The notes beneath the pieces were generated by a model. The model did no database searches. It was given only the letters and a program-made list of their open reading frames with translations, and was not told where the DNA came from. Below, one piece after another: positions 1 through 62,145 of a stretch of DNA of 62,145 bases. Source of the DNA: Candidatus Accumulibacter contiguus (GTDB lineage Bacteria; Pseudomonadota; Gammaproteobacteria; Burkholderiales; Rhodocyclaceae); the NCBI RefSeq assembly GCF_012940005.1, contig NZ_SPMX01000042.1:1-62145 (forward strand), read 5' to 3'. A program made the translations under genes and the position numbers. Position 1 is the stretch's first letter, and every line of letters starts with the position of its first letter.

Positions 1-2
1 TG

Positions 3-311
3 AAACTGCACCTCGAACCTGCATCGGTCGATGACCCGCAGGCTCCGGTGCGCGTCGCCTGGCGCTATTTCTCCAACCGACTCGACCAGTTGGACTACCC
101 CCGCGCACTTGCGCTGAATCTGCCCGTCGGCTCTGGCGAGGTCGAGAGTTCTCATCGCTACCTCGTGCAGGCCCGCCTCAAGCGCCCAGGGGCTTGGTGG
201 CGTGCGGACATGGCTCAAGCCATGATCAACCTGCGTGTCATGCGACATAACCAGCTGTGGGAAACCTATTGGGAAAAGCGCTGGGCGGAGCCTCTACGCA
301 GAGCGGCTTAA
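3..311 (+). CDS. Transposase, C-terminal part (cut by window edge)
   Basis: The reading frame is open from the window edge to the TAA at 309-311, so this is the last ~100 residues of a longer protein. It shows the ending typical of DDE transposases of the ISKra4/ISLre2-like type: a GSGEVES motif, then a basic stretch RLKRPGAWW and a leucine/arginine-rich helix. The GTG at 48 is only an internal codon; the frame continues upstream of it. A 21-base sequence 19 bp downstream (330-350) recurs inverted at 35605-35625 and is probably the terminal repeat of this element, so the insertion sequence would end at about 350. The family assignment is from motif resemblance only; that it is a transposase end is fairly sure. 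Confidence 0.7.
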   Translation, partial: KLHLEPASVDDPQAPVRVAWRYFSNRLDQLDYPRALALNLPVGSGEVESSHRYLVQARLKRPGAWWRADMAQAMINLRVMRHNQLWETYWEKRWAEPLRRAA

Positions 312-329
312 AACCGAGACTCCCCGTCC

Positions 330-350
330 AACACTTTCGTTCGCACCCTC
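330..350. repeat. Probable right terminal inverted repeat of the insertion sequence
   Basis: These 21 bases lie just after the transposase stop and occur again, exactly but inverted, at 35605-35625. A perfect 21-mer shared 35 kb apart next to a transposase end is best explained as an IS terminal repeat. From 351 to 587 I see no convincing gene; a short frame ending at 481 resembles nothing I know. Confidence 0.55.
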
Positions 351-587
351 AGGAGTGCGTCCCTGCCGGTACCGTCGATCTGATCGCCCGCTTGAAACAG
401 CAGGCGGCAGCCGGTGATGTGATCGCCGAAATCACGCTGAATTCGCTATTGTCCTCGCCATTGTATGCGCCCAGGAAATGACCAAGAAGGTTGGAGCCCG
501 AGAAGCATGCGCCCCCTTTGGCTGACCCGGGAATCACACCTTCAGGATCTCGACTCGGCACCCAGGCAGCGAATCGGGAGCCTGCGG

Positions 588-1148
588 CTACTGCCCTGCC
601 GATTGGCAAGCATCCGTCCGATCCTGCCCAACCCAGATCAGGCGGCTGATATCGAAACCGAGTTGTCGCGCTTTTACCAGTAACTGCTCGCGAACTTCGG
701 CGGGCAGTCGCCGCTCGCGCGACAGGATCCACAGGTAGTCACGGCTCGGGCCGACGACTAGCGACCAGAGGTAAGTGTGCTCATCCAGTGCGGCGATATG
801 GTAGCCGCCGTAGAAAGGGCCAAAGAACGACACCTGCAGCGAAGCGAGCGTCGGTTCGCCAATGAACCGTGCCTTGCCGATGGCTTCCTTCCAGGTACCT
901 TTTTCTGCGCTGTAGCCGCAATTGATCACTTCGACGCTGCCGTCGGGCTGCAGGCGGTACTGCGCCGAAACATCGCTGAGTCCGCGTTCGAAAGAGTGGT
1001 CGAGGCGGGCGATCTCGTACCACTTGCCGAGGTAGCGATCGAGCTGGAACGGGCTGACCGGGGTGATTCCTTGAGGAACACCGGTGCACGCCACGAGGAA
1101 CAGAAGCGAATGGAAAAACAGCAGGATACGAAGAAGGCACATGCTCAT
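588..1148 (-). CDS. blc: Outer membrane lipoprotein Blc, lipocalin
   Basis: This 186-residue protein is a bacterial lipocalin, a family that binds fatty acids or lysophospholipids at the outer membrane and is linked to membrane maintenance. It begins with a signal peptide ending in a lipobox (LFLVAC, Cys about residue 21), so it should be a lipoprotein. The lipocalin signature LGKWYEIARLDHSFERG follows at about residues 40-56, and the barrel strands end in the typical LWILSRERRLP segment. Length matches E. coli Blc (177). Its ATG is 3 bp behind the stop of the WGR gene at 1152-1424, so the two are probably cotranscribed. Confidence 0.92.
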   Translation of the reverse strand: MSMCLLRILLFFHSLLFLVACTGVPQGITPVSPFQLDRYLGKWYEIARLDHSFERGLSDVSAQYRLQPDGSVEVINCGYSAEKGTWKEAIGKARFIGEPTLASLQVSFFGPFYGGYHIAALDEHTYLWSLVVGPSRDYLWILSRERRLPAEVREQLLVKARQLGFDISRLIWVGQDRTDACQSAGQ

Positions 1149-1151
1149 TAC

Positions 1152-1424
1152 CTATGCAGGGGGTGACTCGTCGACGCGCTGGTAGCCGTGTTTCGCCCGC
1201 CGTGCCGCCATCATGGCCATCAGCTTTTCTCCGTTCGCGGGGCTGTCGACCGCAACGATTCGGACTCTCGATCGGCGATAACCGCCGTAATAGACGATGA
1301 CGGCGAGGCCGAACAGGTCACGGCCCAGCTCAAAGCAATAGAAGCGGCCATCGGGGCGTGTCCAGATTTCCATCGCGCTATCGTACCGGTTTTCAAGCTT
1401 GCATGAACACTTGAATACCGTCAT
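1152..1424 (-). CDS. WGR-domain protein
   Basis: A 90-residue protein made almost entirely of a WGR domain. The pattern RFYCFELGRDLFGLAVI, then a Gly/Arg turn and a closing helix KLMAMMAARRAKHGYQ, is the family layout. WGR domains are found in PARPs, MolR-like proteins and many stand-alone bacterial proteins; nucleic-acid binding is known for the PARP versions only. An internal ATG at 1371-1373 would give a 73-residue protein starting nearer the domain and cannot be excluded. The gene precedes blc by 3 bp and diverges from glgX. The 108 bp up to 1533 must hold both promoters; I see no clear boxes. Confidence 0.72.
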   Translation of the reverse strand: MTVFKCSCKLENRYDSAMEIWTRPDGRFYCFELGRDLFGLAVIVYYGGYRRSRVRIVAVDSPANGEKLMAMMAARRAKHGYQRVDESPPA

Positions 1425-1532
1425 CGCCGGCGTGCAAGCGCAGTTCGCGGCAGACTGCAGGTGCGATAAAATGCGCAGGAGTCAAAACCATTTGCCTACC
1501 ATGGCCTATCTTGTAAAACAGAAAGAACCCCC

Positions 1533-4500
1533 ATGTCTGAACCGCTGACGGCCGTCTGGCCTGGAAAATCCTATCCTTTGGGTGCCACCTGGGACGGCGC
1601 AGGAGTCAATTTCGCCTTGTTCTCCGAACACGCAGACAAGGTGGAGCTCTGCCTGTTCGACGCCAGCGGGCGGCTGGAACAACGGCGCATCGAACTCCCC
1701 GAGCAAACCGATCAAATCTGGCATGCCTATCTGCCCGAAGTCCGTCCCGGCCAGTTGTACGGCTACCGGGTACATGGTCCTTACCGACCCGGGCAGGGGC
1801 ACCGCTTCAACCCGCACAAGCTGTTGCTGGATCCCTACGCCAAAGCCATTGTTGGCGGAATCAAGTGGAGCGACGCCCAATTTGCTTACCGCATCGGCAA
1901 CGCACAGGAGGATTTGAGCTTCAGCCGCCGCGACAGTGCTGCCGGGATGCCCAGGTGTCAGGTGATCGATCCGGATTTTGACTGGGAGGGCGACCGCCAC
2001 CCCAATGTTCCCTGGCATCAAACCGTGATCTATGAGCTGCACATCAAGGGCTTCACCCAGCTGCATCCGCATGTTCCGCCCGAATTGCGCGGTACCTACG
2101 CCGGCCTGAGCGCGGGGCCGGTCATCGACCACCTCAAGCGCCTGGGGGTGACGGCGGTGGAGTTCCTGCCAATACAGACCTTCATCGACGACCGCCTTCT
2201 GCTGGAAAAGGGCCTGAAAAATTACTGGGGATACAATTCGATCGGCTATTTCGCCCCCGAGCCACGCTATTCCGCCAGCGGCGAGATCAACGAATTCAAG
2301 CACCTGGTCAAGACGCTGCACGCTGCCGGCATCGAGGTCATCATGGATGTGGTCTACAACCACACCGCCGAAGGCAACCACATGGGACCGACACTGTGTT
2401 TCCGTGGAATCGACAATGCTGCCTATTATCGGCTGGTCGCGGGCAATCCCCGTTACTACATGGATTACACCGGCTGCGGCAATACCCTGAACATGATGCA
2501 TCCGCGGGTATTGCAACTGATCATGGACAGCCTGCGCTACTGGGTGATCGAGATGCACGTCGATGGTTTTCGCTTCGACCTGGCGGCGGCGCTGGCGAGG
2601 GAACTGCACGAAGTCGATCAACTCGGCGCATTCATGGACATCATTCATCAGGATCCGGTCCTGTCGCAGGTGAAGCTGATCGCCGAGCCCTGGGACCTCG
2701 GCGAAGGCGGCTATCAGGTCGGCAACTTTCCGGTCGGCTGGACCGAGTGGAATGGCAGATACCGCGACGTGGTGCGCGATTACTGGCGGGGCGAGGGGGG
2801 ACTGATGGGTCAGTTGGCCCACCGGCTGACCGGTTCCAGCGATCTGTATCAGCACAGCGGCCGCCGGCCCTACGCCAGCATCAACTTCATTACCGCCCAT
2901 GACGGCTTTACGCTCTACGACCTGGTCAGTCATAACGACAAGCACAATGCCGCCAATGGCGAAGACAACCGCGATGGCGACTCGCATAACCGTAGCTGGA
3001 ACTGCGGCGTCGAAGGCGACACCGCCGACCCGGAAGTGCTGCGGCTGCGGGAGCGGCAGCGGCGCAACCTGCTGGCAACCCTATTGCTTTCACAAGGCGT
3101 ACCGATGCTGCTCGCCGGCGATGAAATGGGCCGGACGCAGCGCGGCAACAACAATGCCTATTGTCAGGACAATGAACTGAGCTGGGTGAACTGGGATCTG
3201 GCCTGGCTGCCCGCAAACCGTGAACTGTTCGAATTCACCCGCCGCCTGATCGATCTGCGCAAAGCCCATCCGGCGCTACGTCGGCGACATTTCTTCCAGG
3301 GGCAGCGCATCCGCGGCGCGGGCGTCCGGGACATCATCTGGCTGCATCCGACGGGCAGCGAGATCAGTGATGAGGACTGGGACCATCATTATGCCCGTTG
3401 CTTCGGCGTGTACCTGATCGGCGAGGCCCTGGAAGAACAGGACGAACGCGGCCAATGGGTCAAGGATGATGATTTTCTGCTGTTGCTCAACGGCCATTAT
3501 GAGGCGATCCGCTGCACGCTGCCGTGGAAGGGGAACAGTGAGCTGGTGCTGGATACCGCCCTGTCGGAGGGCGGAACCGGCCAGCCGTGCATGGACCAGT
3601 CCTATCTTGTGCAGGGCCGTTCGCTGGTGCTGCTGACGCAGCGGCGGCAGGCCGGCCAGGTGGCGGTGCCATTGTTGCGGCGGCGTTATTTCATGCCCGC
3701 TGGCGCACAGCTACTGGAAGGTGGCCGGATTCGGTTTCGCCTGTGGGCGCCGCTGGCGGAGCGGGTGGAAGTGTCGCTGGAAGAGCCGGGCGGCACCGTT
3801 CTTCTGCCGATGGAGGCGAGGGAAGCCGGCTGGTACGAATTGAGCACCGATCGGGCCAGGGCGGGCGATCTCTACCGGTACCGGATCGACGGCGTCGGAG
3901 AATTCCCGGATCCGGCTTCGCGTTACAACCCCCAGGGCGTACACGGTCCCAGCCAGTTGCTGGACCCCGGTCAGTTCGTCTGGAACGACTGCAACTGGCG
4001 GGGCCGGCCCTGGGAAGAGGCGGTCCTCTACGAACTGCACGTCGGTACCTTCACCCCGCAGGGCACCTTTGCAGCCGTTCGGGAACGGCTCGATTACCTG
4101 CGGGAACTGGGCGTGACCGCCATCCAGTTGCTGCCGGTCGCCGCTTTTGCCGGGGCACACAACTGGGGTTACGACGGCGTGTTGCCGTTTGCGCCCGCCG
4201 CCAGCTATGGCCATCCGGACGAACTGAAAGATCTGATTCAGACGGCTCACCACAAGGGAATGATGGTATTGCTGGACCTTGCCTGTCACTACTTCGGTCC
4301 CGAAGGCAATTATCTGCACCTTTACGCGCCGGCGTTCTTTGCGGCCGGCGCGACCGGTCTGGCCGGCCGCAGTATCGATGCGGCCAACCCGGTGGTGCGC
4401 GAGTTCATCATCCACAATGCGCTGTACTGGCTGGAAGAGTTCCACTTCGACGGCCTGCGCCTGAATGCGGCGCTGCTGCAGGAGCAGGCTGGGCAGTCGG

Positions 4501-5453
4501 AACTGTTGGAAGCGCTGGCTCGCGCCGTCCGCGAGGGACCTGGCAGAGACCGTCATTGCCACCTGCTGCTCGGTCATGATCGGCGCGCTGCGCGCTATGT
4601 CCATTGGCATGATCACAGCGCGCCACGCCGCTACGAAGCGGTCTGGAATGACGCCGCTCAGCAGGCCATGCAGGAGGTGCTGATCGGTGCTGGCGTGACC
4701 GCTGTCGATCGGCCGCTCGACCAGTTGGGCGCGTGTTTAAGCCGGGGGAGTACCGCTGGCGGGCCAGATTCCCTGCTGCCCAACGCTTTCGTGACCTTCC
4801 TGCAGGATCATTCCTGCATTGGCAGCCGCGCTCTGGGTGAGCGTCTCCACCAATTGGTGTCGCCGCGACCGCTGGGAGCCATGGTGGCGACCACTCTCCT
4901 GGCGCCGATGCCGCCGGCGCTGTTCATGGGCGAGGAGTTCGCCGCCGCACAGCCGTTCCTGTATTTTTGCGATTTCAACCCGGATCTGATCAAGAAGATC
5001 GCCATCAACCGGCGCAAGTCCTTTGCCCATCTTCCGGGATTTCGTACACCCAAAGCGCGGGCCCGCATTCCCGACCCCAACCATCCGGCCACCTTTGAGC
5101 GCTGCCAACTGGACTGGAACAGCGTGCATCACTCACCGCACGCGGACTGGCTGCATTTCTATCGCCGCCTGCTGGCGGTTCGCCACCGGGAAATCACTCC
5201 CCGCCTGGCGGGAATGCATGAGGAAGCGGTGCGGTTTACCCTGCCAGGCGAACGCGGACTATTGATCCGCTGGACGCTCGGAGACGACTCGATGCTGTCC
5301 CTGCTGGGCAATTACGGCGACCTTCCGCTAGCGGGACTGCATCGGCCCGAAGGCGTGGTTCTGTGGGCCGAACCCGGTGAAGCCGAGCATGCGCTCAAGC
5401 AGGGCCAATTGCCGCCATGGTCGGTGGTGTGGTTGCTGCGGGCTGCCGGCTGA
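1533..5453 (+). CDS. glgX: GlgX glycogen debranching enzyme fused to an inactive TreZ-like domain
   Basis: One 1306-residue frame holds two GH13 proteins in tandem. Residues 1 to about 715 are GlgX, which cleaves alpha-1,6 branches in glycogen: N-terminal CBM48-like domain ([17 protein letters not shown]), region I DVVYNH, nucleophile D349 in DGFRFD, acid E385 in IAEPWD, and D457 in TAHDGF, all intact. Residues about 725-1306 match malto-oligosyltrehalose trehalohydrolase (TreZ) along its length ([28 protein letters not shown]). In this half the catalytic positions are changed: N978 in DGLRLN instead of Asp, G1014 in LLLGHD instead of Glu, S1094 in QDHSCIG instead of Asp, and region I reads DLACHYF instead of DVVYNHF. 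GlgX activity is likely; trehalohydrolase activity is not. The second half may bind glucan or tune the first. No treY or treS is nearby. Confidence 0.93.
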
Positions 5454-5455
5454 GG

Positions 5456-6250
5456 TCAATCGAGGTGCGGCAGAATGGTTCGGGCCTGTGCTTCGTCCAA
5501 CTGGTCGAGGCAGAGGTCCTTGCGGCGTCGCCGGATCGCCAGGATGCTCAACAGCGCAGGCAATAGTAGCGCCGCCGTTGCCGGCTCCGGCAGTGTTGCT
5601 GGCGGCGTAATCCGATAGTTGAAATCGTCCATCAACCAGCGTGTCTGTTCTGGCGGCACGATGCTGTTGGCGCTACTGAAGCGCAGGCGGGTCACAGCAC
5701 GCCAATCCACATCCAGCTGACGGTAACCGCCAGCGCTGAACGCAGCGTTAATGTGAAAGTCGCGTATGCGACTCACGAATCTCCCTCCCCCTCGCGGGGG
5801 AGGGGTCGGGGGGAGAGGGAAACGGTCATGACTTTCATGATCGGGGGTGCCTGGAAAAGTCATGACCGTTAGCGAGCCGGCTGGATCGTTACCGCGAAAT
5901 CCCTCGATCAGCAATTCGGTGGCGCTGCTCGAGTCCAGGTTGTTGTTCGACGTCCAGGTAGAAAAATGGGCGCCGAGGAAATCGAAGGCGCCGCCATCTG
6001 ACCGCCGCACCCAGGCCGGGCCGGCGTAGTTGGAAATCACCAAGGCACCTGAAGGCGAACCGTAGGCGTTGTTATAGTTGCCGGCGCCAGTGACGTTTTG
6101 GTAGTGGTCTGGTATGGTCCCTGCTGCGCTCCGACTCGGTCTCACAGGCCCTGTCGCTGGGAAATGTTTGCGGCGCGCTGGTCGCTGCCGGCGAAGGGGT
6201 GCTGCAGCATTTGCCCGACGCTGCAACAGTGCTTCGTAAGCACGCGGCAA
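5456..6250 (-). pseudogene. PEP-CTERM protein remnant interrupted by a hairpin element
   Basis: The frame ends in a clear PEP-CTERM sorting signal: LPEPATAALLLPALLSILAIRRRR, that is Pro-Glu-Pro, a membrane helix and an Arg cluster. The middle part (NYAGPAWVRRSDGGAFDFLGAHFSTW and the DFNY segment) is typical of the exported domain of these proteins. There is no signal peptide: the first ~45 residues are Arg/Pro/Ala-rich and look like translated non-coding DNA. The bases 5748-5869 are a copy of the interspersed hairpin element, read in frame and adding about 40 foreign residues. I read this as a decayed gene whose frame happens to stay open; a live but altered protein is less likely. Confidence 0.65.
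5748..5869 (-). repeat. Hairpin element copy A (inside PEP-CTERM remnant)
   Basis: Full copy of the ~125 bp element described in the findings, in minus orientation. On the plus strand it runs from TTAATGTGAAAGTCGC, through a C-rich/G-rich inverted repeat, to the paired ends ACGGTCATGACTTT and AAAGTCATGACCGT. It interrupts the coding sequence of the PEP-CTERM remnant without breaking the frame. Confidence 0.85.
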
Positions 6251-6252
6251 CT

Positions 6253-6289
6253 AACGGTCATAATTTTTCCCGGCACCCCGGATCATGAT
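6253..6289 (+). repeat. Degenerate half copy of the hairpin element (copy H)
   Basis: The bases AACGGTCATAATTTTTCC and the following GGCACCCCGGATCATGAT match the left arm of the hairpin element with a few changes (GTCATGAC has become GTCATAAT). The rest of the element is missing. It lies exactly between the truncated end of the GntR remnant and the start of the PEP-CTERM remnant, so it may mark a rearrangement point. Confidence 0.6.
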
Positions 6290-6770
6290 AATCCAGCTTG
6301 GGCTCGTGAGAGAGGGATACCGTCGCCGAGTCGCAGCCGGATCAAACGCAAGAAAGGCGCCGCAGACGGCCGGCCAAACATCGAGGAGATGCTGCGGTTG
6401 CTGAGAACGGCGCGCTCCAGCAGGCGCGTCGATGCGACCATGCCCAATTCCCGCATTTCCTCGGTAAACCCTTTCAGGCGGCCGAGTTGGGGCGTCAGGC
6501 ACGGCGGCGACTTTGCTGCCACCCGGCACGGCCCAGGGTTTCGATGTAACGGCGGGCGCACAACTCATCGTAGGCCCGGCGCACGGTCGCCCGGCTCAAG
6601 CCCAAGCTTTCGGCCAGCACCCGCTCGGAGGGCAGACTCTGACCATCGGCGATCGCTCCGCACTCGATCTGCTCGGCTAGTTTCCGGTAAAGCTGCTGGT
6701 AGCTCGGCTCGGCCAAAGCCCGATCCGGGGCCACCCGGACGATCAGTGAATCAAGACATATTTCGCTCAT
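6283..6770 (-). pseudogene. GntR-family regulator, frameshifted and truncated
   Basis: The first 91 residues from the ATG at 6768-6770 are a GntR winged-helix domain (YQQLYRKLAEQIECGAI, LPSERVLAESLGLSRATVRR). That frame stops at 6495. The next minus frame continues the protein with a UTRA ligand domain (LGRLKGFTEEMRELGMVAST, LRLIRLRLGDGIPLS). The frame change is needed near 6525-6545. The UTRA domain is cut short at 6283 by the degenerate hairpin element. Full GntR/UTRA proteins have about 240 residues; here only about 160 are left in two frames. The DNA-binding half alone could still be made. Confidence 0.7.
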
Positions 6771-6929
6771 GTCTGTTGTGCGCTGGCAGACTAGAATTCT
6801 GGCATGAGAGAACATAGAAGACAAAAGGAGAAAACTACCAAAATACCCCGACCCTGGCTGGCCCTTTTGATCATTCTGTTGGTGACGGGCGGCGCGCGCT
6901 TGGCGCACGCCGCGTCCGGGACAAGGGGA

Positions 6930-7643
6930 TCAGCTCCTGCGCCGGCGAGCGACACCCAGACCGACTAGACCCAGGCTCAGCAAAGCGAGCGAGGCCGGCT
7001 CGGGGACTTCCTGCTGCGAGAAGCGCTGTTCGAAACCTTGCAGACTGGCCGTCTCGTCGATTCCTGTCGCCCAGACCAGGATGTTCTTGGTTACCCAGAT
7101 CGATTGCATAGGCGTGAAATTCGCCACATCGGTCAGGTTGGAGATCAATCCAGTGCCATCGAGCCAACTGAATTCGACTTCCTTGACGCCGAGATCATCC
7201 AGGCCCGCTGCCGTACCGATGGTTTCCCGGATGTAGAAACCGTTGTCCCCCAGATTGGTGACAAAGCCATCGGTCAAGATCAGCGAATTGTCCTTGATCA
7301 ACTTGCCTGGATCGAGCACCGAAATGCGAAACCCGAAGCTAGTATCGAGATAGGCGTAAAGGCCATCGCCGGTTACGTTGAACTCGCCATTCAGCACGCT
7401 GAAATGCAAACCAGGACCGGGGTCCATGCCGCCATCGTTGAGAGGCGTGACGTCGATGTTGTCGGCGTTGAAGGTCCTGCCGTCGCTGGCGCCGTAGAAG
7501 TTCAGGGCCCAGTGATCAAACACCTTGTCACCAGCGGTAATACTGGCACCGCCAAGCAGGCTGGATAGCGGGATGGCGTGCGCGGCACCGGCTGAGGCCA
7601 GTACCAGGGCAAGAGCTGTGAGGTTTCGCATCAAGGATTTCAT
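6930..7643 (-). CDS. PEP-CTERM sorting domain exported protein
   Basis: A 237-residue exported protein. It has a signal peptide (MKSLMRNLTALALVLASAGAAHA), a beta-rich central domain of unknown function, and a C-terminal PEP-CTERM signal with VPEPASLALLSLGLVGLG and RRRRS. Such proteins are handled by an exosortase (EpsH/XrtA type), which cleaves near the PEP motif; none lies in this window. I prefer the ATG at 7641-7643 to the one at 7661 because the AAAGGAA just upstream of it works as a ribosome site. It is followed by other exported proteins in the same direction. Confidence 0.83.
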   Translation of the reverse strand: MKSLMRNLTALALVLASAGAAHAIPLSSLLGGASITAGDKVFDHWALNFYGASDGRTFNADNIDVTPLNDGGMDPGPGLHFSVLNGEFNVTGDGLYAYLDTSFGFRISVLDPGKLIKDNSLILTDGFVTNLGDNGFYIRETIGTAAGLDDLGVKEVEFSWLDGTGLISNLTDVANFTPMQSIWVTKNILVWATGIDETASLQGFEQRFSQQEVPEPASLALLSLGLVGLGVARRRRS

Positions 7644-7716
7644 GAGGGAAGTTCCTTTCATTCAAATGGGCGAGATAGCAATCGCCCCTGGCAGGGCCGG
7701 GGGCTGGTATTCATCA

Positions 7717-9507
7717 TTAGTTGATGGCGCAATTGGCCCGCGTGCACCTGGGAATGCAGAATTTGACGTCGGCAGGGTCGATTCTGCCGTCGCCATTGGC
7801 GTCGCGCGGGTCGCCGGGCAGCGGGGTCTGGCCGCGAGCCTTGCTGATCAGCGACAGGTCAAGCGAGTCGATATCGCCATCACGATCCACGTCGCAGACG
7901 CCATCCGAGGTGTTCAGAGTAAGGTCGAAGAGGATCGGCGAAGCGCCGTCGGTGTTGGCGTTGAGCCGCACCTGTACCTGGATGAAGCGGCCGCTCACAC
8001 CCGGGTTCGCCCCATTCACCACCGGCTGGTAGGCCAGGTTGGGCAGAATGGCCTGGTTGTTGTCGGCTCGCACGCTGACCTGCACGCTGGCACCCGTTGG
8101 CACCTGCTCGGTCCAGCTCACCTTGCTCCAGGCCTGGCCGCTGACACCGCTATCCTTGATCACCGTCCAGGTACCAGTGGGACTGGTGATGTTGCGCGCG
8201 GCGAAACCGGTTGCGTCGCTGTAAGTGTAGGGGTCGAAGCCGACCGGGAAGACGCCCAGCGGAGCGCAATCGCTGCCGCGGTACTTGGATACGCTGTTGG
8301 TGAGGCGGTTGATCTGCCAGACATTGTTGTCCGAGTCCACGATCACGCCACGGGTCTCCGTGGAGGATTGGCTCGCACCGGAGCACAACTCCGCGCCGGC
8401 CGGGCTGTATTTCTTGACCCCGCCACCACTGTAAAAGCCCGTCCAGATATTGCCGGAACCATCGACCGAGATACCGGTGGACGCGAAGCCTTTGGACCCG
8501 CCGGGTGTGGTGAAGGTATTGGGGCCTGGCGTGAATTCACGGAAACCGAATCCGCTCAGCGATCCCAGGTAGACCTTGCCGTTGCCCAGGGCGATGCCGT
8601 AGTTCTGGCTGCTGTCATCGAAGAAGCTGACGGAAGCGGGGTTGCTGGTATCCAGTCTGCCCAGCCTGCCACTCAGCGAGGCGCTCCACAGGATGCCGGC
8701 TCCGTCCACCAGACAGCCGTAGGGATTCCAGGGAACGGAGTGTGGTCCGCTCAGAATGACCCCGTCGGATGCCCGGATCTTGTAGAAATGTCCCGAGTTG
8801 TACATCCCGGCCCACAGATTGCCGTCGGTACCAATGCAGAGCGCCCGCCCCAGTTGGCCGGCTTCTGCGGCGGGGAAAGTCGTCACCCACGCCACCCTCT
8901 CGTCGCGGCTCTCGCAAGTGCCCGGCGGGATGGCACAGTCGAAGTGCCCGTTGCTGTTGTCATCGACGACATCCTTGGTTTCGCTGGAACTGATACTGCC
9001 GCTGATGTCACCATCCGTGGAGGTTTCGGCCGTGGTGTTGGCGTTGCGGTCAATGAAGCCCTCGGCCAGCACCTTCATCAGCGAGGGTCTGCCGCCATCG
9101 AAATGCCGGTTGAGGATGTAGGCGTTGCCGTTGATGTCCACCGCCGAACGGGACGGTGCCGGACCACTGAAGGCGGTGTGATTGGCGAATGGGCCGCTGC
9201 CGAAGAAGGTTCGGTAGCGAGCCAGTTCTTTGCCCGTTGTCGTATCGATCTTGGACAGGGTGTCCTCGCCGGCGTTGGCGACCCACAGGACCGGGAAGGT
9301 GGTACCGACGGAACTGAGCTGCAACTGGTCGTTGTTCGGTGTGTCGTGGTTGACCCCCGAAAGCACACCCTGGTCGAATTGCGCGTCGAGCGTATAGACG
9401 GTGGTGCCAGCCAGCGCGATCGGCACCCAGCACGATGCGGCGAGGGCTGCAGCCAGGCGAGTCAGGGTCAGATTGGACATGCTGCAATTGCTGGTACGAT
9501 TTTTCAT
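7717..9507 (-). CDS. Exported beta-propeller protein with C-terminal dockerin-like domain
   Basis: This 596-residue protein starts with a signal peptide ending near IALAG. Residues about 70-430 form repeated blades of the NHL/streptogramin-lyase type (VLWVANAGEDTLSKIDTTTG, LWAGMYNSGHFYKIRASDG, NIWTGFYSGGGVKKYSPAG). A beta-sandwich-like region follows (about 440-530). The last 62 residues hold two calcium-loop repeats, DVDRDGDIDSLDL and DANGDGRIDPADV, spaced as in a type I dockerin. The ligand is unknown. GGGGAT precedes the ATG at 9507 by 8 bases. An opposite-strand frame of 909 codons over this gene is a shadow. Confidence 0.8.
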   Translation of the reverse strand: MKNRTSNCSMSNLTLTRLAAALAASCWVPIALAGTTVYTLDAQFDQGVLSGVNHDTPNNDQLQLSSVGTTFPVLWVANAGEDTLSKIDTTTGKELARYRTFFGSGPFANHTAFSGPAPSRSAVDINGNAYILNRHFDGGRPSLMKVLAEGFIDRNANTTAETSTDGDISGSISSSETKDVVDDNSNGHFDCAIPPGTCESRDERVAWVTTFPAAEAGQLGRALCIGTDGNLWAGMYNSGHFYKIRASDGVILSGPHSVPWNPYGCLVDGAGILWSASLSGRLGRLDTSNPASVSFFDDSSQNYGIALGNGKVYLGSLSGFGFREFTPGPNTFTTPGGSKGFASTGISVDGSGNIWTGFYSGGGVKKYSPAGAELCSGASQSSTETRGVIVDSDNNVWQINRLTNSVSKYRGSDCAPLGVFPVGFDPYTYSDATGFAARNITSPTGTWTVIKDSGVSGQAWSKVSWTEQVPTGASVQVSVRADNNQAILPNLAYQPVVNGANPGVSGRFIQVQVRLNANTDGASPILFDLTLNTSDGVCDVDRDGDIDSLDLSLISKARGQTPLPGDPRDANGDGRIDPADVKFCIPRCTRANCAIN

Positions 9508-9534
9508 GTTGATCCCCTTGTAAGCGTTCTTGGG

Positions 9535-10638
9535 TTACCGTGCTTGCCCGACCGAGGCCTGATACCTGGCACTCGGACGTGCGACCGGATAGCTCTCCTG
9601 GGCTTGAGTGGCCGTCAGGCGTTGCTGACCGGTGCCGTCCGGATTGATCCGGTAGATCTGGCCAGGCCAGTCACGAAAGCTCATGAAGTAGATATGACGG
9701 CCATCCCCGGACCAGCTCGGCGCGAGATCCTGCACGTCAGAACGGGTCAGATTGGTGGCGCCGGTCCCGTCCCGGTTGATGATATGCAGGTTCATTGGTC
9801 CACCCTGGGTATCGGCATTGCTCAGGTACACGATGCGGCTACCATCTGGCGAGAAACTGGCCTGACTGTTGAGAAACTGGTTCCTGGTCAGCGCCACGAC
9901 ATTGCCGCTGTCGACGCTGGCCAGTTGAATGTTTACGCCTTCGGTACGTCCGCCGGGAAGCAGATACATCACCTGCTTGCCATCGGGAGACCAGAGCGGA
10001 TTGCGTTCATTTTTGCCGTCCCGGGTGAGAGGACTGATTGCGCCGCTATCCAGATCCACGATCATGATTTTGGCCGATTTGCCCTGGGCATGGATGAACG
10101 CGATGCGTTTGCCGTCCGGCGACCAGGCCGGGTCGGCTGCATCCATGTCGGCGGGAGTCAGTGCCCGCTGGCCACTACCGTCGGCGGCCATGACGAAGAT
10201 GCCGCTGGGACCATTGCGGTCGGCCATGAAGGCGATCTTGCTGCCATCCGGTGACCAGCGGGGATGCTGCTCGAGACCGGGCATGCTGGTCAGGCGCATC
10301 TGCCCGCTACCGTCGGCGTTCATCACATAGATATCGCCCTGACCACTGCGGTAAGAAGTATAGGCAAGCTTGCTGCCGTCGGGGGACCAGACAGGCTGCA
10401 GTTCGGTGCTGCTCGTCTGGGTCAGGCGCCGCTCGGCGGTACCATCACCGCGCATGCTGTAAATCTGCATCGTGCCGTGGCGAAGGGAGGTGAACACAAA
10501 CTCCTGAAGCGATGTCTCGGCAGGCTGGGGGGGCATTCCGGAGGATGGGCCACTTCCTGCCATGCAGGCAGCGACGAATAAGGGAACAGTGGCATCACGC
10601 AAGCTCGGCCGTTTTTTGGCTATCGTATCTTCACTCAT
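9535..10638 (-). CDS. TolB-like WD40/PD40 beta-propeller lipoprotein
   Basis: About 367 residues with six PD40 repeats of the TolB type. Each carries a WSPDGSKIAF-like core followed by a short YVMNADGSG turn (for example PVWSPDGSKLAYTS and PRWSPDGSKIAFMAD). An N-terminal hydrophobic stretch ends in LFVAAC, a likely lipobox, so it may be anchored in a membrane. This is not TolB itself: the amino-terminal TolB domain is missing and there is no tol-pal context. GAGGA lies 10 bases before the ATG at 10636-10638, which I chose; an ATG at 10659 is in frame. It lies between other exported proteins in the same direction. Confidence 0.8.
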   Translation of the reverse strand: MSEDTIAKKRPSLRDATVPLFVAACMAGSGPSSGMPPQPAETSLQEFVFTSLRHGTMQIYSMRGDGTAERRLTQTSSTELQPVWSPDGSKLAYTSYRSGQGDIYVMNADGSGQMRLTSMPGLEQHPRWSPDGSKIAFMADRNGPSGIFVMAADGSGQRALTPADMDAADPAWSPDGKRIAFIHAQGKSAKIMIVDLDSGAISPLTRDGKNERNPLWSPDGKQVMYLLPGGRTEGVNIQLASVDSGNVVALTRNQFLNSQASFSPDGSRIVYLSNADTQGGPMNLHIINRDGTGATNLTRSDVQDLAPSWSGDGRHIYFMSFRDWPGQIYRINPDGTGQQRLTATQAQESYPVARPSARYQASVGQAR

Positions 10639-10701
10639 GTCTTGGCTGTCCTCGTTCATGAGTTTGGTTGTTCGAAAGTGAGGGGGTTCGCCGACCCATC
10701 C

Positions 10702-11052
10702 CTATTGGGTCACCGCGAAGATCACCGACTTGAGAACCTTGCCCTTCTCATCCTGGACGGTCAGGGTGTAATTGCCGGCGACAGCAAGGGGAACCTCGTA
10801 TTTCAAGGTACCATCATTGCCTACGAGAAGAACTTGGCTGTGCTGGGTATTATCGGGATAGGCGACGACCATCCGCACGACAGAATTGGGTGCGTAATTG
10901 CCACCATTGAACACTGCCGGTTCGTGGCGGCCGATGATGGACGGACCACCCAGGTAGGGACCGGCAGCAAAGGCGGATGGGATCTGAGACACGGTGAGTA
11001 CACCAGTTGCCAGAAACAAGGCCAACAGACGATTCTTGATTGCTGTGTTCAT
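10702..11052 (-). CDS. Small exported protein of unknown function
   Basis: A 116-residue protein with a signal peptide (KNRLLALFLATGVLTVSQIPSAFA) and a single beta-rich domain of about 90 residues (VVRMVVAYPDNTQHSQVLLV, YTLTVQDEKGKVLKSVIFAV). The end resembles an Ig-like or carboxypeptidase-regulatory-like fold, but I do not recognise a family. GGAGGATAGAA just ahead of the ATG at 11050-11052 is a strong ribosome site, so the longer frame from 11160 is not used. It is the first gene of the run of exported proteins transcribed leftwards. From 11053 to 11302 I see nothing further. Confidence 0.7.
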   Translation of the reverse strand: MNTAIKNRLLALFLATGVLTVSQIPSAFAAGPYLGGPSIIGRHEPAVFNGGNYAPNSVVRMVVAYPDNTQHSQVLLVGNDGTLKYEVPLAVAGNYTLTVQDEKGKVLKSVIFAVTQ

Positions 11053-11302
11053 TTCTATCCTCCGGAAGGAGTAGTTACGGGAAGCGATTCGGGCCGAACC
11101 GCAAGAATAGTCGTGCCCATATTGTTCCAAGCATAATCCATGCCAAAAACTGTTATCCATTTAAATCAGATAGGATTAAGTGGCCGCCGGCAGGTGCTGT
11201 AAAAAAATTCCGACACCTGCTTTACGAACCATGGTGAATTCCTGTCCCCATCAATAAGGAGCAAGAAGCAAGGCGTGTTCGCATGCCCTTTGCGCATGGG
11301 CC

Positions 11303-12433
11303 TCAGTCCAGCGTTCTGCGAAAGGTCTTCAGCCCGACGCCAAGGACCACCACGATGAAGGCGAGGATCGGCCAGACCTGCTCCCAGAGCATGTCGACGC
11401 CGTTGCCCTTGAGCAGGATGCCGCGCACCAGGAGCAGGAAATGCGTCAGCGGCAGGACGTTGCCGATCACCTGCGCCCATTCCGGCATGCCACGGAAGGG
11501 AAACATGAAGCCCGAGAGCAGCATCGATGGCAGGAAGAAAAAGAAGGTCATCTGCATTGCCTGCAACTGGTTGCGGGCAATCGAGCTGAAGGTGATGCCG
11601 AGCGTCAGGTTGGCGCAGATGAACAGCAGCACCACTGCGTAGAGCAGCAACAGGCTGCCGTGCATCGGTACGTCGAAGAGCCAGCGCGCGGCAAGCAGGA
11701 CCAGCGTCACCTGCAGCAGACCGATCAGGATGTACGGAACGATCTTGCCGGTCATCACTTCGAGGGGGGTGGCCGGCGTCGCGAGGAGGTTCTCGAAGGT
11801 ACCGCGTTCGCGCTCGCGGGTCATCGCCAGACCGGTCATCAAGACCATGGTCATGGTCAGGATGACGCCGAGCAGCCCCGGCACGACATTGTAGGCAGTG
11901 ATCCCCTCGGGGTTGTAGCGGCGATGGATGCGCAGTTCGACCGGCGGCGTCGGCACGCGTTGCAGCCCCTGCAGGTCGGGAGCGAAGACCTCGATGCCGA
12001 GACTCTTGAGCACCGAGATGGCGCCGCCGGTGGCCATCGGGTCGGTGGCGTCGGCTTCGACCAGCAGCGTCGGACTCCTGCCGCGCACCAGATCGCGATG
12101 GAAACCGGGCGGGAAGGTGACGACGAACTGCACCTTGCTGCGGTCGAGGAGTTCGCTGGCCTGATGCTCGTCGACCTGGCCGACGATCCGGAAATAGTCG
12201 CTGTTGGCCATGGCGGCGACGTAGGCGCGTGCGAAAGGGCCGGGGTCGGCCATGACCACGGCGGTGGGCAGGTGTTTCGGGTCGGAATTGATCGCGAATC
12301 CGAAGAGCAGGAGCTGGATGATCGGGATGCCGACGATCATCCCGAAGGTCAGCCGGTCGCGCTTCAACTGGATGAATTCCTTGAGCAGGATGCCGACCCA
12401 GCGGGAAAAAGAGAAGCGGGAGAAATGTTCCAT
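11303..12433 (-). CDS. ABC-2 type transporter permease (YbhR/YhhJ-like)
   Basis: A 376-residue ABC-2 permease. It has an N-terminal helix (LTFGMIVGIPIIQLLLFGFAI), a large periplasmic domain (about residues 45-175), and five C-terminal membrane helices with the family motif TRERERGTFENLLATPATPLEVMTGK. It would form the channel of an export pump together with the ATPase at 12438-13364 and the HlyD-type adaptor at 13361-14329. E. coli ybhGFSR has two permeases; here there is one, so it would act as a homodimer. The long frame to 12622 is an upstream extension into the ATPase gene; the ATG at 12431-12433 sits 4 bp after the ATPase stop. Confidence 0.88.
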   Translation of the reverse strand: MEHFSRFSFSRWVGILLKEFIQLKRDRLTFGMIVGIPIIQLLLFGFAINSDPKHLPTAVVMADPGPFARAYVAAMANSDYFRIVGQVDEHQASELLDRSKVQFVVTFPPGFHRDLVRGRSPTLLVEADATDPMATGGAISVLKSLGIEVFAPDLQGLQRVPTPPVELRIHRRYNPEGITAYNVVPGLLGVILTMTMVLMTGLAMTRERERGTFENLLATPATPLEVMTGKIVPYILIGLLQVTLVLLAARWLFDVPMHGSLLLLYAVVLLFICANLTLGITFSSIARNQLQAMQMTFFFFLPSMLLSGFMFPFRGMPEWAQVIGNVLPLTHFLLLVRGILLKGNGVDMLWEQVWPILAFIVVVLGVGLKTFRRTLD

Positions 12434-12437
12434 GCGC

Positions 12438-13364
12438 TCAGCCGGCGAAGGGGTCCTGGGCATGCTGCATGAGGTGGATGAAAGCGTCTTCGAGCGACGG
12501 CGCCACGGCGACGATGCGCACATCGCTGACCTGCGAGAGCGTCTGCAGGCTCGCCTGCAGGCGGGCTCCGTCCTGGCCGCTGACGTGCAGCGTCGCGCCG
12601 AAGCTTGCCACCTGGTCGACACCTGCCATGCCGCGCAGGTCTTCGGCCAGGCCGTGGATTCTGTCGCCGCTGATTTCCCAAGTGTTCAGACGGCAACTGG
12701 CGACGACCTCGCTGGCTGTGCCGGTGGCCAACAGGCTGCCGTAGGCGATGTAGGCCAGACGGTGGCAGCGTTCGGCTTCGTCCATGTAATGAGTGGACAC
12801 CAGGATGGTGATCCCGGCGGTGGAAAGGCGATGGATTTCCTCCCAGAAATCGCGCCGTGCCTTGGGATCGACGCCAGCGGTCGGCTCGTCGAGAAGCAGC
12901 AGCCGGGGTTGATGGAGCAGACACGCGGCGAGCGCCAGGCGCTGCTTCCAGCCGCCCGAGAGGGTGCCGGCCAACTGCTGGCGCCGGCCGCTCAGGCCGA
13001 GTTCATCGAGGGATCGATCGACGGCCTTTTGGCGCTCGCGCATGCCGAACATGCGCGCCACGAAATCGAGGTTCTCGCCGATCGAAAGGTCGTCCCACAA
13101 GGAGAACTTCTGGGTCATGTAGCCCACCTGGCGCTTGATCGCGGCGCTTTCCCGGAGGACGTCGAGTCCGAGGCAGGTGCCGCGACCGCTATCCGGCGTC
13201 AGCAGGCCGCAGAGCATGCGGATCGAGGTCGTCTTGCCGCTGCCGTTGGGGCCGAGGAAGCCGTAAATCTCGCCCTGGCGGACCTGCAGGCTCAGATCCT
13301 TGACCACGTGCTTGTCGCCGAAGCGTTTGTTGATGCCGGCGACGTCGATGACCAGGCCGTTCAT
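12438..13364 (-). CDS. ABC transporter ATP-binding protein (YbhF-like)
   Basis: A 308-residue ATPase with Walker A GPNGSGKTT (about residues 39-47), the signature LSGGWKQRLALA, Walker B LLLLDEPTAG and the switch histidine in STHYMDEAE. The C-terminal extension after about residue 220 is usual in drug and antibiotic exporters of the DrrA/YbhF group. It overlaps the upstream HlyD gene by four bases (13361-13364), which points to coupled translation. Substrate is unknown; related pumps export toxic cations or drugs. Confidence 0.9.
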   Translation of the reverse strand: MNGLVIDVAGINKRFGDKHVVKDLSLQVRQGEIYGFLGPNGSGKTTSIRMLCGLLTPDSGRGTCLGLDVLRESAAIKRQVGYMTQKFSLWDDLSIGENLDFVARMFGMRERQKAVDRSLDELGLSGRRQQLAGTLSGGWKQRLALAACLLHQPRLLLLDEPTAGVDPKARRDFWEEIHRLSTAGITILVSTHYMDEAERCHRLAYIAYGSLLATGTASEVVASCRLNTWEISGDRIHGLAEDLRGMAGVDQVASFGATLHVSGQDGARLQASLQTLSQVSDVRIVAVAPSLEDAFIHLMQHAQDPFAG

Positions 13365-14329
13365 CGGCCGCCGAGGCGCACGTCTACCGGCAGTCCGGGC
13401 CGCAGGCGGGCGGCCTGTTCCGGCGCCGGCACGGCTTCGACGCGGAAGACGAGCTTCTCGCGGCTGCCGCGGCTGTAGATCACCGGTGGCGTATATTCGG
13501 CCTCTGGGGCGATGAAATCGATGCTGGCGCGGATCACCTCGGCGCAGCCGTCGCATTGCGCTTCCACGGGCTGGCCCGGTCGGATGCCGGCGATGAGCAC
13601 TTCCGGCACGTAGAAGCGCAGGCGCCGGCGAGCATCGGGCAGCAGGCTGGCGACCGCTGCGCCGGCCGGTACCCATTCACCAGGCTGATAGTAGGTATCG
13701 GCCACCTCGCCGTCGGCCGGTGCGGCGACCGCCTTACGTTCGACCAGCCAGCGTTTCTGCGCCGCCACCGCTGCCGCTGCCTCGACCTCGGCGGCGGCGC
13801 TGCGCACTTCGCCCTGGCGACCGAGCGAAATCCGGAAGCTTGCCAGTTGCTGCCGGGCGGCTTCGAGTTGTGCGGCATCACGGTCGCGCGTCGCTTTTGC
13901 TTCGTCGAGTCTGGCCTGCGAGACAAAATTCCGTTGCGCCAGTGCCTGCTGTTGACCGAGCTGCGTTTGCGCAAGTCGCAGCGCCGCCTCGGCAGCACGC
14001 ACCTGCGCCTCGAGGGCAGCGATCTCGGGTGGCCGGCGGGGATCGCCGAGGTTCGACAATTTTTCACGGGCTGAACTGGTGCGCGCTTCGGCTTCGGCCA
14101 GGGTCTGCGAATCCGGGTCGGCAGCGACCGCAAAGATCACCTGCCCGGCCTTGATGCGGCTGCCGCGGGGGCTGTCGAGTGATTTCAGGTAGCCTGCCTG
14201 CGGCGCCGCCAGATACAGGAATTCACCCTCGATGTAGCCCTGGAAGAAGGGCGGCCGTTCGTTCCCGCAGGCGGTGAGAACGGCCAGCAGCGCTGCGGCG
14301 AGCGGGATGCCATAGTTTGGCGGATTCAT
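13361..14329 (-). CDS. HlyD-family periplasmic adaptor lipoprotein (YbhG-like)
   Basis: A 322-residue membrane-fusion protein. The signal peptide ends in LLAVLTAC, a lipobox, so it is probably lipid-anchored. A biotinyl-lipoyl-like half domain follows (GYLKSLDSPRGSRIKAGQVIF), then a long Ala/Gln/Arg-rich coiled coil (about residues 75-190), then the second half domain (VAAPADGEVADTYYQPGEWV) and a beta-barrel. It is the first gene of the three-gene export operon. The start at 14327-14329 fits the signal peptide; the longer frame to 14416 does not. It diverges from the diguanylate cyclase gene. Confidence 0.88.
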   Translation of the reverse strand: MNPPNYGIPLAAALLAVLTACGNERPPFFQGYIEGEFLYLAAPQAGYLKSLDSPRGSRIKAGQVIFAVAADPDSQTLAEAEARTSSAREKLSNLGDPRRPPEIAALEAQVRAAEAALRLAQTQLGQQQALAQRNFVSQARLDEAKATRDRDAAQLEAARQQLASFRISLGRQGEVRSAAAEVEAAAAVAAQKRWLVERKAVAAPADGEVADTYYQPGEWVPAGAAVASLLPDARRRLRFYVPEVLIAGIRPGQPVEAQCDGCAEVIRASIDFIAPEAEYTPPVIYSRGSREKLVFRVEAVPAPEQAARLRPGLPVDVRLGGR

Positions 14330-14488
14330 GGGGCGACATTCTACGGCGAATCGTCGCAAGCTGAAGCGGCCATCCGTTGGGCAAAAAATACAAGCCAATG
14401 ATTTATTGAACATCAATATTCCAACGGCGATCGTGATGAGTGGTCGATCAAATTGCGTTCTGCGGGTGTGCTATTGTGCAATCAGGAC

Positions 14489-16930
14489 ATGAACGCGACG
14501 ATCTTTCACTGGCGATCGATCAAGACCAGAATCACGCTTTTTATGCTGGCCATTTTCCTGATCAGCATCTGGTCGCTGGCGTTCTACGCCAGCCAGGTGC
14601 TGCGTCAGGATATGGAACGTGTCCTGGGCGACCAGCAGGTGGCGGCGGTTTCCTTGCTTGCCAGAGAAATGGATCATGAGCTGAGCTACCGGATGCGCGT
14701 CCTGGGGCTGATCGCCGGCAAAATCAGCCCGGCGATGCTCGGCAATGCGACCGCCTTGCAGGCCTTTCTGGAAGAACACCCGCTCCTTCAGGATCTGTTC
14801 AACGCCGGGGTCATCGCTTCTCGGCTGGATGGCACGGTGCTTGCCTCGGTGCCGTTGTCGTCTGAACACATCGCTGTCCATGAGTTGGACATCGACACCG
14901 TTACCGTCGCGCTCAAGGAAGGGAAGTCGACGATCGGCCGGCCGGTCATGGGGAAAAAACTGCAGGCCGTCTTCAACATGACGGTGCCGATTGGCGATCA
15001 GCAGGGCAAGGTGATCGGTGCGTTGGCGGGGGTGGTGGACCTTGGTCTGCCCAATTCCGTGGACCAGATCACCCAAAGCCACTATGGCAAGACTGGTGGC
15101 TATGTTCTGGTGGCACCGCAGTACCGCTTGATCATCACCGCCACCGACAAGAGCCGGGTCATGGCCACTTTGCCCGCTCCCGGGATCAACCCGACCATCG
15201 ACCGATTCATCGAGGGCTTCGAGGGACCGGTTGTTTACGTGGGGGCAACCGGCGTTGAACTCCTGACCTCGGCCAAACGCATTCCTGTCGCAGGTTGGGA
15301 CATGCTGGCAATCCTGCCGACCGCCGAGGCCTTTGCCCCGATTCACGCCATGCAGCAACACGTGCTGCTGACTACAGTCGGGTTGACCCTGCTGGTCGGT
15401 TTCCTGATCTGGTGGATGTTGCAGCGCCAGCTTTCACCGCTGCTGGCCGCCGCGAGAAAACTGGCTAGCGCGTCCGATGCCAAGGATCGCCTGCAGCCTC
15501 TGCCGATTTTCCGGGAGGACGAAATCGGCCAGCTCATCGGCGGCTTCAATCATCTGCTGGCAATCCTGGCGGAGCGCGAAAAGGCCTTGCAGCAAAGCGA
15601 AGCCTTCAAGAATGCCATCCTGAATTCGATACCGGCTGAAATCGCCGTGCTCGACCGTGATGGAATGATCGTGATGGTCAACCAACCCTGGATATGCTTC
15701 GCTCTGGAGAACGGCATCGAAGACGGCAAGCCGGCGCCGCGTACCGGAGTCGGTGTCAATTATCTGAGCGTGTGCCAGGCAAGCATGGATTCCCCATCGC
15801 AGGATACAGCAATCGCGGCCTACCACGGTATCGGAGCGGTGCTCGACGGCAGCCTGCCCAGCTTCACCCTCGAATATCGTTGCGATACCCCGGAGCAACG
15901 ACAATGGTTCAGCATGGTCGTTTCCCCCTTGACTCCGGCCGGCCAGGGTGCGGTGGTCTCGCACACCAACATCAACGAGCGCAAACAGGCGGAAGTGGCG
16001 CTGCGCGAACAGGAAGAGTTCTTCCGTCTGATCGCCGAGAACCTTCAGGGCTTCGTGGCGGTTCTCGATGTCGATGGGCGGCGGCTGTACAACAGTCCGT
16101 CTTACGCTCGTCTGTTCGGGGAGCGGGACATTTCCGGCACCTCCTCATTTGCAGATATCCATCCTGCCGACCGTGAACGCGTCAGGATGGCATTCTGCAA
16201 CACCGTCGCCACCGGCATCGGACAACATCTCGAATTTCGCATTCTGATGGCCGACGGCGGCATCCGGCTGATGGAATCGCGCGCCGGTGTCATCCGGGGC
16301 AAGGAAGGACGCACCAAGTGCGTGGTCGTCGTTTCTCATGATGTCACCGAACGCAAGGAAAACGAGGAGAAAATCCATCGTCTGGCTTTCTACGACGCGC
16401 TCACGCAACTTCCCAACCGCCTGACCCTCAACGACCGCCTGCGCCAGGCCATGGCTACGAACAAGCGCAGTGGGTATCATGGCGCGTTGATGTTCCTTGA
16501 TCTCGACAACTTCAAGCCGGTGAATGACACCTATGGGCATGAGGTGGGCGATTTGTTGTTGATCGAGGTGGCGGATCGACTGAAAACCTGTATACGTGCG
16601 ATGGACACCGTGGCGCGCTTCGGCGGGGATGAGTTCGTCGTGATGTTGAGCGATTTGCATGCAGACGAAGCCGGGTCGATTGCCCACGCCAGGATCGTTG
16701 CCGAGAAGATTCGCCTCATCTTGTCGGAACCCTACCGGCTGACCGTCAAGCACGAAGGCAAGGCAGACACGACCATTGAACATCGATGCACGGCGAGCAT
16801 CGGCATCGCCTTGTTTCGCGATCATGAAGCGAGCCGGGACGACATTCTCAAGTGGGCGGATACGGCAATGTATCAAGCCAAGGAAGCCGGGGGAAACCGG
16901 ATCCGGTTTTTTGACGCACAGTCGTCGTAG
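14489..16930 (+). CDS. Membrane diguanylate cyclase with Cache and two PAS domains
   Basis: This 813-residue protein makes cyclic di-GMP. Order: membrane helix (about 15-35), periplasmic double-Cache sensor (about 40-285), second helix (LTTVGLTLLVGFLIWWML), HAMP, PAS at about 380-500, PAS at about 515-640, and a GGDEF domain to the end. The active-site motif GGDEF is intact at residues 712-716, and RAMD five residues ahead of it is a complete inhibitory I-site, so product feedback is expected. There is no EAL domain. I chose the ATG at 14489 over the frame start at 14453 because ATCAGGAC precedes it and the helix then starts at a normal distance. Confidence 0.9.
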   Translation: MNATIFHWRSIKTRITLFMLAIFLISIWSLAFYASQVLRQDMERVLGDQQVAAVSLLAREMDHELSYRMRVLGLIAGKISPAMLGNATALQAFLEEHPLLQDLFNAGVIASRLDGTVLASVPLSSEHIAVHELDIDTVTVALKEGKSTIGRPVMGKKLQAVFNMTVPIGDQQGKVIGALAGVVDLGLPNSVDQITQSHYGKTGGYVLVAPQYRLIITATDKSRVMATLPAPGINPTIDRFIEGFEGPVVYVGATGVELLTSAKRIPVAGWDMLAILPTAEAFAPIHAMQQHVLLTTVGLTLLVGFLIWWMLQRQLSPLLAAARKLASASDAKDRLQPLPIFREDEIGQLIGGFNHLLAILAEREKALQQSEAFKNAILNSIPAEIAVLDRDGMIVMVNQPWICFALENGIEDGKPAPRTGVGVNYLSVCQASMDSPSQDTAIAAYHGIGAVLDGSLPSFTLEYRCDTPEQRQWFSMVVSPLTPAGQGAVVSHTNINERKQAEVALREQEEFFRLIAENLQGFVAVLDVDGRRLYNSPSYARLFGERDISGTSSFADIHPADRERVRMAFCNTVATGIGQHLEFRILMADGGIRLMESRAGVIRGKEGRTKCVVVVSHDVTERKENEEKIHRLAFYDALTQLPNRLTLNDRLRQAMATNKRSGYHGALMFLDLDNFKPVNDTYGHEVGDLLLIEVADRLKTCIRAMDTVARFGGDEFVVMLSDLHADEAGSIAHARIVAEKIRLILSEPYRLTVKHEGKADTTIEHRCTASIGIALFRDHEASRDDILKWADTAMYQAKEAGGNRIRFFDAQSS

Positions 16931-16989
16931 GTCGGGTTAGCGCAGCGTAACCCGACAACCCTGAGCAAGGCAGGTCGGGTTACGCCTTG
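16931..16989. repeat. Paired REP-like palindromes
   Basis: Two inverted repeats follow the cyclase stop. At 16931-16956, GTCGGGTTA pairs with TAACCCGAC around an 8-base loop. At 16966-16989, CAAGGC pairs with GCCTTG and encloses a second GGTCGGGTTACG. The core is a palindrome common in many proteobacterial genomes. It lies between convergent genes and may end transcription in both directions, though no T-run follows. Confidence 0.6.
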
Positions 16990-17026
16990 CGGGCCAATCC
17001 GATCTACCAGGAAACCCGTAGCCTGG

Positions 17027-17689
17027 TCAGACCAGTTTGGGCAGGTGCTGGAAGAACCAGTGCACCGTCTCGCGGGCGACGAACCCGAGAGCGGTGGCCG
17101 AGTCTGGCGAGGCGGCCGGCAGCAGTTTCAGCTCCTGGCGACAGGCCAACTCGCGCAGGGCGCGCCGATTGCTTGCCGTCACCCGCTCGTCCTCCTCGCT
17201 GACGAGAACGAGCAGCGGTGCGGCGAGCGAGCGCAGGTAGAGCATGCCGGCCAGATCGATCAGGCCACCGCGGCAGACGACGGCGAAGATGTCATGGTCG
17301 CGCAGGGCGGCAACGCGCAGTGCCACCGGCGAGCAATCGCCGGCGGCGCAAAGGCCGATCGGCAGTGTCGGCAGTTCGCTCAGCAGCATTCCTTGCTTGA
17401 TCAGCGCCAGCGCATCGAGCAGGCGTTTGGCGAGCAGCGGGACATTGTGGTGAATGTCGGCGAAGCGTTCTTCGGCGTGCGTCAGCAGATCAAGCGTCAG
17501 CGTGCCGATGCCGGCGTGCTGGAGGACCACCGCGAGAGCATCGTCGCGCGCCTCGGGATTCTCGCCGGCATGCGTCAGCACGACCAGTGCCGACAAGCGT
17601 GCCGGCAGGGTCAGCAAGCCTTGCAGCGAAGCATGTCCGGAGGGGATGGCGATCGGTGTATCACCCGGAAAATTGATCGCTTCGTTCAC
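17027..17689 (-). CDS. Alpha/beta hydrolase-like protein of the AmmeMemoRadiSam operon
   Basis: A 220-residue protein resembling dienelactone-hydrolase-type alpha/beta hydrolases: VVLTHAGENPEARDD in the oxyanion region, LDLLTHAEE, and a late segment LLVLVSEEDERV. Where relatives have GxSTG or GxCxGG the sequence reads GLCAAGDCSPVAL, so the usual nucleophile is not obvious and activity is uncertain. The start is a GTG at 17687-17689 that overlaps the amrS stop by four bases, indicating translational coupling. Its role beside amrS is unknown. Confidence 0.72.
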   Translation of the reverse strand: MNEAINFPGDTPIAIPSGHASLQGLLTLPARLSALVVLTHAGENPEARDDALAVVLQHAGIGTLTLDLLTHAEERFADIHHNVPLLAKRLLDALALIKQGMLLSELPTLPIGLCAAGDCSPVALRVAALRDHDIFAVVCRGGLIDLAGMLYLRSLAAPLLVLVSEEDERVTASNRRALRELACRQELKLLPAASPDSATALGFVARETVHWFFQHLPKLV

Positions 17690-18795
17690 CGCCGCTCCAG
17701 CCGCACCGGCACACGACGTGCTCCGAAAGGCTTCCCGAAACGGGTGAAGTGGCCGGCAATCAGGGTTCCGCAGTGGGGACAGCGGCCATCGGCCGGCAGG
17801 TCGTAATGCCGGATGTTGTACCAGTCGCGCTCGATCAGCGCGGCCTGGCAAGACGGGCAGAAGGTGGTACCGCCTTCGCTGTCGTGCACATTGCCGGTGT
17901 ACACGTAGTGCAGACCGGCGTCGATGGCGATGCGCCGCGCCTGGGTCAGCGTCGCAGGCGGGGTTGGGGGCAGGTCGCTCATTTTCCAGTCGGGATGGAA
18001 GGCGGTGAAGTGCAACGGGACTTCTGGCCCCAGTTCGCGTGCCACCCAGTCGGCGAGCGCCTGGATTTCGCCGGCGGAATCGTTCTTGCCCGGAATCAGC
18101 AGGGTGGTGATTTCGAGCCAGCACTTCGTCTGGTGATGGATGTAGGCGAGGATGTCGAGTACCGGTTGCAGGTGGCCACCGCAGAGCTTGAAGTAGAAAT
18201 CGTCGGTAAAGGCCTTGAGATCGACGTTGGCGGCGTCCAGCACGGCGTAGAACTCGCGCGCCGGTTCGGGATGGATGTAGCCGGCAGTGACGGCCACCGT
18301 TCTGACGCCGCGTTCATGGCAGGCCAGCGCGGTGTCGATCGCGTATTCGGCGAAGATCACCGGGTCATTGTAGGTGAAGGCCACCGACTGGGCGCCGTAG
18401 GCGACCGCTGCGGCGGCGATGCCCTCGGGAGTGGCGGCGTCGAGCAGCCGGTCCATGTCTTTCGACTTCGAGATGTCCCAGTTCTGGCAGAATTTGCAGG
18501 CGAGATTGCAACCGGCGGTGCCGAAGGAGAGAATCGACGAGCCGGGATAGAAGTGGTTGAGCGGCTTCTTTTCGATCGGGTCGATGCAGAAGCCCGACGA
18601 ACGCCCGTAGGTGGTCAGCACCATCTGACCGCCGAGGTTCTGACGAACGAAGCAGGCGCCGCGCTGCCCATCATGCAGCTTGCAGTCACGCGGACAGAGA
18701 TCGCACTGAATGCGTTCGTCTTCGATGGCATGCCACCAGCGACCTGGATGCGCCGATTCCGGCACTTTGGGGGAATGGTCTAGTTCTCTTTCCAT
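17686..18795 (-). CDS. amrS: AmmeMemoRadiSam system radical SAM enzyme AmrS
   Basis: A 369-residue radical SAM protein. The iron-sulfur motif CNLACKFC sits at about residues 95-102. An N-terminal cysteine cluster (CDLCPRDC) and a C-terminal ribbon with CPSC and CPHC flank the barrel; both are usual in this family. AmrS proteins are related to pyruvate-formate-lyase activating enzymes and occur with AMMECR1 and MEMO1 homologues; the substrate is not established to my knowledge. The gene overlaps amrA upstream by 16 bases and the hydrolase gene downstream by 4. Confidence 0.93.
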   Translation of the reverse strand: MERELDHSPKVPESAHPGRWWHAIEDERIQCDLCPRDCKLHDGQRGACFVRQNLGGQMVLTTYGRSSGFCIDPIEKKPLNHFYPGSSILSFGTAGCNLACKFCQNWDISKSKDMDRLLDAATPEGIAAAAVAYGAQSVAFTYNDPVIFAEYAIDTALACHERGVRTVAVTAGYIHPEPAREFYAVLDAANVDLKAFTDDFYFKLCGGHLQPVLDILAYIHHQTKCWLEITTLLIPGKNDSAGEIQALADWVARELGPEVPLHFTAFHPDWKMSDLPPTPPATLTQARRIAIDAGLHYVYTGNVHDSEGGTTFCPSCQAALIERDWYNIRHYDLPADGRCPHCGTLIAGHFTRFGKPFGARRVPVRLERR

Positions 18796-19328
18796 TTTCG
18801 TACTCCATAACGTGCAAGGGCGAGCTGCTCGTGCCAGAAGTCGGCGGGCAGCCCGGCCTTGAGCTTCAGTTGCGCCAGGAACTGGCGTGGCTCGGGGAGC
18901 GACTCCCAGACCTGCGGCAGGAAGGTCGCGCGCCGCCTGCCATAGCGGACGACCAGACCGTCGATGCCGGGTCGCAGACGCGCCAGCGCGTCTGCCTCGC
19001 TGCTGACGGCGAAGGGCTCGGGCGGCGTCAGTAGCGAGACTTCGACGCGCGTGCGGGCAAACTCCGCCGGACTCAGGGGCGCAAAGCGCGAATCACGAAA
19101 GGCTGCGGCGACGGCGTTTTCAGCGACGTCGGTGGCAAGTGGCCGCTGCGCTTCGAGGCTGCCGATACAACCGCGCAACTGACCGTTCTGGGTGAGGGTG
19201 ACAAAGGTCGCTCCCGGCTCGGCAAGTTCCGGGAGCGGACTGACGGCCTGCGCGGCCAGTCCGAAACGCTCGGCGATGGCGTTGCGGGCGATCGTCAGCA
19301 AAGCGCTGCCCAGGGCGTCAGTGGGCAT
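18780..19328 (-). CDS. amrA: AmmeMemoRadiSam system protein A (AMMECR1 domain)
   Basis: A 182-residue AMMECR1-domain protein. The family hallmark LRGCIGSLEAQRPL is at about residues 52-65, followed by RDSRFAPLSPAEFARTRVEVSLL. It is the middle partner of the MEMO1/AMMECR1/radical SAM set. The start at 19326-19328 overlaps amrB by 11 bases. The molecular function is unknown, including for the human homologue; a role with AmrS in radical chemistry is inferred from the conserved gene order. Confidence 0.92.
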   Translation of the reverse strand: MPTDALGSALLTIARNAIAERFGLAAQAVSPLPELAEPGATFVTLTQNGQLRGCIGSLEAQRPLATDVAENAVAAAFRDSRFAPLSPAEFARTRVEVSLLTPPEPFAVSSEADALARLRPGIDGLVVRYGRRRATFLPQVWESLPEPRQFLAQLKLKAGLPADFWHEQLALARYGVRKWKEN

Positions 19329-20136
19329 GTTCGGGCTCCGCGCTGAAACTGAAGGCGCCGTAGCCGACGACTCGCGACCGGTCGCCGGCGGTGTCGCCGG
19401 AATTGCGCAGGTCCAGCAGTTGCGCCCGCAGTCCGTGCCGGCGTGCGGCCAGCAACAGACCATTGACCGGTGTCGCGCCACACGCCTGCTGATGATCGAG
19501 GTGCGCATCGAGCGCGACGATGTGGCGTGCGGTGTTGCTGTCGGTTTCCCGGGCCAGCGCGTAGGGCAGGTAGTGCGAAAGATCGGAACTGATCACGATC
19601 AGCGTCTCGTCTCCTCCCCACAGGCATTCGAGTACTTCAGCCACCTCTGCTGCCGAAGCGCGGCCGACCGCGAGCGGCAGCAGCGTGAACCCGGAAAGCA
19701 CCGTCTGCAGGAAAGGAAGCTGCACTTCCAGCGAGTGTTCAAGGGCATGTGCGGCGTCGCTGACGATGACCTGTGGCAATGGTTCGATGCTGGCCATGGC
19801 TTCCTGGTCGAGCTGGACGACGCCGAGCGGGGTGGCGAAGGCGCGGGAGGAGGGCAGCGCCAGCCCATCGACCGCGACCCGGTGGGTCGGTCCGAGCAGG
19901 ATCACGCGGCGAATGCTCTCGCGCAGGTCCGCGAGCGGCGCATAGACGCTGGCCGCGACCGGACCCGAATAGACATAGCCGGCATGCGGGGCAATGATCG
20001 CCTTCGGGCGCAGGCCTGATGCCGGCGGTGTGTGGCTCAGCATTTGCTGGAGGTCGCGCGCCAGAGCCGAAGAGGATCCGGGGTAGAACATGCCGGCAAC
20101 TGCGGCCGGACGGATTTGCGGTGTCGAATGGGTCAT
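19318..20136 (-). CDS. amrB: AmmeMemoRadiSam system protein B (MEMO1 family)
   Basis: A 272-residue MEMO1-like protein, related to class III extradiol dioxygenases. Putative metal-binding histidines lie in APHAGYVYSG (about residue 50) and GPTHRV (about residue 83), and further conserved segments are HSLEVQLPFLQ and SSDLSHY. It is the first gene of the amrBAS-hydrolase operon. Only 34 bp separate it from divergent ispD, so both promoters must overlap or lie inside the coding starts. Confidence 0.93.
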   Translation of the reverse strand: MTHSTPQIRPAAVAGMFYPGSSSALARDLQQMLSHTPPASGLRPKAIIAPHAGYVYSGPVAASVYAPLADLRESIRRVILLGPTHRVAVDGLALPSSRAFATPLGVVQLDQEAMASIEPLPQVIVSDAAHALEHSLEVQLPFLQTVLSGFTLLPLAVGRASAAEVAEVLECLWGGDETLIVISSDLSHYLPYALARETDSNTARHIVALDAHLDHQQACGATPVNGLLLAARRHGLRAQLLDLRNSGDTAGDRSRVVGYGAFSFSAEPEHAH

Positions 20137-20170
20137 GTGCTTGCTCCTCGATACTGGTTAAAATTACGCC

Positions 20171-20869
20171 ATGCAAAGCTACTACGCAATCGTCCCCGCT
20201 GCCGGTTCGGGATCGCGCTTTGGCGGCGAAACGCCCAAACAATATCAGATGCTTGCCGGACGACCATTGATCTATCACAGTCTTGCGGCACTCTCTCGCC
20301 ATGCACGCATCGAGCGGGTCTGGGTGGTGCTGTCGCCAGAAGATAAATGGTGGCGACAGCACGATTGGACAAGTCTAGGCTATAAACTGGAAACCATTTT
20401 CTGTGGCGGTGCGACACGATCCGCCAGCGTCCGCAATGGCCTCGACGCTGCGGCGACGGCTGCCGACGACGAAGACTGGGTGCTGGTGCATGACGCCGCG
20501 CGTCCCTGTCTTTCGCAGGCGATGTTGACGGCCCTTTGCGATGAACTTGCCGGCGATCCCGTCGGCGGCCTTCTCGCGGTGCCGGTGGCGGACACGCTGA
20601 AACGCGCCGACGCCGAGCAGCGCGTGGCCGGTACCGAGCCGCGCGATGGCTTGTGGCAGGCGCAGACGCCGCAGATGTTTCGTTACGGCCTGCTGACCCG
20701 GGTTCTGACGGAACATCGCACCGGCACCGACGAAGCGTCGGCCGTGGAGGCCGCCGGTTTCCGGCCGAAACTGGTGCAGAGTGACGCCAGCAATCTCAAG
20801 GTCACCTATCCGGTCGATCTGCGACTGGCGGAACTGATCCTGCTGGCGAGGATGCAGGAGGGTCAATGA
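20171..20869 (+). CDS. ispD: 2-C-methyl-D-erythritol 4-phosphate cytidylyltransferase
   Basis: The 232-residue IspD joins CTP and 2-C-methyl-D-erythritol 4-phosphate in the MEP route to isoprenoids. The nucleotide-binding loop PAAGSGSRFGGETPKQY is at the N-terminus, and VHDAARPC and the Asp/Thr motif (EHRTGTDEASAVE) follow. It is paired with ispF, as is usual. The TGA at 20867-20869 is directly followed by the first base of hairpin element copy B, which fills the whole gap to ispF. Confidence 0.96.
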   Translation: MQSYYAIVPAAGSGSRFGGETPKQYQMLAGRPLIYHSLAALSRHARIERVWVVLSPEDKWWRQHDWTSLGYKLETIFCGGATRSASVRNGLDAAATAADDEDWVLVHDAARPCLSQAMLTALCDELAGDPVGGLLAVPVADTLKRADAEQRVAGTEPRDGLWQAQTPQMFRYGLLTRVLTEHRTGTDEASAVEAAGFRPKLVQSDASNLKVTYPVDLRLAELILLARMQEGQ

Positions 20870-20994
20870 TTAATGTGAAAGTCGCGTCAGCGACTCACGA
20901 ATCTCCCCTCCCCCCTCGCGGGGGGAGGGGTCGGGGGGAGAGGGAAACGGTCATGACTTTCATGGTCGAAGGTGTCTGGAAAAGTCATGACCGT
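20870..20994 (-). repeat. Hairpin element copy B (ispD-ispF junction)
   Basis: Complete copy in minus orientation. It starts at the base after the ispD stop codon and ends in AAAGTCATGACCGT, whose ATG at 20987-20989 is the start codon of ispF. The whole intergenic region of this essential gene pair is therefore made of the element. Confidence 0.9.
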
Positions 20995-21469
20995 TCGCAT
21001 CGGACAAGGTTGCGATATTCACGCGCTGGTTCCGGGACGCAAGCTGATCCTCGGCGGCGTCGACATTCCGCATGCCTGCGGCCTGCTCGGCCATTCCGAC
21101 GCGGATGCGCTGCTGCACGCGATCACCGACGCACTGCTCGGCGCCGCTGCGCTGGGCGACATCGGCCGTCACTTTCCCGATACCGACGCCCGCTATCGGG
21201 GTGCCGACAGCCGGCAGTTGCTGCGCGCGACGCTTGCGCTGCTGGCGCAGGCCGGCTGGCAAATCGGCAATGTCGACGCAACGATCATCACTGAGCAGCC
21301 GAAGATGGCGCCGCACCTGCCGCAGATGGTCGCCAACATCGCTGCCGACCTGCAGGTGCCCGCAAGCTGTGTCAATGTCAAGGCCAAGACCGCCGAACGG
21401 CTGGGCTTTGTCGGCCGCGGCGAGGGCATCGCCACCGAGGCGGTGGTGCTGATCTGCCGGGGGGCTTGA
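20987..21469 (+). CDS. ispF: 2-C-methyl-D-erythritol 2,4-cyclodiphosphate synthase
   Basis: A 160-residue IspF, the MEP-pathway cyclase. The zinc-site motif GQGCDIHAL is at residues 6-14, [19 protein letters not shown] at about 36-54, and [17 protein letters not shown] near the end. Usual IspF proteins begin close to MRIGQG; here the ATG and the codons for T and V come from the hairpin element, giving MTVRIGQG. An in-frame GTG at 20972 is possible but less likely. The trimeric enzyme is essential where this pathway is the only source of isoprenoids. Confidence 0.96.
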
Positions 21470-21562
21470 GGGTTTCTCCGCACGGCTGGTTCCGATCCCC
21501 CTACGCCATATCCCATCAAGCCTGTCCCATTAAGCATCCACTCATCGAAGGGGTCACGAGGG

Positions 21563-23638
21563 TCAAGGCGGCGCCGGGGGCTCCGCACCGCTGATCCCGA
21601 ACACTTGTTTGCGGATCCGGAACAATTCGTCGCGCGCGGCGGCGGCTTTCTCGAATTCGAGGTTCCTGGCGTACTCGAGCATCTCCTTTTCCAGGCGTCG
21701 CAGTTCGCGTGCCAGTTGCTTTTCGCTCATCGCTTCGTAGTTGGCCTGCTGCTGCGCCGCCTTGAGGTCGCGCTGTGCGTTCTCGGTATCATAGACCCCG
21801 TCGATGATGTCGATGACGCGCTTGCTGATTCCCTTGGGAACGATGCCATTGGCTTCGTTGAAAGCGAGCTGTTTGAGCCGCCGTCGTTCGGTTTCGGCGA
21901 TCGCGCGCTGCATTGAGCCGGTTACCCTGTCGGCGTAGAGGATGGCGGTACCATGCAGGTGGCGGGCGGCGCGGCCGATGGTCTGAATCAGCGAGCGCTC
22001 GGAACGTAGGAAACCTTCCTTGTCGGCGTCGAGGATCGCCACCAGCGAGACTTCGGGAATGTCCAGGCCTTCACGCAGCAGGTTGATGCCGACCAGAACG
22101 TCGAATCGGGCGAGGCGCAGATCGCGAATGATCTCGACGCGCTCGACGGTATCGACATCCGAATGCAGATAACGCACCCGCACCTCGTGTTCGTTGAGGT
22201 AGTCGGTGAGATCTTCGGCCATGCGCTTGGTCAGCGTGGTGACCAGCACCCGCTCTGCCTGTGCGACGCGCAGTCGGATCTCCGACAGCAGGTCGTCGAC
22301 CTGGGTCGAGGCGGGGCGAACGATGAGTATCGGGTCGACCAGCCCGGTCGGACGGACGAGCTGCTCGACAACCTGTCCCTGATGTGTCGTTTCGTAGTCG
22401 GCAGGGGTGGCCGAAACGAAGATCGTCTGCCGCATCAGGGCTTCGAACTCGGCGAACTTCAGCGGCCGGTTGTCGAGTGCCGACGGCAGACGGAATCCGT
22501 AATTGACGAGGTTCTCCTTGCGCGAGCGGTCGCCCTTGTACATGCCGCCGACCTGCGAAACCGAGACATGGGACTCGTCGATGAACATCAGCGCATCGGC
22601 AGCCAGATAGTCGATCAGGGTGGGCGGGGGTTCACCGGCCTGGCGTCCCGAGAGATGCCGGGAATAGTTCTCGATCCCCTTGCAGAAACCGACCTGATCG
22701 AGCATTTCGAGGTCGAAACGGGTGCGCTGCTCGATGCGCTGCGCCTCGAGCAGGCGATTTTCGGCGTTGAAGAAAGCAATCCGCTCAAGGAGTTCGCCCT
22801 TGATCGCCTCGATCGCCCGCAACACCGTTTCGCGCGGGGTGACGTAGTGCGACGATGGGAAAACCGTGAAGCGCAGCAGCCGGGCTTGCAGATGACCGGT
22901 CAAGGGGTCGAAAAGCTGCAGGCCTTCGATCTCGTCGTCGAACAGCGAGATCCGGATCGCCTGTTCGGCGTGTTCAGCGGGGAATACGTCGATGGTGTCG
23001 CCGCGAACGCGAAAGGTGCCGCGGTGAAAGTCGGTCTCATTGCGCTCGTACTGCATGTCGGCAAGGCTTTTGATCAGCTCGCGCTGACCGATGCGATCGC
23101 CGACGCGCATGATCAGGATCATCTTGCTGTACTCGTCGCGGTCACCGAGGCCATAAATGCACGAGACGGTGGCAACGATCACGCAATCACGGCGTTCGAG
23201 CAGGCTCTTGGTGGCGGACAGGCGCATCTGCTCGATGTGCTCGTTGATCGACGAATCCTTTTCGATGAACAGGTCGCGTGCCGGAACATAAGCCTCGGGC
23301 TGGTAGTAGTCGTAATAGGAAACAAAATACTCGACCGCGTTGTCGGGAAAGAACTCGCGGAATTCGGCATAGAGCTGTGCAGCGAGCGTCTTGTTGGGTG
23401 CCAGCACCAGCGCCGGACGGCCGGTTCGCGCGATGACGTTGGCCATGGTGTAGGTCTTGCCCGAGCCGGTGACGCCGAGCAGGGTCTGGAACGAGAGCCC
23501 ATCCTGCAGTCCCTCGACCAGCTGGTCAATTGCCGCCGGTTGATCACCAGCCGGCAGGAAGGGCTGGTAGAGACGAAACGGGCTGCCCTCGAAGGTGACG
23601 AAGGGCGGCTTTTGAGGAGAACTTGCTCGATCTGGCAT
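21563..23638 (-). CDS. uvrB: Excinuclease ABC subunit B
   Basis: UvrB, 691 residues, the damage-verifying helicase of nucleotide excision repair. Walker [16 protein letters not shown] is at about residues 55-69, the beta-hairpin region [12 protein letters not shown] at about 108-119, then the helicase motifs ([29 protein letters not shown]) and a C-terminal UVR motif ([20 protein letters not shown]) that binds UvrA or UvrC. I did not find a clear LexA box in the 176 bp ahead of the start. Confidence 0.96.
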
Positions 23639-23814
23639 GCTAGAATTCTACGTTGTTTCGCGACAGACCGGCGCCGGGAACGAAAACGGCAGTCGGGCAA
23701 TCTGTCCCGCGGACCAGATTGCGCCTCCGGTGAATGAAGTCAGCCATGCACAACCGGTTTCGTCCAGGCGCAACGGACCCATTCTGACCAACTGAGCAAC
23801 TGAGGAAAAACTGC

Positions 23815-25017
23815 ATGACCGCTTCGATTTTCGCTGCCGTGGAAATGGCCCCACGCGATCCCATTCTCGGCCTTACCGAGTCATTCAACGCCGACGCCCG
23901 CTCGACCAAGGTCAATCTCGGCGTTGGCGTGTACCTCGACGGCAGCGGCAAGGTTCCCCTGCTTTCTGCGGTCAAGCTGGCCGAAAAGGCCCGTCTGGAA
24001 GCCATGCCGCCGCGTGCCTATCAGCCGATCGACGGTCTTGCCGCCTACAACCAGATCGTACAGAAGCTGCTTTTCGGCGCCGACTCGGCACTCCTCGCGG
24101 ATGGGCGTGTGCTCACCATCGAAGCGCTGGGCGGCACCGGCGCGCTCAAGGTCGGTGCCGACTATCTACGGCGACTGCTGCCCGACGCCACGGTGTACCT
24201 CAGTGATCCGAGCTGGGAAAATCATCGCGCACTTTTCGAGAATGCAGGCTTCACGGTGGCGACCTATCCCTACTACGATCCGGCGACGCGTGCCGTCAAT
24301 TTCGCCGCCATGCAGGCTGGACTGAATGCCTTGCCGGCGGGTTCGATCGTCGTTCTGCATGCCTGTTGCCATAATCCGACCGGCGCGGATCTCGACGCAG
24401 CACAGTGGCGCCAAGTCATCGACGTGCTCAGCGCACGTGGCCTCCTGGCCTTCGTCGACATCGCCTATCAGGGTTTTGCCGACGGCCTCGAAGAGGATGC
24501 ACTGGCGCTCCGGCTGTTTGCCGAGTCCGGCCTGCAGTTCCTCGTGGCGAGTTCGTTTTCAAAATCGTTCTCGCTGTACGGAGAGCGCGTCGGCGCCCTG
24601 TCGGTGGTCACCGCCAACCGGGATGAAACGGCGCGCGTGCTGTCACAGATCAAGCGCATCGTCCGCACCAACTACTCCAGCCCGCCGACGCATGGCGGTG
24701 CCATCGTTGCTGCGGTATTGTCCAGTCCGGAACTGCACCAGATGTGGGAAGAGGAACTGGCAGAAATGCGCGGGCGAATCCGCGCCATGCGCATCAGCCT
24801 GGTGGACAAGCTGCGGGGCAGGGGAGTCAGCCAGGACTACTCCTTTGTCATCCGGCAGCGGGGGATGTTCTCCTATACTGGGCTGAGCGTCGAGCAGGTC
24901 GACCGCATGCGCGAGGAATTCGGCATCTACGCCGTGAGCACCGGTCGAATCTGCCTGGCAGCGCTGAATACGCACAACATCGACTACGTGGCTGACGCCA
25001 TCGCGGCCGTTCTTTAA
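23815..25017 (+). CDS. tyrB: Aromatic/aspartate aminotransferase (class I)
   Basis: A 400-residue PLP enzyme of the aspartate/tyrosine aminotransferase family. The PLP lysine is in SSFSKSFSLYGERVG, the N-terminal NLGVGVYLD and the HACCHNPTGADL and RICLAALN motifs match AspC/TyrB. It should exchange amino groups between 2-oxoglutarate and aspartate or aromatic amino acids; which substrate dominates cannot be read off, so the symbol is tentative. It is divergent from uvrB and convergent with the AsmA-like gene, with only 6 bp between stops. Confidence 0.88.
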   Translation: MTASIFAAVEMAPRDPILGLTESFNADARSTKVNLGVGVYLDGSGKVPLLSAVKLAEKARLEAMPPRAYQPIDGLAAYNQIVQKLLFGADSALLADGRVLTIEALGGTGALKVGADYLRRLLPDATVYLSDPSWENHRALFENAGFTVATYPYYDPATRAVNFAAMQAGLNALPAGSIVVLHACCHNPTGADLDAAQWRQVIDVLSARGLLAFVDIAYQGFADGLEEDALALRLFAESGLQFLVASSFSKSFSLYGERVGALSVVTANRDETARVLSQIKRIVRTNYSSPPTHGGAIVAAVLSSPELHQMWEEELAEMRGRIRAMRISLVDKLRGRGVSQDYSFVIRQRGMFSYTGLSVEQVDRMREEFGIYAVSTGRICLAALNTHNIDYVADAIAAVL

Positions 25018-25023
25018 CGGCGA

Positions 25024-26889
25024 TCAGCGCTTGGCCGTCTGCGTCAGCGGCGACTTGAGGGGGCCGCTGATCAGGATCAGCCGGCTGCTGTGATCGGCCT
25101 GGCCGCGCATCAGAACGTCCATCCTGCCGCGCAACTGCAGATTGCGGCTCAGTTCGATCTGCCCGCTAGACTGCATCAATCCGGCATTCAGCAGCAGGCG
25201 CGAAAAGAGGAAAGCGTTTGGCGTTACCGTGATGGCGCCGGACAATTCCTCGAAACGGGTCCAGCCGCCCAGCGTAGCGGGCGCAGCCGATGCCCGGCGT
25301 ACCGCCTCGGGAAGATCGATGCCACCCAGTCTGCCGCGATGCATGGTGAAGTTTCCATTGGCCTGGAGAGCGGCAGGCAGACCCGGCCAACTGGCCGAGT
25401 TTGCCGAGAATTTCAGCTTGCCATTGGTCTCGCCTTCGAATTGCCCCCCAATTCCCAGGGCTTCGCCGAGCTTCCGGGCATTGATCCGCTCGAACGACAG
25501 TTCACCAGCAATGGCCGCTTGCTGTCCATCACGCAGTATCACCGCTGCGCGTACCAGGCCATCGAAAATCCGCGACTCGAAGCTGTCGATGACCCAATCG
25601 CTTCCTTCGATTGTGCCCTTCACGTTCAAGGAATCAAACAGATACGGCGAACCCTGCGCTACCCGCCAGGCGATCGCATCGATCTGAACCGCGACCCCGC
25701 GCTCGCCCGGGTTGAGCTTCAGCTGCAGGCTGCGGTCTTGCGAGCGCAGCGAGATCGATTCCAGGAGGTGATCGGCAGAGAGTTCGCACTGGCCATCCAT
25801 TTCGCCAATGACCAGTTCGGCGAACGAGAATGCCGCATTCCTGAGCGTGACGCGCAGCACGCCGGCCCGGGCTGACTTGCTTTGGGCAGAAGCAAGCATC
25901 CGCGACAGATTCGCGACCGCATTCGCTGACAGCCTGAGGTCGCTCAGCTCTACCTCCTTGAAGAGAATCTTGTCTGCCCGCAGCGTTAGCAGTGCGGGCT
26001 GCAGCCGGACCTCGGCGATCTGAACCCTGTCGTCTCCCTCACCGAGACGTACATTGCCGAGCAGCATGCCCGGCCGCGGGTAGAAGCTGACATGCATGCG
26101 ATCGATTTTGGCAGGCTGCCCGGTGCTTTGCGCCAGGCTGGCTTCCACTTCCGGCAGGTAGTTGGCGTAGGGAAAGAACAGCGCCAGAAGAAAGAGCAGG
26201 GCACAGAGCAACAATCCCCCCAGCAGCAGGCTCAGCGACCAGGTCAGCGACCAACGCGGGCGGCTACGCCGGATCGGTTTGAGATCCGGCTGGTCGTCAG
26301 CAGTGGCGGGCCTGGTGATGGCCTTCAGACGATCCATCAGGGATGGTCTCGGAACCGCTACGTCGGCTGTTTCCAGCAGCGCCGCTGTGGCTTCCCGGTT
26401 CAACGGTATGGCCGCGCCGGAATGCAGACCACCACTCAGTGAAGGCTGGGGCGTGAGCAGGCCCGAGGAGTGCGAAAGTCGGCCTTCCCGATTTTCCGGA
26501 AATGGAATGATCCGGCTTTTCTGAGCATCCGAGAGGGGTGGCTGGGCCGGCGCTGCCGGCGGCTTCTCGCCAAAGGTGGAGAATTCGGAGACTACGCGGA
26601 TGGCCGTTGCCACGACGCCTGTGGGCGAGTCCTTGGCGTGCCGCCAGACCGAGTTTTTCTCGACTCGTCGCTCGATGAAACCATCGTTTTCCAGTTCGAG
26701 CAGCGCGTTCTGGGTGATCGGTGCATTGCCGGTCTTTTCGCACAACTCGGCAACTGTGGCGTTGCCATCGACGAGAATGAGGACCATCCGGATGTTTCTC
26801 TGGACGACCCGCGTTCGTTGCAGCATCGCTTCCTCACCGGCCGGTGTCTTGGCGAAAACCAGATTGGCATCGAGCAGATCAGGGTCCAT
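25024..26889 (-). CDS. AsmA-like membrane protein with cytoplasmic winged-helix-like domain
   Basis: A 621-residue protein with an unusual build. Residues 1-90 look like a winged-helix domain (RNIRMVLILVDGNATVAELCEKTG, LLELENDGFIERR). A Pro/Ser-rich linker follows (about 105-210). A single membrane helix spans about 216-241. The remainder is an AsmA-type periplasmic region that begins with the family feature ASLAQSTGQPAKIDRMHVSF and ends in an AsmA C-terminal domain (GRLGGIDLPEAVRRAS, LMQSSGQIELSRNL). AsmA relatives act in outer-membrane lipid homeostasis. The winged-helix part may report on the envelope or bind a partner; both are inference. Confidence 0.78.
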   Translation of the reverse strand: MDPDLLDANLVFAKTPAGEEAMLQRTRVVQRNIRMVLILVDGNATVAELCEKTGNAPITQNALLELENDGFIERRVEKNSVWRHAKDSPTGVVATAIRVVSEFSTFGEKPPAAPAQPPLSDAQKSRIIPFPENREGRLSHSSGLLTPQPSLSGGLHSGAAIPLNREATAALLETADVAVPRPSLMDRLKAITRPATADDQPDLKPIRRSRPRWSLTWSLSLLLGGLLLCALLFLLALFFPYANYLPEVEASLAQSTGQPAKIDRMHVSFYPRPGMLLGNVRLGEGDDRVQIAEVRLQPALLTLRADKILFKEVELSDLRLSANAVANLSRMLASAQSKSARAGVLRVTLRNAAFSFAELVIGEMDGQCELSADHLLESISLRSQDRSLQLKLNPGERGVAVQIDAIAWRVAQGSPYLFDSLNVKGTIEGSDWVIDSFESRIFDGLVRAAVILRDGQQAAIAGELSFERINARKLGEALGIGGQFEGETNGKLKFSANSASWPGLPAALQANGNFTMHRGRLGGIDLPEAVRRASAAPATLGGWTRFEELSGAITVTPNAFLFSRLLLNAGLMQSSGQIELSRNLQLRGRMDVLMRGQADHSSRLILISGPLKSPLTQTAKR

Positions 26890-27089
26890 TTTCTTGGCAG
26901 GGCCGTAGGATCAAGGAATGGTTCAGCAGTGGGCAAGATCGAATTGTGCGCCTTGTCGGCGGGTGGGAAAAGCGGTGACGATGTGGGTTGCCGGTTTCAC
27001 CTTGATAGCATAACCGGCCTGGCCCATCCCTGCACGACAAATTGCCTGCTTGTGAATCGTGCGTGTAGCGTTGGCCAGACCGGCAGGCG

Positions 27090-27140
27090 GGCTGGCCGTT
27101 CACTCCGGCAGCGGCGCTGGGCGGTAATGAACGGCCAGCC
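27090..27140. repeat. Long perfect inverted repeat (13-bp arms)
   Basis: GGCTGGCCGTTCA at 27090-27102 pairs exactly with TGAACGGCCAGCC at 27128-27140 across a 25-base spacer. It sits in a 355 bp gene-free stretch (26890-27244) next to the hairpin at 27160-27193. No T-run follows, so a terminator is not obvious. Confidence 0.6.
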
Positions 27141-27159
27141 AGACGCCAGAAGTCAAACG

Positions 27160-27193
27160 CACTCCGCCTCGCCGGTGTGGGCGAGGCGGAGTG
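27160..27193 (-). terminator. Strong hairpin, probable terminator of the 27245-27583 gene
   Basis: A perfect 14-bp stem, CACTCCGCCTCGCC with GGCGAGGCGGAGTG, and a 6-base loop. Read on the minus strand it follows the stop at 27245 by about 50 bases and continues into GCGTTTGACTT, a weak T-run. The rest of 26890-27244 holds the inverted repeat at 27090-27140 and no gene. Confidence 0.55.
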
Positions 27194-27244
27194 GGATCCT
27201 TTGCAACAGTGTGAGCAATGTGCGGAGCCGCCCGGCGCTGCCAG

Positions 27245-27583
27245 CTATTCGTTTTCTCCGGTCGCAGGTTCCGGAGCGATGACGTCGCGGATCGCAGTCT
27301 TCAGCTCGCTGCGGTCGAGATGGACGAGCAGCAGCAGACCGGCGCGAACGAGTTCTTCCTTGCTGGCGGAGACGCCCTTGCGCGCCAGTTGCTTTTTCAG
27401 CTTGGAGAGTTCGAGGAATTCGCTTTTCGTCAGGCGTATCTTGCAGCGAACCGTTTTTGCGGTTTGTTTCCCTTTTTTCCGGGTCGGCTTCTCGGCAGTT
27501 TTTCCGGCGAGCCTTCTGAGTTTGAGTTCGTGTGCGGCGGCGGCAATCGGGTCATCGCCGGGAAGTGTGGCTGATGCGGACAT
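27245..27583 (-). CDS. Conserved-looking basic protein of unknown function
   Basis: A 112-residue protein, strongly basic in the middle (KPTRKKGKQTAKTVRCKIRL) with a C-terminal helical part (SKEELVRAGLLLLVHLDRSELKTAIRDVI). The pattern of a short strand (VRCKIRLTKSEFLELSKLKKQL) followed by two helices resembles a ribbon-helix-helix DNA-binding fold, but the match is weak. It stands alone between the AsmA-like gene and the phosphate-binding protein, both on the same strand, and is followed by a strong hairpin. I do not know its function. Confidence 0.62.
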   Translation of the reverse strand: MSASATLPGDDPIAAAAHELKLRRLAGKTAEKPTRKKGKQTAKTVRCKIRLTKSEFLELSKLKKQLARKGVSASKEELVRAGLLLLVHLDRSELKTAIRDVIAPEPATGENE

Positions 27584-27717
27584 TCAAATCTCCGTGACAG
27601 GATGCAACAGAAGCGGTTCAAGGGGCAACGGGGGCGCTGGATTGGCCAAAGGCTGTCCGGCGCCTCGTCGCGGGAGGGTGTTTTCTCCGGAGGGAGGCTC
27701 CGGAGTGGTGGCGATGC

Positions 27718-28746
27718 TCAGGAACCGTGCATCAAAGCTTCGAGCAACTTGCGCATGTCCTCGGGCCGCGGGCGGGCCTTGTTCTCGCCGCCATAGACGC
27801 TGCCGACTTTCCTGGCAGTGACCCGTTCGAGGTTCTCGCCATATGCCCGTGCCGGCAGGGGCAGATAGTTCGCTTCCACGACCAGACGGGCAGCATTCTT
27901 CATGCAGAAGTCGATGAAATCCTTGACCGCGGGTTTTTCGAGCGATTTTTCATTGACATAGAGGAAGACTGGACGCGACAGCGGCTGATAGCTGCCGTTG
28001 CGAATGTTGGCGACCGTCGGCAGGACGGCATCCTTGCCGTCACTGATCGCCACAGCCTTCAGCTTCTTCTCGTTTTCGACGTAGTAGTCGAGGCTCAGAT
28101 AGCCCAGTGCGTCCTTGTCGTCGGCGATCCGCTGCGCCAGCACGGCGTGGTCTTCGGCGGTGTTGACGTCGCTGCGGCTGGACTTGGAGGCGCCAACGAC
28201 GACTTCGGTGAAGGATTCAAAAGTTCCCGAATCGGCGCCTGGGGCATAGAGATTGATCTTCTGGGCCGGCCATGCCGGGTTGAGATCCTTCCAGGTGTTG
28301 ATCCGACCCTTCGCGCCCGGTTCCCAGAGTTTTCTCAGCTCGGCGACGCTCAGACTGTTTACGAAAGTATTCTGCGGATTGACCACCACGGTCAGCGCAT
28401 CGTAGGCTATTGGCATTTCGTAGAAGCGGACGCCGGCTTTGGCGCATTCGTCCATTTCCTTCTTCAGGATCGGCCTCGAGGCGTTCGAGACGTCGGTCTC
28501 GCCGCGGCAGAACTTCGCGAAACCGGCGCTGGTTCCGGAAACGCCGATATTGACATGCACCTCGTGCAGTTTGGCCCGCTGAAAATCCTGGGCAACCGCC
28601 TCGGTGATCGGATAGACCGTGCTCGAACCGTCGATCCTGACCACAGGTGCAGCGCCAATGGCCAGCGGACTGAAAGCCAGGGCAGCAGCAAAAGCGACTG
28701 CGGGAAAAAACGAAGTTGCAGCTGAGTCTGACAGATCGCGCTTCAT
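27718..28746 (-). CDS. pstS: Phosphate ABC transporter substrate-binding protein (PstS/SphX-like)
   Basis: A 342-residue periplasmic phosphate-binding protein. The signal peptide ends near LAIGAAP, and the phosphate-site motif [13 protein letters not shown] follows immediately, with [25 protein letters not shown] and [13 protein letters not shown] further on. It belongs to the longer PstS/SphX-like branch. No pstCAB genes follow, so it must serve a transporter elsewhere. Three PhoB half-sites at 28793-28821 lie about 50 bp upstream, so induction under phosphate starvation is expected. Confidence 0.9.
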
Positions 28747-28792
28747 GGGAAGTCTCCGTGACTAGAATTGATCGAAACGACACCGAGATTAT

Positions 28793-28821
28793 GTGACAGA
28801 TTTGTGACGGATTGATGACGG
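28793..28821 (-). promoter_or_regulatory. Pho box: three tandem PhoB half-sites
   Basis: On the minus strand the sequence reads CCGTCAT-CAAT-CCGTCAC-AAAT-CTGTCAC, three 7-base repeats at the 11-base period of PhoB sites (consensus CTGTCAT). The block ends about 46 bases before the pstS start. Two half-sites form a standard Pho box; three in a row allow more than one dimer register. Confidence 0.8.
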
Positions 28822-28983
28822 AGCGTCGCTGCATCCGCCTGGTACCGCCAGGCGAACGACGACCGTCCTGTCCGCGGCTCCGCCCACACGCGCGCGCGAC
28901 GAGCCGTTTGCGTACCGGCACGCATCGCCCGATAATGCGCACTGGCGCCGGGTCGACAGGCCGGCAGAACTTGGGAGCGTGTG

Positions 28984-29736
28984 ATGGATCTGTGGGCATG
29001 TCCGGCGGTAGTCACTGGAGCGGCATCGGGCCTGGGTGCCGAAACGGCACGCTATCTCACCGAGGCGGGTGCCAAGGTGACGGTGATCGACATCGACGCC
29101 AATGGCGTCCAGAAACTTGCCGACGAGATTGGCGCCTATGCCATTCCCTGTGACGTCGCCGATGCGCTGTCGGCGGAAAAGGCGATCGCCATGGCGCGCG
29201 CGGCGCATGGCGCGGCGCGCGTACTGGTGCACTGCGTCGGCCGCGGCCACTGCAATCCGATCGTCGGCGCCGATGGGCCGATGCCGCTGGAAGATTTCCG
29301 CCAGCTCGTCGAGGTTAACCTGATTTCGACCTTCAACATGATGCGGCTCGCCGCCGCCGACATGGCGGGCCTGCAGCCGCTGGCCAACGGCGAGCGCGGC
29401 GTCATCCTGTCGACGGCCTCGGTCTCGGCCTACGAAGGACAGAGTGGCGAGGCCGCGTACGCCGCCTCGAAGGGCGGCGTCGTCAGCATGATCCTGCCGG
29501 CGGCCCGCGAACTCGGTCCCCTGGGTATCCGCGTCGTCGGTATCGCGCCTGGTCTGTTCGGCACGCAGACCCTGTTCGATATGGAAAAGAACCTCGACTC
29601 GCGGCTGGCGAGGCAGATCCCGTTTCCACACCGCTTCGGCGACCCTGCCGAATTCGCGATGCTGGTTTTGCATGTCCTCAAGAATGTCATGATCAACGGC
29701 AGCGTGCTGCGCCTCGACGGCGGCTACCACCGCTGA
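28984..29736 (+). CDS. Short-chain dehydrogenase/reductase (HSD10-like)
   Basis: A 250-residue SDR enzyme. The NAD-binding motif TGAASGLGAETA is at about residues 11-22, VIDIDANG marks NAD preference, and the catalytic Ser and YAASK (STASVSAYEGQSGEAAYAASK) are present. The C-terminal part (GIAPGLFGTQTL, HRFGDPAEFAMLVLHV) resembles type 10 hydroxysteroid/3-hydroxyacyl-CoA dehydrogenases, so a role in fatty or branched acyl-CoA oxidation is plausible. I chose the ATG at 28984 next to GGGAGCGTG; a GTG sits at 28981. ppsR follows 12 bp after the stop. Confidence 0.88.
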   Translation: MDLWACPAVVTGAASGLGAETARYLTEAGAKVTVIDIDANGVQKLADEIGAYAIPCDVADALSAEKAIAMARAAHGAARVLVHCVGRGHCNPIVGADGPMPLEDFRQLVEVNLISTFNMMRLAAADMAGLQPLANGERGVILSTASVSAYEGQSGEAAYAASKGGVVSMILPAARELGPLGIRVVGIAPGLFGTQTLFDMEKNLDSRLARQIPFPHRFGDPAEFAMLVLHVLKNVMINGSVLRLDGGYHR

Positions 29737-29748
29737 GAGGGCGGCGTG

Positions 29749-30609
29749 ATGGCGAAGGAGAAGGGAAAGGACAAGGCGAAGGCGGCGCAGACCAGGACCA
29801 TCGTCCTGCATCTCGTCTCGCATGCCTCGGGCGAGCTGGTCGAGATGCTGGCGCGCAACGCCGTCAACCAGCTCGATGGACTCGAGGTGAAACGCCGGCT
29901 ATGGAAGATGGTCCGCCGCCTCGACCAGGTTCCCGAGATCCTCGGCGTACTCGCGAGTTCGCCGGGCTATGTCCTGCACAGCATCAGCCATGGCGATGTC
30001 CGCGCGGCACTCGAGGAGGGCTGTCACCGGCTCGACATCCCTTGCCAGTTTGCCCTCGAACCGCTGATCGGCCGGCTCGCCGAGTACTCCGGCGCCACGG
30101 TGCAGTTCCACAACAGTTCGGGCGACGCCTTTGACGAGGACTACTACCGTCGCGTCGAGGCCATGAAGTACACCCTGGCCCACGACGACGGCATCGGCAG
30201 CGATGATCTCGAGGGTGCCGACGTGATCATCGTCGGGGTTTCGCGGGCGACCAAGACGCCGACCTGCATGTATCTCGCCTCGCGCGGCATCAAGGCCGCC
30301 AATGTGCCGCTGGTGCCAGGAGCGCAGCCACCGCTCGCGCTCTTACGTGCAAGCAAGCCGCTGATCGTCGGGCTGACCGTCGATCCGGTGCGGCTGGCGA
30401 TGGTCCGCGCAGCCCGCCTGACGGCGCTGCAGGACGACGCCAATACCGATTACGCCGATTACGATGGCCTGCGCAAGGAAGTGCTCGAAGCACGTCGCCT
30501 GTTCATCCGGCGCGGCTGGCCGATCATCGATGCCAGCCATCGCTCGATCGAGCAGACCGCGTCAATGATCATCGAGATGCTGCGCAAGCGGGCGGGCGAG
30601 GGGCAGTAG
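29749..30609 (+). CDS. ppsR: Phosphoenolpyruvate synthase regulatory protein (kinase/phosphorylase)
   Basis: A 286-residue PpsR/DUF299 protein, which inactivates PEP synthase by ADP-dependent phosphorylation of a threonine and reactivates it by phosphorolysis. The P-loop GVSRATKTPTCMYLA is at about residues 161-175, and the C-terminal WPIIDASHRSIEQTASMI matches the family. A Lys-rich start (MAKEKGKDKAKAAQT) extends the usual N-terminus slightly. The partner ppsA is not in this window. The protein ties gluconeogenic flux to nucleotide status. Confidence 0.93.
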   Translation: MAKEKGKDKAKAAQTRTIVLHLVSHASGELVEMLARNAVNQLDGLEVKRRLWKMVRRLDQVPEILGVLASSPGYVLHSISHGDVRAALEEGCHRLDIPCQFALEPLIGRLAEYSGATVQFHNSSGDAFDEDYYRRVEAMKYTLAHDDGIGSDDLEGADVIIVGVSRATKTPTCMYLASRGIKAANVPLVPGAQPPLALLRASKPLIVGLTVDPVRLAMVRAARLTALQDDANTDYADYDGLRKEVLEARRLFIRRGWPIIDASHRSIEQTASMIIEMLRKRAGEGQ

Positions 30610-30663
30610 CACGCGGCCTGATCGGGCAGTGATGTGCGCGATTTGCAGCCGGTTCTTCCCGAG

Positions 30664-30984
30664 CTAGAGGAAGAATCGATGCACAAAGAACGCCGCAAGG
30701 CCGATGGCTATCGTCGCCAACAGATTGCGCGTGAGAATTCCGGCAGCCAGGCTGAGCAGCGCCGCGACCAGGTAGGGATTGGCAAACGAAACCTGCCACT
30801 CGTCGTTCGGCAACAAGACGGCGGGTACGGTGATCGCCGTCAGCACCGCCGGCGGGATGAACTTGAGCGAGACTTCGAGCCACGGCGCCAGGCGAATCCG
30901 GTCCGCCACCGCGAACAGAAAATAGCGGATGCCGAAGGTCACGATCCCCATCCCGACAAGCATCCAGACTTCAGCGCTGCTCAT
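30664..30984 (-). CDS. azlD: AzlD-family membrane protein
   Basis: A 106-residue membrane protein with four hydrophobic segments, the small subunit of the AzlCD branched-chain amino acid exporter. Motifs [16 protein letters not shown] and [18 protein letters not shown] fit the family. Its start at 30982-30984 overlaps the azlC stop by four bases, so the subunits are probably made in step. Confidence 0.85.
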
Positions 30985-31709
30985 CGCCGCTGCTCCTCCC
31001 GGCGCGCGTCGATGATGCGCTGCGCCAGCAGGCCCGAGGCGATGCCGGCGAAAGCGGAAACGACGATCCCGAGCTTGTAGGGCATCGCCAGCGTGAGCAG
31101 CGACGCCGCCCCGGCCGTGAGAACAGAGACCAGGACCGGAATGGTTTTGACAAAAGGGATGATCATTCCGATGAAGGTCACCGGCATCGCCACATCGAGT
31201 CCCCAACTCTGGGCGTCGGGAATACGGTTGCCGAGCACCAGGCCGAGAAAGCACCAGAATTGCCAGTTGAGATACATGGCGATCGACGACCCGAGCTGGT
31301 ACCAGTGCTTGCAAGGCGAAGAATCGCTCCTCTGGAAGCGGTGCACGGTCACCGCGAAGGTTTCGTCGGTCAGCCAGAACGCCAGCGGAATTCGCCATCG
31401 TTGCGGCAGATCCTTGAGATACGGGAGGAGGGTGGCGCTGTAGAGCATGTGGCGCAGATTGACGATCAAAGTCGTCAGCACGATGATCGCGACCGGAGTC
31501 TGGGCGGCGACCAGCCCGACGGCGATGAATTGCGACGAACCGGCGAAAACCAGCGCCGACATCAGGATTGCCGCCGTCATCGACAGACCCGAGGTGGCAG
31601 CGATGGCGCCGTAAATCAGCCCGAACGGCAGCGCCCCGAGCAGCAGCGGCAGCGTATCTCGGATTCCCGAGAGGAATTCGTGCCGTTTGATGATTTCCGG
31701 GCGATTCAT
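30981..31709 (-). CDS. azlC: AzlC-family branched-chain amino acid exporter subunit
   Basis: A 242-residue membrane protein, the large AzlCD subunit. The start [18 protein letters not shown] and the conserved [12 protein letters not shown] and [15 protein letters not shown] segments identify the family, which includes YgaZ (valine export). Several hydrophobic helices span the sequence. The ATG at 31709 lies 17 bp after the stop of the metal-binding protein gene on the same strand, so it may be read through from the metal transporter operon. Confidence 0.9.
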
Positions 31710-31726
31710 GGTTTCCTTCCAGGCAC

Positions 31727-32671
31727 TCAGTCAGCCAGTGCCGCCGCCAGCGTCTTGGCGTTCTGCCGCATCATGCCGAGATAGCTGTCGGCCGTGCTGC
31801 CGGGTTTCGCCAGCGAGTCGGAGTACAGCGTGCCGCCGATGCGCGCACCCGATTCATGGCTGATGCGTTCGAGCAGGCGCGGGTCGGCGATGTTTTCGAT
31901 GAACATCGCCTTGATCTTTTCCTTGCGGATCTGCCGGATGATCGCGCCGACCTCGCCGGCCGACGGCTCGGCATCGGTGCTGACGCCGACCGGGGCGATG
32001 AAGTGGATCCCGTAGGCGCGGCCGAAGTAGGCGAAAGCGTCGTGTGAGCTGACGACTTTGCGCCTGTCGGCCGGCAGGGCACTGAAGGTGGCGCGGATTT
32101 CGCCGTCGAGAGTCGCCATCGCCTGCTCCAGGCGGGCTGCGTTGGCCTGATAGATGCTGCGGTTTGGCGGGTCTGCATCGCCGAGTGCTGCGCTGATGTT
32201 GGCGACGTAGCGGCGAGCGTTGGCGAGATCCTGCCAGGCATGCGGGTCGAGGCCACCGGTATGCTGGTGATGGTCCACCTGCTTGCCGGCATGCGCCGAT
32301 GGCTGGCGCAGTGCGTTGATCCCCTGGCTGGCGACGAGCAGCGTGCCGCGATAGCCGGATGACTGGATCAGGCGATCGATCCAGCCTTCGAAACCGAGCC
32401 CATTGACGATCACCAGCCGGGCCCGGGAAAGTGTCCTGGCGTCGGCAGGCGTCGGTTGATAGACATGCGCATCGGCGCCGGGTCCGACCAGGCTGTGCAC
32501 CTGCACGCGGTCACCTCCGATCCGCTGTGTCAGATCAGCGAGGATGCTGAAGCTGACGACCACCGGCAGCGCTTCGGCGGCCGCTGCCCGGCTGTTCAGT
32601 ACAAGGCTGGAGATACTCAGCAGTAAGATCACGGCGAGTCGGTACGGCATGCTCAGAATGGCTTCGCGCAT
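31727..32671 (-). CDS. Metal ABC transporter substrate-binding protein (ZnuA/AztC-like)
   Basis: An exported metal-binding protein of the cluster A-1 type, about 314 residues. After the signal peptide come [22 protein letters not shown], the metal histidine in [13 protein letters not shown], a short His-rich loop ([17 protein letters not shown]) and [17 protein letters not shown]. The His loop favours zinc. GAGGAA stands 6 bases before the ATG at 32669-32671, which I chose over an in-frame ATG at 32683. It is the last gene of an ATPase-permease-binding protein operon. Confidence 0.88.
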
Positions 32672-32689
32672 CGGATTCCTCATCAGGGT

Positions 32690-33571
32690 TCAGCGTTCGA
32701 AATGCCAATCCGGCCGCCAGTGGCTGGCCAGCGGCCCGAGTGGTCCGACCACCATCGACAGCAGGTAGATGGCGCCGAGCGTCAGCACGATGGCCGGCCC
32801 GGCCGGCAGATTGGCGTAATACGACAGCAGCAGGCCGATCAGCGACCCGAAAAAAGCGGCCAGTACGGCGATCAGCAGCAGTGGGCCGAGCGTGCACACC
32901 CACAGGCGTGCCGCGGCCGCTGGCAGAATCATGATTCCCACCGCCATCAGCGTACCCAGCGCATGAAATCCAGCTACCAAGTTGAGCACCAGCAGGATCA
33001 TGAAACCGTAGTGGGCAAGCGGTGCGAGGCGGCTGATGCGCGCCAGGAAAGCCGGATCACAGCCTTCGAGTGCGAACAGGCGCAGCCCGATTGCGAGCAC
33101 GACCACCGATAGCGTAGCGAAACCGGCGAGCAGGAACAGTGCTGCATCGTCAAGCGCGAGCACGCTGCCGAAGAGGACATGCAGCAGATCGACGCTGCTG
33201 CCGCGCAGCGAGATGATCAGCACACCGGCGGAAAGCGAGAGCAGGTAGAAGGTCGCCAGGCTGGCATCCTCCTTGATCACCGTATTGCGCGCCACGCCGC
33301 CGGCCAGCACCGCCACTGCCAGACCGGCGACCAGGCCGCCGAGGGTCATCGCCGGTAGCGACAGGCCGGCGATCAGGTAACCGATGGCGGCACCCGGCAG
33401 GATCGCGTGCGACATCGCATCACCGGCCAGACTCATGCGGCGCAACATCAGGAAGACGCCAACCGGCGTCGCGCCGAGCGACAGCGCCAGGCAACCCGCC
33501 AGCGCCCGGCGCATGAAGCCGAACTCGATGAACGGCGAGAACAGTGGCAACGACGAGAGCGTTTCGGTCAT
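32690..33571 (-). CDS. Metal ABC transporter permease (ZnuB/AztB-like)
   Basis: A 293-residue ABC-3 permease with eight or nine hydrophobic segments. Family motifs are LSLGATPVGVFLMLRRMSLAGDAMSHAILPG and GFHALGTLMAVGIMILPAAAARLW. It would carry zinc or manganese from the binding protein at 31727-32671. It overlaps the ATPase gene by four bases (33568-33571). Confidence 0.91.
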   Translation of the reverse strand: MTETLSSLPLFSPFIEFGFMRRALAGCLALSLGATPVGVFLMLRRMSLAGDAMSHAILPGAAIGYLIAGLSLPAMTLGGLVAGLAVAVLAGGVARNTVIKEDASLATFYLLSLSAGVLIISLRGSSVDLLHVLFGSVLALDDAALFLLAGFATLSVVVLAIGLRLFALEGCDPAFLARISRLAPLAHYGFMILLVLNLVAGFHALGTLMAVGIMILPAAAARLWVCTLGPLLLIAVLAAFFGSLIGLLLSYYANLPAGPAIVLTLGAIYLLSMVVGPLGPLASHWRPDWHFER

Positions 33572-34365
33572 GCACCAAGCCGATCGCTGTGACAGATCGC
33601 GGCGTGTGCCTCTTCGCCGCGGCCTTCGGCGAGCTGGCGAGCGCGCAAGAGGTTGGCTTCGCTGAGCACGCTCACGGTGTCGCCACGCGCGACGACTTCA
33701 CGCGCCAGCAACAGCGTTTCCGGGTACTCCTGGCGAACATGTTCGAGATCGTGCAGGACGGCGATCACCGTTCTTCCCTCGCTGTGCCAGTGGCGCACCA
33801 GCGCCGCCAGGTCACGCACGCTGGCCGCGTCGATCGCTCCGTAGGGTTCGTCGAGCAGCACCAGCGGCGCATCCTGGAGCAGTACCCTGGCAAACAGCGC
33901 GCGTTGCAACTGGCCGCCAGAGAGCGAGCCAATCGGGCGCCCTTCGAGTCCGCTCAGACCGACACTGGCGATCGCCGTTTCGATGCGTGCGCGGCGCGCG
34001 CGGTCGAGGCCGGAAAAAGCGCCGATTTCGCGCCACAAACCCATCGCCACGAAGTCATGAACAATGATCGGGAAGCTCGTATCGAGCGTCGCCTGTTGCG
34101 TCAGGTAGGCGATCTGCCGGCGCTGCAGGCCGTTCCGGTCGATCCGCCCCTGCAGAGGTCGCAGTTCGCCGGCGATACCCTTGAGCAGCGTTGACTTGCC
34201 GGCACCGTTGGGGCCGACGATGGCCAGCAGACTGCCGGCAGCGACTTCGCCGCGCAGGTGGTGCACGGCTGGATGCCGGTTGTAGCCGAGCGTCAGGTTG
34301 TCAAAGCAGATCTGCACTTCGGCGGGTCGTGGCGAGAGTGGGTAAAGCGGTCGGGCAGCGTTCAA
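33568..34365 (-). CDS. Metal ABC transporter ATP-binding protein (AztA/ZnuC-like)
   Basis: The ATPase of the metal uptake system, about 265 residues. Walker A GPNGAGKST, signature LSGGQLQRALFARVL, Walker B LVLLDEPYGAID and VLHDLEHV are present. Good start codons are scarce. A TTG at 34363-34365 overlaps the stop of the upstream small frame in the arrangement ATTGAAC, which suggests coupled translation and removes a poorly conserved N-terminal extension (frame open to 34419). The start remains uncertain. Confidence 0.88.
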   Translation of the reverse strand: MNAARPLYPLSPRPAEVQICFDNLTLGYNRHPAVHHLRGEVAAGSLLAIVGPNGAGKSTLLKGIAGELRPLQGRIDRNGLQRRQIAYLTQQATLDTSFPIIVHDFVAMGLWREIGAFSGLDRARRARIETAIASVGLSGLEGRPIGSLSGGQLQRALFARVLLQDAPLVLLDEPYGAIDAASVRDLAALVRHWHSEGRTVIAVLHDLEHVRQEYPETLLLAREVVARGDTVSVLSEANLLRARQLAEGRGEEAHAAICHSDRLGA

Positions 34366-34505
34366 TCGAGTGCCCAGAAAACGGTCATCCACAGCAGCAG
34401 CAGCGCAGCGATGGCCCACAACAGGCGTGTCGCGGCGCTGCTGCAGAGCACCGGATCGAGTTTCGGGATGCTAGCCAAGGGAGTGGAATGGGTGGGAATG
34501 GACAT
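34362..34505 (-). CDS. Small single-helix membrane protein ahead of the metal transporter
   Basis: A 47-residue frame with one clear membrane helix (TRLLWAIAALLLLWMTVFWAL) and a short polar N-terminus. It lies directly upstream of the metal ATPase and overlaps its probable TTG start by three bases. Position and coupling suggest a small subunit or leader of the transporter operon. It could also be a chance frame; I know no family for it. Confidence 0.42.
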   Translation of the reverse strand: MSIPTHSTPLASIPKLDPVLCSSAATRLLWAIAALLLLWMTVFWALD

Positions 34506-34584
34506 CAGGGAATCGTGCCGGCAGGAATAGTGGCTGGTCGAGGGCGGTGGCGAAGCGCGAATCTTGCCGCGTTCGGCCGCCAAA

Positions 34585-34599
34585 TGCAACACTGTTGCA
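34585..34599. promoter_or_regulatory. Perfect palindrome, possible Zur/metal-repressor operator
   Basis: TGCAACACTGTTGCA is a 15-base perfect palindrome about 80 bp upstream of the small membrane frame and the metal transporter genes, and just downstream of the anti-sigma stop. Its size and place fit an operator of a Fur-family repressor such as Zur. The sequence is not the classical enterobacterial Zur box, so the link is inference. Confidence 0.4.
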
Positions 34600-34611
34600 G
34601 AAACGGGTGTT

Positions 34612-34809
34612 TCAGATCGGCGGTGGCGGGGTGATATCGTCGGCAGCCAGCGGTTGCTGACACGCCTGCCGGAGGAAGGTCAGTTGCTTGTGGTAGTTGC
34701 GGCAGCCGACACAGATCAGCTTGTGCAGCCGCAGTGCAAAGCGATCGCTGCCGGCGAGATCGCGGTCCATTTCTTCCGACATCAGCCGGATGGCTTCCTT
34801 GCAGTTCAT
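34612..34809 (-). CDS. Zinc-binding anti-sigma factor (zf-HC2)
   Basis: A 65-residue protein with the anti-sigma zinc-finger pattern: an early Cys (MNCKEAIRLMSEEMDRDL) and HKLICVGC, giving His-x3-Cys-x2-Cys. It would hold the ECF sigma factor encoded just upstream. There is no membrane helix, so this is a soluble anti-sigma. Its ATG (34807-34809) shares a base with the sigma stop (TGATG), a translational coupling that keeps the two proteins in balance. Confidence 0.85.
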   Translation of the reverse strand: MNCKEAIRLMSEEMDRDLAGSDRFALRLHKLICVGCRNYHKQLTFLRQACQQPLAADDITPPPPI

Positions 34810-35459
34810 CAGCAGGCCCGATCTCCGTTCGCGAACCATTTTTGCTCGAGGCACAAGCGCAGCCCCATGCGTGCCCGGTGCAGAATCACCCAGCAGTTGT
34901 TGCTGCTCATCGACAGTTCCTCGCAAATCTCCCCGGTCTCCAGGCCAAGCATCTCGCGCATCATGAAGACACGCGCAGTCGCTGCCGGCAGGTGGTTCAG
35001 GCAGCTATCGAAGACCGCCCAGAAACGCTGGTTCTCAAAGCATTTTTCCGGGTCTCCCCAGTCCGCAGGGCGGGCATCGCGTTGCCAGTGGCCGTTGGCG
35101 GTGAACAGCGGGTCGAAATCGCTTTCATCGATCTCTTCTTCGGGCTCCTGGTAGCTCGGCTCGCGAATGCGTCGCCGGATGATGTCGACGATCTTGTTCT
35201 TGAGAATCGAAAAGACCCAGGTTCTGAGCTTGGCCCGCTCACCGAAACGGTCGGCCCCCTGCAAGGCGGCGAGCATGGCTTCCTGCACCGCATCCTCGGC
35301 GCTGGCCTGGTCACGCAACTGCAGCACCGCAAAGCGCAGCATCTCGCGCCGAAAACCGGTCAGTTCAGCAGCAATGCCCGCTGCCGCCGGCGGCAAGGTC
35401 CGGCTCCTGGCTCTGGGTGATGGTGTTTGATCGGCACTGTCGCCGGCGTTCGCGATCAT
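34809..35459 (-). CDS. ECF-family RNA polymerase sigma factor
   Basis: A 216-residue ECF sigma factor. Region 2 is DQASAEDAVQEAMLAALQGADRF with the strand KLRTWVFSILKNKIVDIIRRR. Region 4 is LPAATARVFMMREMLGLETGEICEELSMSSNNCWVILHRARMGLR. A longer linker (about residues 105-150) sits between them. It is coupled to the zf-HC2 anti-sigma gene, a pair often used for oxidative or metal stress. The 324 bp upstream (35460-35783) contain a terminal repeat and a hairpin element but no gene. Confidence 0.92.
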   Translation of the reverse strand: MIANAGDSADQTPSPRARSRTLPPAAAGIAAELTGFRREMLRFAVLQLRDQASAEDAVQEAMLAALQGADRFGERAKLRTWVFSILKNKIVDIIRRRIREPSYQEPEEEIDESDFDPLFTANGHWQRDARPADWGDPEKCFENQRFWAVFDSCLNHLPAATARVFMMREMLGLETGEICEELSMSSNNCWVILHRARMGLRLCLEQKWFANGDRAC

Positions 35460-35604
35460 GCGCTCGAACCGTCAGCAAAGGAGAAAGGGAGTCTGGCAAG
35501 AATCATGGCTCTCGGAAAACGATCGGCATGTCGGGAGCGCCGCCAGGGAGGGTGCAGGGGCGGCTGCCTCGAGCAGCACCCTGACAGTGTATACGCAAGC
35601 GGAC

Positions 35605-35625
35605 GAGGGTGCGAACGAAAGTGTT
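35605..35625. repeat. Solo copy of the insertion-sequence terminal repeat
   Basis: Exact 21-base match, inverted, to 330-350 at the end of the transposase gene. Sequence on the inner side (TAGCCGAAG) differs from that at 330 (GGACGGGG on the same strand), as expected for left and right ends of one element. No transposase sequence is present here. Confidence 0.55.
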
Positions 35626-35635
35626 AGCCGAAGTA

Positions 35636-35747
35636 TGCATCGCGGGCCGGTTGCGGCGGCGCGGAGCAGTGCTCCGCGAAACCCCGCCTTCGCCTCCGCG
35701 AAGGGGAGGGCAGGATTCGTGAGTCATTGACGCGACTTTCATATTAA
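35636..35747 (+). repeat. Hairpin element copy C (5'-truncated, ahead of ald)
   Basis: Right part of the element: TTCGTGAGTCATTGACGCGACTTTC and the closing TATTAA match the other copies, as does the G/C-rich middle. It lacks the GTCATGAC hairpin but carries an extra ~55 bp module (TGCATCGCGGGCCGG to the CGAAACCCCGCC segment) that is shared only with copy F. It ends 36 bp before the ald start. Confidence 0.8.
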
Positions 35748-35783
35748 GATGAGCAGCCCGCAACCACTGGTAAGGAGACAGAG

Positions 35784-36902
35784 ATGCACATCGGCGTACC
35801 CAGAGAAATCAAGAACCACGAATATCGTGTGGGCCTGACCCCGTCATCGGTTCGGGAAATGGTCGCCCATGGCCATCAGGTGACCGTCGAAACCGGCGCC
35901 GGCAAAGGCATTGGCGCCACCGACGAGGTCTACCAGAAAGCCGGTGCGCTCATCGCGCCCAGCGCTGCGGAGATCTTTGCCCGTGCCGAAATGATCGTCA
36001 AGGTCAAGGAGCCACAGGCTGGCGAGCGCGCGATGCTGCGCGAGGGCCAGATTCTCTACACCTACCTGCATCTCGCACCCGATCCCGCGCAGTGTGCCGA
36101 TCTGGTCAAGGGCGGTGCCGTCTGCATCGCCTATGAAACCGTCACCCAGCCCGGCGGCGGTCTGCCATTGCTGGCGCCGATGTCGGAAGTCGCTGGCCGC
36201 CTTTCGGTTCAGGCCGGCGCCTACTGCCTCGAAAAGGCGCACGGTGGCATGGGCGTCCTGCTCGGCGGCGTCGCCGGGGTCCCGTCGGCCAGAATCGTCA
36301 TCCTCGGCGGCGGTGTCGTCGGCTCGAATGCGGCACAGGTCGCCGTCGGCAGCGGCGCCCAGGTGGTGGTCATCGACCGCAACATCGACGTGCTGCGGCG
36401 CATGGACCGCCTGCTCGGCGCACGCGTGATCACCGTCTTTTCCAACCGGGACAACGTCGAGCAGCATGTGTTGCGTGCCGATCTGGTGATCGGCGGCGTA
36501 CTGATTCCCGGTGCCGCAGCGCCCAAGCTGGTCACCCGCCAGATGGTCGACGCCATGAAGCCGGGTTCGGTGATCGTCGATGTCGCGATCGACCAGGGCG
36601 GTTGCTGCGAGACGGCCAAGGCCACGACGCATGCCGACCCGACCTATATGGTCGGCAATGTCGTGCACTACTGCGTTGCCAACATGCCGGGCGGCGTACC
36701 GCGCACTTCGACCTACGCGCTCAACAACGCGACCCTGCCTTTCGCGCTGCAGATCGCCGACAAGGGCTGGCGGCAGGCACTGCTGGACAACGAACACCTG
36801 CGCAATGGTCTCAACGTCGCCTTCGGCAAGGTCACCTGCCGCGAGGTTGCCGAAGACTTGAACTATGAATATCATGATGCGCTGTCGGTGATTGCCGGCT
36901 GA
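35784..36902 (+). CDS. ald: Alanine dehydrogenase
   Basis: A 372-residue alanine dehydrogenase, which interconverts alanine and pyruvate plus ammonium with NAD. The start [20 protein letters not shown] is diagnostic, with the active-site Lys in [10 protein letters not shown] and the NAD-binding [16 protein letters not shown] at about residues 172-187. AAGGAGACAGAG precedes the ATG. It is followed by a DUF6394 gene and a potassium channel on the same strand. Confidence 0.96.
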
Positions 36903-37012
36903 GGTTCAGCCAGACCGCGGCCGTCTCATTCCCAGATCTCGGCGACATCTGCCTCGGCGGTCGCCGTGATCTCAAACCTATCGGCGCAACGGCAGCCGGC
37001 CTGGATGGGGTC

Positions 37013-37396
37013 ATGAATCTCGAGAAAGTGGTTTTCGGTTTCTTCATCGTTCTGGCTGCAACGCTGAACTTCGGTTTCTTCATCGGCGACATCGACCAAC
37101 CGAAGCACCATCATATCTACGAGCTGTTCGCCGCAATCGTCGTCAACCTGATTGCCACGGTCCTGAAATTCGGTGATCGCACGCAGATCGGTGCGGTGCA
37201 CCTGTCGACCAGCCTGGTTGCCGACCTGCAACTGGTGGCGGCGGCCTGCGTCTGGGGCGTCGCGGCGCATGTCACCGGCGAAGGCATGTCGCCGGACGTC
37301 ACCATCAGCGTGGTTTCGCTGAGCGGTGGCGCGCTCTTTGCCAATGTCGTCTCGGTGATCCTGCTGATCGCCGAAACCGTGATGCTGCGTCGCTGA
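37013..37396 (+). CDS. DUF6394-type small membrane protein
   Basis: A 127-residue membrane protein with four helices (VVFGFFIVLAATLNFGFFIGD, IYELFAAIVVNLIATVL, LVADLQLVAAACVWGVAAHV, GGALFANVVSVILLIAETVML). It resembles DUF6394 proteins, which often lie beside RCK-type potassium channels. Here the channel gene starts 13 bp after the stop, so a joint function in ion transport or sensing is likely by context only. Confidence 0.78.
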   Translation: MNLEKVVFGFFIVLAATLNFGFFIGDIDQPKHHHIYELFAAIVVNLIATVLKFGDRTQIGAVHLSTSLVADLQLVAAACVWGVAAHVTGEGMSPDVTISVVSLSGGALFANVVSVILLIAETVMLRR

Positions 37397-37409
37397 ACTG
37401 CATCCCACG

Positions 37410-39218
37410 ATGAATGCCAGCGTCTTCTTCCTCGCCTTGCGGCGGATGCGGGCGCCGCTGATCGTGCTGATCGTCATTTATGCGCTGTCTACGCTCGGCC
37501 TGACGCTGATTCCCGGCATCGACGCGGAAGGGCGGCCGGCGCCACCGATGAGCTTCTTTCACGCTTTCTACTTCGTCAGCTACACCGCCAGCACGATCGG
37601 CTTCGGCGAGCTGCCCGGCGCGTTTTCCGAAGCGCAGCGGATGTGGGTGACGGTGGTGATCTTCCTCTCGGTGATCGGCTGGTCGTACTCGATCATCAGC
37701 CTGCTGGCGCTGATCCAGGACCGGGGTTTTCAGCAGGTGTTGCTGACCGGTCGATTCGTTCGCCAGGTCAGGCAGCTTGGCGAACCCTTCTATATCCTCT
37801 GTGGCTGCGGCGAGACCGGCTTGCTGATTGCGCGCGCGCTCGACCGCGACGGCATCCGCGTGGTGACCATCGAACGCAGTGAGGCGCGCATCCAGGAACT
37901 CGAACTCGAAGACTTCTCTGCCGACATCCTTGCCCTCTGTGCCGACGCGGCGCAGCCGCAACAGTTGCTGATGGCCGGCCTCAAGCACCGCAGTTGTCGC
38001 GGCGTGCTGGCGATCACCGATGACGATGCGGCGAATCTCGCGGTGGCGATCGCCAGTCGCCTGATCAATCCGCGCCTGATGGTCGTCGCGCGTGTCGCGA
38101 GCCCGTCGATCGAGGCCAACATGATGTCGTTCGGAACGCATTACGTAGTCAATCATTTCGAGAAATTCGCCGACTATCTGGCACAGGCAATCCATTCCCC
38201 GAACTGGTACCGTCTCGTCGATCTGCTCACCGGCCTGCCGGGTCAGGAACTCCCTGAACGACACGATCCTCCGGCCGGCGACTGGGTGATCTGCGGCTAC
38301 GGTCGTTTCGGGCAGGCGGTGGTCCGCAATCTGGAGCGGCAGGGGGTGAGCCTGACGGTGATCGACCCCGACCCGAACTTGTCGAGCAGCGTCCATCACA
38401 TCGTGGGTCAGGGCACAGAGGCCGAGCCGCTGCGCCGGGCAGGGATCGAAACTGCGGTTGGAATCGTCGCCGGCAGCGACCAAGACACCAATAACCTCTC
38501 GATCGCGATGACTGCCAAGGAGCTCAATCCGGACCTGTTCGTCGTCCTGCGCCAGAACCGGGTGGCCAATCAGGTGCTGTTCGACGCTTACAATGCCAAT
38601 TTCATGATGGTGCCGTCGAAGATCGTCGCTCGCGAATGCCTGGCGCTGATCACCTCGCCCTTGCTGAGCCGCTTTTTCGGTCTGCTTCGCTGCTGGCCGG
38701 ACGAGCGTGCGGCGGCGGTCGCCGGGCAACTCGAAGCGCTTTGTGGCGGGCGCGTGCCGCTGGTCTGGGGAGTCAGGCTGAATGCCGCCGAGGCGCCGGC
38801 GGTGCACCAGTGGCTGATGATGGAGCAGAAGCCGATGGCGCTTGGCCGCTTGCGCCAAGACCCGGCGGCGCGTGCAGAGACACTGCCGCTGGTGCCTTTG
38901 CTGCTGCTGCGCGACGGTCGTGACCACCAACAACCCGCAGACGAGATGCTCCTGCAGCCCGGCGACCACTTGCTGTTTGCCGGGACGCGCGCCGCCAAAC
39001 TGGCGCAGAACCTCATTCTCGACAATCGGAATGTCCTCGGCTACGTGCTGACCGGCCAGGATGCGCAGGGCTGGTTATGGCGTTTGCTGAGCCGGTCCGG
39101 TCCGGCCGGCGAGGGTGGCATGCAACGATGTGCATCCAATTGCCAACGTGGCGCGTATCAAGGAAATACGAACAGGAACGACGGAAAGGGAAATGATGAA
39201 CGGCAGCTTGGCACCTGA
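37410..39218 (+). CDS. Potassium channel protein with two RCK (TrkA-N) domains
   Basis: A 602-residue protein. Two membrane helices (about 15-35 and 78-98) flank a pore loop whose filter reads TIGFGE at residues 62-67, a variant of TVGYGD. Two RCK nucleotide-binding domains follow (YILCGCGETGLLIARALDRDG and WVICGYGRFGQAVVRNLERQG), then TrkA-C-like parts. Both RCK copies on one chain should form the gating ring as a tetramer. The last ~35 residues are low-complexity and overlap the next gene by 26 bases, so they may be a recent extension. Confidence 0.88.
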   Translation: MNASVFFLALRRMRAPLIVLIVIYALSTLGLTLIPGIDAEGRPAPPMSFFHAFYFVSYTASTIGFGELPGAFSEAQRMWVTVVIFLSVIGWSYSIISLLALIQDRGFQQVLLTGRFVRQVRQLGEPFYILCGCGETGLLIARALDRDGIRVVTIERSEARIQELELEDFSADILALCADAAQPQQLLMAGLKHRSCRGVLAITDDDAANLAVAIASRLINPRLMVVARVASPSIEANMMSFGTHYVVNHFEKFADYLAQAIHSPNWYRLVDLLTGLPGQELPERHDPPAGDWVICGYGRFGQAVVRNLERQGVSLTVIDPDPNLSSSVHHIVGQGTEAEPLRRAGIETAVGIVAGSDQDTNNLSIAMTAKELNPDLFVVLRQNRVANQVLFDAYNANFMMVPSKIVARECLALITSPLLSRFFGLLRCWPDERAAAVAGQLEALCGGRVPLVWGVRLNAAEAPAVHQWLMMEQKPMALGRLRQDPAARAETLPLVPLLLLRDGRDHQQPADEMLLQPGDHLLFAGTRAAKLAQNLILDNRNVLGYVLTGQDAQGWLWRLLSRSGPAGEGGMQRCASNCQRGAYQGNTNRNDGKGNDERQLGT

Positions 39219-40023
39219 CCCGCGACGCGATTGCCAGGAGATCGTTCGCCATCTGGCGACGCTGCTCTTCCCCTGGGATACCACACGCTCGCTCGAACTC
39301 GCGTTGTTCCGCACCTTTGCGTCGGCGCGCATCGGCGGTCTGCTGCATGCCACCGGCGAATTCGAAAAGCGCACCGAGAAGCGCTACGATGATACCGACC
39401 TGATCATCAGTGAAATCATCGAAAACGGTTTCGACAGCCCGCGCGGTGCCAGCGCCATCGCGCGCATGAATGCCCTGCATGGGCGCTTCAGGATCGCCAA
39501 CGAAGATTTCCTGTACGTGCTGTCGACCTTCGTCTTCGAGCCGATTCGCTGGAATCAACGCTTCGGCTGGCGGCGCATGACCGAATTCGAGCAACAGGCA
39601 TGGTTCTGGTTCTGGCGGAACCTCGGCGAACGGATGTTGATCCGCGATCTGCCCGACAGTCTGGGCGACTTCGAGCGTGCCAGCCGCGCCTACGAAGCGG
39701 CAAACTTCCGCTTCAGCAGTGCCAATCAGCAGGTGGCGCTGGCAACACGCGAACTCTTCGCCGGCTGGTTTCCCGGCGTTTTTCGCCCGCTCGTTCGCAG
39801 CAGCATTCACGCGCTGCTCGATCCGCCGCTGCTCAGCGCTTTTGGTCTGCAGCCGGCACCACGCTGGCTGGTATGGACTGCCGAGCATGCGCTGCGTTTG
39901 CGGGCCAGGGTATTGCGCTGGCTGCCACGCCGCCGGCGTCCGAAACTGCGCACGCAGATTCCGCGAGCCGATTATCCGCAGGGCTACCGCATTGAATCGC
40001 TCGGACCGCCCCCGCTGGGCTGA
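39193..40023 (+). CDS. MpaB/DUF2236 family oxygenase-like protein
   Basis: A 276-residue protein of the MpaB (ER-bound oxygenase) / DUF2236 family. Its LATLLFPWDTTRSLELALFRTFASARIGGLLHATGEF start and the helical AFYEPIRWN-like core (VLSTFVFEPIRWNQRFGWR) fit the family. Fungal MpaB and Lcp rubber oxygenases in this superfamily bind heme through a His. Two ATGs lie at 39193 and 39196; the gene starts inside the last codons of the channel gene. Substrate unknown. Confidence 0.75.
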   Translation: MMNGSLAPDPRRDCQEIVRHLATLLFPWDTTRSLELALFRTFASARIGGLLHATGEFEKRTEKRYDDTDLIISEIIENGFDSPRGASAIARMNALHGRFRIANEDFLYVLSTFVFEPIRWNQRFGWRRMTEFEQQAWFWFWRNLGERMLIRDLPDSLGDFERASRAYEAANFRFSSANQQVALATRELFAGWFPGVFRPLVRSSIHALLDPPLLSAFGLQPAPRWLVWTAEHALRLRARVLRWLPRRRRPKLRTQIPRADYPQGYRIESLGPPPLG

Positions 40024-40097
40024 GTGGACGGCGACCCATGAAAAGGTGAGGAGCTGCTGCTGCCTCTTCTCAAGACGACCCATACAAGGAGGAGACG

Positions 40098-40385
40098 ATG
40101 ATCAGAATCATGGCCCGAATTACCGCCCGCTCCGGTAGAGAGAACGAACTGCGATCGGTATTGCAGGATTTGCTCGGCCCAAGCCGCCAGGAAAGCGGCT
40201 GCGTGAGCTACGAACTGTTCCAGAATCAGGATGATCCGCTCGAGTTCGTGACCGTCGAGCAGTGGGCCGATCAGGCCGTCGCTGACGCTCACCTGGCGAG
40301 CGCACATGTGGCCAAGGCAATCACGCTGGCGGGCGAACTGCTGGCGCAGCCTCCCCTGATCCATCGCTTCAGCCCGATCGCTTGA
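40098..40385 (+). CDS. Antibiotic biosynthesis monooxygenase domain protein (YgiN-like)
   Basis: A 95-residue ferredoxin-like ABM domain: IRIMARITARSGRENELRSVLQ, SGCVSYELFQNQDDPLEFVTVEQW and AHLASAHVAKAI are the family landmarks. Such small proteins act as quinol monooxygenases or in redox stress. AAGGAGGAGACG precedes the ATG, a strong ribosome site. The hydrolase gene begins one base after its stop. Confidence 0.88.
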   Translation: MIRIMARITARSGRENELRSVLQDLLGPSRQESGCVSYELFQNQDDPLEFVTVEQWADQAVADAHLASAHVAKAITLAGELLAQPPLIHRFSPIA

Positions 40386-40386
40386 C

Positions 40387-41235
40387 ATGTACGAGGGAAG
40401 CATCAGCAATGCCAAGATCGGCGTCGACATCAACGCGCTGTGGCGGCGCGCGCTGACGCTCGTCGCCGCATTGGCCGGCAGTTCTTATCTGGCAGCGCTG
40501 GCCTGGATCTACTGCTACCAGGAAACCCTGATCTTTCAACCGGATCCGCTGCCGGCGACGTACCGCTTTGCGCTTGCCGAGGTGCACGAGGTCGACATCC
40601 CGGTCGCCGGCGCGACGCTCTCGGCGCTGCACTTGCAACTGCCGAATCCACGCGGAGTGGTTTTCTATCTGCATGGCAACAACGGCAATCTTGCGACCTG
40701 GTTCAGCAATGTCGAATTCTACCGGGAGGCCAACTATGATCTGTTCATGTTCGACTATCGCAGCTACGGCAAGAGCAGTGGCCGCATCGAGAGCGAGGCA
40801 CAGCTTCGCGCCGACGTGCTGGCCGCCTGGCATTCCGTTGCCCCGCAATACGCCGGCAAGCGCAAGGTGATTTTCGGGCGCTCGCTCGGCACCGGGCTGG
40901 CTGCGGGCCTGGCGGCAGAGGTGCAGCCCGACCTGACGATCCTGGTCTCGCCGTATTGCAGCATGACCCAGCTCATGCATTCGCATTATCCGCTGCTACC
41001 GACCTGGTTGTTGCGTTACCCGCTGGCGACCTGCCAGGATGCCTCGCTGTTGCGCGCTCCATTGCTGCTGGTGCATGGCGAGCAGGATCGGCTGATTCCG
41101 GTCACGCATAGCGAACAACTGTTGTCCGTCGCACCGCAGGCGCGCCTGCTGCGACTGCCGGCGGCAGCACACGATGATGTCCATCGCTTCAGCGCCTACA
41201 CTGAACAACTACTCGCAGCGCTGCAAACACTTTGA
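40387..41235 (+). CDS. Membrane-anchored alpha/beta hydrolase (YfhR/Bem46-like)
   Basis: A 282-residue serine hydrolase. An N-terminal helix (LVAALAGSSYLAALAWIYCYQ) anchors it; the fold then shows HGNNGNLATW, YRSYGKSSG, the nucleophile elbow GRSLGTG, Asp in GEQDRLIP and His in AAHDDVHR. This is the Bem46/YfhR group of uncertain substrate. The last base of its TGA stop (41235) is the first base of hairpin element copy D. Confidence 0.87.
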   Translation: MYEGSISNAKIGVDINALWRRALTLVAALAGSSYLAALAWIYCYQETLIFQPDPLPATYRFALAEVHEVDIPVAGATLSALHLQLPNPRGVVFYLHGNNGNLATWFSNVEFYREANYDLFMFDYRSYGKSSGRIESEAQLRADVLAAWHSVAPQYAGKRKVIFGRSLGTGLAAGLAAEVQPDLTILVSPYCSMTQLMHSHYPLLPTWLLRYPLATCQDASLLRAPLLLVHGEQDRLIPVTHSEQLLSVAPQARLLRLPAAAHDDVHRFSAYTEQLLAALQTL

Positions 41236-41359
41236 CGGTCATGACTTTTCCAGGCACCCCCGATCATGAAAGTCATGACCTTTCCCTCTCCCCCCGACCC
41301 CTCCCCCCATGAGGGGGGGAGGGGAGATTCGTGAGTCGCTGACGCGACTTTTACATTAA
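41235..41359 (+). repeat. Hairpin element copy D (between hydrolase and acyl-CoA synthetase)
   Basis: Complete copy: ACGGTCATGACTTTTCC, its partner GAAAGTCATGACC, the C/G-rich inverted repeat and GAGTCGCTGACGCGACTTT. It begins at the A of the preceding TGA stop and ends 27 bp before the next ATG. Confidence 0.9.
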
Positions 41360-41386
41360 CCTCGACCGATACAAGGAGAATACCTC

Positions 41387-43028
41387 ATGCTCAGTGGACT
41401 CATGCAGGAGCGGCCGCTGTTGATTTCGTCGCTGATCGAACACGCGGCACGTTGCCATCCACAGGCAGAGATCGTTTCGCGTACCAGCGAGGGGCCGCTG
41501 CATCGTTGTACCTATGCCGACATCAGCCGCCGTTCCAGGCAGGTGGCGAACGCACTGACCGCGCTGGGTGTTGCACCGGGCGAGCGGATTGCCACCCTGG
41601 CGTGGAATGGCTACCGGCATATGGAGTTGTATTATGGCGTTTCAGGGATGGGAGCGGTTCTGCACACCATCAACCCGCGCCTGTTCCCGGAACAGATCGA
41701 ATACATCGTCAGGCATGCCGAAGACCAGTTCCTGTTCTTCGACCTCGGTTTCGTGCCACTGGTCGAAAAGCTGGCGAAAGCGGTTCCCGGCGTTCGCGGT
41801 TTCGTCGTCATGACCGACCGGGCGCACCTGCCGGTATGCAACATTCCCGGCCTGCTCTGCTACGAGGAACTGCTCGGCGCCGCGTCCGACGCCTACGACT
41901 GGCCGCAGTTCGACGAACACACCGCCTCGTCGCTGTGCTATACCTCCGGAACCACCGGCAACCCGAAAGGCGTTCTCTATTCGCATCGCTCGTCGGTGCT
42001 GCACGCGTGGGCCGCCTGTGCGGCCGATGGCCTGGCCATCGGCGCGGCGGAAACCCTCCTGCTGGTGGTCCCGATGTTCCACGTCAATGCCTGGGGAATG
42101 CCCTACGCCGGCGCCATGAGCGGCGCCCGGCTGGTGATGCCCGGCCCGGCGCTCGACGGCAAGAGTGTCTATGAACTGCTGCGCGACGAGCGGGTGACGC
42201 TGGCACTCGGCGTACCCACGGTCTGGCTGATGCTCCTGCAGTATGTCGATGGCGCCGGCCTGAAGCCCAGGGACGAACTATGCCTGCGCCGCGTCGTGAT
42301 TGGGGGGTTCATCGGCTCCGCGCACGATGAGCGAAGCCTTCGCGAACGCTTTCGGGGCTTTTGTCGTCCATGCCTGGGGAATGACCGAGATGTCACCGGT
42401 CGGAACGGTCTGCAATCTGCTGCCCAAGCACGAGGGCTACACGCTTGGACAGCGACTGGACATCCAGGAGAAGCAGGGGCGGGCGGTCTATGGCGTCGAG
42501 ATGAAGATCGTCGACGACCAGGGCAAGCGCCTGCCGCAGGACGGCCAGGCCGCCGGCCACCTGCTGGTGCGCGGTCCGTGGATCACCTGCGGCTATTACC
42601 GGGACGAGGGCGGCAGCATCGTCGATGCCGATGGTTTCTTCGACACCGGCGACGTCGCGACCATCGACAGCGATGGCTACCTGCAGATCACCGACCGTTC
42701 GAAGGACGTGATCAAGTCCGGCGGCGAGTGGATTTCGTCGATCGCGCTCGAGAATGCCGCGGTGGCACACCCGGCGGTCGCCGAAGCGGCAGTGATCGGC
42801 GCGGCGCACGACAAATGGCAGGAAAGGCCGCTGCTGGTGATCGTCAGGAGGCCAGGCCAGGCGCTGACCCGCGAGGCGATGCTCGAGTTCCTGCAGGGCA
42901 GGGTGGCGAACTGGTGGATCCCGGACGATGTCGCCTTTGTCGACGAACTGCCGCATACCGCGACCGGCAAACTGCACAAGCTGAAGCTGCGGGAGATGTT
43001 CAAGGACTATCGTCTGCCATCGGCGTGA
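41387..43028 (+). pseudogene. Fatty acyl-CoA synthetase (FadD/AMP-binding family), frameshifted
   Basis: Residues of one long acyl-CoA synthetase (~547) are split over two frames. The first frame carries the AMP-binding motif YTSGTTGNPKGV and VPMFHVNAWGMP and runs normally to LCLRRVVIGG. The second begins at the same place with GGSSAPRTMSEAF and goes on with HAWGMTEMSP, DGFFDTGDVATID, SKDVIKSGGEWIS and the C-terminal PHTATGKLHKLKL. The shift is at a run of six G at 42302-42307; five would restore the frame. It is either a recent mutation, slippage, or a base-calling error. If intact, it would activate medium or long fatty acids. Confidence 0.88.
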
Positions 43029-43108
43029 GCGCAATGGAAGTTGGTGATGGGCGGCATCTGGCATAATCGGTCCCACAGCGTTTGACCATGTGTGTGCCCA
43101 TCAACCAA

Positions 43109-43229
43109 ACGGTCATGACTTTAGAAGACACCCCCGATGATGAAAGTCATGACCGTTTCCCCTCACCCCCGACCCCTCCCCCGCGAGGGGGGAGGGAGAT
43201 TCGAGAGTCGCTCGCGACTTTCATAGTAA
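43109..43229 (+). repeat. Hairpin element copy E (ahead of orthocaspase gene)
   Basis: Complete copy with some changes: ACGGTCATGACTTTAGAAG, CGATGATGAAAGTCATGACCGT, C/G-rich inverted repeat and GAGTCGCTCGCGACTTTCAT. It ends 15 bp before the orthocaspase ATG and could be translated as a spurious 54-residue extension of it. Confidence 0.88.
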
Positions 43230-43243
43230 GGAAAGCAGACTCC

Positions 43244-44890
43244 ATGAAGCCACCACGCCCTGCCCAAAAAGTCACCGCACTCTGTACCTGTTTGGCGCTC
43301 CTTGCACCTCTGAGCGCCTCGGCTGTCGCGCCTGAAGCGGCAGCGGGACGAATCGCCCTGGTGATCGGCAACGGCGCTTATGTCGCCTCACCGCTCGTCA
43401 ACCCTGCGCGCGATGCGCGCGCGGTCGCCGAACGCCTGCGCGATGCGGGGTTTCGCGTGACGCTGAAGGTGGACGCGCCGCGCCGCGAATTGCAGGAAGC
43501 CATCCGCGGCTTCGGCGACGCGCTCGCGCGCGACAACCGGGCGGTTGGTGTCTTCTACTACGCGGGCCATGGTGTCCAGCTCAACTGGCGGAATTTCATG
43601 CTGCCGGTGGATGTACGCATCACCCGCCCGTCGGATATTGCTGCGCAGGGCGTCGACGTCGGCCTCTTGCTCGAAAGTCTCGGGCGTGCGCGCAATCCGC
43701 TCAATCTGGTGATTCTCGACGCCTGCCGCAACAATCCCTTTGGCAGCGATTTCCGCACCGACGACCGGGGTCTCTCGCAGCTCGACGCGCCGCCCGGCAC
43801 GCTGCTGGCCTACGCCACCGCACCCGGCAACACCGCCGACGACGGGGAGGGTGCGCATGGGCTGTACACCGAGAATCTGCTGAAGGAAATGAAAGTGCCG
43901 GGCGCACCGGTCGAAGACGTCTTCAAGCGCGTGCGGCTGGCGGTGCGACGGGCTTCCGAGGGCGCGCAGATTCCCTGGGAGAGCACCTCGCTGGAAGGTG
44001 ATTTCGCCTTCGTCGCTGGCAGCGGTCGCGACCTGAGCCGCGAGCAGAAGGAGTTCGAAGCCGATCTGGCGACCTGGAACAGCCTGCGCGAAGCGAAAGA
44101 TCCCGAGCCACTGGAGGCCTTCATCCGGCAGCGGCCGAGTGGCAAGTTTGCCGAGCTTGCGCAGCATCGACTCGACGCGGTCCTGCGCGAGCGCGGCGAA
44201 AAGCCTGTCCAGGCAGCGCCACCGCCGCCGCTCGGGCCGGAAATGTGCGTGCCGGGCGCTGCCGACGGCAAGGCCGCTTCCTACAGCGGCAAGGTGGTTT
44301 CGTTCCGCCCCGGCGAGCGTTACACGTATCGCACCGTCGATCTCGTCAGCCAGACCGAAACCGCACGCAGCACGGATACCGTTCTCAGGATCGCCGGCGA
44401 CGAGGTGTTGTACAACGACGGCAGCAAGGTGAGCGACCTGTTCGGCAACAATGTCCGCGCTCCTGACGGCACAAGCTGGACACCCTACCAGTTCTTCATC
44501 AACGACTACGCGCTCGGCAAGCGCTGGCCGGCACAGTTCATCGTCACCCGGGCGGATGGCACGAAGGTCAATGTGCGCTTCGAGTTGCGTGTCGCCGCAC
44601 GCGAGCGGATCACCTTGCCTGCCGGAACTTTCGACAGTTACCGCATCGAAGCCCGCGGCGTCGACCTGGGCAGCGGCGTTCAGCTCGACCGCACGGCCTG
44701 GGTCGCTCCCGAGAGGATGCGCGGCTTTCTGGCGATGGAAAATCTGGTTCGCAAGGGCGGAGCGGTGGTCGGAGGCGAGCGGATCGAGCTGGCCGACTAC
44801 GCTGCCGGCGCTGCCCTGGCGACCCCGGACGCTGCGCCATCGGCAGCGAAAAAGGCGAAGGATCCTGGAGGCTGGCGACCGTCCTATTAG
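43244..44890 (+). CDS. Exported orthocaspase (peptidase C14 family)
   Basis: A 548-residue caspase-like protein with a signal peptide (VTALCTCLALLAPLSASAVA). The p20-like domain covers about residues 33-265. The catalytic dyad is intact: H109 in YYAGHGVQ and C161 in LDACRNNP. After a helical linker (about 270-325) comes a beta-rich C-terminal domain (about 345-515; GERYTYRTVDLVSQTETARS, ITLPAGTFDSYRIEARG) that resembles DUF3108-like exported domains. Bacterial orthocaspases usually cut after Arg or Lys; an exported one points to envelope or extracellular work. The frame extends upstream to 43082 only by reading through hairpin element E, so I start at 43244. Confidence 0.87.
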   Translation: MKPPRPAQKVTALCTCLALLAPLSASAVAPEAAAGRIALVIGNGAYVASPLVNPARDARAVAERLRDAGFRVTLKVDAPRRELQEAIRGFGDALARDNRAVGVFYYAGHGVQLNWRNFMLPVDVRITRPSDIAAQGVDVGLLLESLGRARNPLNLVILDACRNNPFGSDFRTDDRGLSQLDAPPGTLLAYATAPGNTADDGEGAHGLYTENLLKEMKVPGAPVEDVFKRVRLAVRRASEGAQIPWESTSLEGDFAFVAGSGRDLSREQKEFEADLATWNSLREAKDPEPLEAFIRQRPSGKFAELAQHRLDAVLRERGEKPVQAAPPPPLGPEMCVPGAADGKAASYSGKVVSFRPGERYTYRTVDLVSQTETARSTDTVLRIAGDEVLYNDGSKVSDLFGNNVRAPDGTSWTPYQFFINDYALGKRWPAQFIVTRADGTKVNVRFELRVAARERITLPAGTFDSYRIEARGVDLGSGVQLDRTAWVAPERMRGFLAMENLVRKGGAVVGGERIELADYAAGAALATPDAAPSAAKKAKDPGGWRPSY

Positions 44891-45046
44891 TGATCAGAAG
44901 GGCGCTTACGACCGGGCGTTCGTTGCTCCTTCGGCAACGCGCCATATTCAGGGCTGCATGAGCGGCGCAAGTGACCGGGTGCAGGCCTTTGCCTGTGTTA
45001 TCATGTGCAGTTGCCGATTTCCGGCCGCCCCTACTGGCCTATCCAC

Positions 45047-45877
45047 GTGCTCAACTGCGATCTCCATTGTCATTCCACCTGCTCGGACGGTCTCCTTTCT
45101 GCGGACGACCTGGTCCGTCGAGCAGCGGCGAATGGTGTGGACATGCTGGCGCTCACCGACCACGATGACCTCGATGGCCTATCGCCGGCGCGGGCAGCGG
45201 CGGAAGAACTGGGGATGGCCTTCGTCAACGGCGTCGAGATCTCGATCGAGTGGGAGACGCTGCAGATTCATATCCTGGGTTTCGCTTTCGACAGCGCCGA
45301 TCCGGTATTGAACGACGGTCTGGCGACGATTCGCTCGGGCCGGATCGAGCGTGCGCGGCGCATGTCGGCGGCGCTCGAGAAGGTCGGCATCGCTGGTGCT
45401 TTCGAAGGCGCGATGCGTTATGCGGCCAACCCGAGCCTGGTCAGTCGCGCGCATTTTGGTCGCTATCTCGTTGAAAATGGCGTCTGCAAGGACCTGCGCA
45501 GCGTCTTCGAGTCGTACCTGGTTCCTGGTCGGCCGGGTTATGTCGATCATCGCTGGGCGACGCTGGCCGATGCGGTGCGCTGGATTCTTGGCGCCGGCGG
45601 GATTGCAGCGGTGGCGCACCCTGGGCGCTACAAGCTGTCGCGCGCCGAGATGCGGCGCTTTCTCGGCGACTTCAAGGCCTTGGGCGGGCAGGCGATCGAG
45701 GTCATGTCGGGGAGTCATACGCAGGAGCATGTGGAGGTTTTCGGGCGCCTGGCCAGGGAGTACGATTTTCTGGCGTCGCGCGGCTCCGATTTTCACGGGC
45801 CGGGCGAGAGTTATGTCGATCTGGGCAAACTGGCACCACTGCCGGATGGGCTGAAACCCGTCTGGCAGATGTTCTGA
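45047..45877 (+). CDS. PHP-domain phosphoesterase (RNase AM / YciV-like)
   Basis: About 276 residues. The PHP motifs are complete: DLHCHSTCSDG, ALTDHDDLDG, GVEIS, AHPGRYKLS and SDFHG, giving the usual metal site. It matches the E. coli YciV group, 5'-3' exonuclease/3',5'-nucleotide bisphosphate phosphatase acting on short RNA and pAp. The likely start is the GTG at 45047 just ahead of LNCDLHCH; an in-frame GTG at 45005 would add 14 poorly conserved residues. The yciO gene follows, an association also seen in other proteobacteria. Confidence 0.9.
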   Translation: MLNCDLHCHSTCSDGLLSADDLVRRAAANGVDMLALTDHDDLDGLSPARAAAEELGMAFVNGVEISIEWETLQIHILGFAFDSADPVLNDGLATIRSGRIERARRMSAALEKVGIAGAFEGAMRYAANPSLVSRAHFGRYLVENGVCKDLRSVFESYLVPGRPGYVDHRWATLADAVRWILGAGGIAAVAHPGRYKLSRAEMRRFLGDFKALGGQAIEVMSGSHTQEHVEVFGRLAREYDFLASRGSDFHGPGESYVDLGKLAPLPDGLKPVWQMF

Positions 45878-45893
45878 GCGACCGGAAGGCATC

Positions 45894-46520
45894 ATGGCTC
45901 AGTACATCACGATTCATCCCGATAATCCGCAGGCAAGGCTGCTGCAGAAGGCCGCCGAAGTCGTCCGTCAGGGTGGCGTCATCGCACTGCCGACAGACTC
46001 GAGTTACGCCCTCGGTTGCCATCTCGGCGACAAGGCCGCAGTCGAACGAATTCGCAGTCTGCGTGGTGTCGATGACCGTCACCACCTGACACTGATGTGC
46101 CGCGATCTGTCGCAGATCGGTCAGTTCGCGCGTGTCGACAATGCCCGCTACCGCTTGCTCAGGGCGACGACGCCGGGCAGCTATACCTTCATTCTCGAGG
46201 GAACCCGCGAATTGCCACGGCGCGTCCTGCACCCCAGGCGCAAGACCATCGGGCTGCGCATTCCGGCGCATACGGTCACGCTGGCCTTGCTCGAAGCGCT
46301 TGGCGAGCCATTGCTGACTTCGACCCTGATCGTCGCCGGTGATGAAGATCCACTGACCGAAGGCTGGGAAATCCGTGAACGGCTCGACAGCCAGATCGAA
46401 TTGATCCTCGACGGTGGCTATTGCGGGATCGAGCCGACGACCGTGGTTGATCTGACCGGTGCGCTGCCGCTGCTGGTGCGCGCCGGGCTCGGCGCGCTGG
46501 CGCCGGTGGGTTTGGACTGA
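45894..46520 (+). CDS. yciO: YciO/Sua5 family threonylcarbamoyl-AMP synthase-like protein
   Basis: A 208-residue protein of the Sua5/YrdC/YciO fold. The YciO type is recognised by the start QYITIHPDNPQARLLQKAAEVV, PTDSSYALGC and the KTIGLRIPAH segment. TsaC/YrdC makes threonylcarbamoyl-AMP for tRNA t6A; YciO is a related protein whose activity is weaker or different. It lies between the RNase AM-like gene and an M50 protease gene, all closely spaced. Confidence 0.88.
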   Translation: MAQYITIHPDNPQARLLQKAAEVVRQGGVIALPTDSSYALGCHLGDKAAVERIRSLRGVDDRHHLTLMCRDLSQIGQFARVDNARYRLLRATTPGSYTFILEGTRELPRRVLHPRRKTIGLRIPAHTVTLALLEALGEPLLTSTLIVAGDEDPLTEGWEIRERLDSQIELILDGGYCGIEPTTVVDLTGALPLLVRAGLGALAPVGLD

Positions 46521-46530
46521 GGAACGAGGC

Positions 46531-47178
46531 ATGGACCCCACTGTTTTCATCCTGGCTGCGTTGCCGGTAATCCTCGCGATCACCCTGCACGAAGCTGCCC
46601 ATGGTTATGTAGCCCGCCATTTCGGTGATCCGACGGCCTGGCAGGCCGGGCGGATCACGGCCAATCCGCTCAAGCATATCGATCCGGTAGGGACGATCCT
46701 GGTGCCGGCGATCATCCTGCTGCTGTCGACGGGAGGCATTCTGTTCGGCTGGGCAAAACCGGTACCGGTGAATTTCGGGCGTCTGCATCACCCGAAGCGT
46801 GACATGTTGTGGGTGGCCGCAGCTGGCCCGGCGGCCAATCTCGCAATGCTGCTGTTCTGGGCGGCGCTGATGAAGCTGGCCTTGCTGCAGACGCACAGTT
46901 TTTTCAGTTTGCCGATGCAGGTCATGGCTCATTACGGAATGGGGGTGAACATCGCGCTGATGGTACTCAACCTGTTTCCACTGCCACCACTGGATGGCGG
47001 GCGGATTGCCGTCAGCCTGCTGCCGCCAGAAGCCGCCTGGCGCTTTGCGCAAGTCGAACGCTTCGGCTTTCCGATCATGTTGTTGCTGCTGTTCACCGGT
47101 GTTCTGAGTTCGCTTCTGACACCGGTGATGCGAGTGCTTGAAGCACTGATCGAGATCCTTTTTCAATTACCCTCCTGA
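46531..47178 (+). CDS. Site-2 protease family protein (M50 metallopeptidase)
   Basis: A 215-residue integral membrane zinc protease of the short M50 type. The zinc motif HEAAH is at about residues 20-24 in TLHEAAHGYVARHFGD, and the second ligand motif NLFPLPPLDGGRI is at about 149-161. There is no PDZ domain. Such small site-2 proteases (YwhC-like) have no defined substrate in proteobacteria. It starts 10 bp after yciO and ends 17 bp before trpS, so it is probably in the same operon. Confidence 0.9.
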   Translation: MDPTVFILAALPVILAITLHEAAHGYVARHFGDPTAWQAGRITANPLKHIDPVGTILVPAIILLLSTGGILFGWAKPVPVNFGRLHHPKRDMLWVAAAGPAANLAMLLFWAALMKLALLQTHSFFSLPMQVMAHYGMGVNIALMVLNLFPLPPLDGGRIAVSLLPPEAAWRFAQVERFGFPIMLLLLFTGVLSSLLTPVMRVLEALIEILFQLPS

Positions 47179-47195
47179 ACCGCCAAAGACAGAAC

Positions 47196-48398
47196 ATGTA
47201 CGCAGAACGAGTCCTCTCCGGGATGCGCCCGACCGGCAGCCTGCATCTCGGCCACTACCACGGCGTGCTGAAGAACTGGGTGCGGCTGCAATATGAGTAT
47301 CCCTGTCTCTTCTTCGTTGCCGACTGGCACGCCTTGACCACCCAGTATGACGACCCGCAGGGCATCGTCGATGCTACCTGGGAGATGGTCATCGACTGGC
47401 TGGCAGCCGGTGTTGACCCGGCACGGGCGACCCTGTTCATCCAGTCGCAGGTGCCCGAACATGCCGAACTGCATCTGCTGCTGTCGATGATGGCGCCGCT
47501 GGGCTGGCTGGAGCGCGTGCCGACCTACAAGGATCAGCAGGAAAAACTCGAGAACAAGGATCTGTCGACCTACGGCTTTCTCGGCTATCCCTTGCTGCAG
47601 TCGGCCGACATCCTGATCTACCGGGCCGACAAGGTGCCGGTGGGCGAGGATCAGGTGCCGCACATCGAGTTTTCGCGTGAGGTGGCGCGCCGCTTCAATC
47701 ATCTCTATGGACGCGAACCGGGTTTCGCGGACAAGGCCAGGGAGGCGGTCAGGAAGCTCGGGTCGAAGCGGGCGCGCCGTTATGAAGAATTGCGCACGCG
47801 TTTCCAGCAGCAGGGCGAGCAGGCGGCGATCGAGCAGGCACACGCGCTGCTGGACGAGGTTCATGACCTTTCGCACGCCGACCGCGAGCGCCTCCGTGGC
47901 TACCTCGAAGGCACCGGCAAGATGATTCTCGTCGAGCCGGGTGCGCTGCTGACCGAGGCCTCGCGGATGCCTGGGATCGATGGCCAGAAGATGTCGAAAT
48001 CCTACGGCAACACGATCACGCTGCGCGAGGACGCCACCTCGGTGACGCAGAAAATCCGGCGCATGCCGACCGACCCGGCGCGGATTCGCCGTACCGATGC
48101 CGGTGATCCGGACAAATGTCCGGTCTGGCAATTGCATCAGGTGTATTCGGACGCGGCCTGTCAGGCCTGGGTGCAGCAAGGTTGCCGCAGCGCCGGCATC
48201 GGTTGCCTGGACTGCAAGCAGCCGGTCATCGACGCCATCTTGCGCGAGCAGGCACCGATGCGCGAGCGTGCGCAACCTTTTCTGGACGATCCGCAACTGG
48301 TGCGATCGATCATTGCCGACGGCAACAGCAAGGCGCGTCATCTCGCGCGAGAAACGATGCGCGACGTGCGTCAGGCGATGGGAATGGACTACCGCTAA
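47196..48398 (+). CDS. trpS: Tryptophanyl-tRNA synthetase
   Basis: A 400-residue class I synthetase. The HIGH-type motif is PTGSLHLGHYHG near the N-terminus and the KMSKS loop is present (DGQKMSKSYGN). At 400 residues it is longer than E. coli TrpS (334); the extra ~60 residues lie between the two motifs (about 170-240, SREVARRFNHLYGREPGF onward), as in other betaproteobacteria. The last A of its TAA stop is the first base of hairpin element copy F. Confidence 0.95.
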   Translation: MYAERVLSGMRPTGSLHLGHYHGVLKNWVRLQYEYPCLFFVADWHALTTQYDDPQGIVDATWEMVIDWLAAGVDPARATLFIQSQVPEHAELHLLLSMMAPLGWLERVPTYKDQQEKLENKDLSTYGFLGYPLLQSADILIYRADKVPVGEDQVPHIEFSREVARRFNHLYGREPGFADKAREAVRKLGSKRARRYEELRTRFQQQGEQAAIEQAHALLDEVHDLSHADRERLRGYLEGTGKMILVEPGALLTEASRMPGIDGQKMSKSYGNTITLREDATSVTQKIRRMPTDPARIRRTDAGDPDKCPVWQLHQVYSDAACQAWVQQGCRSAGIGCLDCKQPVIDAILREQAPMRERAQPFLDDPQLVRSIIADGNSKARHLARETMRDVRQAMGMDYR

Positions 48399-48591
48399 CG
48401 GTCATGACTTTTCCAGGCACCCCCGATCATGAAAGTCATGACCGTTTCCCTCTCCCCCGACCCCTTCCACGGCCCGCGCTGCATCGCGGGCCGGCTGCGG
48501 CGGCGCGGAGCGGTGCTCCGCGAAACCCCGCCTGCGCCCCCGCGAGGGGGGAGGGGAGATTCGTGAGTCGCATACGCGACTTTCACATTAA
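48398..48591 (+). repeat. Hairpin element copy F, long form (trpS-scpA gap)
   Basis: Begins at the last base of the trpS stop with ACGGTCATGACTTTTCC and ends in GCGACTTTCACATTAA. Between the C-rich and G-rich arms it carries an extra module of about 60 bp containing GGCCCGCGCTGCATCGCGGGCC (a 7-bp inverted repeat) and CGGAGCGGTGCTCCG. The module recurs only in copy C. scpA starts 26 bp further on. Confidence 0.9.
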
Positions 48592-48617
48592 GCAATGGTG
48601 CAGTTCGGCGATCCGCG

Positions 48618-49460
48618 ATGAGCGCTAGCGCGACCATCGCCGTGGCAGCGGCACCGATCGAGACTCCGGTCAGTCCGCTGGCCAGAATCTACGGCGAACC
48701 GCTGGCGCAGATGCCGCACGACCTGTACATCCCTCCCGATGCGATGGCGGTCATGCTCGACGCTTTCGAGGGGCCACTGGATCTGCTGCTGTATCTGATC
48801 CGCAAGGCCAACGTGAATGTGCTCGATATTCCGATGGCGCCACTCACCCTGCAGTATCTGGTTTACGTGGAAGCGATGCGCTCGCAAAACCTCGAACTGG
48901 CAGCCGACTATCTGGTGATGGCGGCGATGCTGATCGAGATCAAGTCGCGGATGCTGCTGCCAAGACCGAAAGCCGCCATCGGCGAAGAGGCGGAAGACCC
49001 GCGTGCCGAACTGGTGCGGCGACTGATCGAATATGAGCAGATGAAGCTGGCCGCGCAGGCGCTCCATGAACTGCCGCAGGCTGAGCGCGATTTCGACTGG
49101 GTCGAGGTCTGGGTCGAAAAGACCCTGCTGCGACGTCTGCCGGAAGTCACGGTGCTGGATTTGCAGAACGCCTGGCGCGGTATTCTGCGGCAGGCCAGAC
49201 TGCATACCCGGCACCTGCTGCAGCGCGAGGAACTGTCGGTGCGCGAGCACATGACCCTGATCCTGCGTCGTCTGCGCGATGCCGACGGCTTTGTCGAGTT
49301 CGTCGACCTCTTCGACCCGACGCTGGGGGCGCCGGTACTGGTCGTGCATTTTCTGGCTTTACTGGAGCTGGCACGTGAACATCTGCTTGAAATGACGCAG
49401 GTGGAAGCATTCGCTCCGATCTATCTGCGCTTGGCCGATGCCCACAGTGACTCCCGGTGA
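48618..49460 (+). CDS. scpA: Segregation and condensation protein A
   Basis: A 280-residue kleisin. It links the heads of SMC in the SMC-ScpAB condensin that helps chromosome segregation. [35 protein letters not shown] and [20 protein letters not shown] are the family signatures; a winged-helix end closes the protein. It overlaps scpB by 23 bases. An smc gene is not in the window. Confidence 0.94.
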
Positions 49461-50040
49461 AGTGCCGGCAGTGTCGGCAGTGCCGGCCGCGAAACCCCCC
49501 GACGTTGCGACAGTGAAACGGGTTCTGGAAGCGGTGCTGCTGAGCACTCGAGAACCCCTGACGCTGAACGACCTGCGCAAGGTATTCGCCGACCAGGTCA
49601 CTGCCGAGATCCTGCGCGGACTGCTCGACGAGTTGCGCGGCGAATGGAGCGAGCGACCACTCGAGTTGCTGCCGGTGGCGAGCGGCTGGCGTTTTCGGAC
49701 GCGCGCCGAGTACCTGCCCTATCTGGAACGGCTTCACCCGGAAAAACCACCGCGCTATTCACGGGCAGTGCTGGAAACGCTGGCCATCATCGCCTATCGT
49801 CAGCCCGTGACGCGTGGTGACATCGAGGACATCCGCGGCGTGACGGTTGCCACACAGGTGATCCGGGTACTCGAAGAGCGTGGCTGGGTCGAGGTCGTTG
49901 GCCATCGCGATACGCCCGGTCGACCGGAACTGCTGGCGACGACCAAAAAATTCCTCGACGACCTCGGTCTTCGCACCCTCGCCGAGCTGCCGGCGCTCGA
50001 ACAAATCCATTCCACCCTGGAACTTGCTGATGCCCAATAA
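49438..50040 (+). CDS. scpB: Segregation and condensation protein B
   Basis: A 200-residue ScpB with two winged-helix domains ([46 protein letters not shown] and [21 protein letters not shown]). Works as a dimer on ScpA. The start overlaps the end of scpA, and the stop overlaps rluB by 11 bases, so the three genes are translated in a chain. Confidence 0.94.
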
Positions 50041-51019
50041 CAAACGCCGCCCAACCGCGGACTTTTCTCGTTCCACTCCTCGTTCGCCACGTCCAGCCGC
50101 GCCGGCATCGCTAGCAGCGGGGCAGCGACGACCACCGGCAGCTCCTCTGGAGTCTGCTGACCCGGCCAGGAAAGCACGCCCGGCACCAGGAGCGAGCGCC
50201 GGCGAGTCGGCACGGCGCACTCGTCATCTGGAGACTGCAGGCAAGCCGGAACGATTGCACAAGCTGCTGGCCAACAGCGGCATCGGCTCGCGCCGGGAGA
50301 TGGAAGCACTGATTGCCGCCGGTCGCATCCACGTCAATGGCGAACCGGCGCAGCTCGGTCAGACGGTCAGTCCGGGCGACCGGATCAAGGTCAATGGCAA
50401 GCTGGTGCAGTTGCGCTTCTCCGACCGCTTGCCGCGGGTGATCCTCTATCACAAGCCCGAAGGCGAGATCGTTTCGCGCAACGACCCGGAGCATCGGCCG
50501 AGCGTGTTCACCTCGCTACCGCGGATGTCGGCCGGACGCTGGGTGGCGGTCGGCCGTCTCGATTTCAACACCAGTGGCCTGCTGCTCCTGAGCACCTCGG
50601 GGGATCTCGCCAATCGACTGATGCATCCGCGTTATCAGCTGGTGCGCGAGTACGCGGTGCGCATCCTCGGCGACTTGCCCGACGATGCCCGCCGGCGTCT
50701 GCTCGATGGCATCGAACTCGACGACGGTCCAGCGAAGTTTGCAAGCTTTCAGGAAGCTGGCGGAGAGGGTGCCAATCGCTGGTATCGCGTGTCCCTTTTC
50801 GAAGGTCGCAACCGTGAGGTGCGGCGCATGTTCGAAGCCGTCGGCGTCGTCGTCAGTCGCCTGATGCGTGTTCGCTTCGGTCCCTTTGTGCTGCCGCCGA
50901 GCCTGAAGCGGGGGCAGGTCTACGAACTTCCCGAGGCCGAGGTAAAGAAGCTGCTTGCCGACTTCGGCATGGCGACTGCCGAATCCGGCCGCCCGCCGCG
51001 GCGGCCGCGACCCGCTTGA
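50030..51019 (+). CDS. rluB: 23S rRNA pseudouridine(2605) synthase RluB
   Basis: A 329-residue pseudouridine synthase of the RsuA group. An S4 domain ([22 protein letters not shown]) follows a disordered Pro/Ala/Arg-rich leader of about 75 residues; the catalytic Asp lies in [15 protein letters not shown], and the [13 protein letters not shown] motif is present. It modifies U2605 of 23S rRNA. The arrangement scpA-scpB-rluB is common in betaproteobacteria. Confidence 0.93.
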
Positions 51020-51043
51020 GAGTACTCTTCCGATCACAGGCTG

Positions 51044-51073
51044 ATTTACCCCTGCCGATATTTTCGTTATAAT
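51044..51073 (+). promoter_or_regulatory. Sigma-70 promoter of the rimP-nusA-infB operon
   Basis: A perfect -10 box TATAAT at 51068-51073 lies 18 bp after TTTACC at 51044-51049, a weak -35. Transcription should start near 51080, leaving a leader of about 70 bases before rimP. It lies in the 128 bp between rluB and rimP. Confidence 0.7.
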
Positions 51074-51090
51074 CCAAGGGTTTTCCGCTC

Positions 51091-51140
51091 GCCCCTCAGG
51101 GGCAATTTTCGGGGATGGGCTATTCGCCCATTTTTTTATT
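51091..51140 (+). terminator. rimP leader: attenuator-like hairpins
   Basis: Two hairpins in the leader: GCCCC-TCA-GGGGC at 51091-51103 and ATGGGC-TATTC-GCCCAT at 51115-51131, the latter followed at once by a run of seven T. This is a textbook intrinsic terminator placed 8-10 bases before the rimP ATG. Leaders of this kind ahead of rimP are known in proteobacteria and are thought to attenuate the operon, which encodes the anti/termination factor NusA itself. Confidence 0.7.
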
Positions 51141-51147
51141 TGCAGCC

Positions 51148-51615
51148 ATGGATGTGCACGAACTACTTGAAATCACGGTGACTGGTCTCGGCTACGAGCT
51201 GGTGGACGTGGAACGTAGCCCGCGTGGCCGCGTTCTGCGCGTCTTCATCGACAAACCGGAAAAGCCGCGTGGCGTGGATATCGACGACTGTGCGCTGGTC
51301 AGCAATCATCTGTCACGCGTGCTGACCGTCGAAAACGTCGACTATGATCGTCTTGAAGTTTCTTCGCCGGGGATCGACAGACCGCTGAAGAAAGCGTCTG
51401 ACTTCGAACGTTTCGCGGGTTCGGAAATCAGTCTCAAGTTACGCCTGCCCTTGAACGGTCGGCGCAATTTCAGTGGCGTCCTGCTTGGCGTGCACGACGG
51501 CAAGGTCCGTCTGCAGACCGATACAGGCGAAATGGAGTTCGATCGGGTCAATCTGGAAAAGGCACGGGTAATTCCCAAGTTCGACACGATGAAATCGGGC
51601 GAGAAGCCGGTTTAG
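51148..51615 (+). CDS. rimP: Ribosome maturation factor RimP
   Basis: A 155-residue RimP, needed for 30S subunit maturation. The N-terminal domain reads [30 protein letters not shown] and is followed by [17 protein letters not shown] and the diagnostic [21 protein letters not shown]. The C-terminal SH3-like domain closes the protein. First gene of the nusA-infB operon, directly behind the attenuator-like leader. Confidence 0.95.
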
Positions 51616-51629
51616 GAGGTAATGAAGAA

Positions 51630-53102
51630 ATGAGCCGCGAAATCTTGCTGCTGGTAGATGTTCTGGCACGTGAAAAGAACGTGACCAGAGACATCGTCTT
51701 CGGCGCGCTGGAGTTGGCGCTGGCATCGGCTACCAAGAAGCGCGTCCACGACGACGCCAATGTACGCGTCGCGGTTGATCGCGAAACCGGTGATTTCGAA
51801 ACTTTTCGGCGCTGGGAAGTCGTTGCCGACGAAGACTTTCTCGACGAGGAACAGCAGGTGTCGCTGTCGGAAGCCCAGAAGCAGGATCCCGAGGTTGAGA
51901 TCGGTGATTATCTGGAGGAGTCTCTCGAACCCATCGACTTCGGTCGCATTGGTGCGCAGGCTGCCAAGCAGGTGATTCTGCAGAAGATTCGTGACGCCGA
52001 GCGCGAACAGGTGCTGAGTGAATTCCTGGCGCGCAAGGAGCATCTGGTAACCGGGACGATCAAGCGCATGGAGCGCGGCAATGCGATTGTCGAAACCGGC
52101 AAGATGGAAGCAGTGCTGCCACGCGATCAGATGATTCCGCGCGAGAACCTGCGCATGGGTGATCGTGTCAAAGCATATTTGCTGCGCATCGACCGATCCG
52201 CCCGCGGTCCGCAACTGATCCTGTCGCGTACCGCTCCGGAGTTCATCATTCAGCTCTTCGCGCTGGAAGTCCCGGAAGTCGATGATGGCCTGCTGGAAAT
52301 CAAGGCTGCTGCCCGTGACCCCGGCATGCGCGCCAAGATTGCCGTCAAGTCCAATGATCAGCGGATCGATCCGATCGGTACCTGCGTCGGCATGCGTGGA
52401 TCGCGAGTCACGGCGGTGACCAATGAACTGGCCGGTGAAAGAGTTGACATCGTTCTCTGGTCGGCTGATCCTGCACAGTTCGTGGTTGGCGCGCTGGCGC
52501 CGGCTGAAGTCAGCTCGATCATCGTCGATGAAGACAAGCACAGCATGGACGTGGTCGTCGACGAGCAGAACCTGGCAATCGCCATTGGCCGTGGCGGCCA
52601 GAATGTTCGCCTGGCTTCGGAAATGACCGGCTGGACGATCAACCTGATGACCGAGGAAGAGTCGAAGACCCTGGTCGAGGCCGAGGCGGCGGCGATTCGC
52701 GTGCTGTTCATGGAGAAACTCGATGTCGACGAGGATGTGGCGAACATCCTCATCGACGAAGGCTTTTCGACTCTCGAGGAAGTGGCTTATGTACCGCTGC
52801 ACGAAATGCTCGAGATCGAATCCTTCGACGAGGCCACCGTCCAGGAGTTGCGCGAGCGGGCGCGTAACGTTCTGCTCACCGAGGCCATTGACACCGAGGA
52901 AAAAATCGGTAACGTCGCCGAGGATCTGCTGGGCCTTGAAGGGATGGACAAGTCGCTGGCCGGAAAACTGGCTGGTAATGGCATCAAGACGCGCGACGAT
53001 CTCGCCGACCTGGCAGTCGACGAACTGACCGAGATGACCGGCATTGATGCGCAACGGGCCAAACAACTGATCACCACGGCGCGTGCGCACTGGTTCGAGT
53101 AA
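51630..53102 (+). CDS. nusA: Transcription termination/antitermination protein NusA
   Basis: A 490-residue NusA. Domains in order: N-terminal RNA-polymerase-binding domain, S1 (about 135-200; [20 protein letters not shown]), KH1 and KH2 (about 225-345; [32 protein letters not shown]) and two C-terminal acidic repeats (about 365-490) as in E. coli. An RBS, GGAGG, lies about 10 bases before the ATG. A 1329-codon antisense frame across this gene and infB is a shadow. Confidence 0.96.
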
Positions 53103-53123
53103 GCGGGAAAGAGGGGAATTCAT

Positions 53124-56060
53124 ATGGCGCAAACGAGTGTTGCCCAATTTGCCATACAGCTGAAGATGCAGGCTGGTTCGCTGCTCGAACAATTGCATAA
53201 AGCCGGTGTGGCCAAGAAACAGGTTGATGACCTGCTGTCCGAGCAGGACAAGTCGAGGTTGCTGGATTATTTGCGCAAGGCGCATGGTCAGACGGATGCG
53301 AAGACCAAGATTACCCTGACGCGCAAGGAAACGACCGAGATCCGGCAACACGATTCGCACGGAAAATCGCATACGGTGCAGGTCGAAGTTCGCAAGAAGC
53401 GCGTTCTCGTGAAGCGGGAGGCACCCGAAGTCCGCGCCGAGTTGCCACCGGCCTTGCCGAAAGCGGCGGCCGAGGCAGTCGTTGAAGCCAGGGTGGAAGC
53501 GCTTGCCGAGATCAGAACTGCGCCGGTCGTCGAGGGGAAAACCGAAAAAATCGAGACGGTCGTCGCTGCGAAAGCCGAAAACGTCGAAAAAGTCGAGAGG
53601 GTCGAGAAAAGAGAACCGGTCGTCGAAGCGAAAGTCAAGAAATCCGCACCGCCTGTCGCAGTGAAAGTGGAACCAGCTCTTGCCGTGAAGTCCGAATCGC
53701 CGGCCAGGGCGAAAGCCCGGCCGGTGCCAGACCTGCCTGCCGCTACAGCGGCCGCGGCGACGAAAACCGAAGCGCCGGTGGCGGCTGACGCCAAGGTCAG
53801 CGCCAAAAAAGTGGTGACACGTGCTTCGATCATCGGCGAGGAGCAGCAGCGCCTGCGCGCCGAAGAAGAGCGGCGTAACGCCGAGTTGCGTGCTCGTCAG
53901 GAAGCCGAGTTCAAGAGCAAGCAGCAACGCAGCGCCGACCTCGTACGCCTGAAGCAGGATGCCGAGAACAAGGCGGTCGCGGCCAAGGCGGCCGGGGTGG
54001 CCAAGCAGGTTGCCGCCCAGACCGCGAGCGAGCGGCCAGCCGAAGACAAGACACTGCACAAGCCGGTCGCCAAACCGGCGACGGCCGACAAGAAGGTTGC
54101 CGAAAAGAAAGCGCCCGAAAAGAAGGTTGCCGACAAGAAGGGGCAATGGAAGAGCGAAGGCGCCAACAAGCGTCCCGGACTCAAGACACGCGGCGCTACT
54201 GGTGGCACGGGCTGGCGGGACAACAAGCACGGCAAGCGATCCGGTCGCGGCGTCAGTGACGAAGATGAGCAGCATTCCTTCCAGTTGCCCGTCGAGCCGG
54301 TGATTCACCAGGTCTATGTGCCCGAGACGATCTCCGTCGCCGACCTGGCACACAAGATGGCGGTCAAGGCAACCGAGGTGATCAAGGCCCTGATGAAAAT
54401 GGGTTCGATGGTGACCATCAACCAGGTGCTGGATCAGGAGACGGCGATGATCATCGTCGAGGAGATGGGTCACAAGGCGTTCGCTGCCAAGCTTGACGAC
54501 CCCGATGCCTTCCTCGACGACAGCGCCATCGAGCAGAAGGACGTGCCGCAAGAAGCACGCGCGCCGGTAGTGACGGTGATGGGACACGTCGATCACGGCA
54601 AGACTTCGCTGCTCGACTACATTCGTCGCACCCGTGTGGCGAGTGGCGAGGCGGGCGGCATCACCCAGCACATTGGTGCCTATCACGTGCAGACCGACCG
54701 GGGCATGGTGACCTTCCTCGACACGCCGGGTCACGAGGCATTCACGGCGATGCGCGCACGCGGTGCCAAGGCGACCGACCTGGTCATTCTGGTGGTGGCT
54801 GCCGACGACGGCGTGATGCCACAGACCAGGGAGGCGATTCACCACGCCAAGGCGGCTGCTGTGCCGATTGTCGTGGCAGTGAACAAGATCGACAAGCCGG
54901 GTGCCCAGCCCGATCGAGTGAAACAGGAACTGGTGACCGAACAGGTGGTGCCCGAAGAGTACGGCGGTGACGCACCTTTTGTCCTGGTTTCCGCAAAGAC
55001 CGGTGTCGGTATCGACGAATTGCTCGAAAACGTTCTGCTGCAGGCAGAAGTGCTGGAACTGAAGGCGCCCAGGGACGCGCCAGCCAAGGGCCTGATCATC
55101 GAGGCACGCCTCGACCGCGGGCGTGGCCCGGTGGCAACGATGCTGGTTCTCTCGGGAACGCTTCGCCAGGGCGACATCCTGCTGGCTGGTCAGGTGTTTG
55201 GTCGGGTGCGCGCGATGCTCGACGAGAACGGCAAGGTGATCAAGGAGGCCGGTCCTTCGATTCCGGTCGAGATCCTCGGCCTCTCCGATGTGCCCGCGGC
55301 CGGCCAGGAGGCCGTGGTACTCGCTGACGAACGCAAGGCGCGCGAGATTGCCCTGTTCCGCCAGGGCAAGTACCGCGACGTCAAGCTGGCCACCAAGCAG
55401 GCAGCCAACCTCGAGAGCATTCTCGATCAGATGACCGAGGCCGAGGCCAAGGTCCTGGCGCTGATCATCAAGGCCGATGTGCAGGGTTCTCAGGAAGCGC
55501 TGGTACAGTCCTTGCAGAAGCTCTCGACCGCCGAGGTCAAGGTCAACGTCATCCACGCTGCGGTGGGTGCGATCAGCGAGTCCGATGTGCACCTCGCGCA
55601 AGCCTCGAAGGCGGTCATCATCGGCTTCAATACGCGTGCAGACGCCGGCGCACGCAAGGCGGCCGAAGCCGCCGGGGTCGACATTCGCTACTACAACATC
55701 ATCTACGATGCGGTGGATGAAGTGAAAGCTGCGCTGTCGGGCATGCTGTCACCCGAGAAACGCGAAGATGTCACCGGCCTGGTCGAGATCAGGCAGGTCT
55801 TCCGCGCCACCCGGATCGGCACCATCGCCGGCTGTTATGTTCTCGAAGGCGTCATCAAGCGCAGTTCGCGTGCGCGCCTGCTGCGCAACCATATCGTCCT
55901 CTGGGATGGCGAGATCGAGTCGCTGAAGCGCTTCAAGGATGACGTCAGGGAAGTACGGGCCGGTTTCGAATGCGGTCTTTCACTGAAGAACTTCAGTTCC
56001 TACGAGGAAGGTGACCAACTCGAAGCGTACGACGTCACGGAAGTGGCAAGGAGTCTCTAA
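53124..56060 (+). CDS. infB: Translation initiation factor IF-2
   Basis: A 978-residue IF-2. It begins with an IF2_N domain ([24 protein letters not shown]), then a long Ala/Lys/Glu-rich linker (about 90-370) with imperfect repeats such as [17 protein letters not shown], then a second IF2_N, and the GTPase: G1 [10 protein letters not shown]3 DTPGHEAF, G4 NKID. Domains II to IV follow. Places initiator tRNA in the ribosomal P site. Internal starts giving shorter isoforms are known in E. coli and may exist here. The stop directly abuts the GTG of rbfA. Confidence 0.96.
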
Positions 56061-56447
56061 GTGCCGGCAAACAAGGGATTTTCACGCCGAGACCGGATCT
56101 CGGAACAAATCCGCCGCGAGCTTGCCGAGGTGATTCAAAGCGAGCTCAAGGATCCCCGCGTCGGCATGATCAGTCTTACCGATGTCGAGGTGAGTCCGGA
56201 CTACGCGCATGCCAAGGTGTACTTCAGCAGCATGGCGGGTAGCGACACGCTCGACTCGGTACAGGCCGGCCTGCAGCAGGCTTCCGGGTTTCTGCGCAGC
56301 GAGCTGGGCAAGCGCATCAGCATTCACATGATCCCGCAGTTGCATTTCGTTTTCGACGACTCGCTAGAACGTGGCGCCGAGCTATCGAAGCTGATCAGCG
56401 AGGCGGTAGCCATCTCGGATCACGGTGAAGAGCCGGACAAGGCCTGA
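56061..56447 (+). CDS. rbfA: 30S ribosome-binding factor RbfA
   Basis: A 128-residue RbfA, a cold-shock-linked factor for 16S rRNA 5'-end maturation. It has the KH-type fold: RRDRISEQIRRELAEVIQSELKDPRVGMISLTDVEVSPDYAHAKVYFS is typical. Start codon is GTG, zero bases after the infB stop. truB follows after 23 bp. Confidence 0.94.
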   Translation: MPANKGFSRRDRISEQIRRELAEVIQSELKDPRVGMISLTDVEVSPDYAHAKVYFSSMAGSDTLDSVQAGLQQASGFLRSELGKRISIHMIPQLHFVFDDSLERGAELSKLISEAVAISDHGEEPDKA

Positions 56448-56463
56448 GTTGGGCTGAATCTGA

Positions 56464-56479
56464 AAAAGTCATGACCGTT
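56464..56479. repeat. End of a hairpin element, containing the truB start codon
   Basis: AAAAGTCATGACCGTT, 16 bases, is identical to the terminal part of element copies A and B. It spans the truB ATG at 56471. The remaining element is absent from the 23 bp rbfA-truB gap, so this is a remnant or a look-alike. Confidence 0.55.
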
Positions 56480-57364
56480 CGGAAGAGCTGGCGCCGCGTC
56501 GATGGCGTGCTGCTCCTGGACAAGCCGGCCGGCATGTCCTCGAATTCGGCGCTGCAGGCGGCGAGGCGTCTCTTTTCGGCAGCCAAGGCCGGGCACACCG
56601 GCACCCTCGATCCTATGGCCAGCGGGCTGTTGCCGCTCTGTTTCGGTGAAGCGACCAAGTTCTCGGTCGATCTGCTGGCGGCCGACAAGACCTACGAAGC
56701 GCAACTCCTGTTCGGTGTCCGGACCGATACCGGCGATGCCGACGGCACTGTCGTGATGCGGAGCCCGGTGAGCTTCGGGCGTACCGAACTCGAAGCCGCA
56801 CTGACCCATTTCCGCGGTCCGATTCGCCAGATTCCACCGATGTACTCGGCGCTCAAGCGCGACGGCAGACCGCTCTACGAGCTCGCTCGCCAGGGGATCG
56901 AAGTCGAGCGCGAGGCACGCGCGGTGACGATCCACGAACTGTTGCTGCTTGATTTTTCAGGCGATCGTTGCCGCTTGCGGGTCGCCTGCAGCAAGGGTAC
57001 CTATATTCGCAGCCTGGCCGAGGATCTGGGCGCGGCACTCGCTTGCGGAGCGCATCTGACGGCCTTGCGGCGGCTTGTTGTCGGGCCGCTGCAGATTGCC
57101 GATGCGGTGACGCTCGATCAACTCGCCGCGCTTGCCGAAGAAGCACGCGGAGACTGCTTGCTGGCGCCCGATGCCCTGCTGCAGAGTCTGCCGGCAGTGT
57201 ACCTGGACGATGTCGCCGGGCAGCGCTTCAGGCACGGGAACTCGGTCACGATCGCCGGTTTGCCGGGGAAATGCCGGGTCTACGCCGAGAATCGCCTGCT
57301 TGGTCTCGGCGAGCTTGATGACGCGGGACACCTGCAGCCGCGGCGAGTGCTCGGCGCGCTGTAG
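56471..57364 (+). CDS. truB: tRNA pseudouridine(55) synthase
   Basis: A 297-residue TruB, which makes pseudouridine 55 in the T-loop of tRNAs. The catalytic Asp is in [17 protein letters not shown] (about residue 46), and [23 protein letters not shown] and a C-terminal PUA-like part are present. The protein starts [19 protein letters not shown]; the first three codons come from a hairpin-element end. It is the last gene of the operon. Only 24 bp after its stop the integrase remnant begins, where other proteobacteria often have rpsO. Confidence 0.95.
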
Positions 57365-57387
57365 GGAGCAAGTGCTGCGCGACTCTA

Positions 57388-58245
57388 CCCCTGTTCGAAT
57401 GTCGTAGCCGCTATCGAGCAAATGGGTGGCGAAGGAATGCCGCAGCGTGTGCGGGGTGGCCGGTTTGTCGATGCCGGACGCGATGACCGCTTTCTTCATC
57501 GCGCGCTGCAGCAGCTTTTCGTCCAGATGATGACGCCTTTCAACGCCGCTGCGCGGATCGACCGAGTAACTTCCCGAAGCAAACAGATACTGCCAGGGCC
57601 AGGATGTGCTTGCCCCCGGGTACTTTCGCTCCAGCGCGTCCGGCAGATAGACGCTCGCCTTGCCGACCCGCAGATCATCCTCGAAGAGCAGCTTCCGCTG
57701 CTGCAGGTGCTCGCGCAGATTACTTCCATCAAGCGCATTCCGGTGCCGTAAAGGAGACACGCGAGCAGGCCGTAAACGCCGTCCATCCGCTCCAGCACAC
57801 GCTGAACTTCGCCGCGAGTGAGGACTACCGGCAAGCGTTGGGAGCGTTTGGCTCGCACCACATCGTCGAGCCACGGAAGCTCGACGCCCAATACCTTGCG
57901 GTAAAGGAACAACAGCGCCGACAAGGCCTGGTTTTGCGTCGCCGATGCCACCTGCTCGTCGACGGCAAGATGGGTCAGGAACGCCTCCACCTCAGTCGCG
58001 CCCATCTCACGGGGATGGCGCTTATGGTGAAAGAGAATATACCTCTTGACCCAGTGGACATATTGTGCTTCAGTGCGTATGCTGTAGTGGCGCAAGCGGA
58101 TCTGATCACGCACTTGGTCGAGAAGCTTGGGTTGGGAGGGGGAGTTTCCGGTTTCGGCAGGCGTGTTTTCCGGACCGGAAGGTGTCTCTCTCGGCGGTCC
58201 TGGGGTGTTTCCTTGTGTGTTTCCTGGTGTGTTCACGGGCAACAA
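57388..58245 (-). pseudogene. intI: Integron integrase IntI, inactivated
   Basis: The first ~175 residues are an IntI-type tyrosine recombinase: [60 protein letters not shown] and YGTGMRLME with the first catalytic Arg. At about 57723 the frame breaks. The next minus frame continues with [43 protein letters not shown] (the IntI-specific patch region) and [20 protein letters not shown]. About 45 residues expected between LMEV and LREH are missing. The end with the third His and the catalytic Tyr (GHSDVSTTMIYTH in relatives) is absent; homology stops 24 bp from truB. The Pro/Thr/Gly-rich first 38 residues are unusual and may not be the true start. Confidence 0.88.
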
Positions 58246-58416
58246 TTCGTTATGAATCTAAGCATTGTTCTCACGAGTTCGCAGTATACACATCAATGTG
58301 TCTCGGTATACACCTTGACGCGTCTGGAACTACCCCCTGGGAACACCCCTCGCGAAAAAGTAGATTGCACCGAAATCGGTGTTCACTATACGTTAGGCGT
58401 CAGAAACTCCACCACC
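58246..58416 (+). promoter_or_regulatory. attI region between intI and the first cassette
   Basis: Lies between the intI start and the first cassette gene, where integrons carry attI and the divergent intI and cassette promoters. The recombination core is GTTAGGC at 58392-58398, matching the GTTRRRY consensus. Two GTATACAC repeats occur at 58284-58291 and 58306-58313; their role is unknown. I see no convincing LexA site. Confidence 0.6.
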
Positions 58417-59109
58417 ATGACCCGCGAGGACCGAATTCTTGCCGCACTTGCCACTGGCCGCAGGCTGTGCGACGACTGTCTCTCCGACGTGGCTGGTGTC
58501 AAGCCGCGGCAGTCCGTCTATCAGGCGTGCAGCGCACTACGTCAAGAAGGAGTACTGACACGGCTCACTGAGAGTTGTGAGGCGTGCAATCGGATGAAGA
58601 TCACGAACGGCCGCCTCCTAAAGCCAGACAACCAGAGACCGCGCGCCCAAGTCGCAGAGTCCGGGCTGCACTTCGACGTCAAGAGACCTGGCCCACTCGT
58701 TAACGTTTCTGTCAACCGCCCGTGGTACTGGGAAGGTCACGTGCAATCCGAAATAGTCAAGTTTCTAAAGGCATCCGGCGCCTCGGTTCAGTCGCAAGCA
58801 GACACTGCGACTCGGGAGCAAGGCAAGGACATCGTGGCGATCGAAAGAGATGGCGCGACCCTGTGGGTTTCCGTCAAAGGCTTCCCCGAGAGTAGTGCGA
58901 ACACACAAGCGAGGCACTGGTTTGCAGGGGCACTCCTGGATCTGGCGCTATACCGCGCGGAAAATGACAAGGCGCGTCTCGCCGTTGGCTTCCCCGCTGG
59001 CTTCACCACCTATGAGAACCTCGTGAAGCGAACGAAGGCCACGCTCGGCTTTCTAGGGTGTCATGTGTTCTGGGTCTCACAAAACGGTGAGGTCAAACGC
59101 GAGGGTTAG
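58417..59109 (+). CDS. Cassette 1: winged-helix plus PD-(D/E)XK-nuclease-like protein
   Basis: A 230-residue cassette protein. The N-terminal ~60 residues look like a winged helix (DRILAALATGRRLCDDCLSDVAG, SVYQACSALRQEGVLTRL) with a CEAC cysteine pair. Residues about 105-230 resemble a PD-(D/E)XK fold: an early Glu in WEGHVQSEIVKFL, then GKDIVAIE and LWVSVKGFPE, with Ser where the second acid is usual. The ARHWFAGALLDLALYR segment recurs in related proteins of unknown role. A DNA-restricting or repair function is inferred. The frame is open far upstream, but the ATG at 58417, 19 bp after the attI core, is the natural cassette start. Confidence 0.72.
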   Translation: MTREDRILAALATGRRLCDDCLSDVAGVKPRQSVYQACSALRQEGVLTRLTESCEACNRMKITNGRLLKPDNQRPRAQVAESGLHFDVKRPGPLVNVSVNRPWYWEGHVQSEIVKFLKASGASVQSQADTATREQGKDIVAIERDGATLWVSVKGFPESSANTQARHWFAGALLDLALYRAENDKARLAVGFPAGFTTYENLVKRTKATLGFLGCHVFWVSQNGEVKREG

Positions 59110-59140
59110 CCTCACGCAATGCCAACATGGCCCGACTGAC

Positions 59141-59252
59141 GCCTAACCATTCGCTCAACCGGACCCATTGCGGCATGCGGCTAAAGGCCCGCCATTTCAT
59201 TCTGGGCCTTTAGCCACATACCGCAACGGTCCGGTTAGCTCAAACGTTGGGC
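59141..59252 (+). other. attC site of cassette 1
   Basis: 112 bp from GCCTAAC to GTTGGGC. Inner arms CAACCGGACC and GGTCCGGTTAG pair, and a perfect 12-bp hairpin (GGCTAAAGGCCC with GGGCCTTTAGCC) lies at the centre. The right core is preceded by CAAAC, as in all attC sites of this array. Confidence 0.82.
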
Positions 59253-59576
59253 GTTAGCGCCTCAAGAGGTTCGTCGTGTGCTGGGCCGCCGTCCTCGGTT
59301 CTTCGGGCCAAGCACGGGTCACCGTGGCGCTTGCCTGCGGTAGCGTGCCCGCCCGAACCAGGGCCGCCTGGGCCGGGGGTGCAAAGGGGAAGCGCTTTCG
59401 GTCGGCGCGCTGGCGGCGTGGCGTTTCGGGTCGGGCCGGTCCGTGGCCGCGTCGGCTTGCCACACGAGCGGGAGGTTATTGCGGGTTCCCCGTCCAACTT
59501 TTCATTCCACCGGACGCCGGTGCAGCGGCTTTGGCTCTTCGGCAACGCCTCGTCCCGGCGCCGGTAAATTCAAACG
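59246..59576 (+). other. Cassette 2: no convincing gene, near-duplicate of cassette 6
   Basis: A 331 bp cassette that recurs almost unchanged at 61755-62085. It has open frames on both strands (plus 59247-59567, 106 residues; minus to 59240). In the plus frame the two copies differ by about nine amino-acid-changing and four silent substitutions, which gives no sign of selection for that protein. It may be non-coding, carry a promoter or structured RNA, or encode a protein in a frame I cannot recognise. Confidence 0.6.
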
Positions 59577-59582
59577 TTGGGC
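59492..59582 (+). other. attC site of cassette 2
   Basis: 91 bp from GTCCAAC to GTTGGGC. The sequence after the left core, TTTTCATTCCACCGGACGCCGG, and GGCGCCGGTAAATTCAAAC before the right core form the imperfect palindrome. Confidence 0.8.
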
Positions 59583-59585
59583 GTC

Positions 59586-60146
59586 ATGACGCATCCATAT
59601 GCTGAGTTCGAAGAGTTCATCGCAGGACTCGCGCGTACCATCCTTCAGCCTCCGATTTCCCTCACTGTGGGAAGTGGCCTGCGCAACCATGTCGTTGGCG
59701 CATCCGGTATTCGCCATCAGATCGATGTGTCGTTCGAAGACACCCGTACTGCACCACCCAAGCTGGTGCTGATCGAGTGCAAGCATCTCAATCAGCCCAT
59801 CAAGTTGGCTCACGTCAAAGTGCTCAAGGCAACACTCGATGACGTCGCTGCCCGGGTTGGAGCAACGTTTCAGGTGCACGGCATGCTTGTATCTCGCAAA
59901 GGTGCCCAGGCCGGCGCCATGCGCTATGCCGGTCACTACACCATCGCCCTCCAGCACATCAACAGTGCTGCTGAGTACGACTTCGCATACGACAAATGGC
60001 GCGTTGTTGGTCGCTCCGGTGCATCGGCTGCTGTCGGCCAAGCGGTCGCGGAAGGTTACGCACTACGTACCTGCACAGCGTGCGGCAAGCAGTTTCGCGT
60101 CATCGACGCGAGCAACGCATGTTCATTCTGTGGCCAGACGCATTGA
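59586..60146 (+). CDS. Cassette 3: Mrr-like restriction endonuclease fold with zinc ribbon
   Basis: A 186-residue cassette protein. The core is a PD-(D/E)XK nuclease of the Mrr type: ASGIRHQIDVSFED carries the Asp and LVLIECKHLNQPIK the E-x-K pair, followed by a helix (VKVLKATLDDVAARV). The C-terminus has a four-cysteine zinc ribbon (CTACGKQFRVI and CSFCGQTH). Mrr-type proteins cleave modified DNA or serve in anti-phage defence. ATG is 10 bp after the attC core; a TTG inside the core gives a longer frame that I reject. Confidence 0.8.
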   Translation: MTHPYAEFEEFIAGLARTILQPPISLTVGSGLRNHVVGASGIRHQIDVSFEDTRTAPPKLVLIECKHLNQPIKLAHVKVLKATLDDVAARVGATFQVHGMLVSRKGAQAGAMRYAGHYTIALQHINSAAEYDFAYDKWRVVGRSGASAAVGQAVAEGYALRTCTACGKQFRVIDASNACSFCGQTH

Positions 60147-60147
60147 C

Positions 60148-60225
60148 GCCCAACCCCTCGTTGCACCCGACGGCCTACAGCGGGCTGCGCCCGCTTCCGT
60201 CCGCGGGTGAACTCAAACGTTAGAT
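60148..60225 (+). other. attC site of cassette 3
   Basis: 78 bp from GCCCAAC, two bases after the stop codon, to GTTAGAT. The middle CGGCCTACAGCGGGCTGCG and the arms are a compact palindrome of the common short attC type. Confidence 0.8.
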
Positions 60226-60241
60226 CGCATAGGAGCCATTT

Positions 60242-61033
60242 GTGCTAAACAGAAAGACAGTGCTTCTTCTGCTAATGCTGATCGCCCCGACGTTCAGTTA
60301 CGGTATGGACGTAAGGCACGACAAGAAACGGAACGAATACACGACGTTTCTGACCGGAAAAATAGTGCCAGGCGACCTTGCCAAGATTGTCGCGTCCGTT
60401 TCTGCACCTGGTAATTTCCCGAAGTACTTCACGCTAGATTCGCCTGGAGGCGACCTTCTGGAGGCAATGAGAATCGGTCAGTTCATCCGCGAGACGGCCA
60501 CAGGGACCTTCGTTGCGAAAGAATGTTCAAGCGCGTGCGTGTTTCTCCTTGTCGCTGGTACGTCGAGGAGCGCATTGGATGATGCCGCCGTCGGGATTCA
60601 TCGCCCCTACTTCGAAGCAAAGGAGTTTTCTGGCCTCTCATTGCCAGAGGCGGAAGCAAGGCATCGGCAATTGCGCAGCGCAGCCCGACGCTATCTTGAG
60701 AACATGGAGATGACGACCGCTGCAATAGAGAAAATGTTCTCAATTGGCTCTGACGACGTCTATTACCTCACTCCACCTGATAAGGCCCGCTTGCTAGTGG
60801 TTCCTTCCGCGTATTCAGAATGGATTCGAGCAAAGTGCTCACCGCCGACCGCGCAGGACACACAACTGTTTAAATCCCGGGGATTCAACATCTTTGCCAA
60901 ATTCGACAAGGAACCTCCGACTGATCCAGTGTTTTTGGCCTATATCAGTAAGATGGATCGGGCACAGAAGTGCGAGGAAGACCTCGTAAAGCAGGTTCGA
61001 GATGCGGCACTGCTCAAGTACCGAGGGAAGTGA
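60242..61033 (+). CDS. Cassette 4: exported ClpP-like serine protease family protein
   Basis: A 263-residue protein starting with GTG and a signal peptide (VLLLLMLIAPTFSYG). It shows the ClpP/crotonase-type pattern of periplasmic proteins in COG3904: FTLDSPGGDLLEAMRIGQFI, then the probable catalytic Ser in ECSSACVFLLVAGTSR, then VGIHRPYF. The C-terminal ~100 residues are helical. AGGAG lies about 7 bases ahead of the GTG. Substrates are unknown. The A+T content is higher than in the chromosomal genes, in line with a mobile cassette. Confidence 0.8.
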   Translation: MLNRKTVLLLLMLIAPTFSYGMDVRHDKKRNEYTTFLTGKIVPGDLAKIVASVSAPGNFPKYFTLDSPGGDLLEAMRIGQFIRETATGTFVAKECSSACVFLLVAGTSRSALDDAAVGIHRPYFEAKEFSGLSLPEAEARHRQLRSAARRYLENMEMTTAAIEKMFSIGSDDVYYLTPPDKARLLVVPSAYSEWIRAKCSPPTAQDTQLFKSRGFNIFAKFDKEPPTDPVFLAYISKMDRAQKCEEDLVKQVRDAALLKYRGK

Positions 61034-61067
61034 TGAGTAGAATCCGGGGACAGACCACGGTTTTCTG

Positions 61068-61136
61068 GCCTAACTTTTCATTCAACCCGGACTGGCGCGA
61101 TAAAGCCGCGCCAGCCGGTTAATTCAAACGTTAGAG
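61068..61136 (+). other. attC site of cassette 4
   Basis: 69 bp from GCCTAAC to GTTAGAG. Inner pairing GGCGCG-ATAAAG-CCGCGCC is visible. Between the gene stop and the site lies GGGGACAGACCACGG, a short sequence seen downstream of many genes in environmental proteobacteria. Confidence 0.78.
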
Positions 61137-61139
61137 CCC

Positions 61140-61707
61140 ATGAATTCCAGCGCACTTTGGGTCGGCCAAAAAGGCACTGAGTTACTTGTCCATGATCCAG
61201 ACGCGCAAGTAGCAGGATCCGATCTGGTTGTCCTTTGGAACAAGACAACCCAAGAAGTAGAACTATACAACCGCGATATCTTGAGAAAGAACGTTGCGAC
61301 GGTGTCTGATTCTCGCGTCTCAGACGAGGCAATTTCCCTGTATTCCGCGTGGCTCGTCAACTTCAAATCGCTGCTTGACGAGGAACGCGTTTATTTAGTT
61401 AAGAGAATTGAGAACGAAAAAGCGAGAGAAAATTGAAAAGGAAGAACGAGAAAGACAGAAGATAGAGCGCGAAAAGCTAGAAAACCTCAGCCATACGGAG
61501 AGGGCGCAGATACATCACGGAGCCTTCTTCGAAAGGAGAGGGTTGAAGAATCCAGGCGTTAGGCCTCGCGGTATGCTGACGCGTCACCGCGTCACCCATT
61601 GCTACTCCTGCAAGCATCCACTGGACAACTCAATCGACATTGAGTGCGTCGCCTGCGGATGGATTATTTGTGGTTGCGGTGCATGCGGATGTGGCTATGG
61701 GCTCTAA
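61140..61707 (+). pseudogene. Cassette 5: coiled-coil/zinc-ribbon protein split by a frameshift
   Basis: The first frame (61140-61436, 98 residues) starts MNSSALWVGQKGTEL and ends in a charged helix. The next frame, overlapping from 61408, continues the same helix (KKREKIEKEERERQKIEREK) and ends in a cysteine-rich ribbon (THCYSCKHPL, CVACGWIICGCGACGCGYG). Together they form a protein of about 189 residues. A +1 shift is needed in the A-rich stretch 61408-61436. A mutation, a sequencing error or programmed frameshifting are all possible. The TAA stop at 61705-61707 is part of the attC left core. Function unknown; the C-terminal ribbon recurs in other bacterial proteins. Confidence 0.68.
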
Positions 61708-61761
61708 CCCTTCGTTGCAGCCGACTCCCGCCAGCGGGCGCGGCTGAACGACACGTTGGGC
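61702..61761 (+). other. attC site of cassette 5
   Basis: 60 bp from CTCTAAC to GTTGGGC, the shortest site here. GCAGCCG and CGGCTGA/CGGGCGCGGC pair around CCCGCCAGCGGG. Confidence 0.78.
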
Positions 61762-62085
61762 GTTGGCGCTTCAAGAGGTTCGTCGTGTGCTGGGCCACCG
61801 GCCGGGGTTCTTCGGGCCAAGCACGGGTCACCGTGGCGCTTGCCTGCGGTAGCGTGCCCGCCCGAACCAGGGCCGCCTGGATCGGGGGTGCCAAGGGGGA
61901 GCACTTTCGGTCGGCGCACTGGCGGCGTGGCGTTTCGGGTCGGGCCGATCCGTGGCCGCGTCGGCTTGCCACACGAGCGGGAGGTTATTGCGGGTTCCCC
62001 GTCCAACTTTTCATTCCACCGGACGCCGGTGCAGCGGCTTGGGCTCTTCGGCAACGCCTCGTCCCGGCGCCGGTAAATTCAAACG
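61755..62085 (+). other. Cassette 6: second copy of cassette 2
   Basis: Same length and nearly the same sequence as 59246-59576, with about 14 substitutions clustered in the first 60 bp and around 61880-61925. As for the first copy, no reading frame shows a selective signature. Recurrence of one cassette at non-adjacent places is common in large sedentary integrons. Confidence 0.65.
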
Positions 62086-62091
62086 TTGGGC
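62001..62091 (+). other. attC site of cassette 6
   Basis: 91 bp from GTCCAAC to GTTGGGC, identical to the attC of cassette 2 except for one base in the GGCTTGGGCTC segment. Confidence 0.8.
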
Positions 62092-62145
62092 GTTGGCGCT
62101 TCAAGAGGTTCGTCGTGTGCTTGGCCCGAAGAACCGAGGACGGCG
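62085..62145 (+). other. Cassette 7: start of a third copy, cut by the window edge
   Basis: The first ~30 bases after the core (GTTGGGCGTTGGCGCTTC) match cassette 6. From 62117 on the sequence equals the reverse complement of the matching segment in cassette 2 (59278-59315). The array goes on beyond the window. Confidence 0.7.

Follow-up and report, generated by a model that had tools for sequence, protein, structure and literature searches.

The window, a stretch of 62,145 nucleotides from Candidatus Accumulibacter contiguus, carries on its forward strand a fused gene (1533..5453, +; 1306 amino acids) for a GlgX-type debranching enzyme followed by a catalytically dead TreZ-like domain; all features given below lie on the same strand. 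As the original prediction had stated, the frame is open, and the two parts that it had named are recovered by the family models, with TIGR02100 (GlgX) matching residues 11-702 and TIGR02402 (TreZ) residues 734-1253. The GlgX half (residues 1-705; 1533..3647) contains a CBM48 domain at residues 15-103, matched by CBM_48, and a GH13 barrel with the triad D349/E385/D457. Scanned alone (residues 1-706), it scored 1082.6 bits with TIGR02100, over the cut-off of 640.9, and the whole protein scored 1161.3 bits. The triad is intact in 12 of 12 fused sequences and in all 66 other rows, which bears out the expectation of an intact debranching half. By family score and triad, the N-terminal half is a GlgX/TreX-type (GH13, isoamylase type) debranching enzyme. 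The same genome has a further, separate GlgX-like gene on contig C94.

At the place of the junction (residues 706-722; 3648..3698), the glgX and treZ genes of stand-alone operons mostly share an ATGA overlap, in different frames. The junction is followed by the TreZ-like half (residues 723-1306; 3699..5450), which ends in a DUF3459 domain (1209-1301). When this half was scanned alone, TIGR02402 gave 512.3 bits (E 1.3e-153), under the equivalog cut-off of 538.8; the whole fused protein gives 629.5 bits with this model, to which the GlgX half alone gives 128.6. The translation also contains the motifs named in the prediction ([23 protein letters not shown]). An assembly artefact or frameshift was ruled out, because 12 different sequences share the fused frame and two of these (G010, G016) come from genomes assembled as a single contig. 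One of the 12 (L043) is cut by contig ends and is counted here and for the GlgX triad, the TreZ alignment being built from the 11 full-length copies; in G026, the gene ends at the contig end inside the GlgX half.

We compared the catalytic residues in an alignment of these 11 fused rows with 48 stand-alone TreZ rows (another comparison used 40 stand-alone rows, among them the truncated L050, which is unreadable at the stabiliser). The nucleophile, Asp in 48/48 stand-alone proteins, is Asn in nine fused copies, Ser in one, and Asp in one; the window has N978 (4464..4466). At the acid/base position, Glu in every stand-alone row, ten fused copies have Gly and one Ser (G1014 in the window, 4572..4574), and the transition-state stabiliser, Asp in all 48, has become Ala in ten and Ser in one (S1094 in the window, 4812..4814). 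Acid/base and stabiliser are therefore gone in 11/11 fused copies and the nucleophile in 10/11, with no loss among the 48 stand-alone proteins. In region I, the invariant Asn-His of the 48 stand-alone rows is replaced by H919-Y920 (4287..4292); the Asn is missing from all 11 fused copies and the His from eight. Each of these substitutions, including HY for NH, had been read correctly from the window sequence. The triad is also fully retained in the 27 TreZ loci that the class scan added. Judged by its aligned residues, the TreZ-like half is a GH13 pseudoenzyme, in support of the original prediction's reading, and the loss of the catalytic residues is fixed in the group.

The replacements extend beyond the triad. 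A loop is missing after residue 1077 (4763..4764), where 14 alignment columns occupied in over 70% of the stand-alone TreZ rows are empty in all 11 fused copies. Among 134 near-invariant TreZ positions, 86 are kept and 21 are lost in every fused copy, and several of the lost ones show one uniform replacement throughout (Q1043, Q1044, Q1047). A remodelled cleft with 14 lost columns, together with the nucleophile Asp still present in one copy, would be compatible with a domain that has gained a different catalytic activity. We regard such a re-invented active site as very improbable: Gly or Ser at the acid/base and Ala or Ser at the stabiliser position are found in 11/11 copies, and, considering the newly fixed positions alone (35 positions fixed in the fused copies yet rare in stand-alone TreZ), the only acidic residues are D1092 and E1230, the latter within the C-terminal DUF3459 domain.

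We also aligned the TreZ-like half with TreZ of known structure. It shares 27-33% identity with TreZ structures (2BHU, 1EH9, 3VGE) and 36% with 3M07. The alignments with 3M07 and with the crystal sequence 2BHU cover most of the half, that with the Sulfolobus solfataricus TreZ two stretches of it. In the 3VGE alignment, N978 stands opposite the mutated residue (D252S mutant, by the PDB title). An AlphaFold2 model of this half had a mean pLDDT of 87.8 and a pTM of 0.91, and Foldseek matched it lengthwise to TreZ structures, with TM scores (query length) of 0.86 to 2BHZ and 0.91 to 3M07. The TreZ fold is thus predicted to be kept in the dead half. The alignment and this lengthwise fold match put the catalytic positions where the original prediction had placed them and ruled out catalytic residues at other places in the domain. 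A second AlphaFold2 model, of residues 108-1306, was built from 11 similar rows and had a mean pLDDT of 32.6, too poor for the interdomain interface.

Fusions with a dead TreZ half were present in 10 of 28 Accumulibacter genomes and, among the best 80 of 583 relatives, in at least one Propionivibrio and at least one uncultured proteobacterium; of 58 match rows in the wider search, the 30 with a locus were read for fusion and triad. In the tree, rooted at its midpoint, the dead fusions form one group with 100/100 support; calling it a clade presupposes a root outside the group. The stem of the group is long (0.84 changes per column, counted on that side of the midpoint root) and its inner branches are short, as would be expected if a shift in role had been followed by constraint. 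Five sequences with long branches (L032, L057, L085, L089, L090) were left out of the tree, as were, in thinning the set, four relatives of L069 and L091 (L087, L088, L092, L095). Collecting the GlgX-TreZ fusions, as the original prediction had proposed, upheld the triad loss, which in the aligned dead fusions is clade-wide and goes with TreY absence; the fusion as such is not particular to this group. Genome G443, of the same class and another family, has a separate GlgX-TreZ fusion outside the dead group, in one frame of 1354 amino acids from the first ATG. It has the same domain order and, unlike the dead fusions, an intact triad and a treY match directly downstream. Because this fusion keeps its triad beside treY, being fused is not in itself enough to inactivate the enzyme, and we rejected fusion itself as a general cause of catalytic loss.

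TreY is the partner enzyme of TreZ. It was found in 17/17 tested genomes with an intact TreZ, and no TreY over the cut-off was found in 12/12 genomes with a dead fusion, that of the window (G000) included, several of which are drafts in which single absences could be incompleteness. Within the genus, 9 of 28 genomes have TreY and a stand-alone TreZ. As for other trehalose routes, the 10 dead-fusion Accumulibacter genomes gave no OtsA match; TreS was over the cut-off in G023 only, with weaker matches in G014, G016, G025, and G027.

We then asked how the dead half evolves, using Nei-Gojobori counting on 55 pairs, which are not independent. Its median dN/dS was 0.164, compared with 0.103 for its own GlgX half and 0.110 for stand-alone TreZ from the same genus, and it lay between 0.124 and 0.242 when the comparison was restricted to the 51 pairs (of 55) in which dS was below 1 for both halves. 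Purifying selection thus acts on the dead half, and the prediction that the second half is not neutral holds. These values disfavour neutral decay, in which the TreZ half would be a relic of TreY loss on its way out. Decay would fit the joint absence of triad and TreY, a decayed second fusion copy in the same assembly, and a dN/dS above those of the GlgX half and of active TreZ; we nevertheless consider it extremely improbable, given the range of dN/dS, the ten congeners in none of which a stop lies within the match, and the near-invariant positions that are mostly kept.

Selection of this kind could also act on a structural passenger, a dead barrel that has no ligand of its own and whose fold the GlgX half, once fused, would have come to need for solubility, dimerisation, or stability. 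Constraint that extends over the whole domain and is not focused on the cleft, near-invariant TreZ positions that are mostly kept, and a confidently predicted fold all speak for it. We rate it as unlikely, though still worth weighing, because several cleft positions carry an identical new residue in 11/11 copies and because GlgX exists elsewhere without such a partner, in stand-alone GlgX frames.

The former pocket had a mean pairwise identity of 0.838 against 0.803 for the rest of the domain, and 4560 of 20000 random window sets were as high; its pooled dN/dS was 0.118 against 0.170 for the domain, a comparison made without a significance test. The difference in identity is not significant. 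These figures therefore do not establish that a new ligand site is conserved, and we rejected focused pocket conservation as proof of ligand binding. The same figures weigh on the idea of a regulatory sensor, in which the dead barrel would bind a small ligand (maltooligosaccharide, trehalose, or a nucleotide) and control the debranching half allosterically. Here the uniform new cleft residues are in its favour, as is a precedent for ligand control of GlgX, the binding of c-di-GMP to a Streptomyces GlgX (PMC9530166 and structure titles). With no result pointing to any ligand and pocket conservation not above the domain mean, we hold a sensor to be improbable.

Catalytic loss combined with a retained shape under selection suggests a new, non-catalytic job. 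From sequence, model, and analogy, we infer that the dead TreZ barrel is a fixed pseudoenzyme that, on balance, probably serves GlgX as a glucan-holding or scaffolding module. A glgX(treX)-treZ pair, as found in trehalose operons, is fused into one gene, the dead half sitting directly after the GlgX part, as treZ does in stand-alone operons. The TreZ half has lost acid/base, stabiliser, and (in all copies but one) the nucleophile in carriers without detected TreY, and the barrel would now serve GlgX without catalysis. Alpha-glucan chains would most likely be held in the remodelled cleft or on the N-terminal domain of this half, so that the debranching part is anchored or oriented on glycogen. 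The same role could include oligomer assembly or allosteric control. Several observations count against glucan holding: a former pocket not significantly better conserved than its surroundings, the nucleophile Asp retained in the Propionivibrio copy, the region I His retained in 3/11 copies, a constraint weaker than on active TreZ, and the decayed fusion copy, which lies at a glgB locus of the window's own assembly.

We compared the fused protein with known systems. It differs from TreZ (TIGR02402), whose fold its C-terminal half is predicted to share, in the missing acid/base and stabiliser (11/11), nucleophile (10/11), and one loop, and in genomes without detected TreY; from GlgX/TreX (TIGR02100), with which it shares family score and triad, it differs in some 580 additional C-terminal residues of dead TreZ. 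The glucan-holding module together with GlgX would act like the plant ISA1/ISA2 pair, within one chain. In that pair, as described in parts of PMC12510319, an active isoamylase-type debranching enzyme likewise has a retained GH13 partner without catalytic residues, and ISA2 acts with ISA1 despite their loss; the partner there is a separate, paralogous isoamylase, whereas here it is a TreZ, in the same chain and in a bacterium. Chlamydial GlgA-GlgB is alike in that two glycogen enzymes are fused and the second, a branching enzyme, is apparently non-functional (passages of PMC7935935). Its authors blame the fused N-terminal domain and see a disappearing pathway, whereas in the Accumulibacter fusion other residues stand at the catalytic positions and the dead domain is under purifying selection. 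By analogy, bacteria may independently have evolved an ISA1/ISA2-like device, in which a dead GH13 barrel, derived from the TreZ that remained when a trehalose pathway was given up, is covalently linked to a debranching enzyme and serves it as a glucan-gripping or regulatory subunit. Such a device would tune the glycogen cycle that the phosphorus-removing Accumulibacter species rely on; we put this wider proposal forward tentatively, at somewhat less than even confidence.

Enhanced biological phosphorus removal by Accumulibacter involves a glycogen cycle, for which a debranching enzyme joined to a pseudoenzyme would be a new candidate control point. Why selection keeps a noncatalytic isoamylase is not understood, according to passages on maize ISA in PMC12510319. 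A single-chain bacterial parallel to ISA1/ISA2 would lend itself more readily to dissection, and the G443 fusion with its intact triad offers a natural control. Among the papers listed in our searches, which covered part of the open-licence literature, none described a dead TreZ fused to GlgX; this is no proof of absence from print.

These fusions also bear on annotation. An Accumulibacter TreYZ trehalose route was inferred from BLASTp hits with E-values <1E-40 in PMC7778627, and the cultures of that study (clade I) may well have a real TreYZ. Because the TreZ model recognises the dead half with an E-value of 1.3e-153, an annotation based on homology alone would probably assign TreZ to species without detected TreY, and in species with a dead fusion the TreYZ pathway would be over-called in this way.

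Comparison of the fused and stand-alone genes shows a GlgX-TreZ fusion in which the GlgX catalytic residues are intact and the TreZ residues are dead, which forms one group, is under constraint and is associated with the absence of TreY. In the Candidatus Accumulibacter contiguus genome (5.02 Mb, 167 contigs, 98.7% complete), the fusion gene lies at window positions 1533-5453 on the forward strand as a single open frame of 1306 codons. Its product matches the GlgX family (NCBIfam TIGR02100) over residues 11-702 and the TreZ family (NCBIfam TIGR02402) over residues 734-1253, together with CBM_48 (Pfam; residues 15-103, the best of two stretches and the only one placed) and DUF3459 (Pfam; residues 1209-1301). 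The whole protein scored 1161.3 bits on TIGR02100 against a cut-off of 640.9. On TIGR02402 it scored 629.5, above the cut-off of 538.8; the TreZ-like half by itself reached 512.3 bits, below the cut-off. The entire protein passes because the GlgX half adds its own score on this model (128.6 by itself), and a TreZ label could thus be wrongly earned. Using phmmer, the TreZ-like half was matched to 3M07 (query residues 7-566), to Deinococcus radiodurans TreZ 2BHU (5-527) and, in two stretches, to Sulfolobus solfataricus TreZ. The closest named contig carrying the gene, among the best 80 of 583 relatives, belonged to Ca. Accumulibacter vicinus UBA5574 (100% in the best segment).

We aligned 11 full-length fused copies with 48 stand-alone TreZ sequences. 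The nucleophile Asp, acid/base Glu and stabiliser Asp were each present in 48/48 stand-alone sequences. In the fused copies, the nucleophile position was occupied by Asn (9/11), Ser (1/11) or, in the Propionivibrio copy, the original Asp (1/11); the acid/base position by Gly (10/11) or Ser (1/11); and the stabiliser position by Ala (10/11) or Ser (1/11). The region I N-H pair, found in all 48 stand-alone sequences, lacked Asn in all 11 fused copies and His in eight. Stand-alone TreZ had 134 positions with at least 95% invariance; 86 of them were retained in every fused copy and 21 in none, with the other 27 variable. Past residue 1077, none of the 11 fused copies had residues in 14 alignment columns that more than 70% of the stand-alone rows fill. 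A class scan newly yielded 27 TreZ loci, at least one of them a repeat (L163 repeats L054), and all 27 retained N-H, R, D, E and H-D. In the GlgX half, the triad was kept in 12/12 fused and 66/66 other rows, as were 107 of 111 invariant positions.

By Nei-Gojobori counts, median dN/dS over 55 pairs of the 11 fused genes was 0.164 for the TreZ-like half and 0.103 for the GlgX half; for nine stand-alone congeners (36 pairs) the values were 0.110 for TreZ and 0.119 for GlgX. Restricting the comparison to fused pairs whose dS was < 1 in each half (51 of 55) gave dN/dS values of 0.124 to 0.242 for the dead half. The dead half is under constraint, weaker than that on active TreZ, and neutral decay is the lowest ranked of the four rival explanations considered. 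Pooled dN/dS in windows around the former active site was 0.118 versus 0.170 for the whole domain. At the amino-acid level these windows were conserved no differently from randomly chosen ones (4560 of 20000 random sets scored as high), and thus the dead cleft is retained about as well as the rest of the domain, no more.

The genus search (28 genomes, E < 1e-60) gave a match in 19, ten with the fused form (in G026 the gene is cut by a contig end) and nine with stand-alone TreZ. TreY exceeded its cut-off in nine of the 28, precisely those with stand-alone TreZ, and among 61 relatives TreY and TreZ above cut-off coincided in the same 14 genomes. A family-level scan of 395 genomes, with matches in 53 (58 match rows, with the check for fusion and triad covering all but the 28 that had no locus), added one dead fusion, in genome G361, identical to a Propionivibrio contig across the compared stretch of the TreZ-like half. 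Another was found, among the best 80 of 583 relatives, in an uncultured proteobacterium (locus L042, genome G792). Searches for TreY in these two genomes found none, and it was not found in any of the 12 dead-fusion genomes; it was found in genomes G030, G137, G210 and G443, and in 17/17 of the intact-TreZ genomes tested. Of the ten fused Accumulibacter genomes, one had TreS above cut-off and four others weaker matches; a search of the ten for OtsA found none. One fused contig labelled Methylococcaceae (JAJRDJ010000463.1, locus L043) is of the A. necessarius type, groups with A. necessarius and is probably a binning error.

Congeners with stand-alone genes have glgX and treZ arranged head to tail and in separate reading frames; the two genes overlap by ATGA at 8/9 of these loci. 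The dead fusions formed one group (support 100/100, midpoint root) whose stem measured 0.84 changes per column and whose internal branches were short, and a quick GlgX tree likewise united the fused copies. In the trees, the dead group stays apart from the congeneric stand-alone TreZ; the two gene forms therefore have separate histories, possibly from transfer or old paralogy. Outside the dead group falls a GlgX-TreZ fusion from genome G443 (L168 2359-6423; 1354 aa from the first ATG) with its triad intact and a TreY match starting 42 bases past the TreZ match. This natural control shows that fusion by itself need not abolish catalysis. Separately, a TreZ match in genome G544 of another family (L152) carried one in-frame TGA in the scan, with the triad present in the fetched frame.

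An AlphaFold2 model of residues 723-1306 (49 sequences) had a mean pLDDT of 87.8 and a pTM of 0.91. Foldseek placed 3M07 first (TM 0.91, 36% identity), followed by TreZ structures 2BHZ, 2BHU, 3VGD, 3VGE and others at 27-33% identity. The model of residues 108-1306 (mean pLDDT 32.6) was too poor for a view of the interface between the halves. We hypothesize that the dead TreZ barrel aids GlgX non-catalytically, with the holding of glucan as its favoured role, since TreZ acts on maltooligosaccharide chains (PMC11046441, in part), the TreZ-like domain retains its predicted fold, and the plant pair ISA1/ISA2, with ISA2 a known dead GH13 partner, sets a precedent (PMC12510319, in part). Structural dependence is the strongest rival to glucan-holding, ahead of an allosteric ligand and, less favoured still, a new activity. 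Known fusions include GlgA-GlgB among glycogen enzymes (PMC7935935, in part) and TreS-Mak among trehalose enzymes (PMC11046441, in part); none of the literature matches listed described GlgX fused to a dead TreZ. The dead fusion has a practical consequence for annotating the trehalose pathway in Accumulibacter (PMC7778627, in part).

The fusion gene is flanked by a lipocalin gene (window 588-1148) on one side and, further off on the other, a PEP-CTERM gene (window 6930-7661). The lipocalin-fusion block (window 554-5454) aligned with genome G010 at 92%. Between these two copies, dS was 0.141 in the TreZ-like half, lower than the 0.349 in the compared part of the GlgX half, a contrast that may come from recombination within the gene. 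A GlgB-type match lies close to the fusion in six of the ten fused Accumulibacter genomes (G014, G016, G021, G023, G025 and G027). Contig C94 of the own genome carries a separate GlgX-like gene and another GH13 match, so the fusion protein is not its sole GlgX-type protein.

A decayed second fusion copy (L118 6030-6600) lies on contig C76 of the own genome, upstream of a glgB-like gene, the same one that comes after the intact fusion in six congeners. Its remnants match GlgX 1-149, GlgX 217-241 and the TreZ-like region near residue 978. At the DNA level it is 92-95% identical to the A. necessarius-type copies (L040, L043) and 83% to the window copy, and contig C76 may therefore be transferred or misbinned. 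Adjoining the PEP-CTERM gene, window 7717-9507 on the reverse strand encodes a protein that looks secreted and matches dockerin type I; cellulosomes are not known from the group of this host. The fusion gene and the genes near it face long antisense open frames (among them window 1506-2987 on the reverse strand), most likely an incidental product of codon usage.
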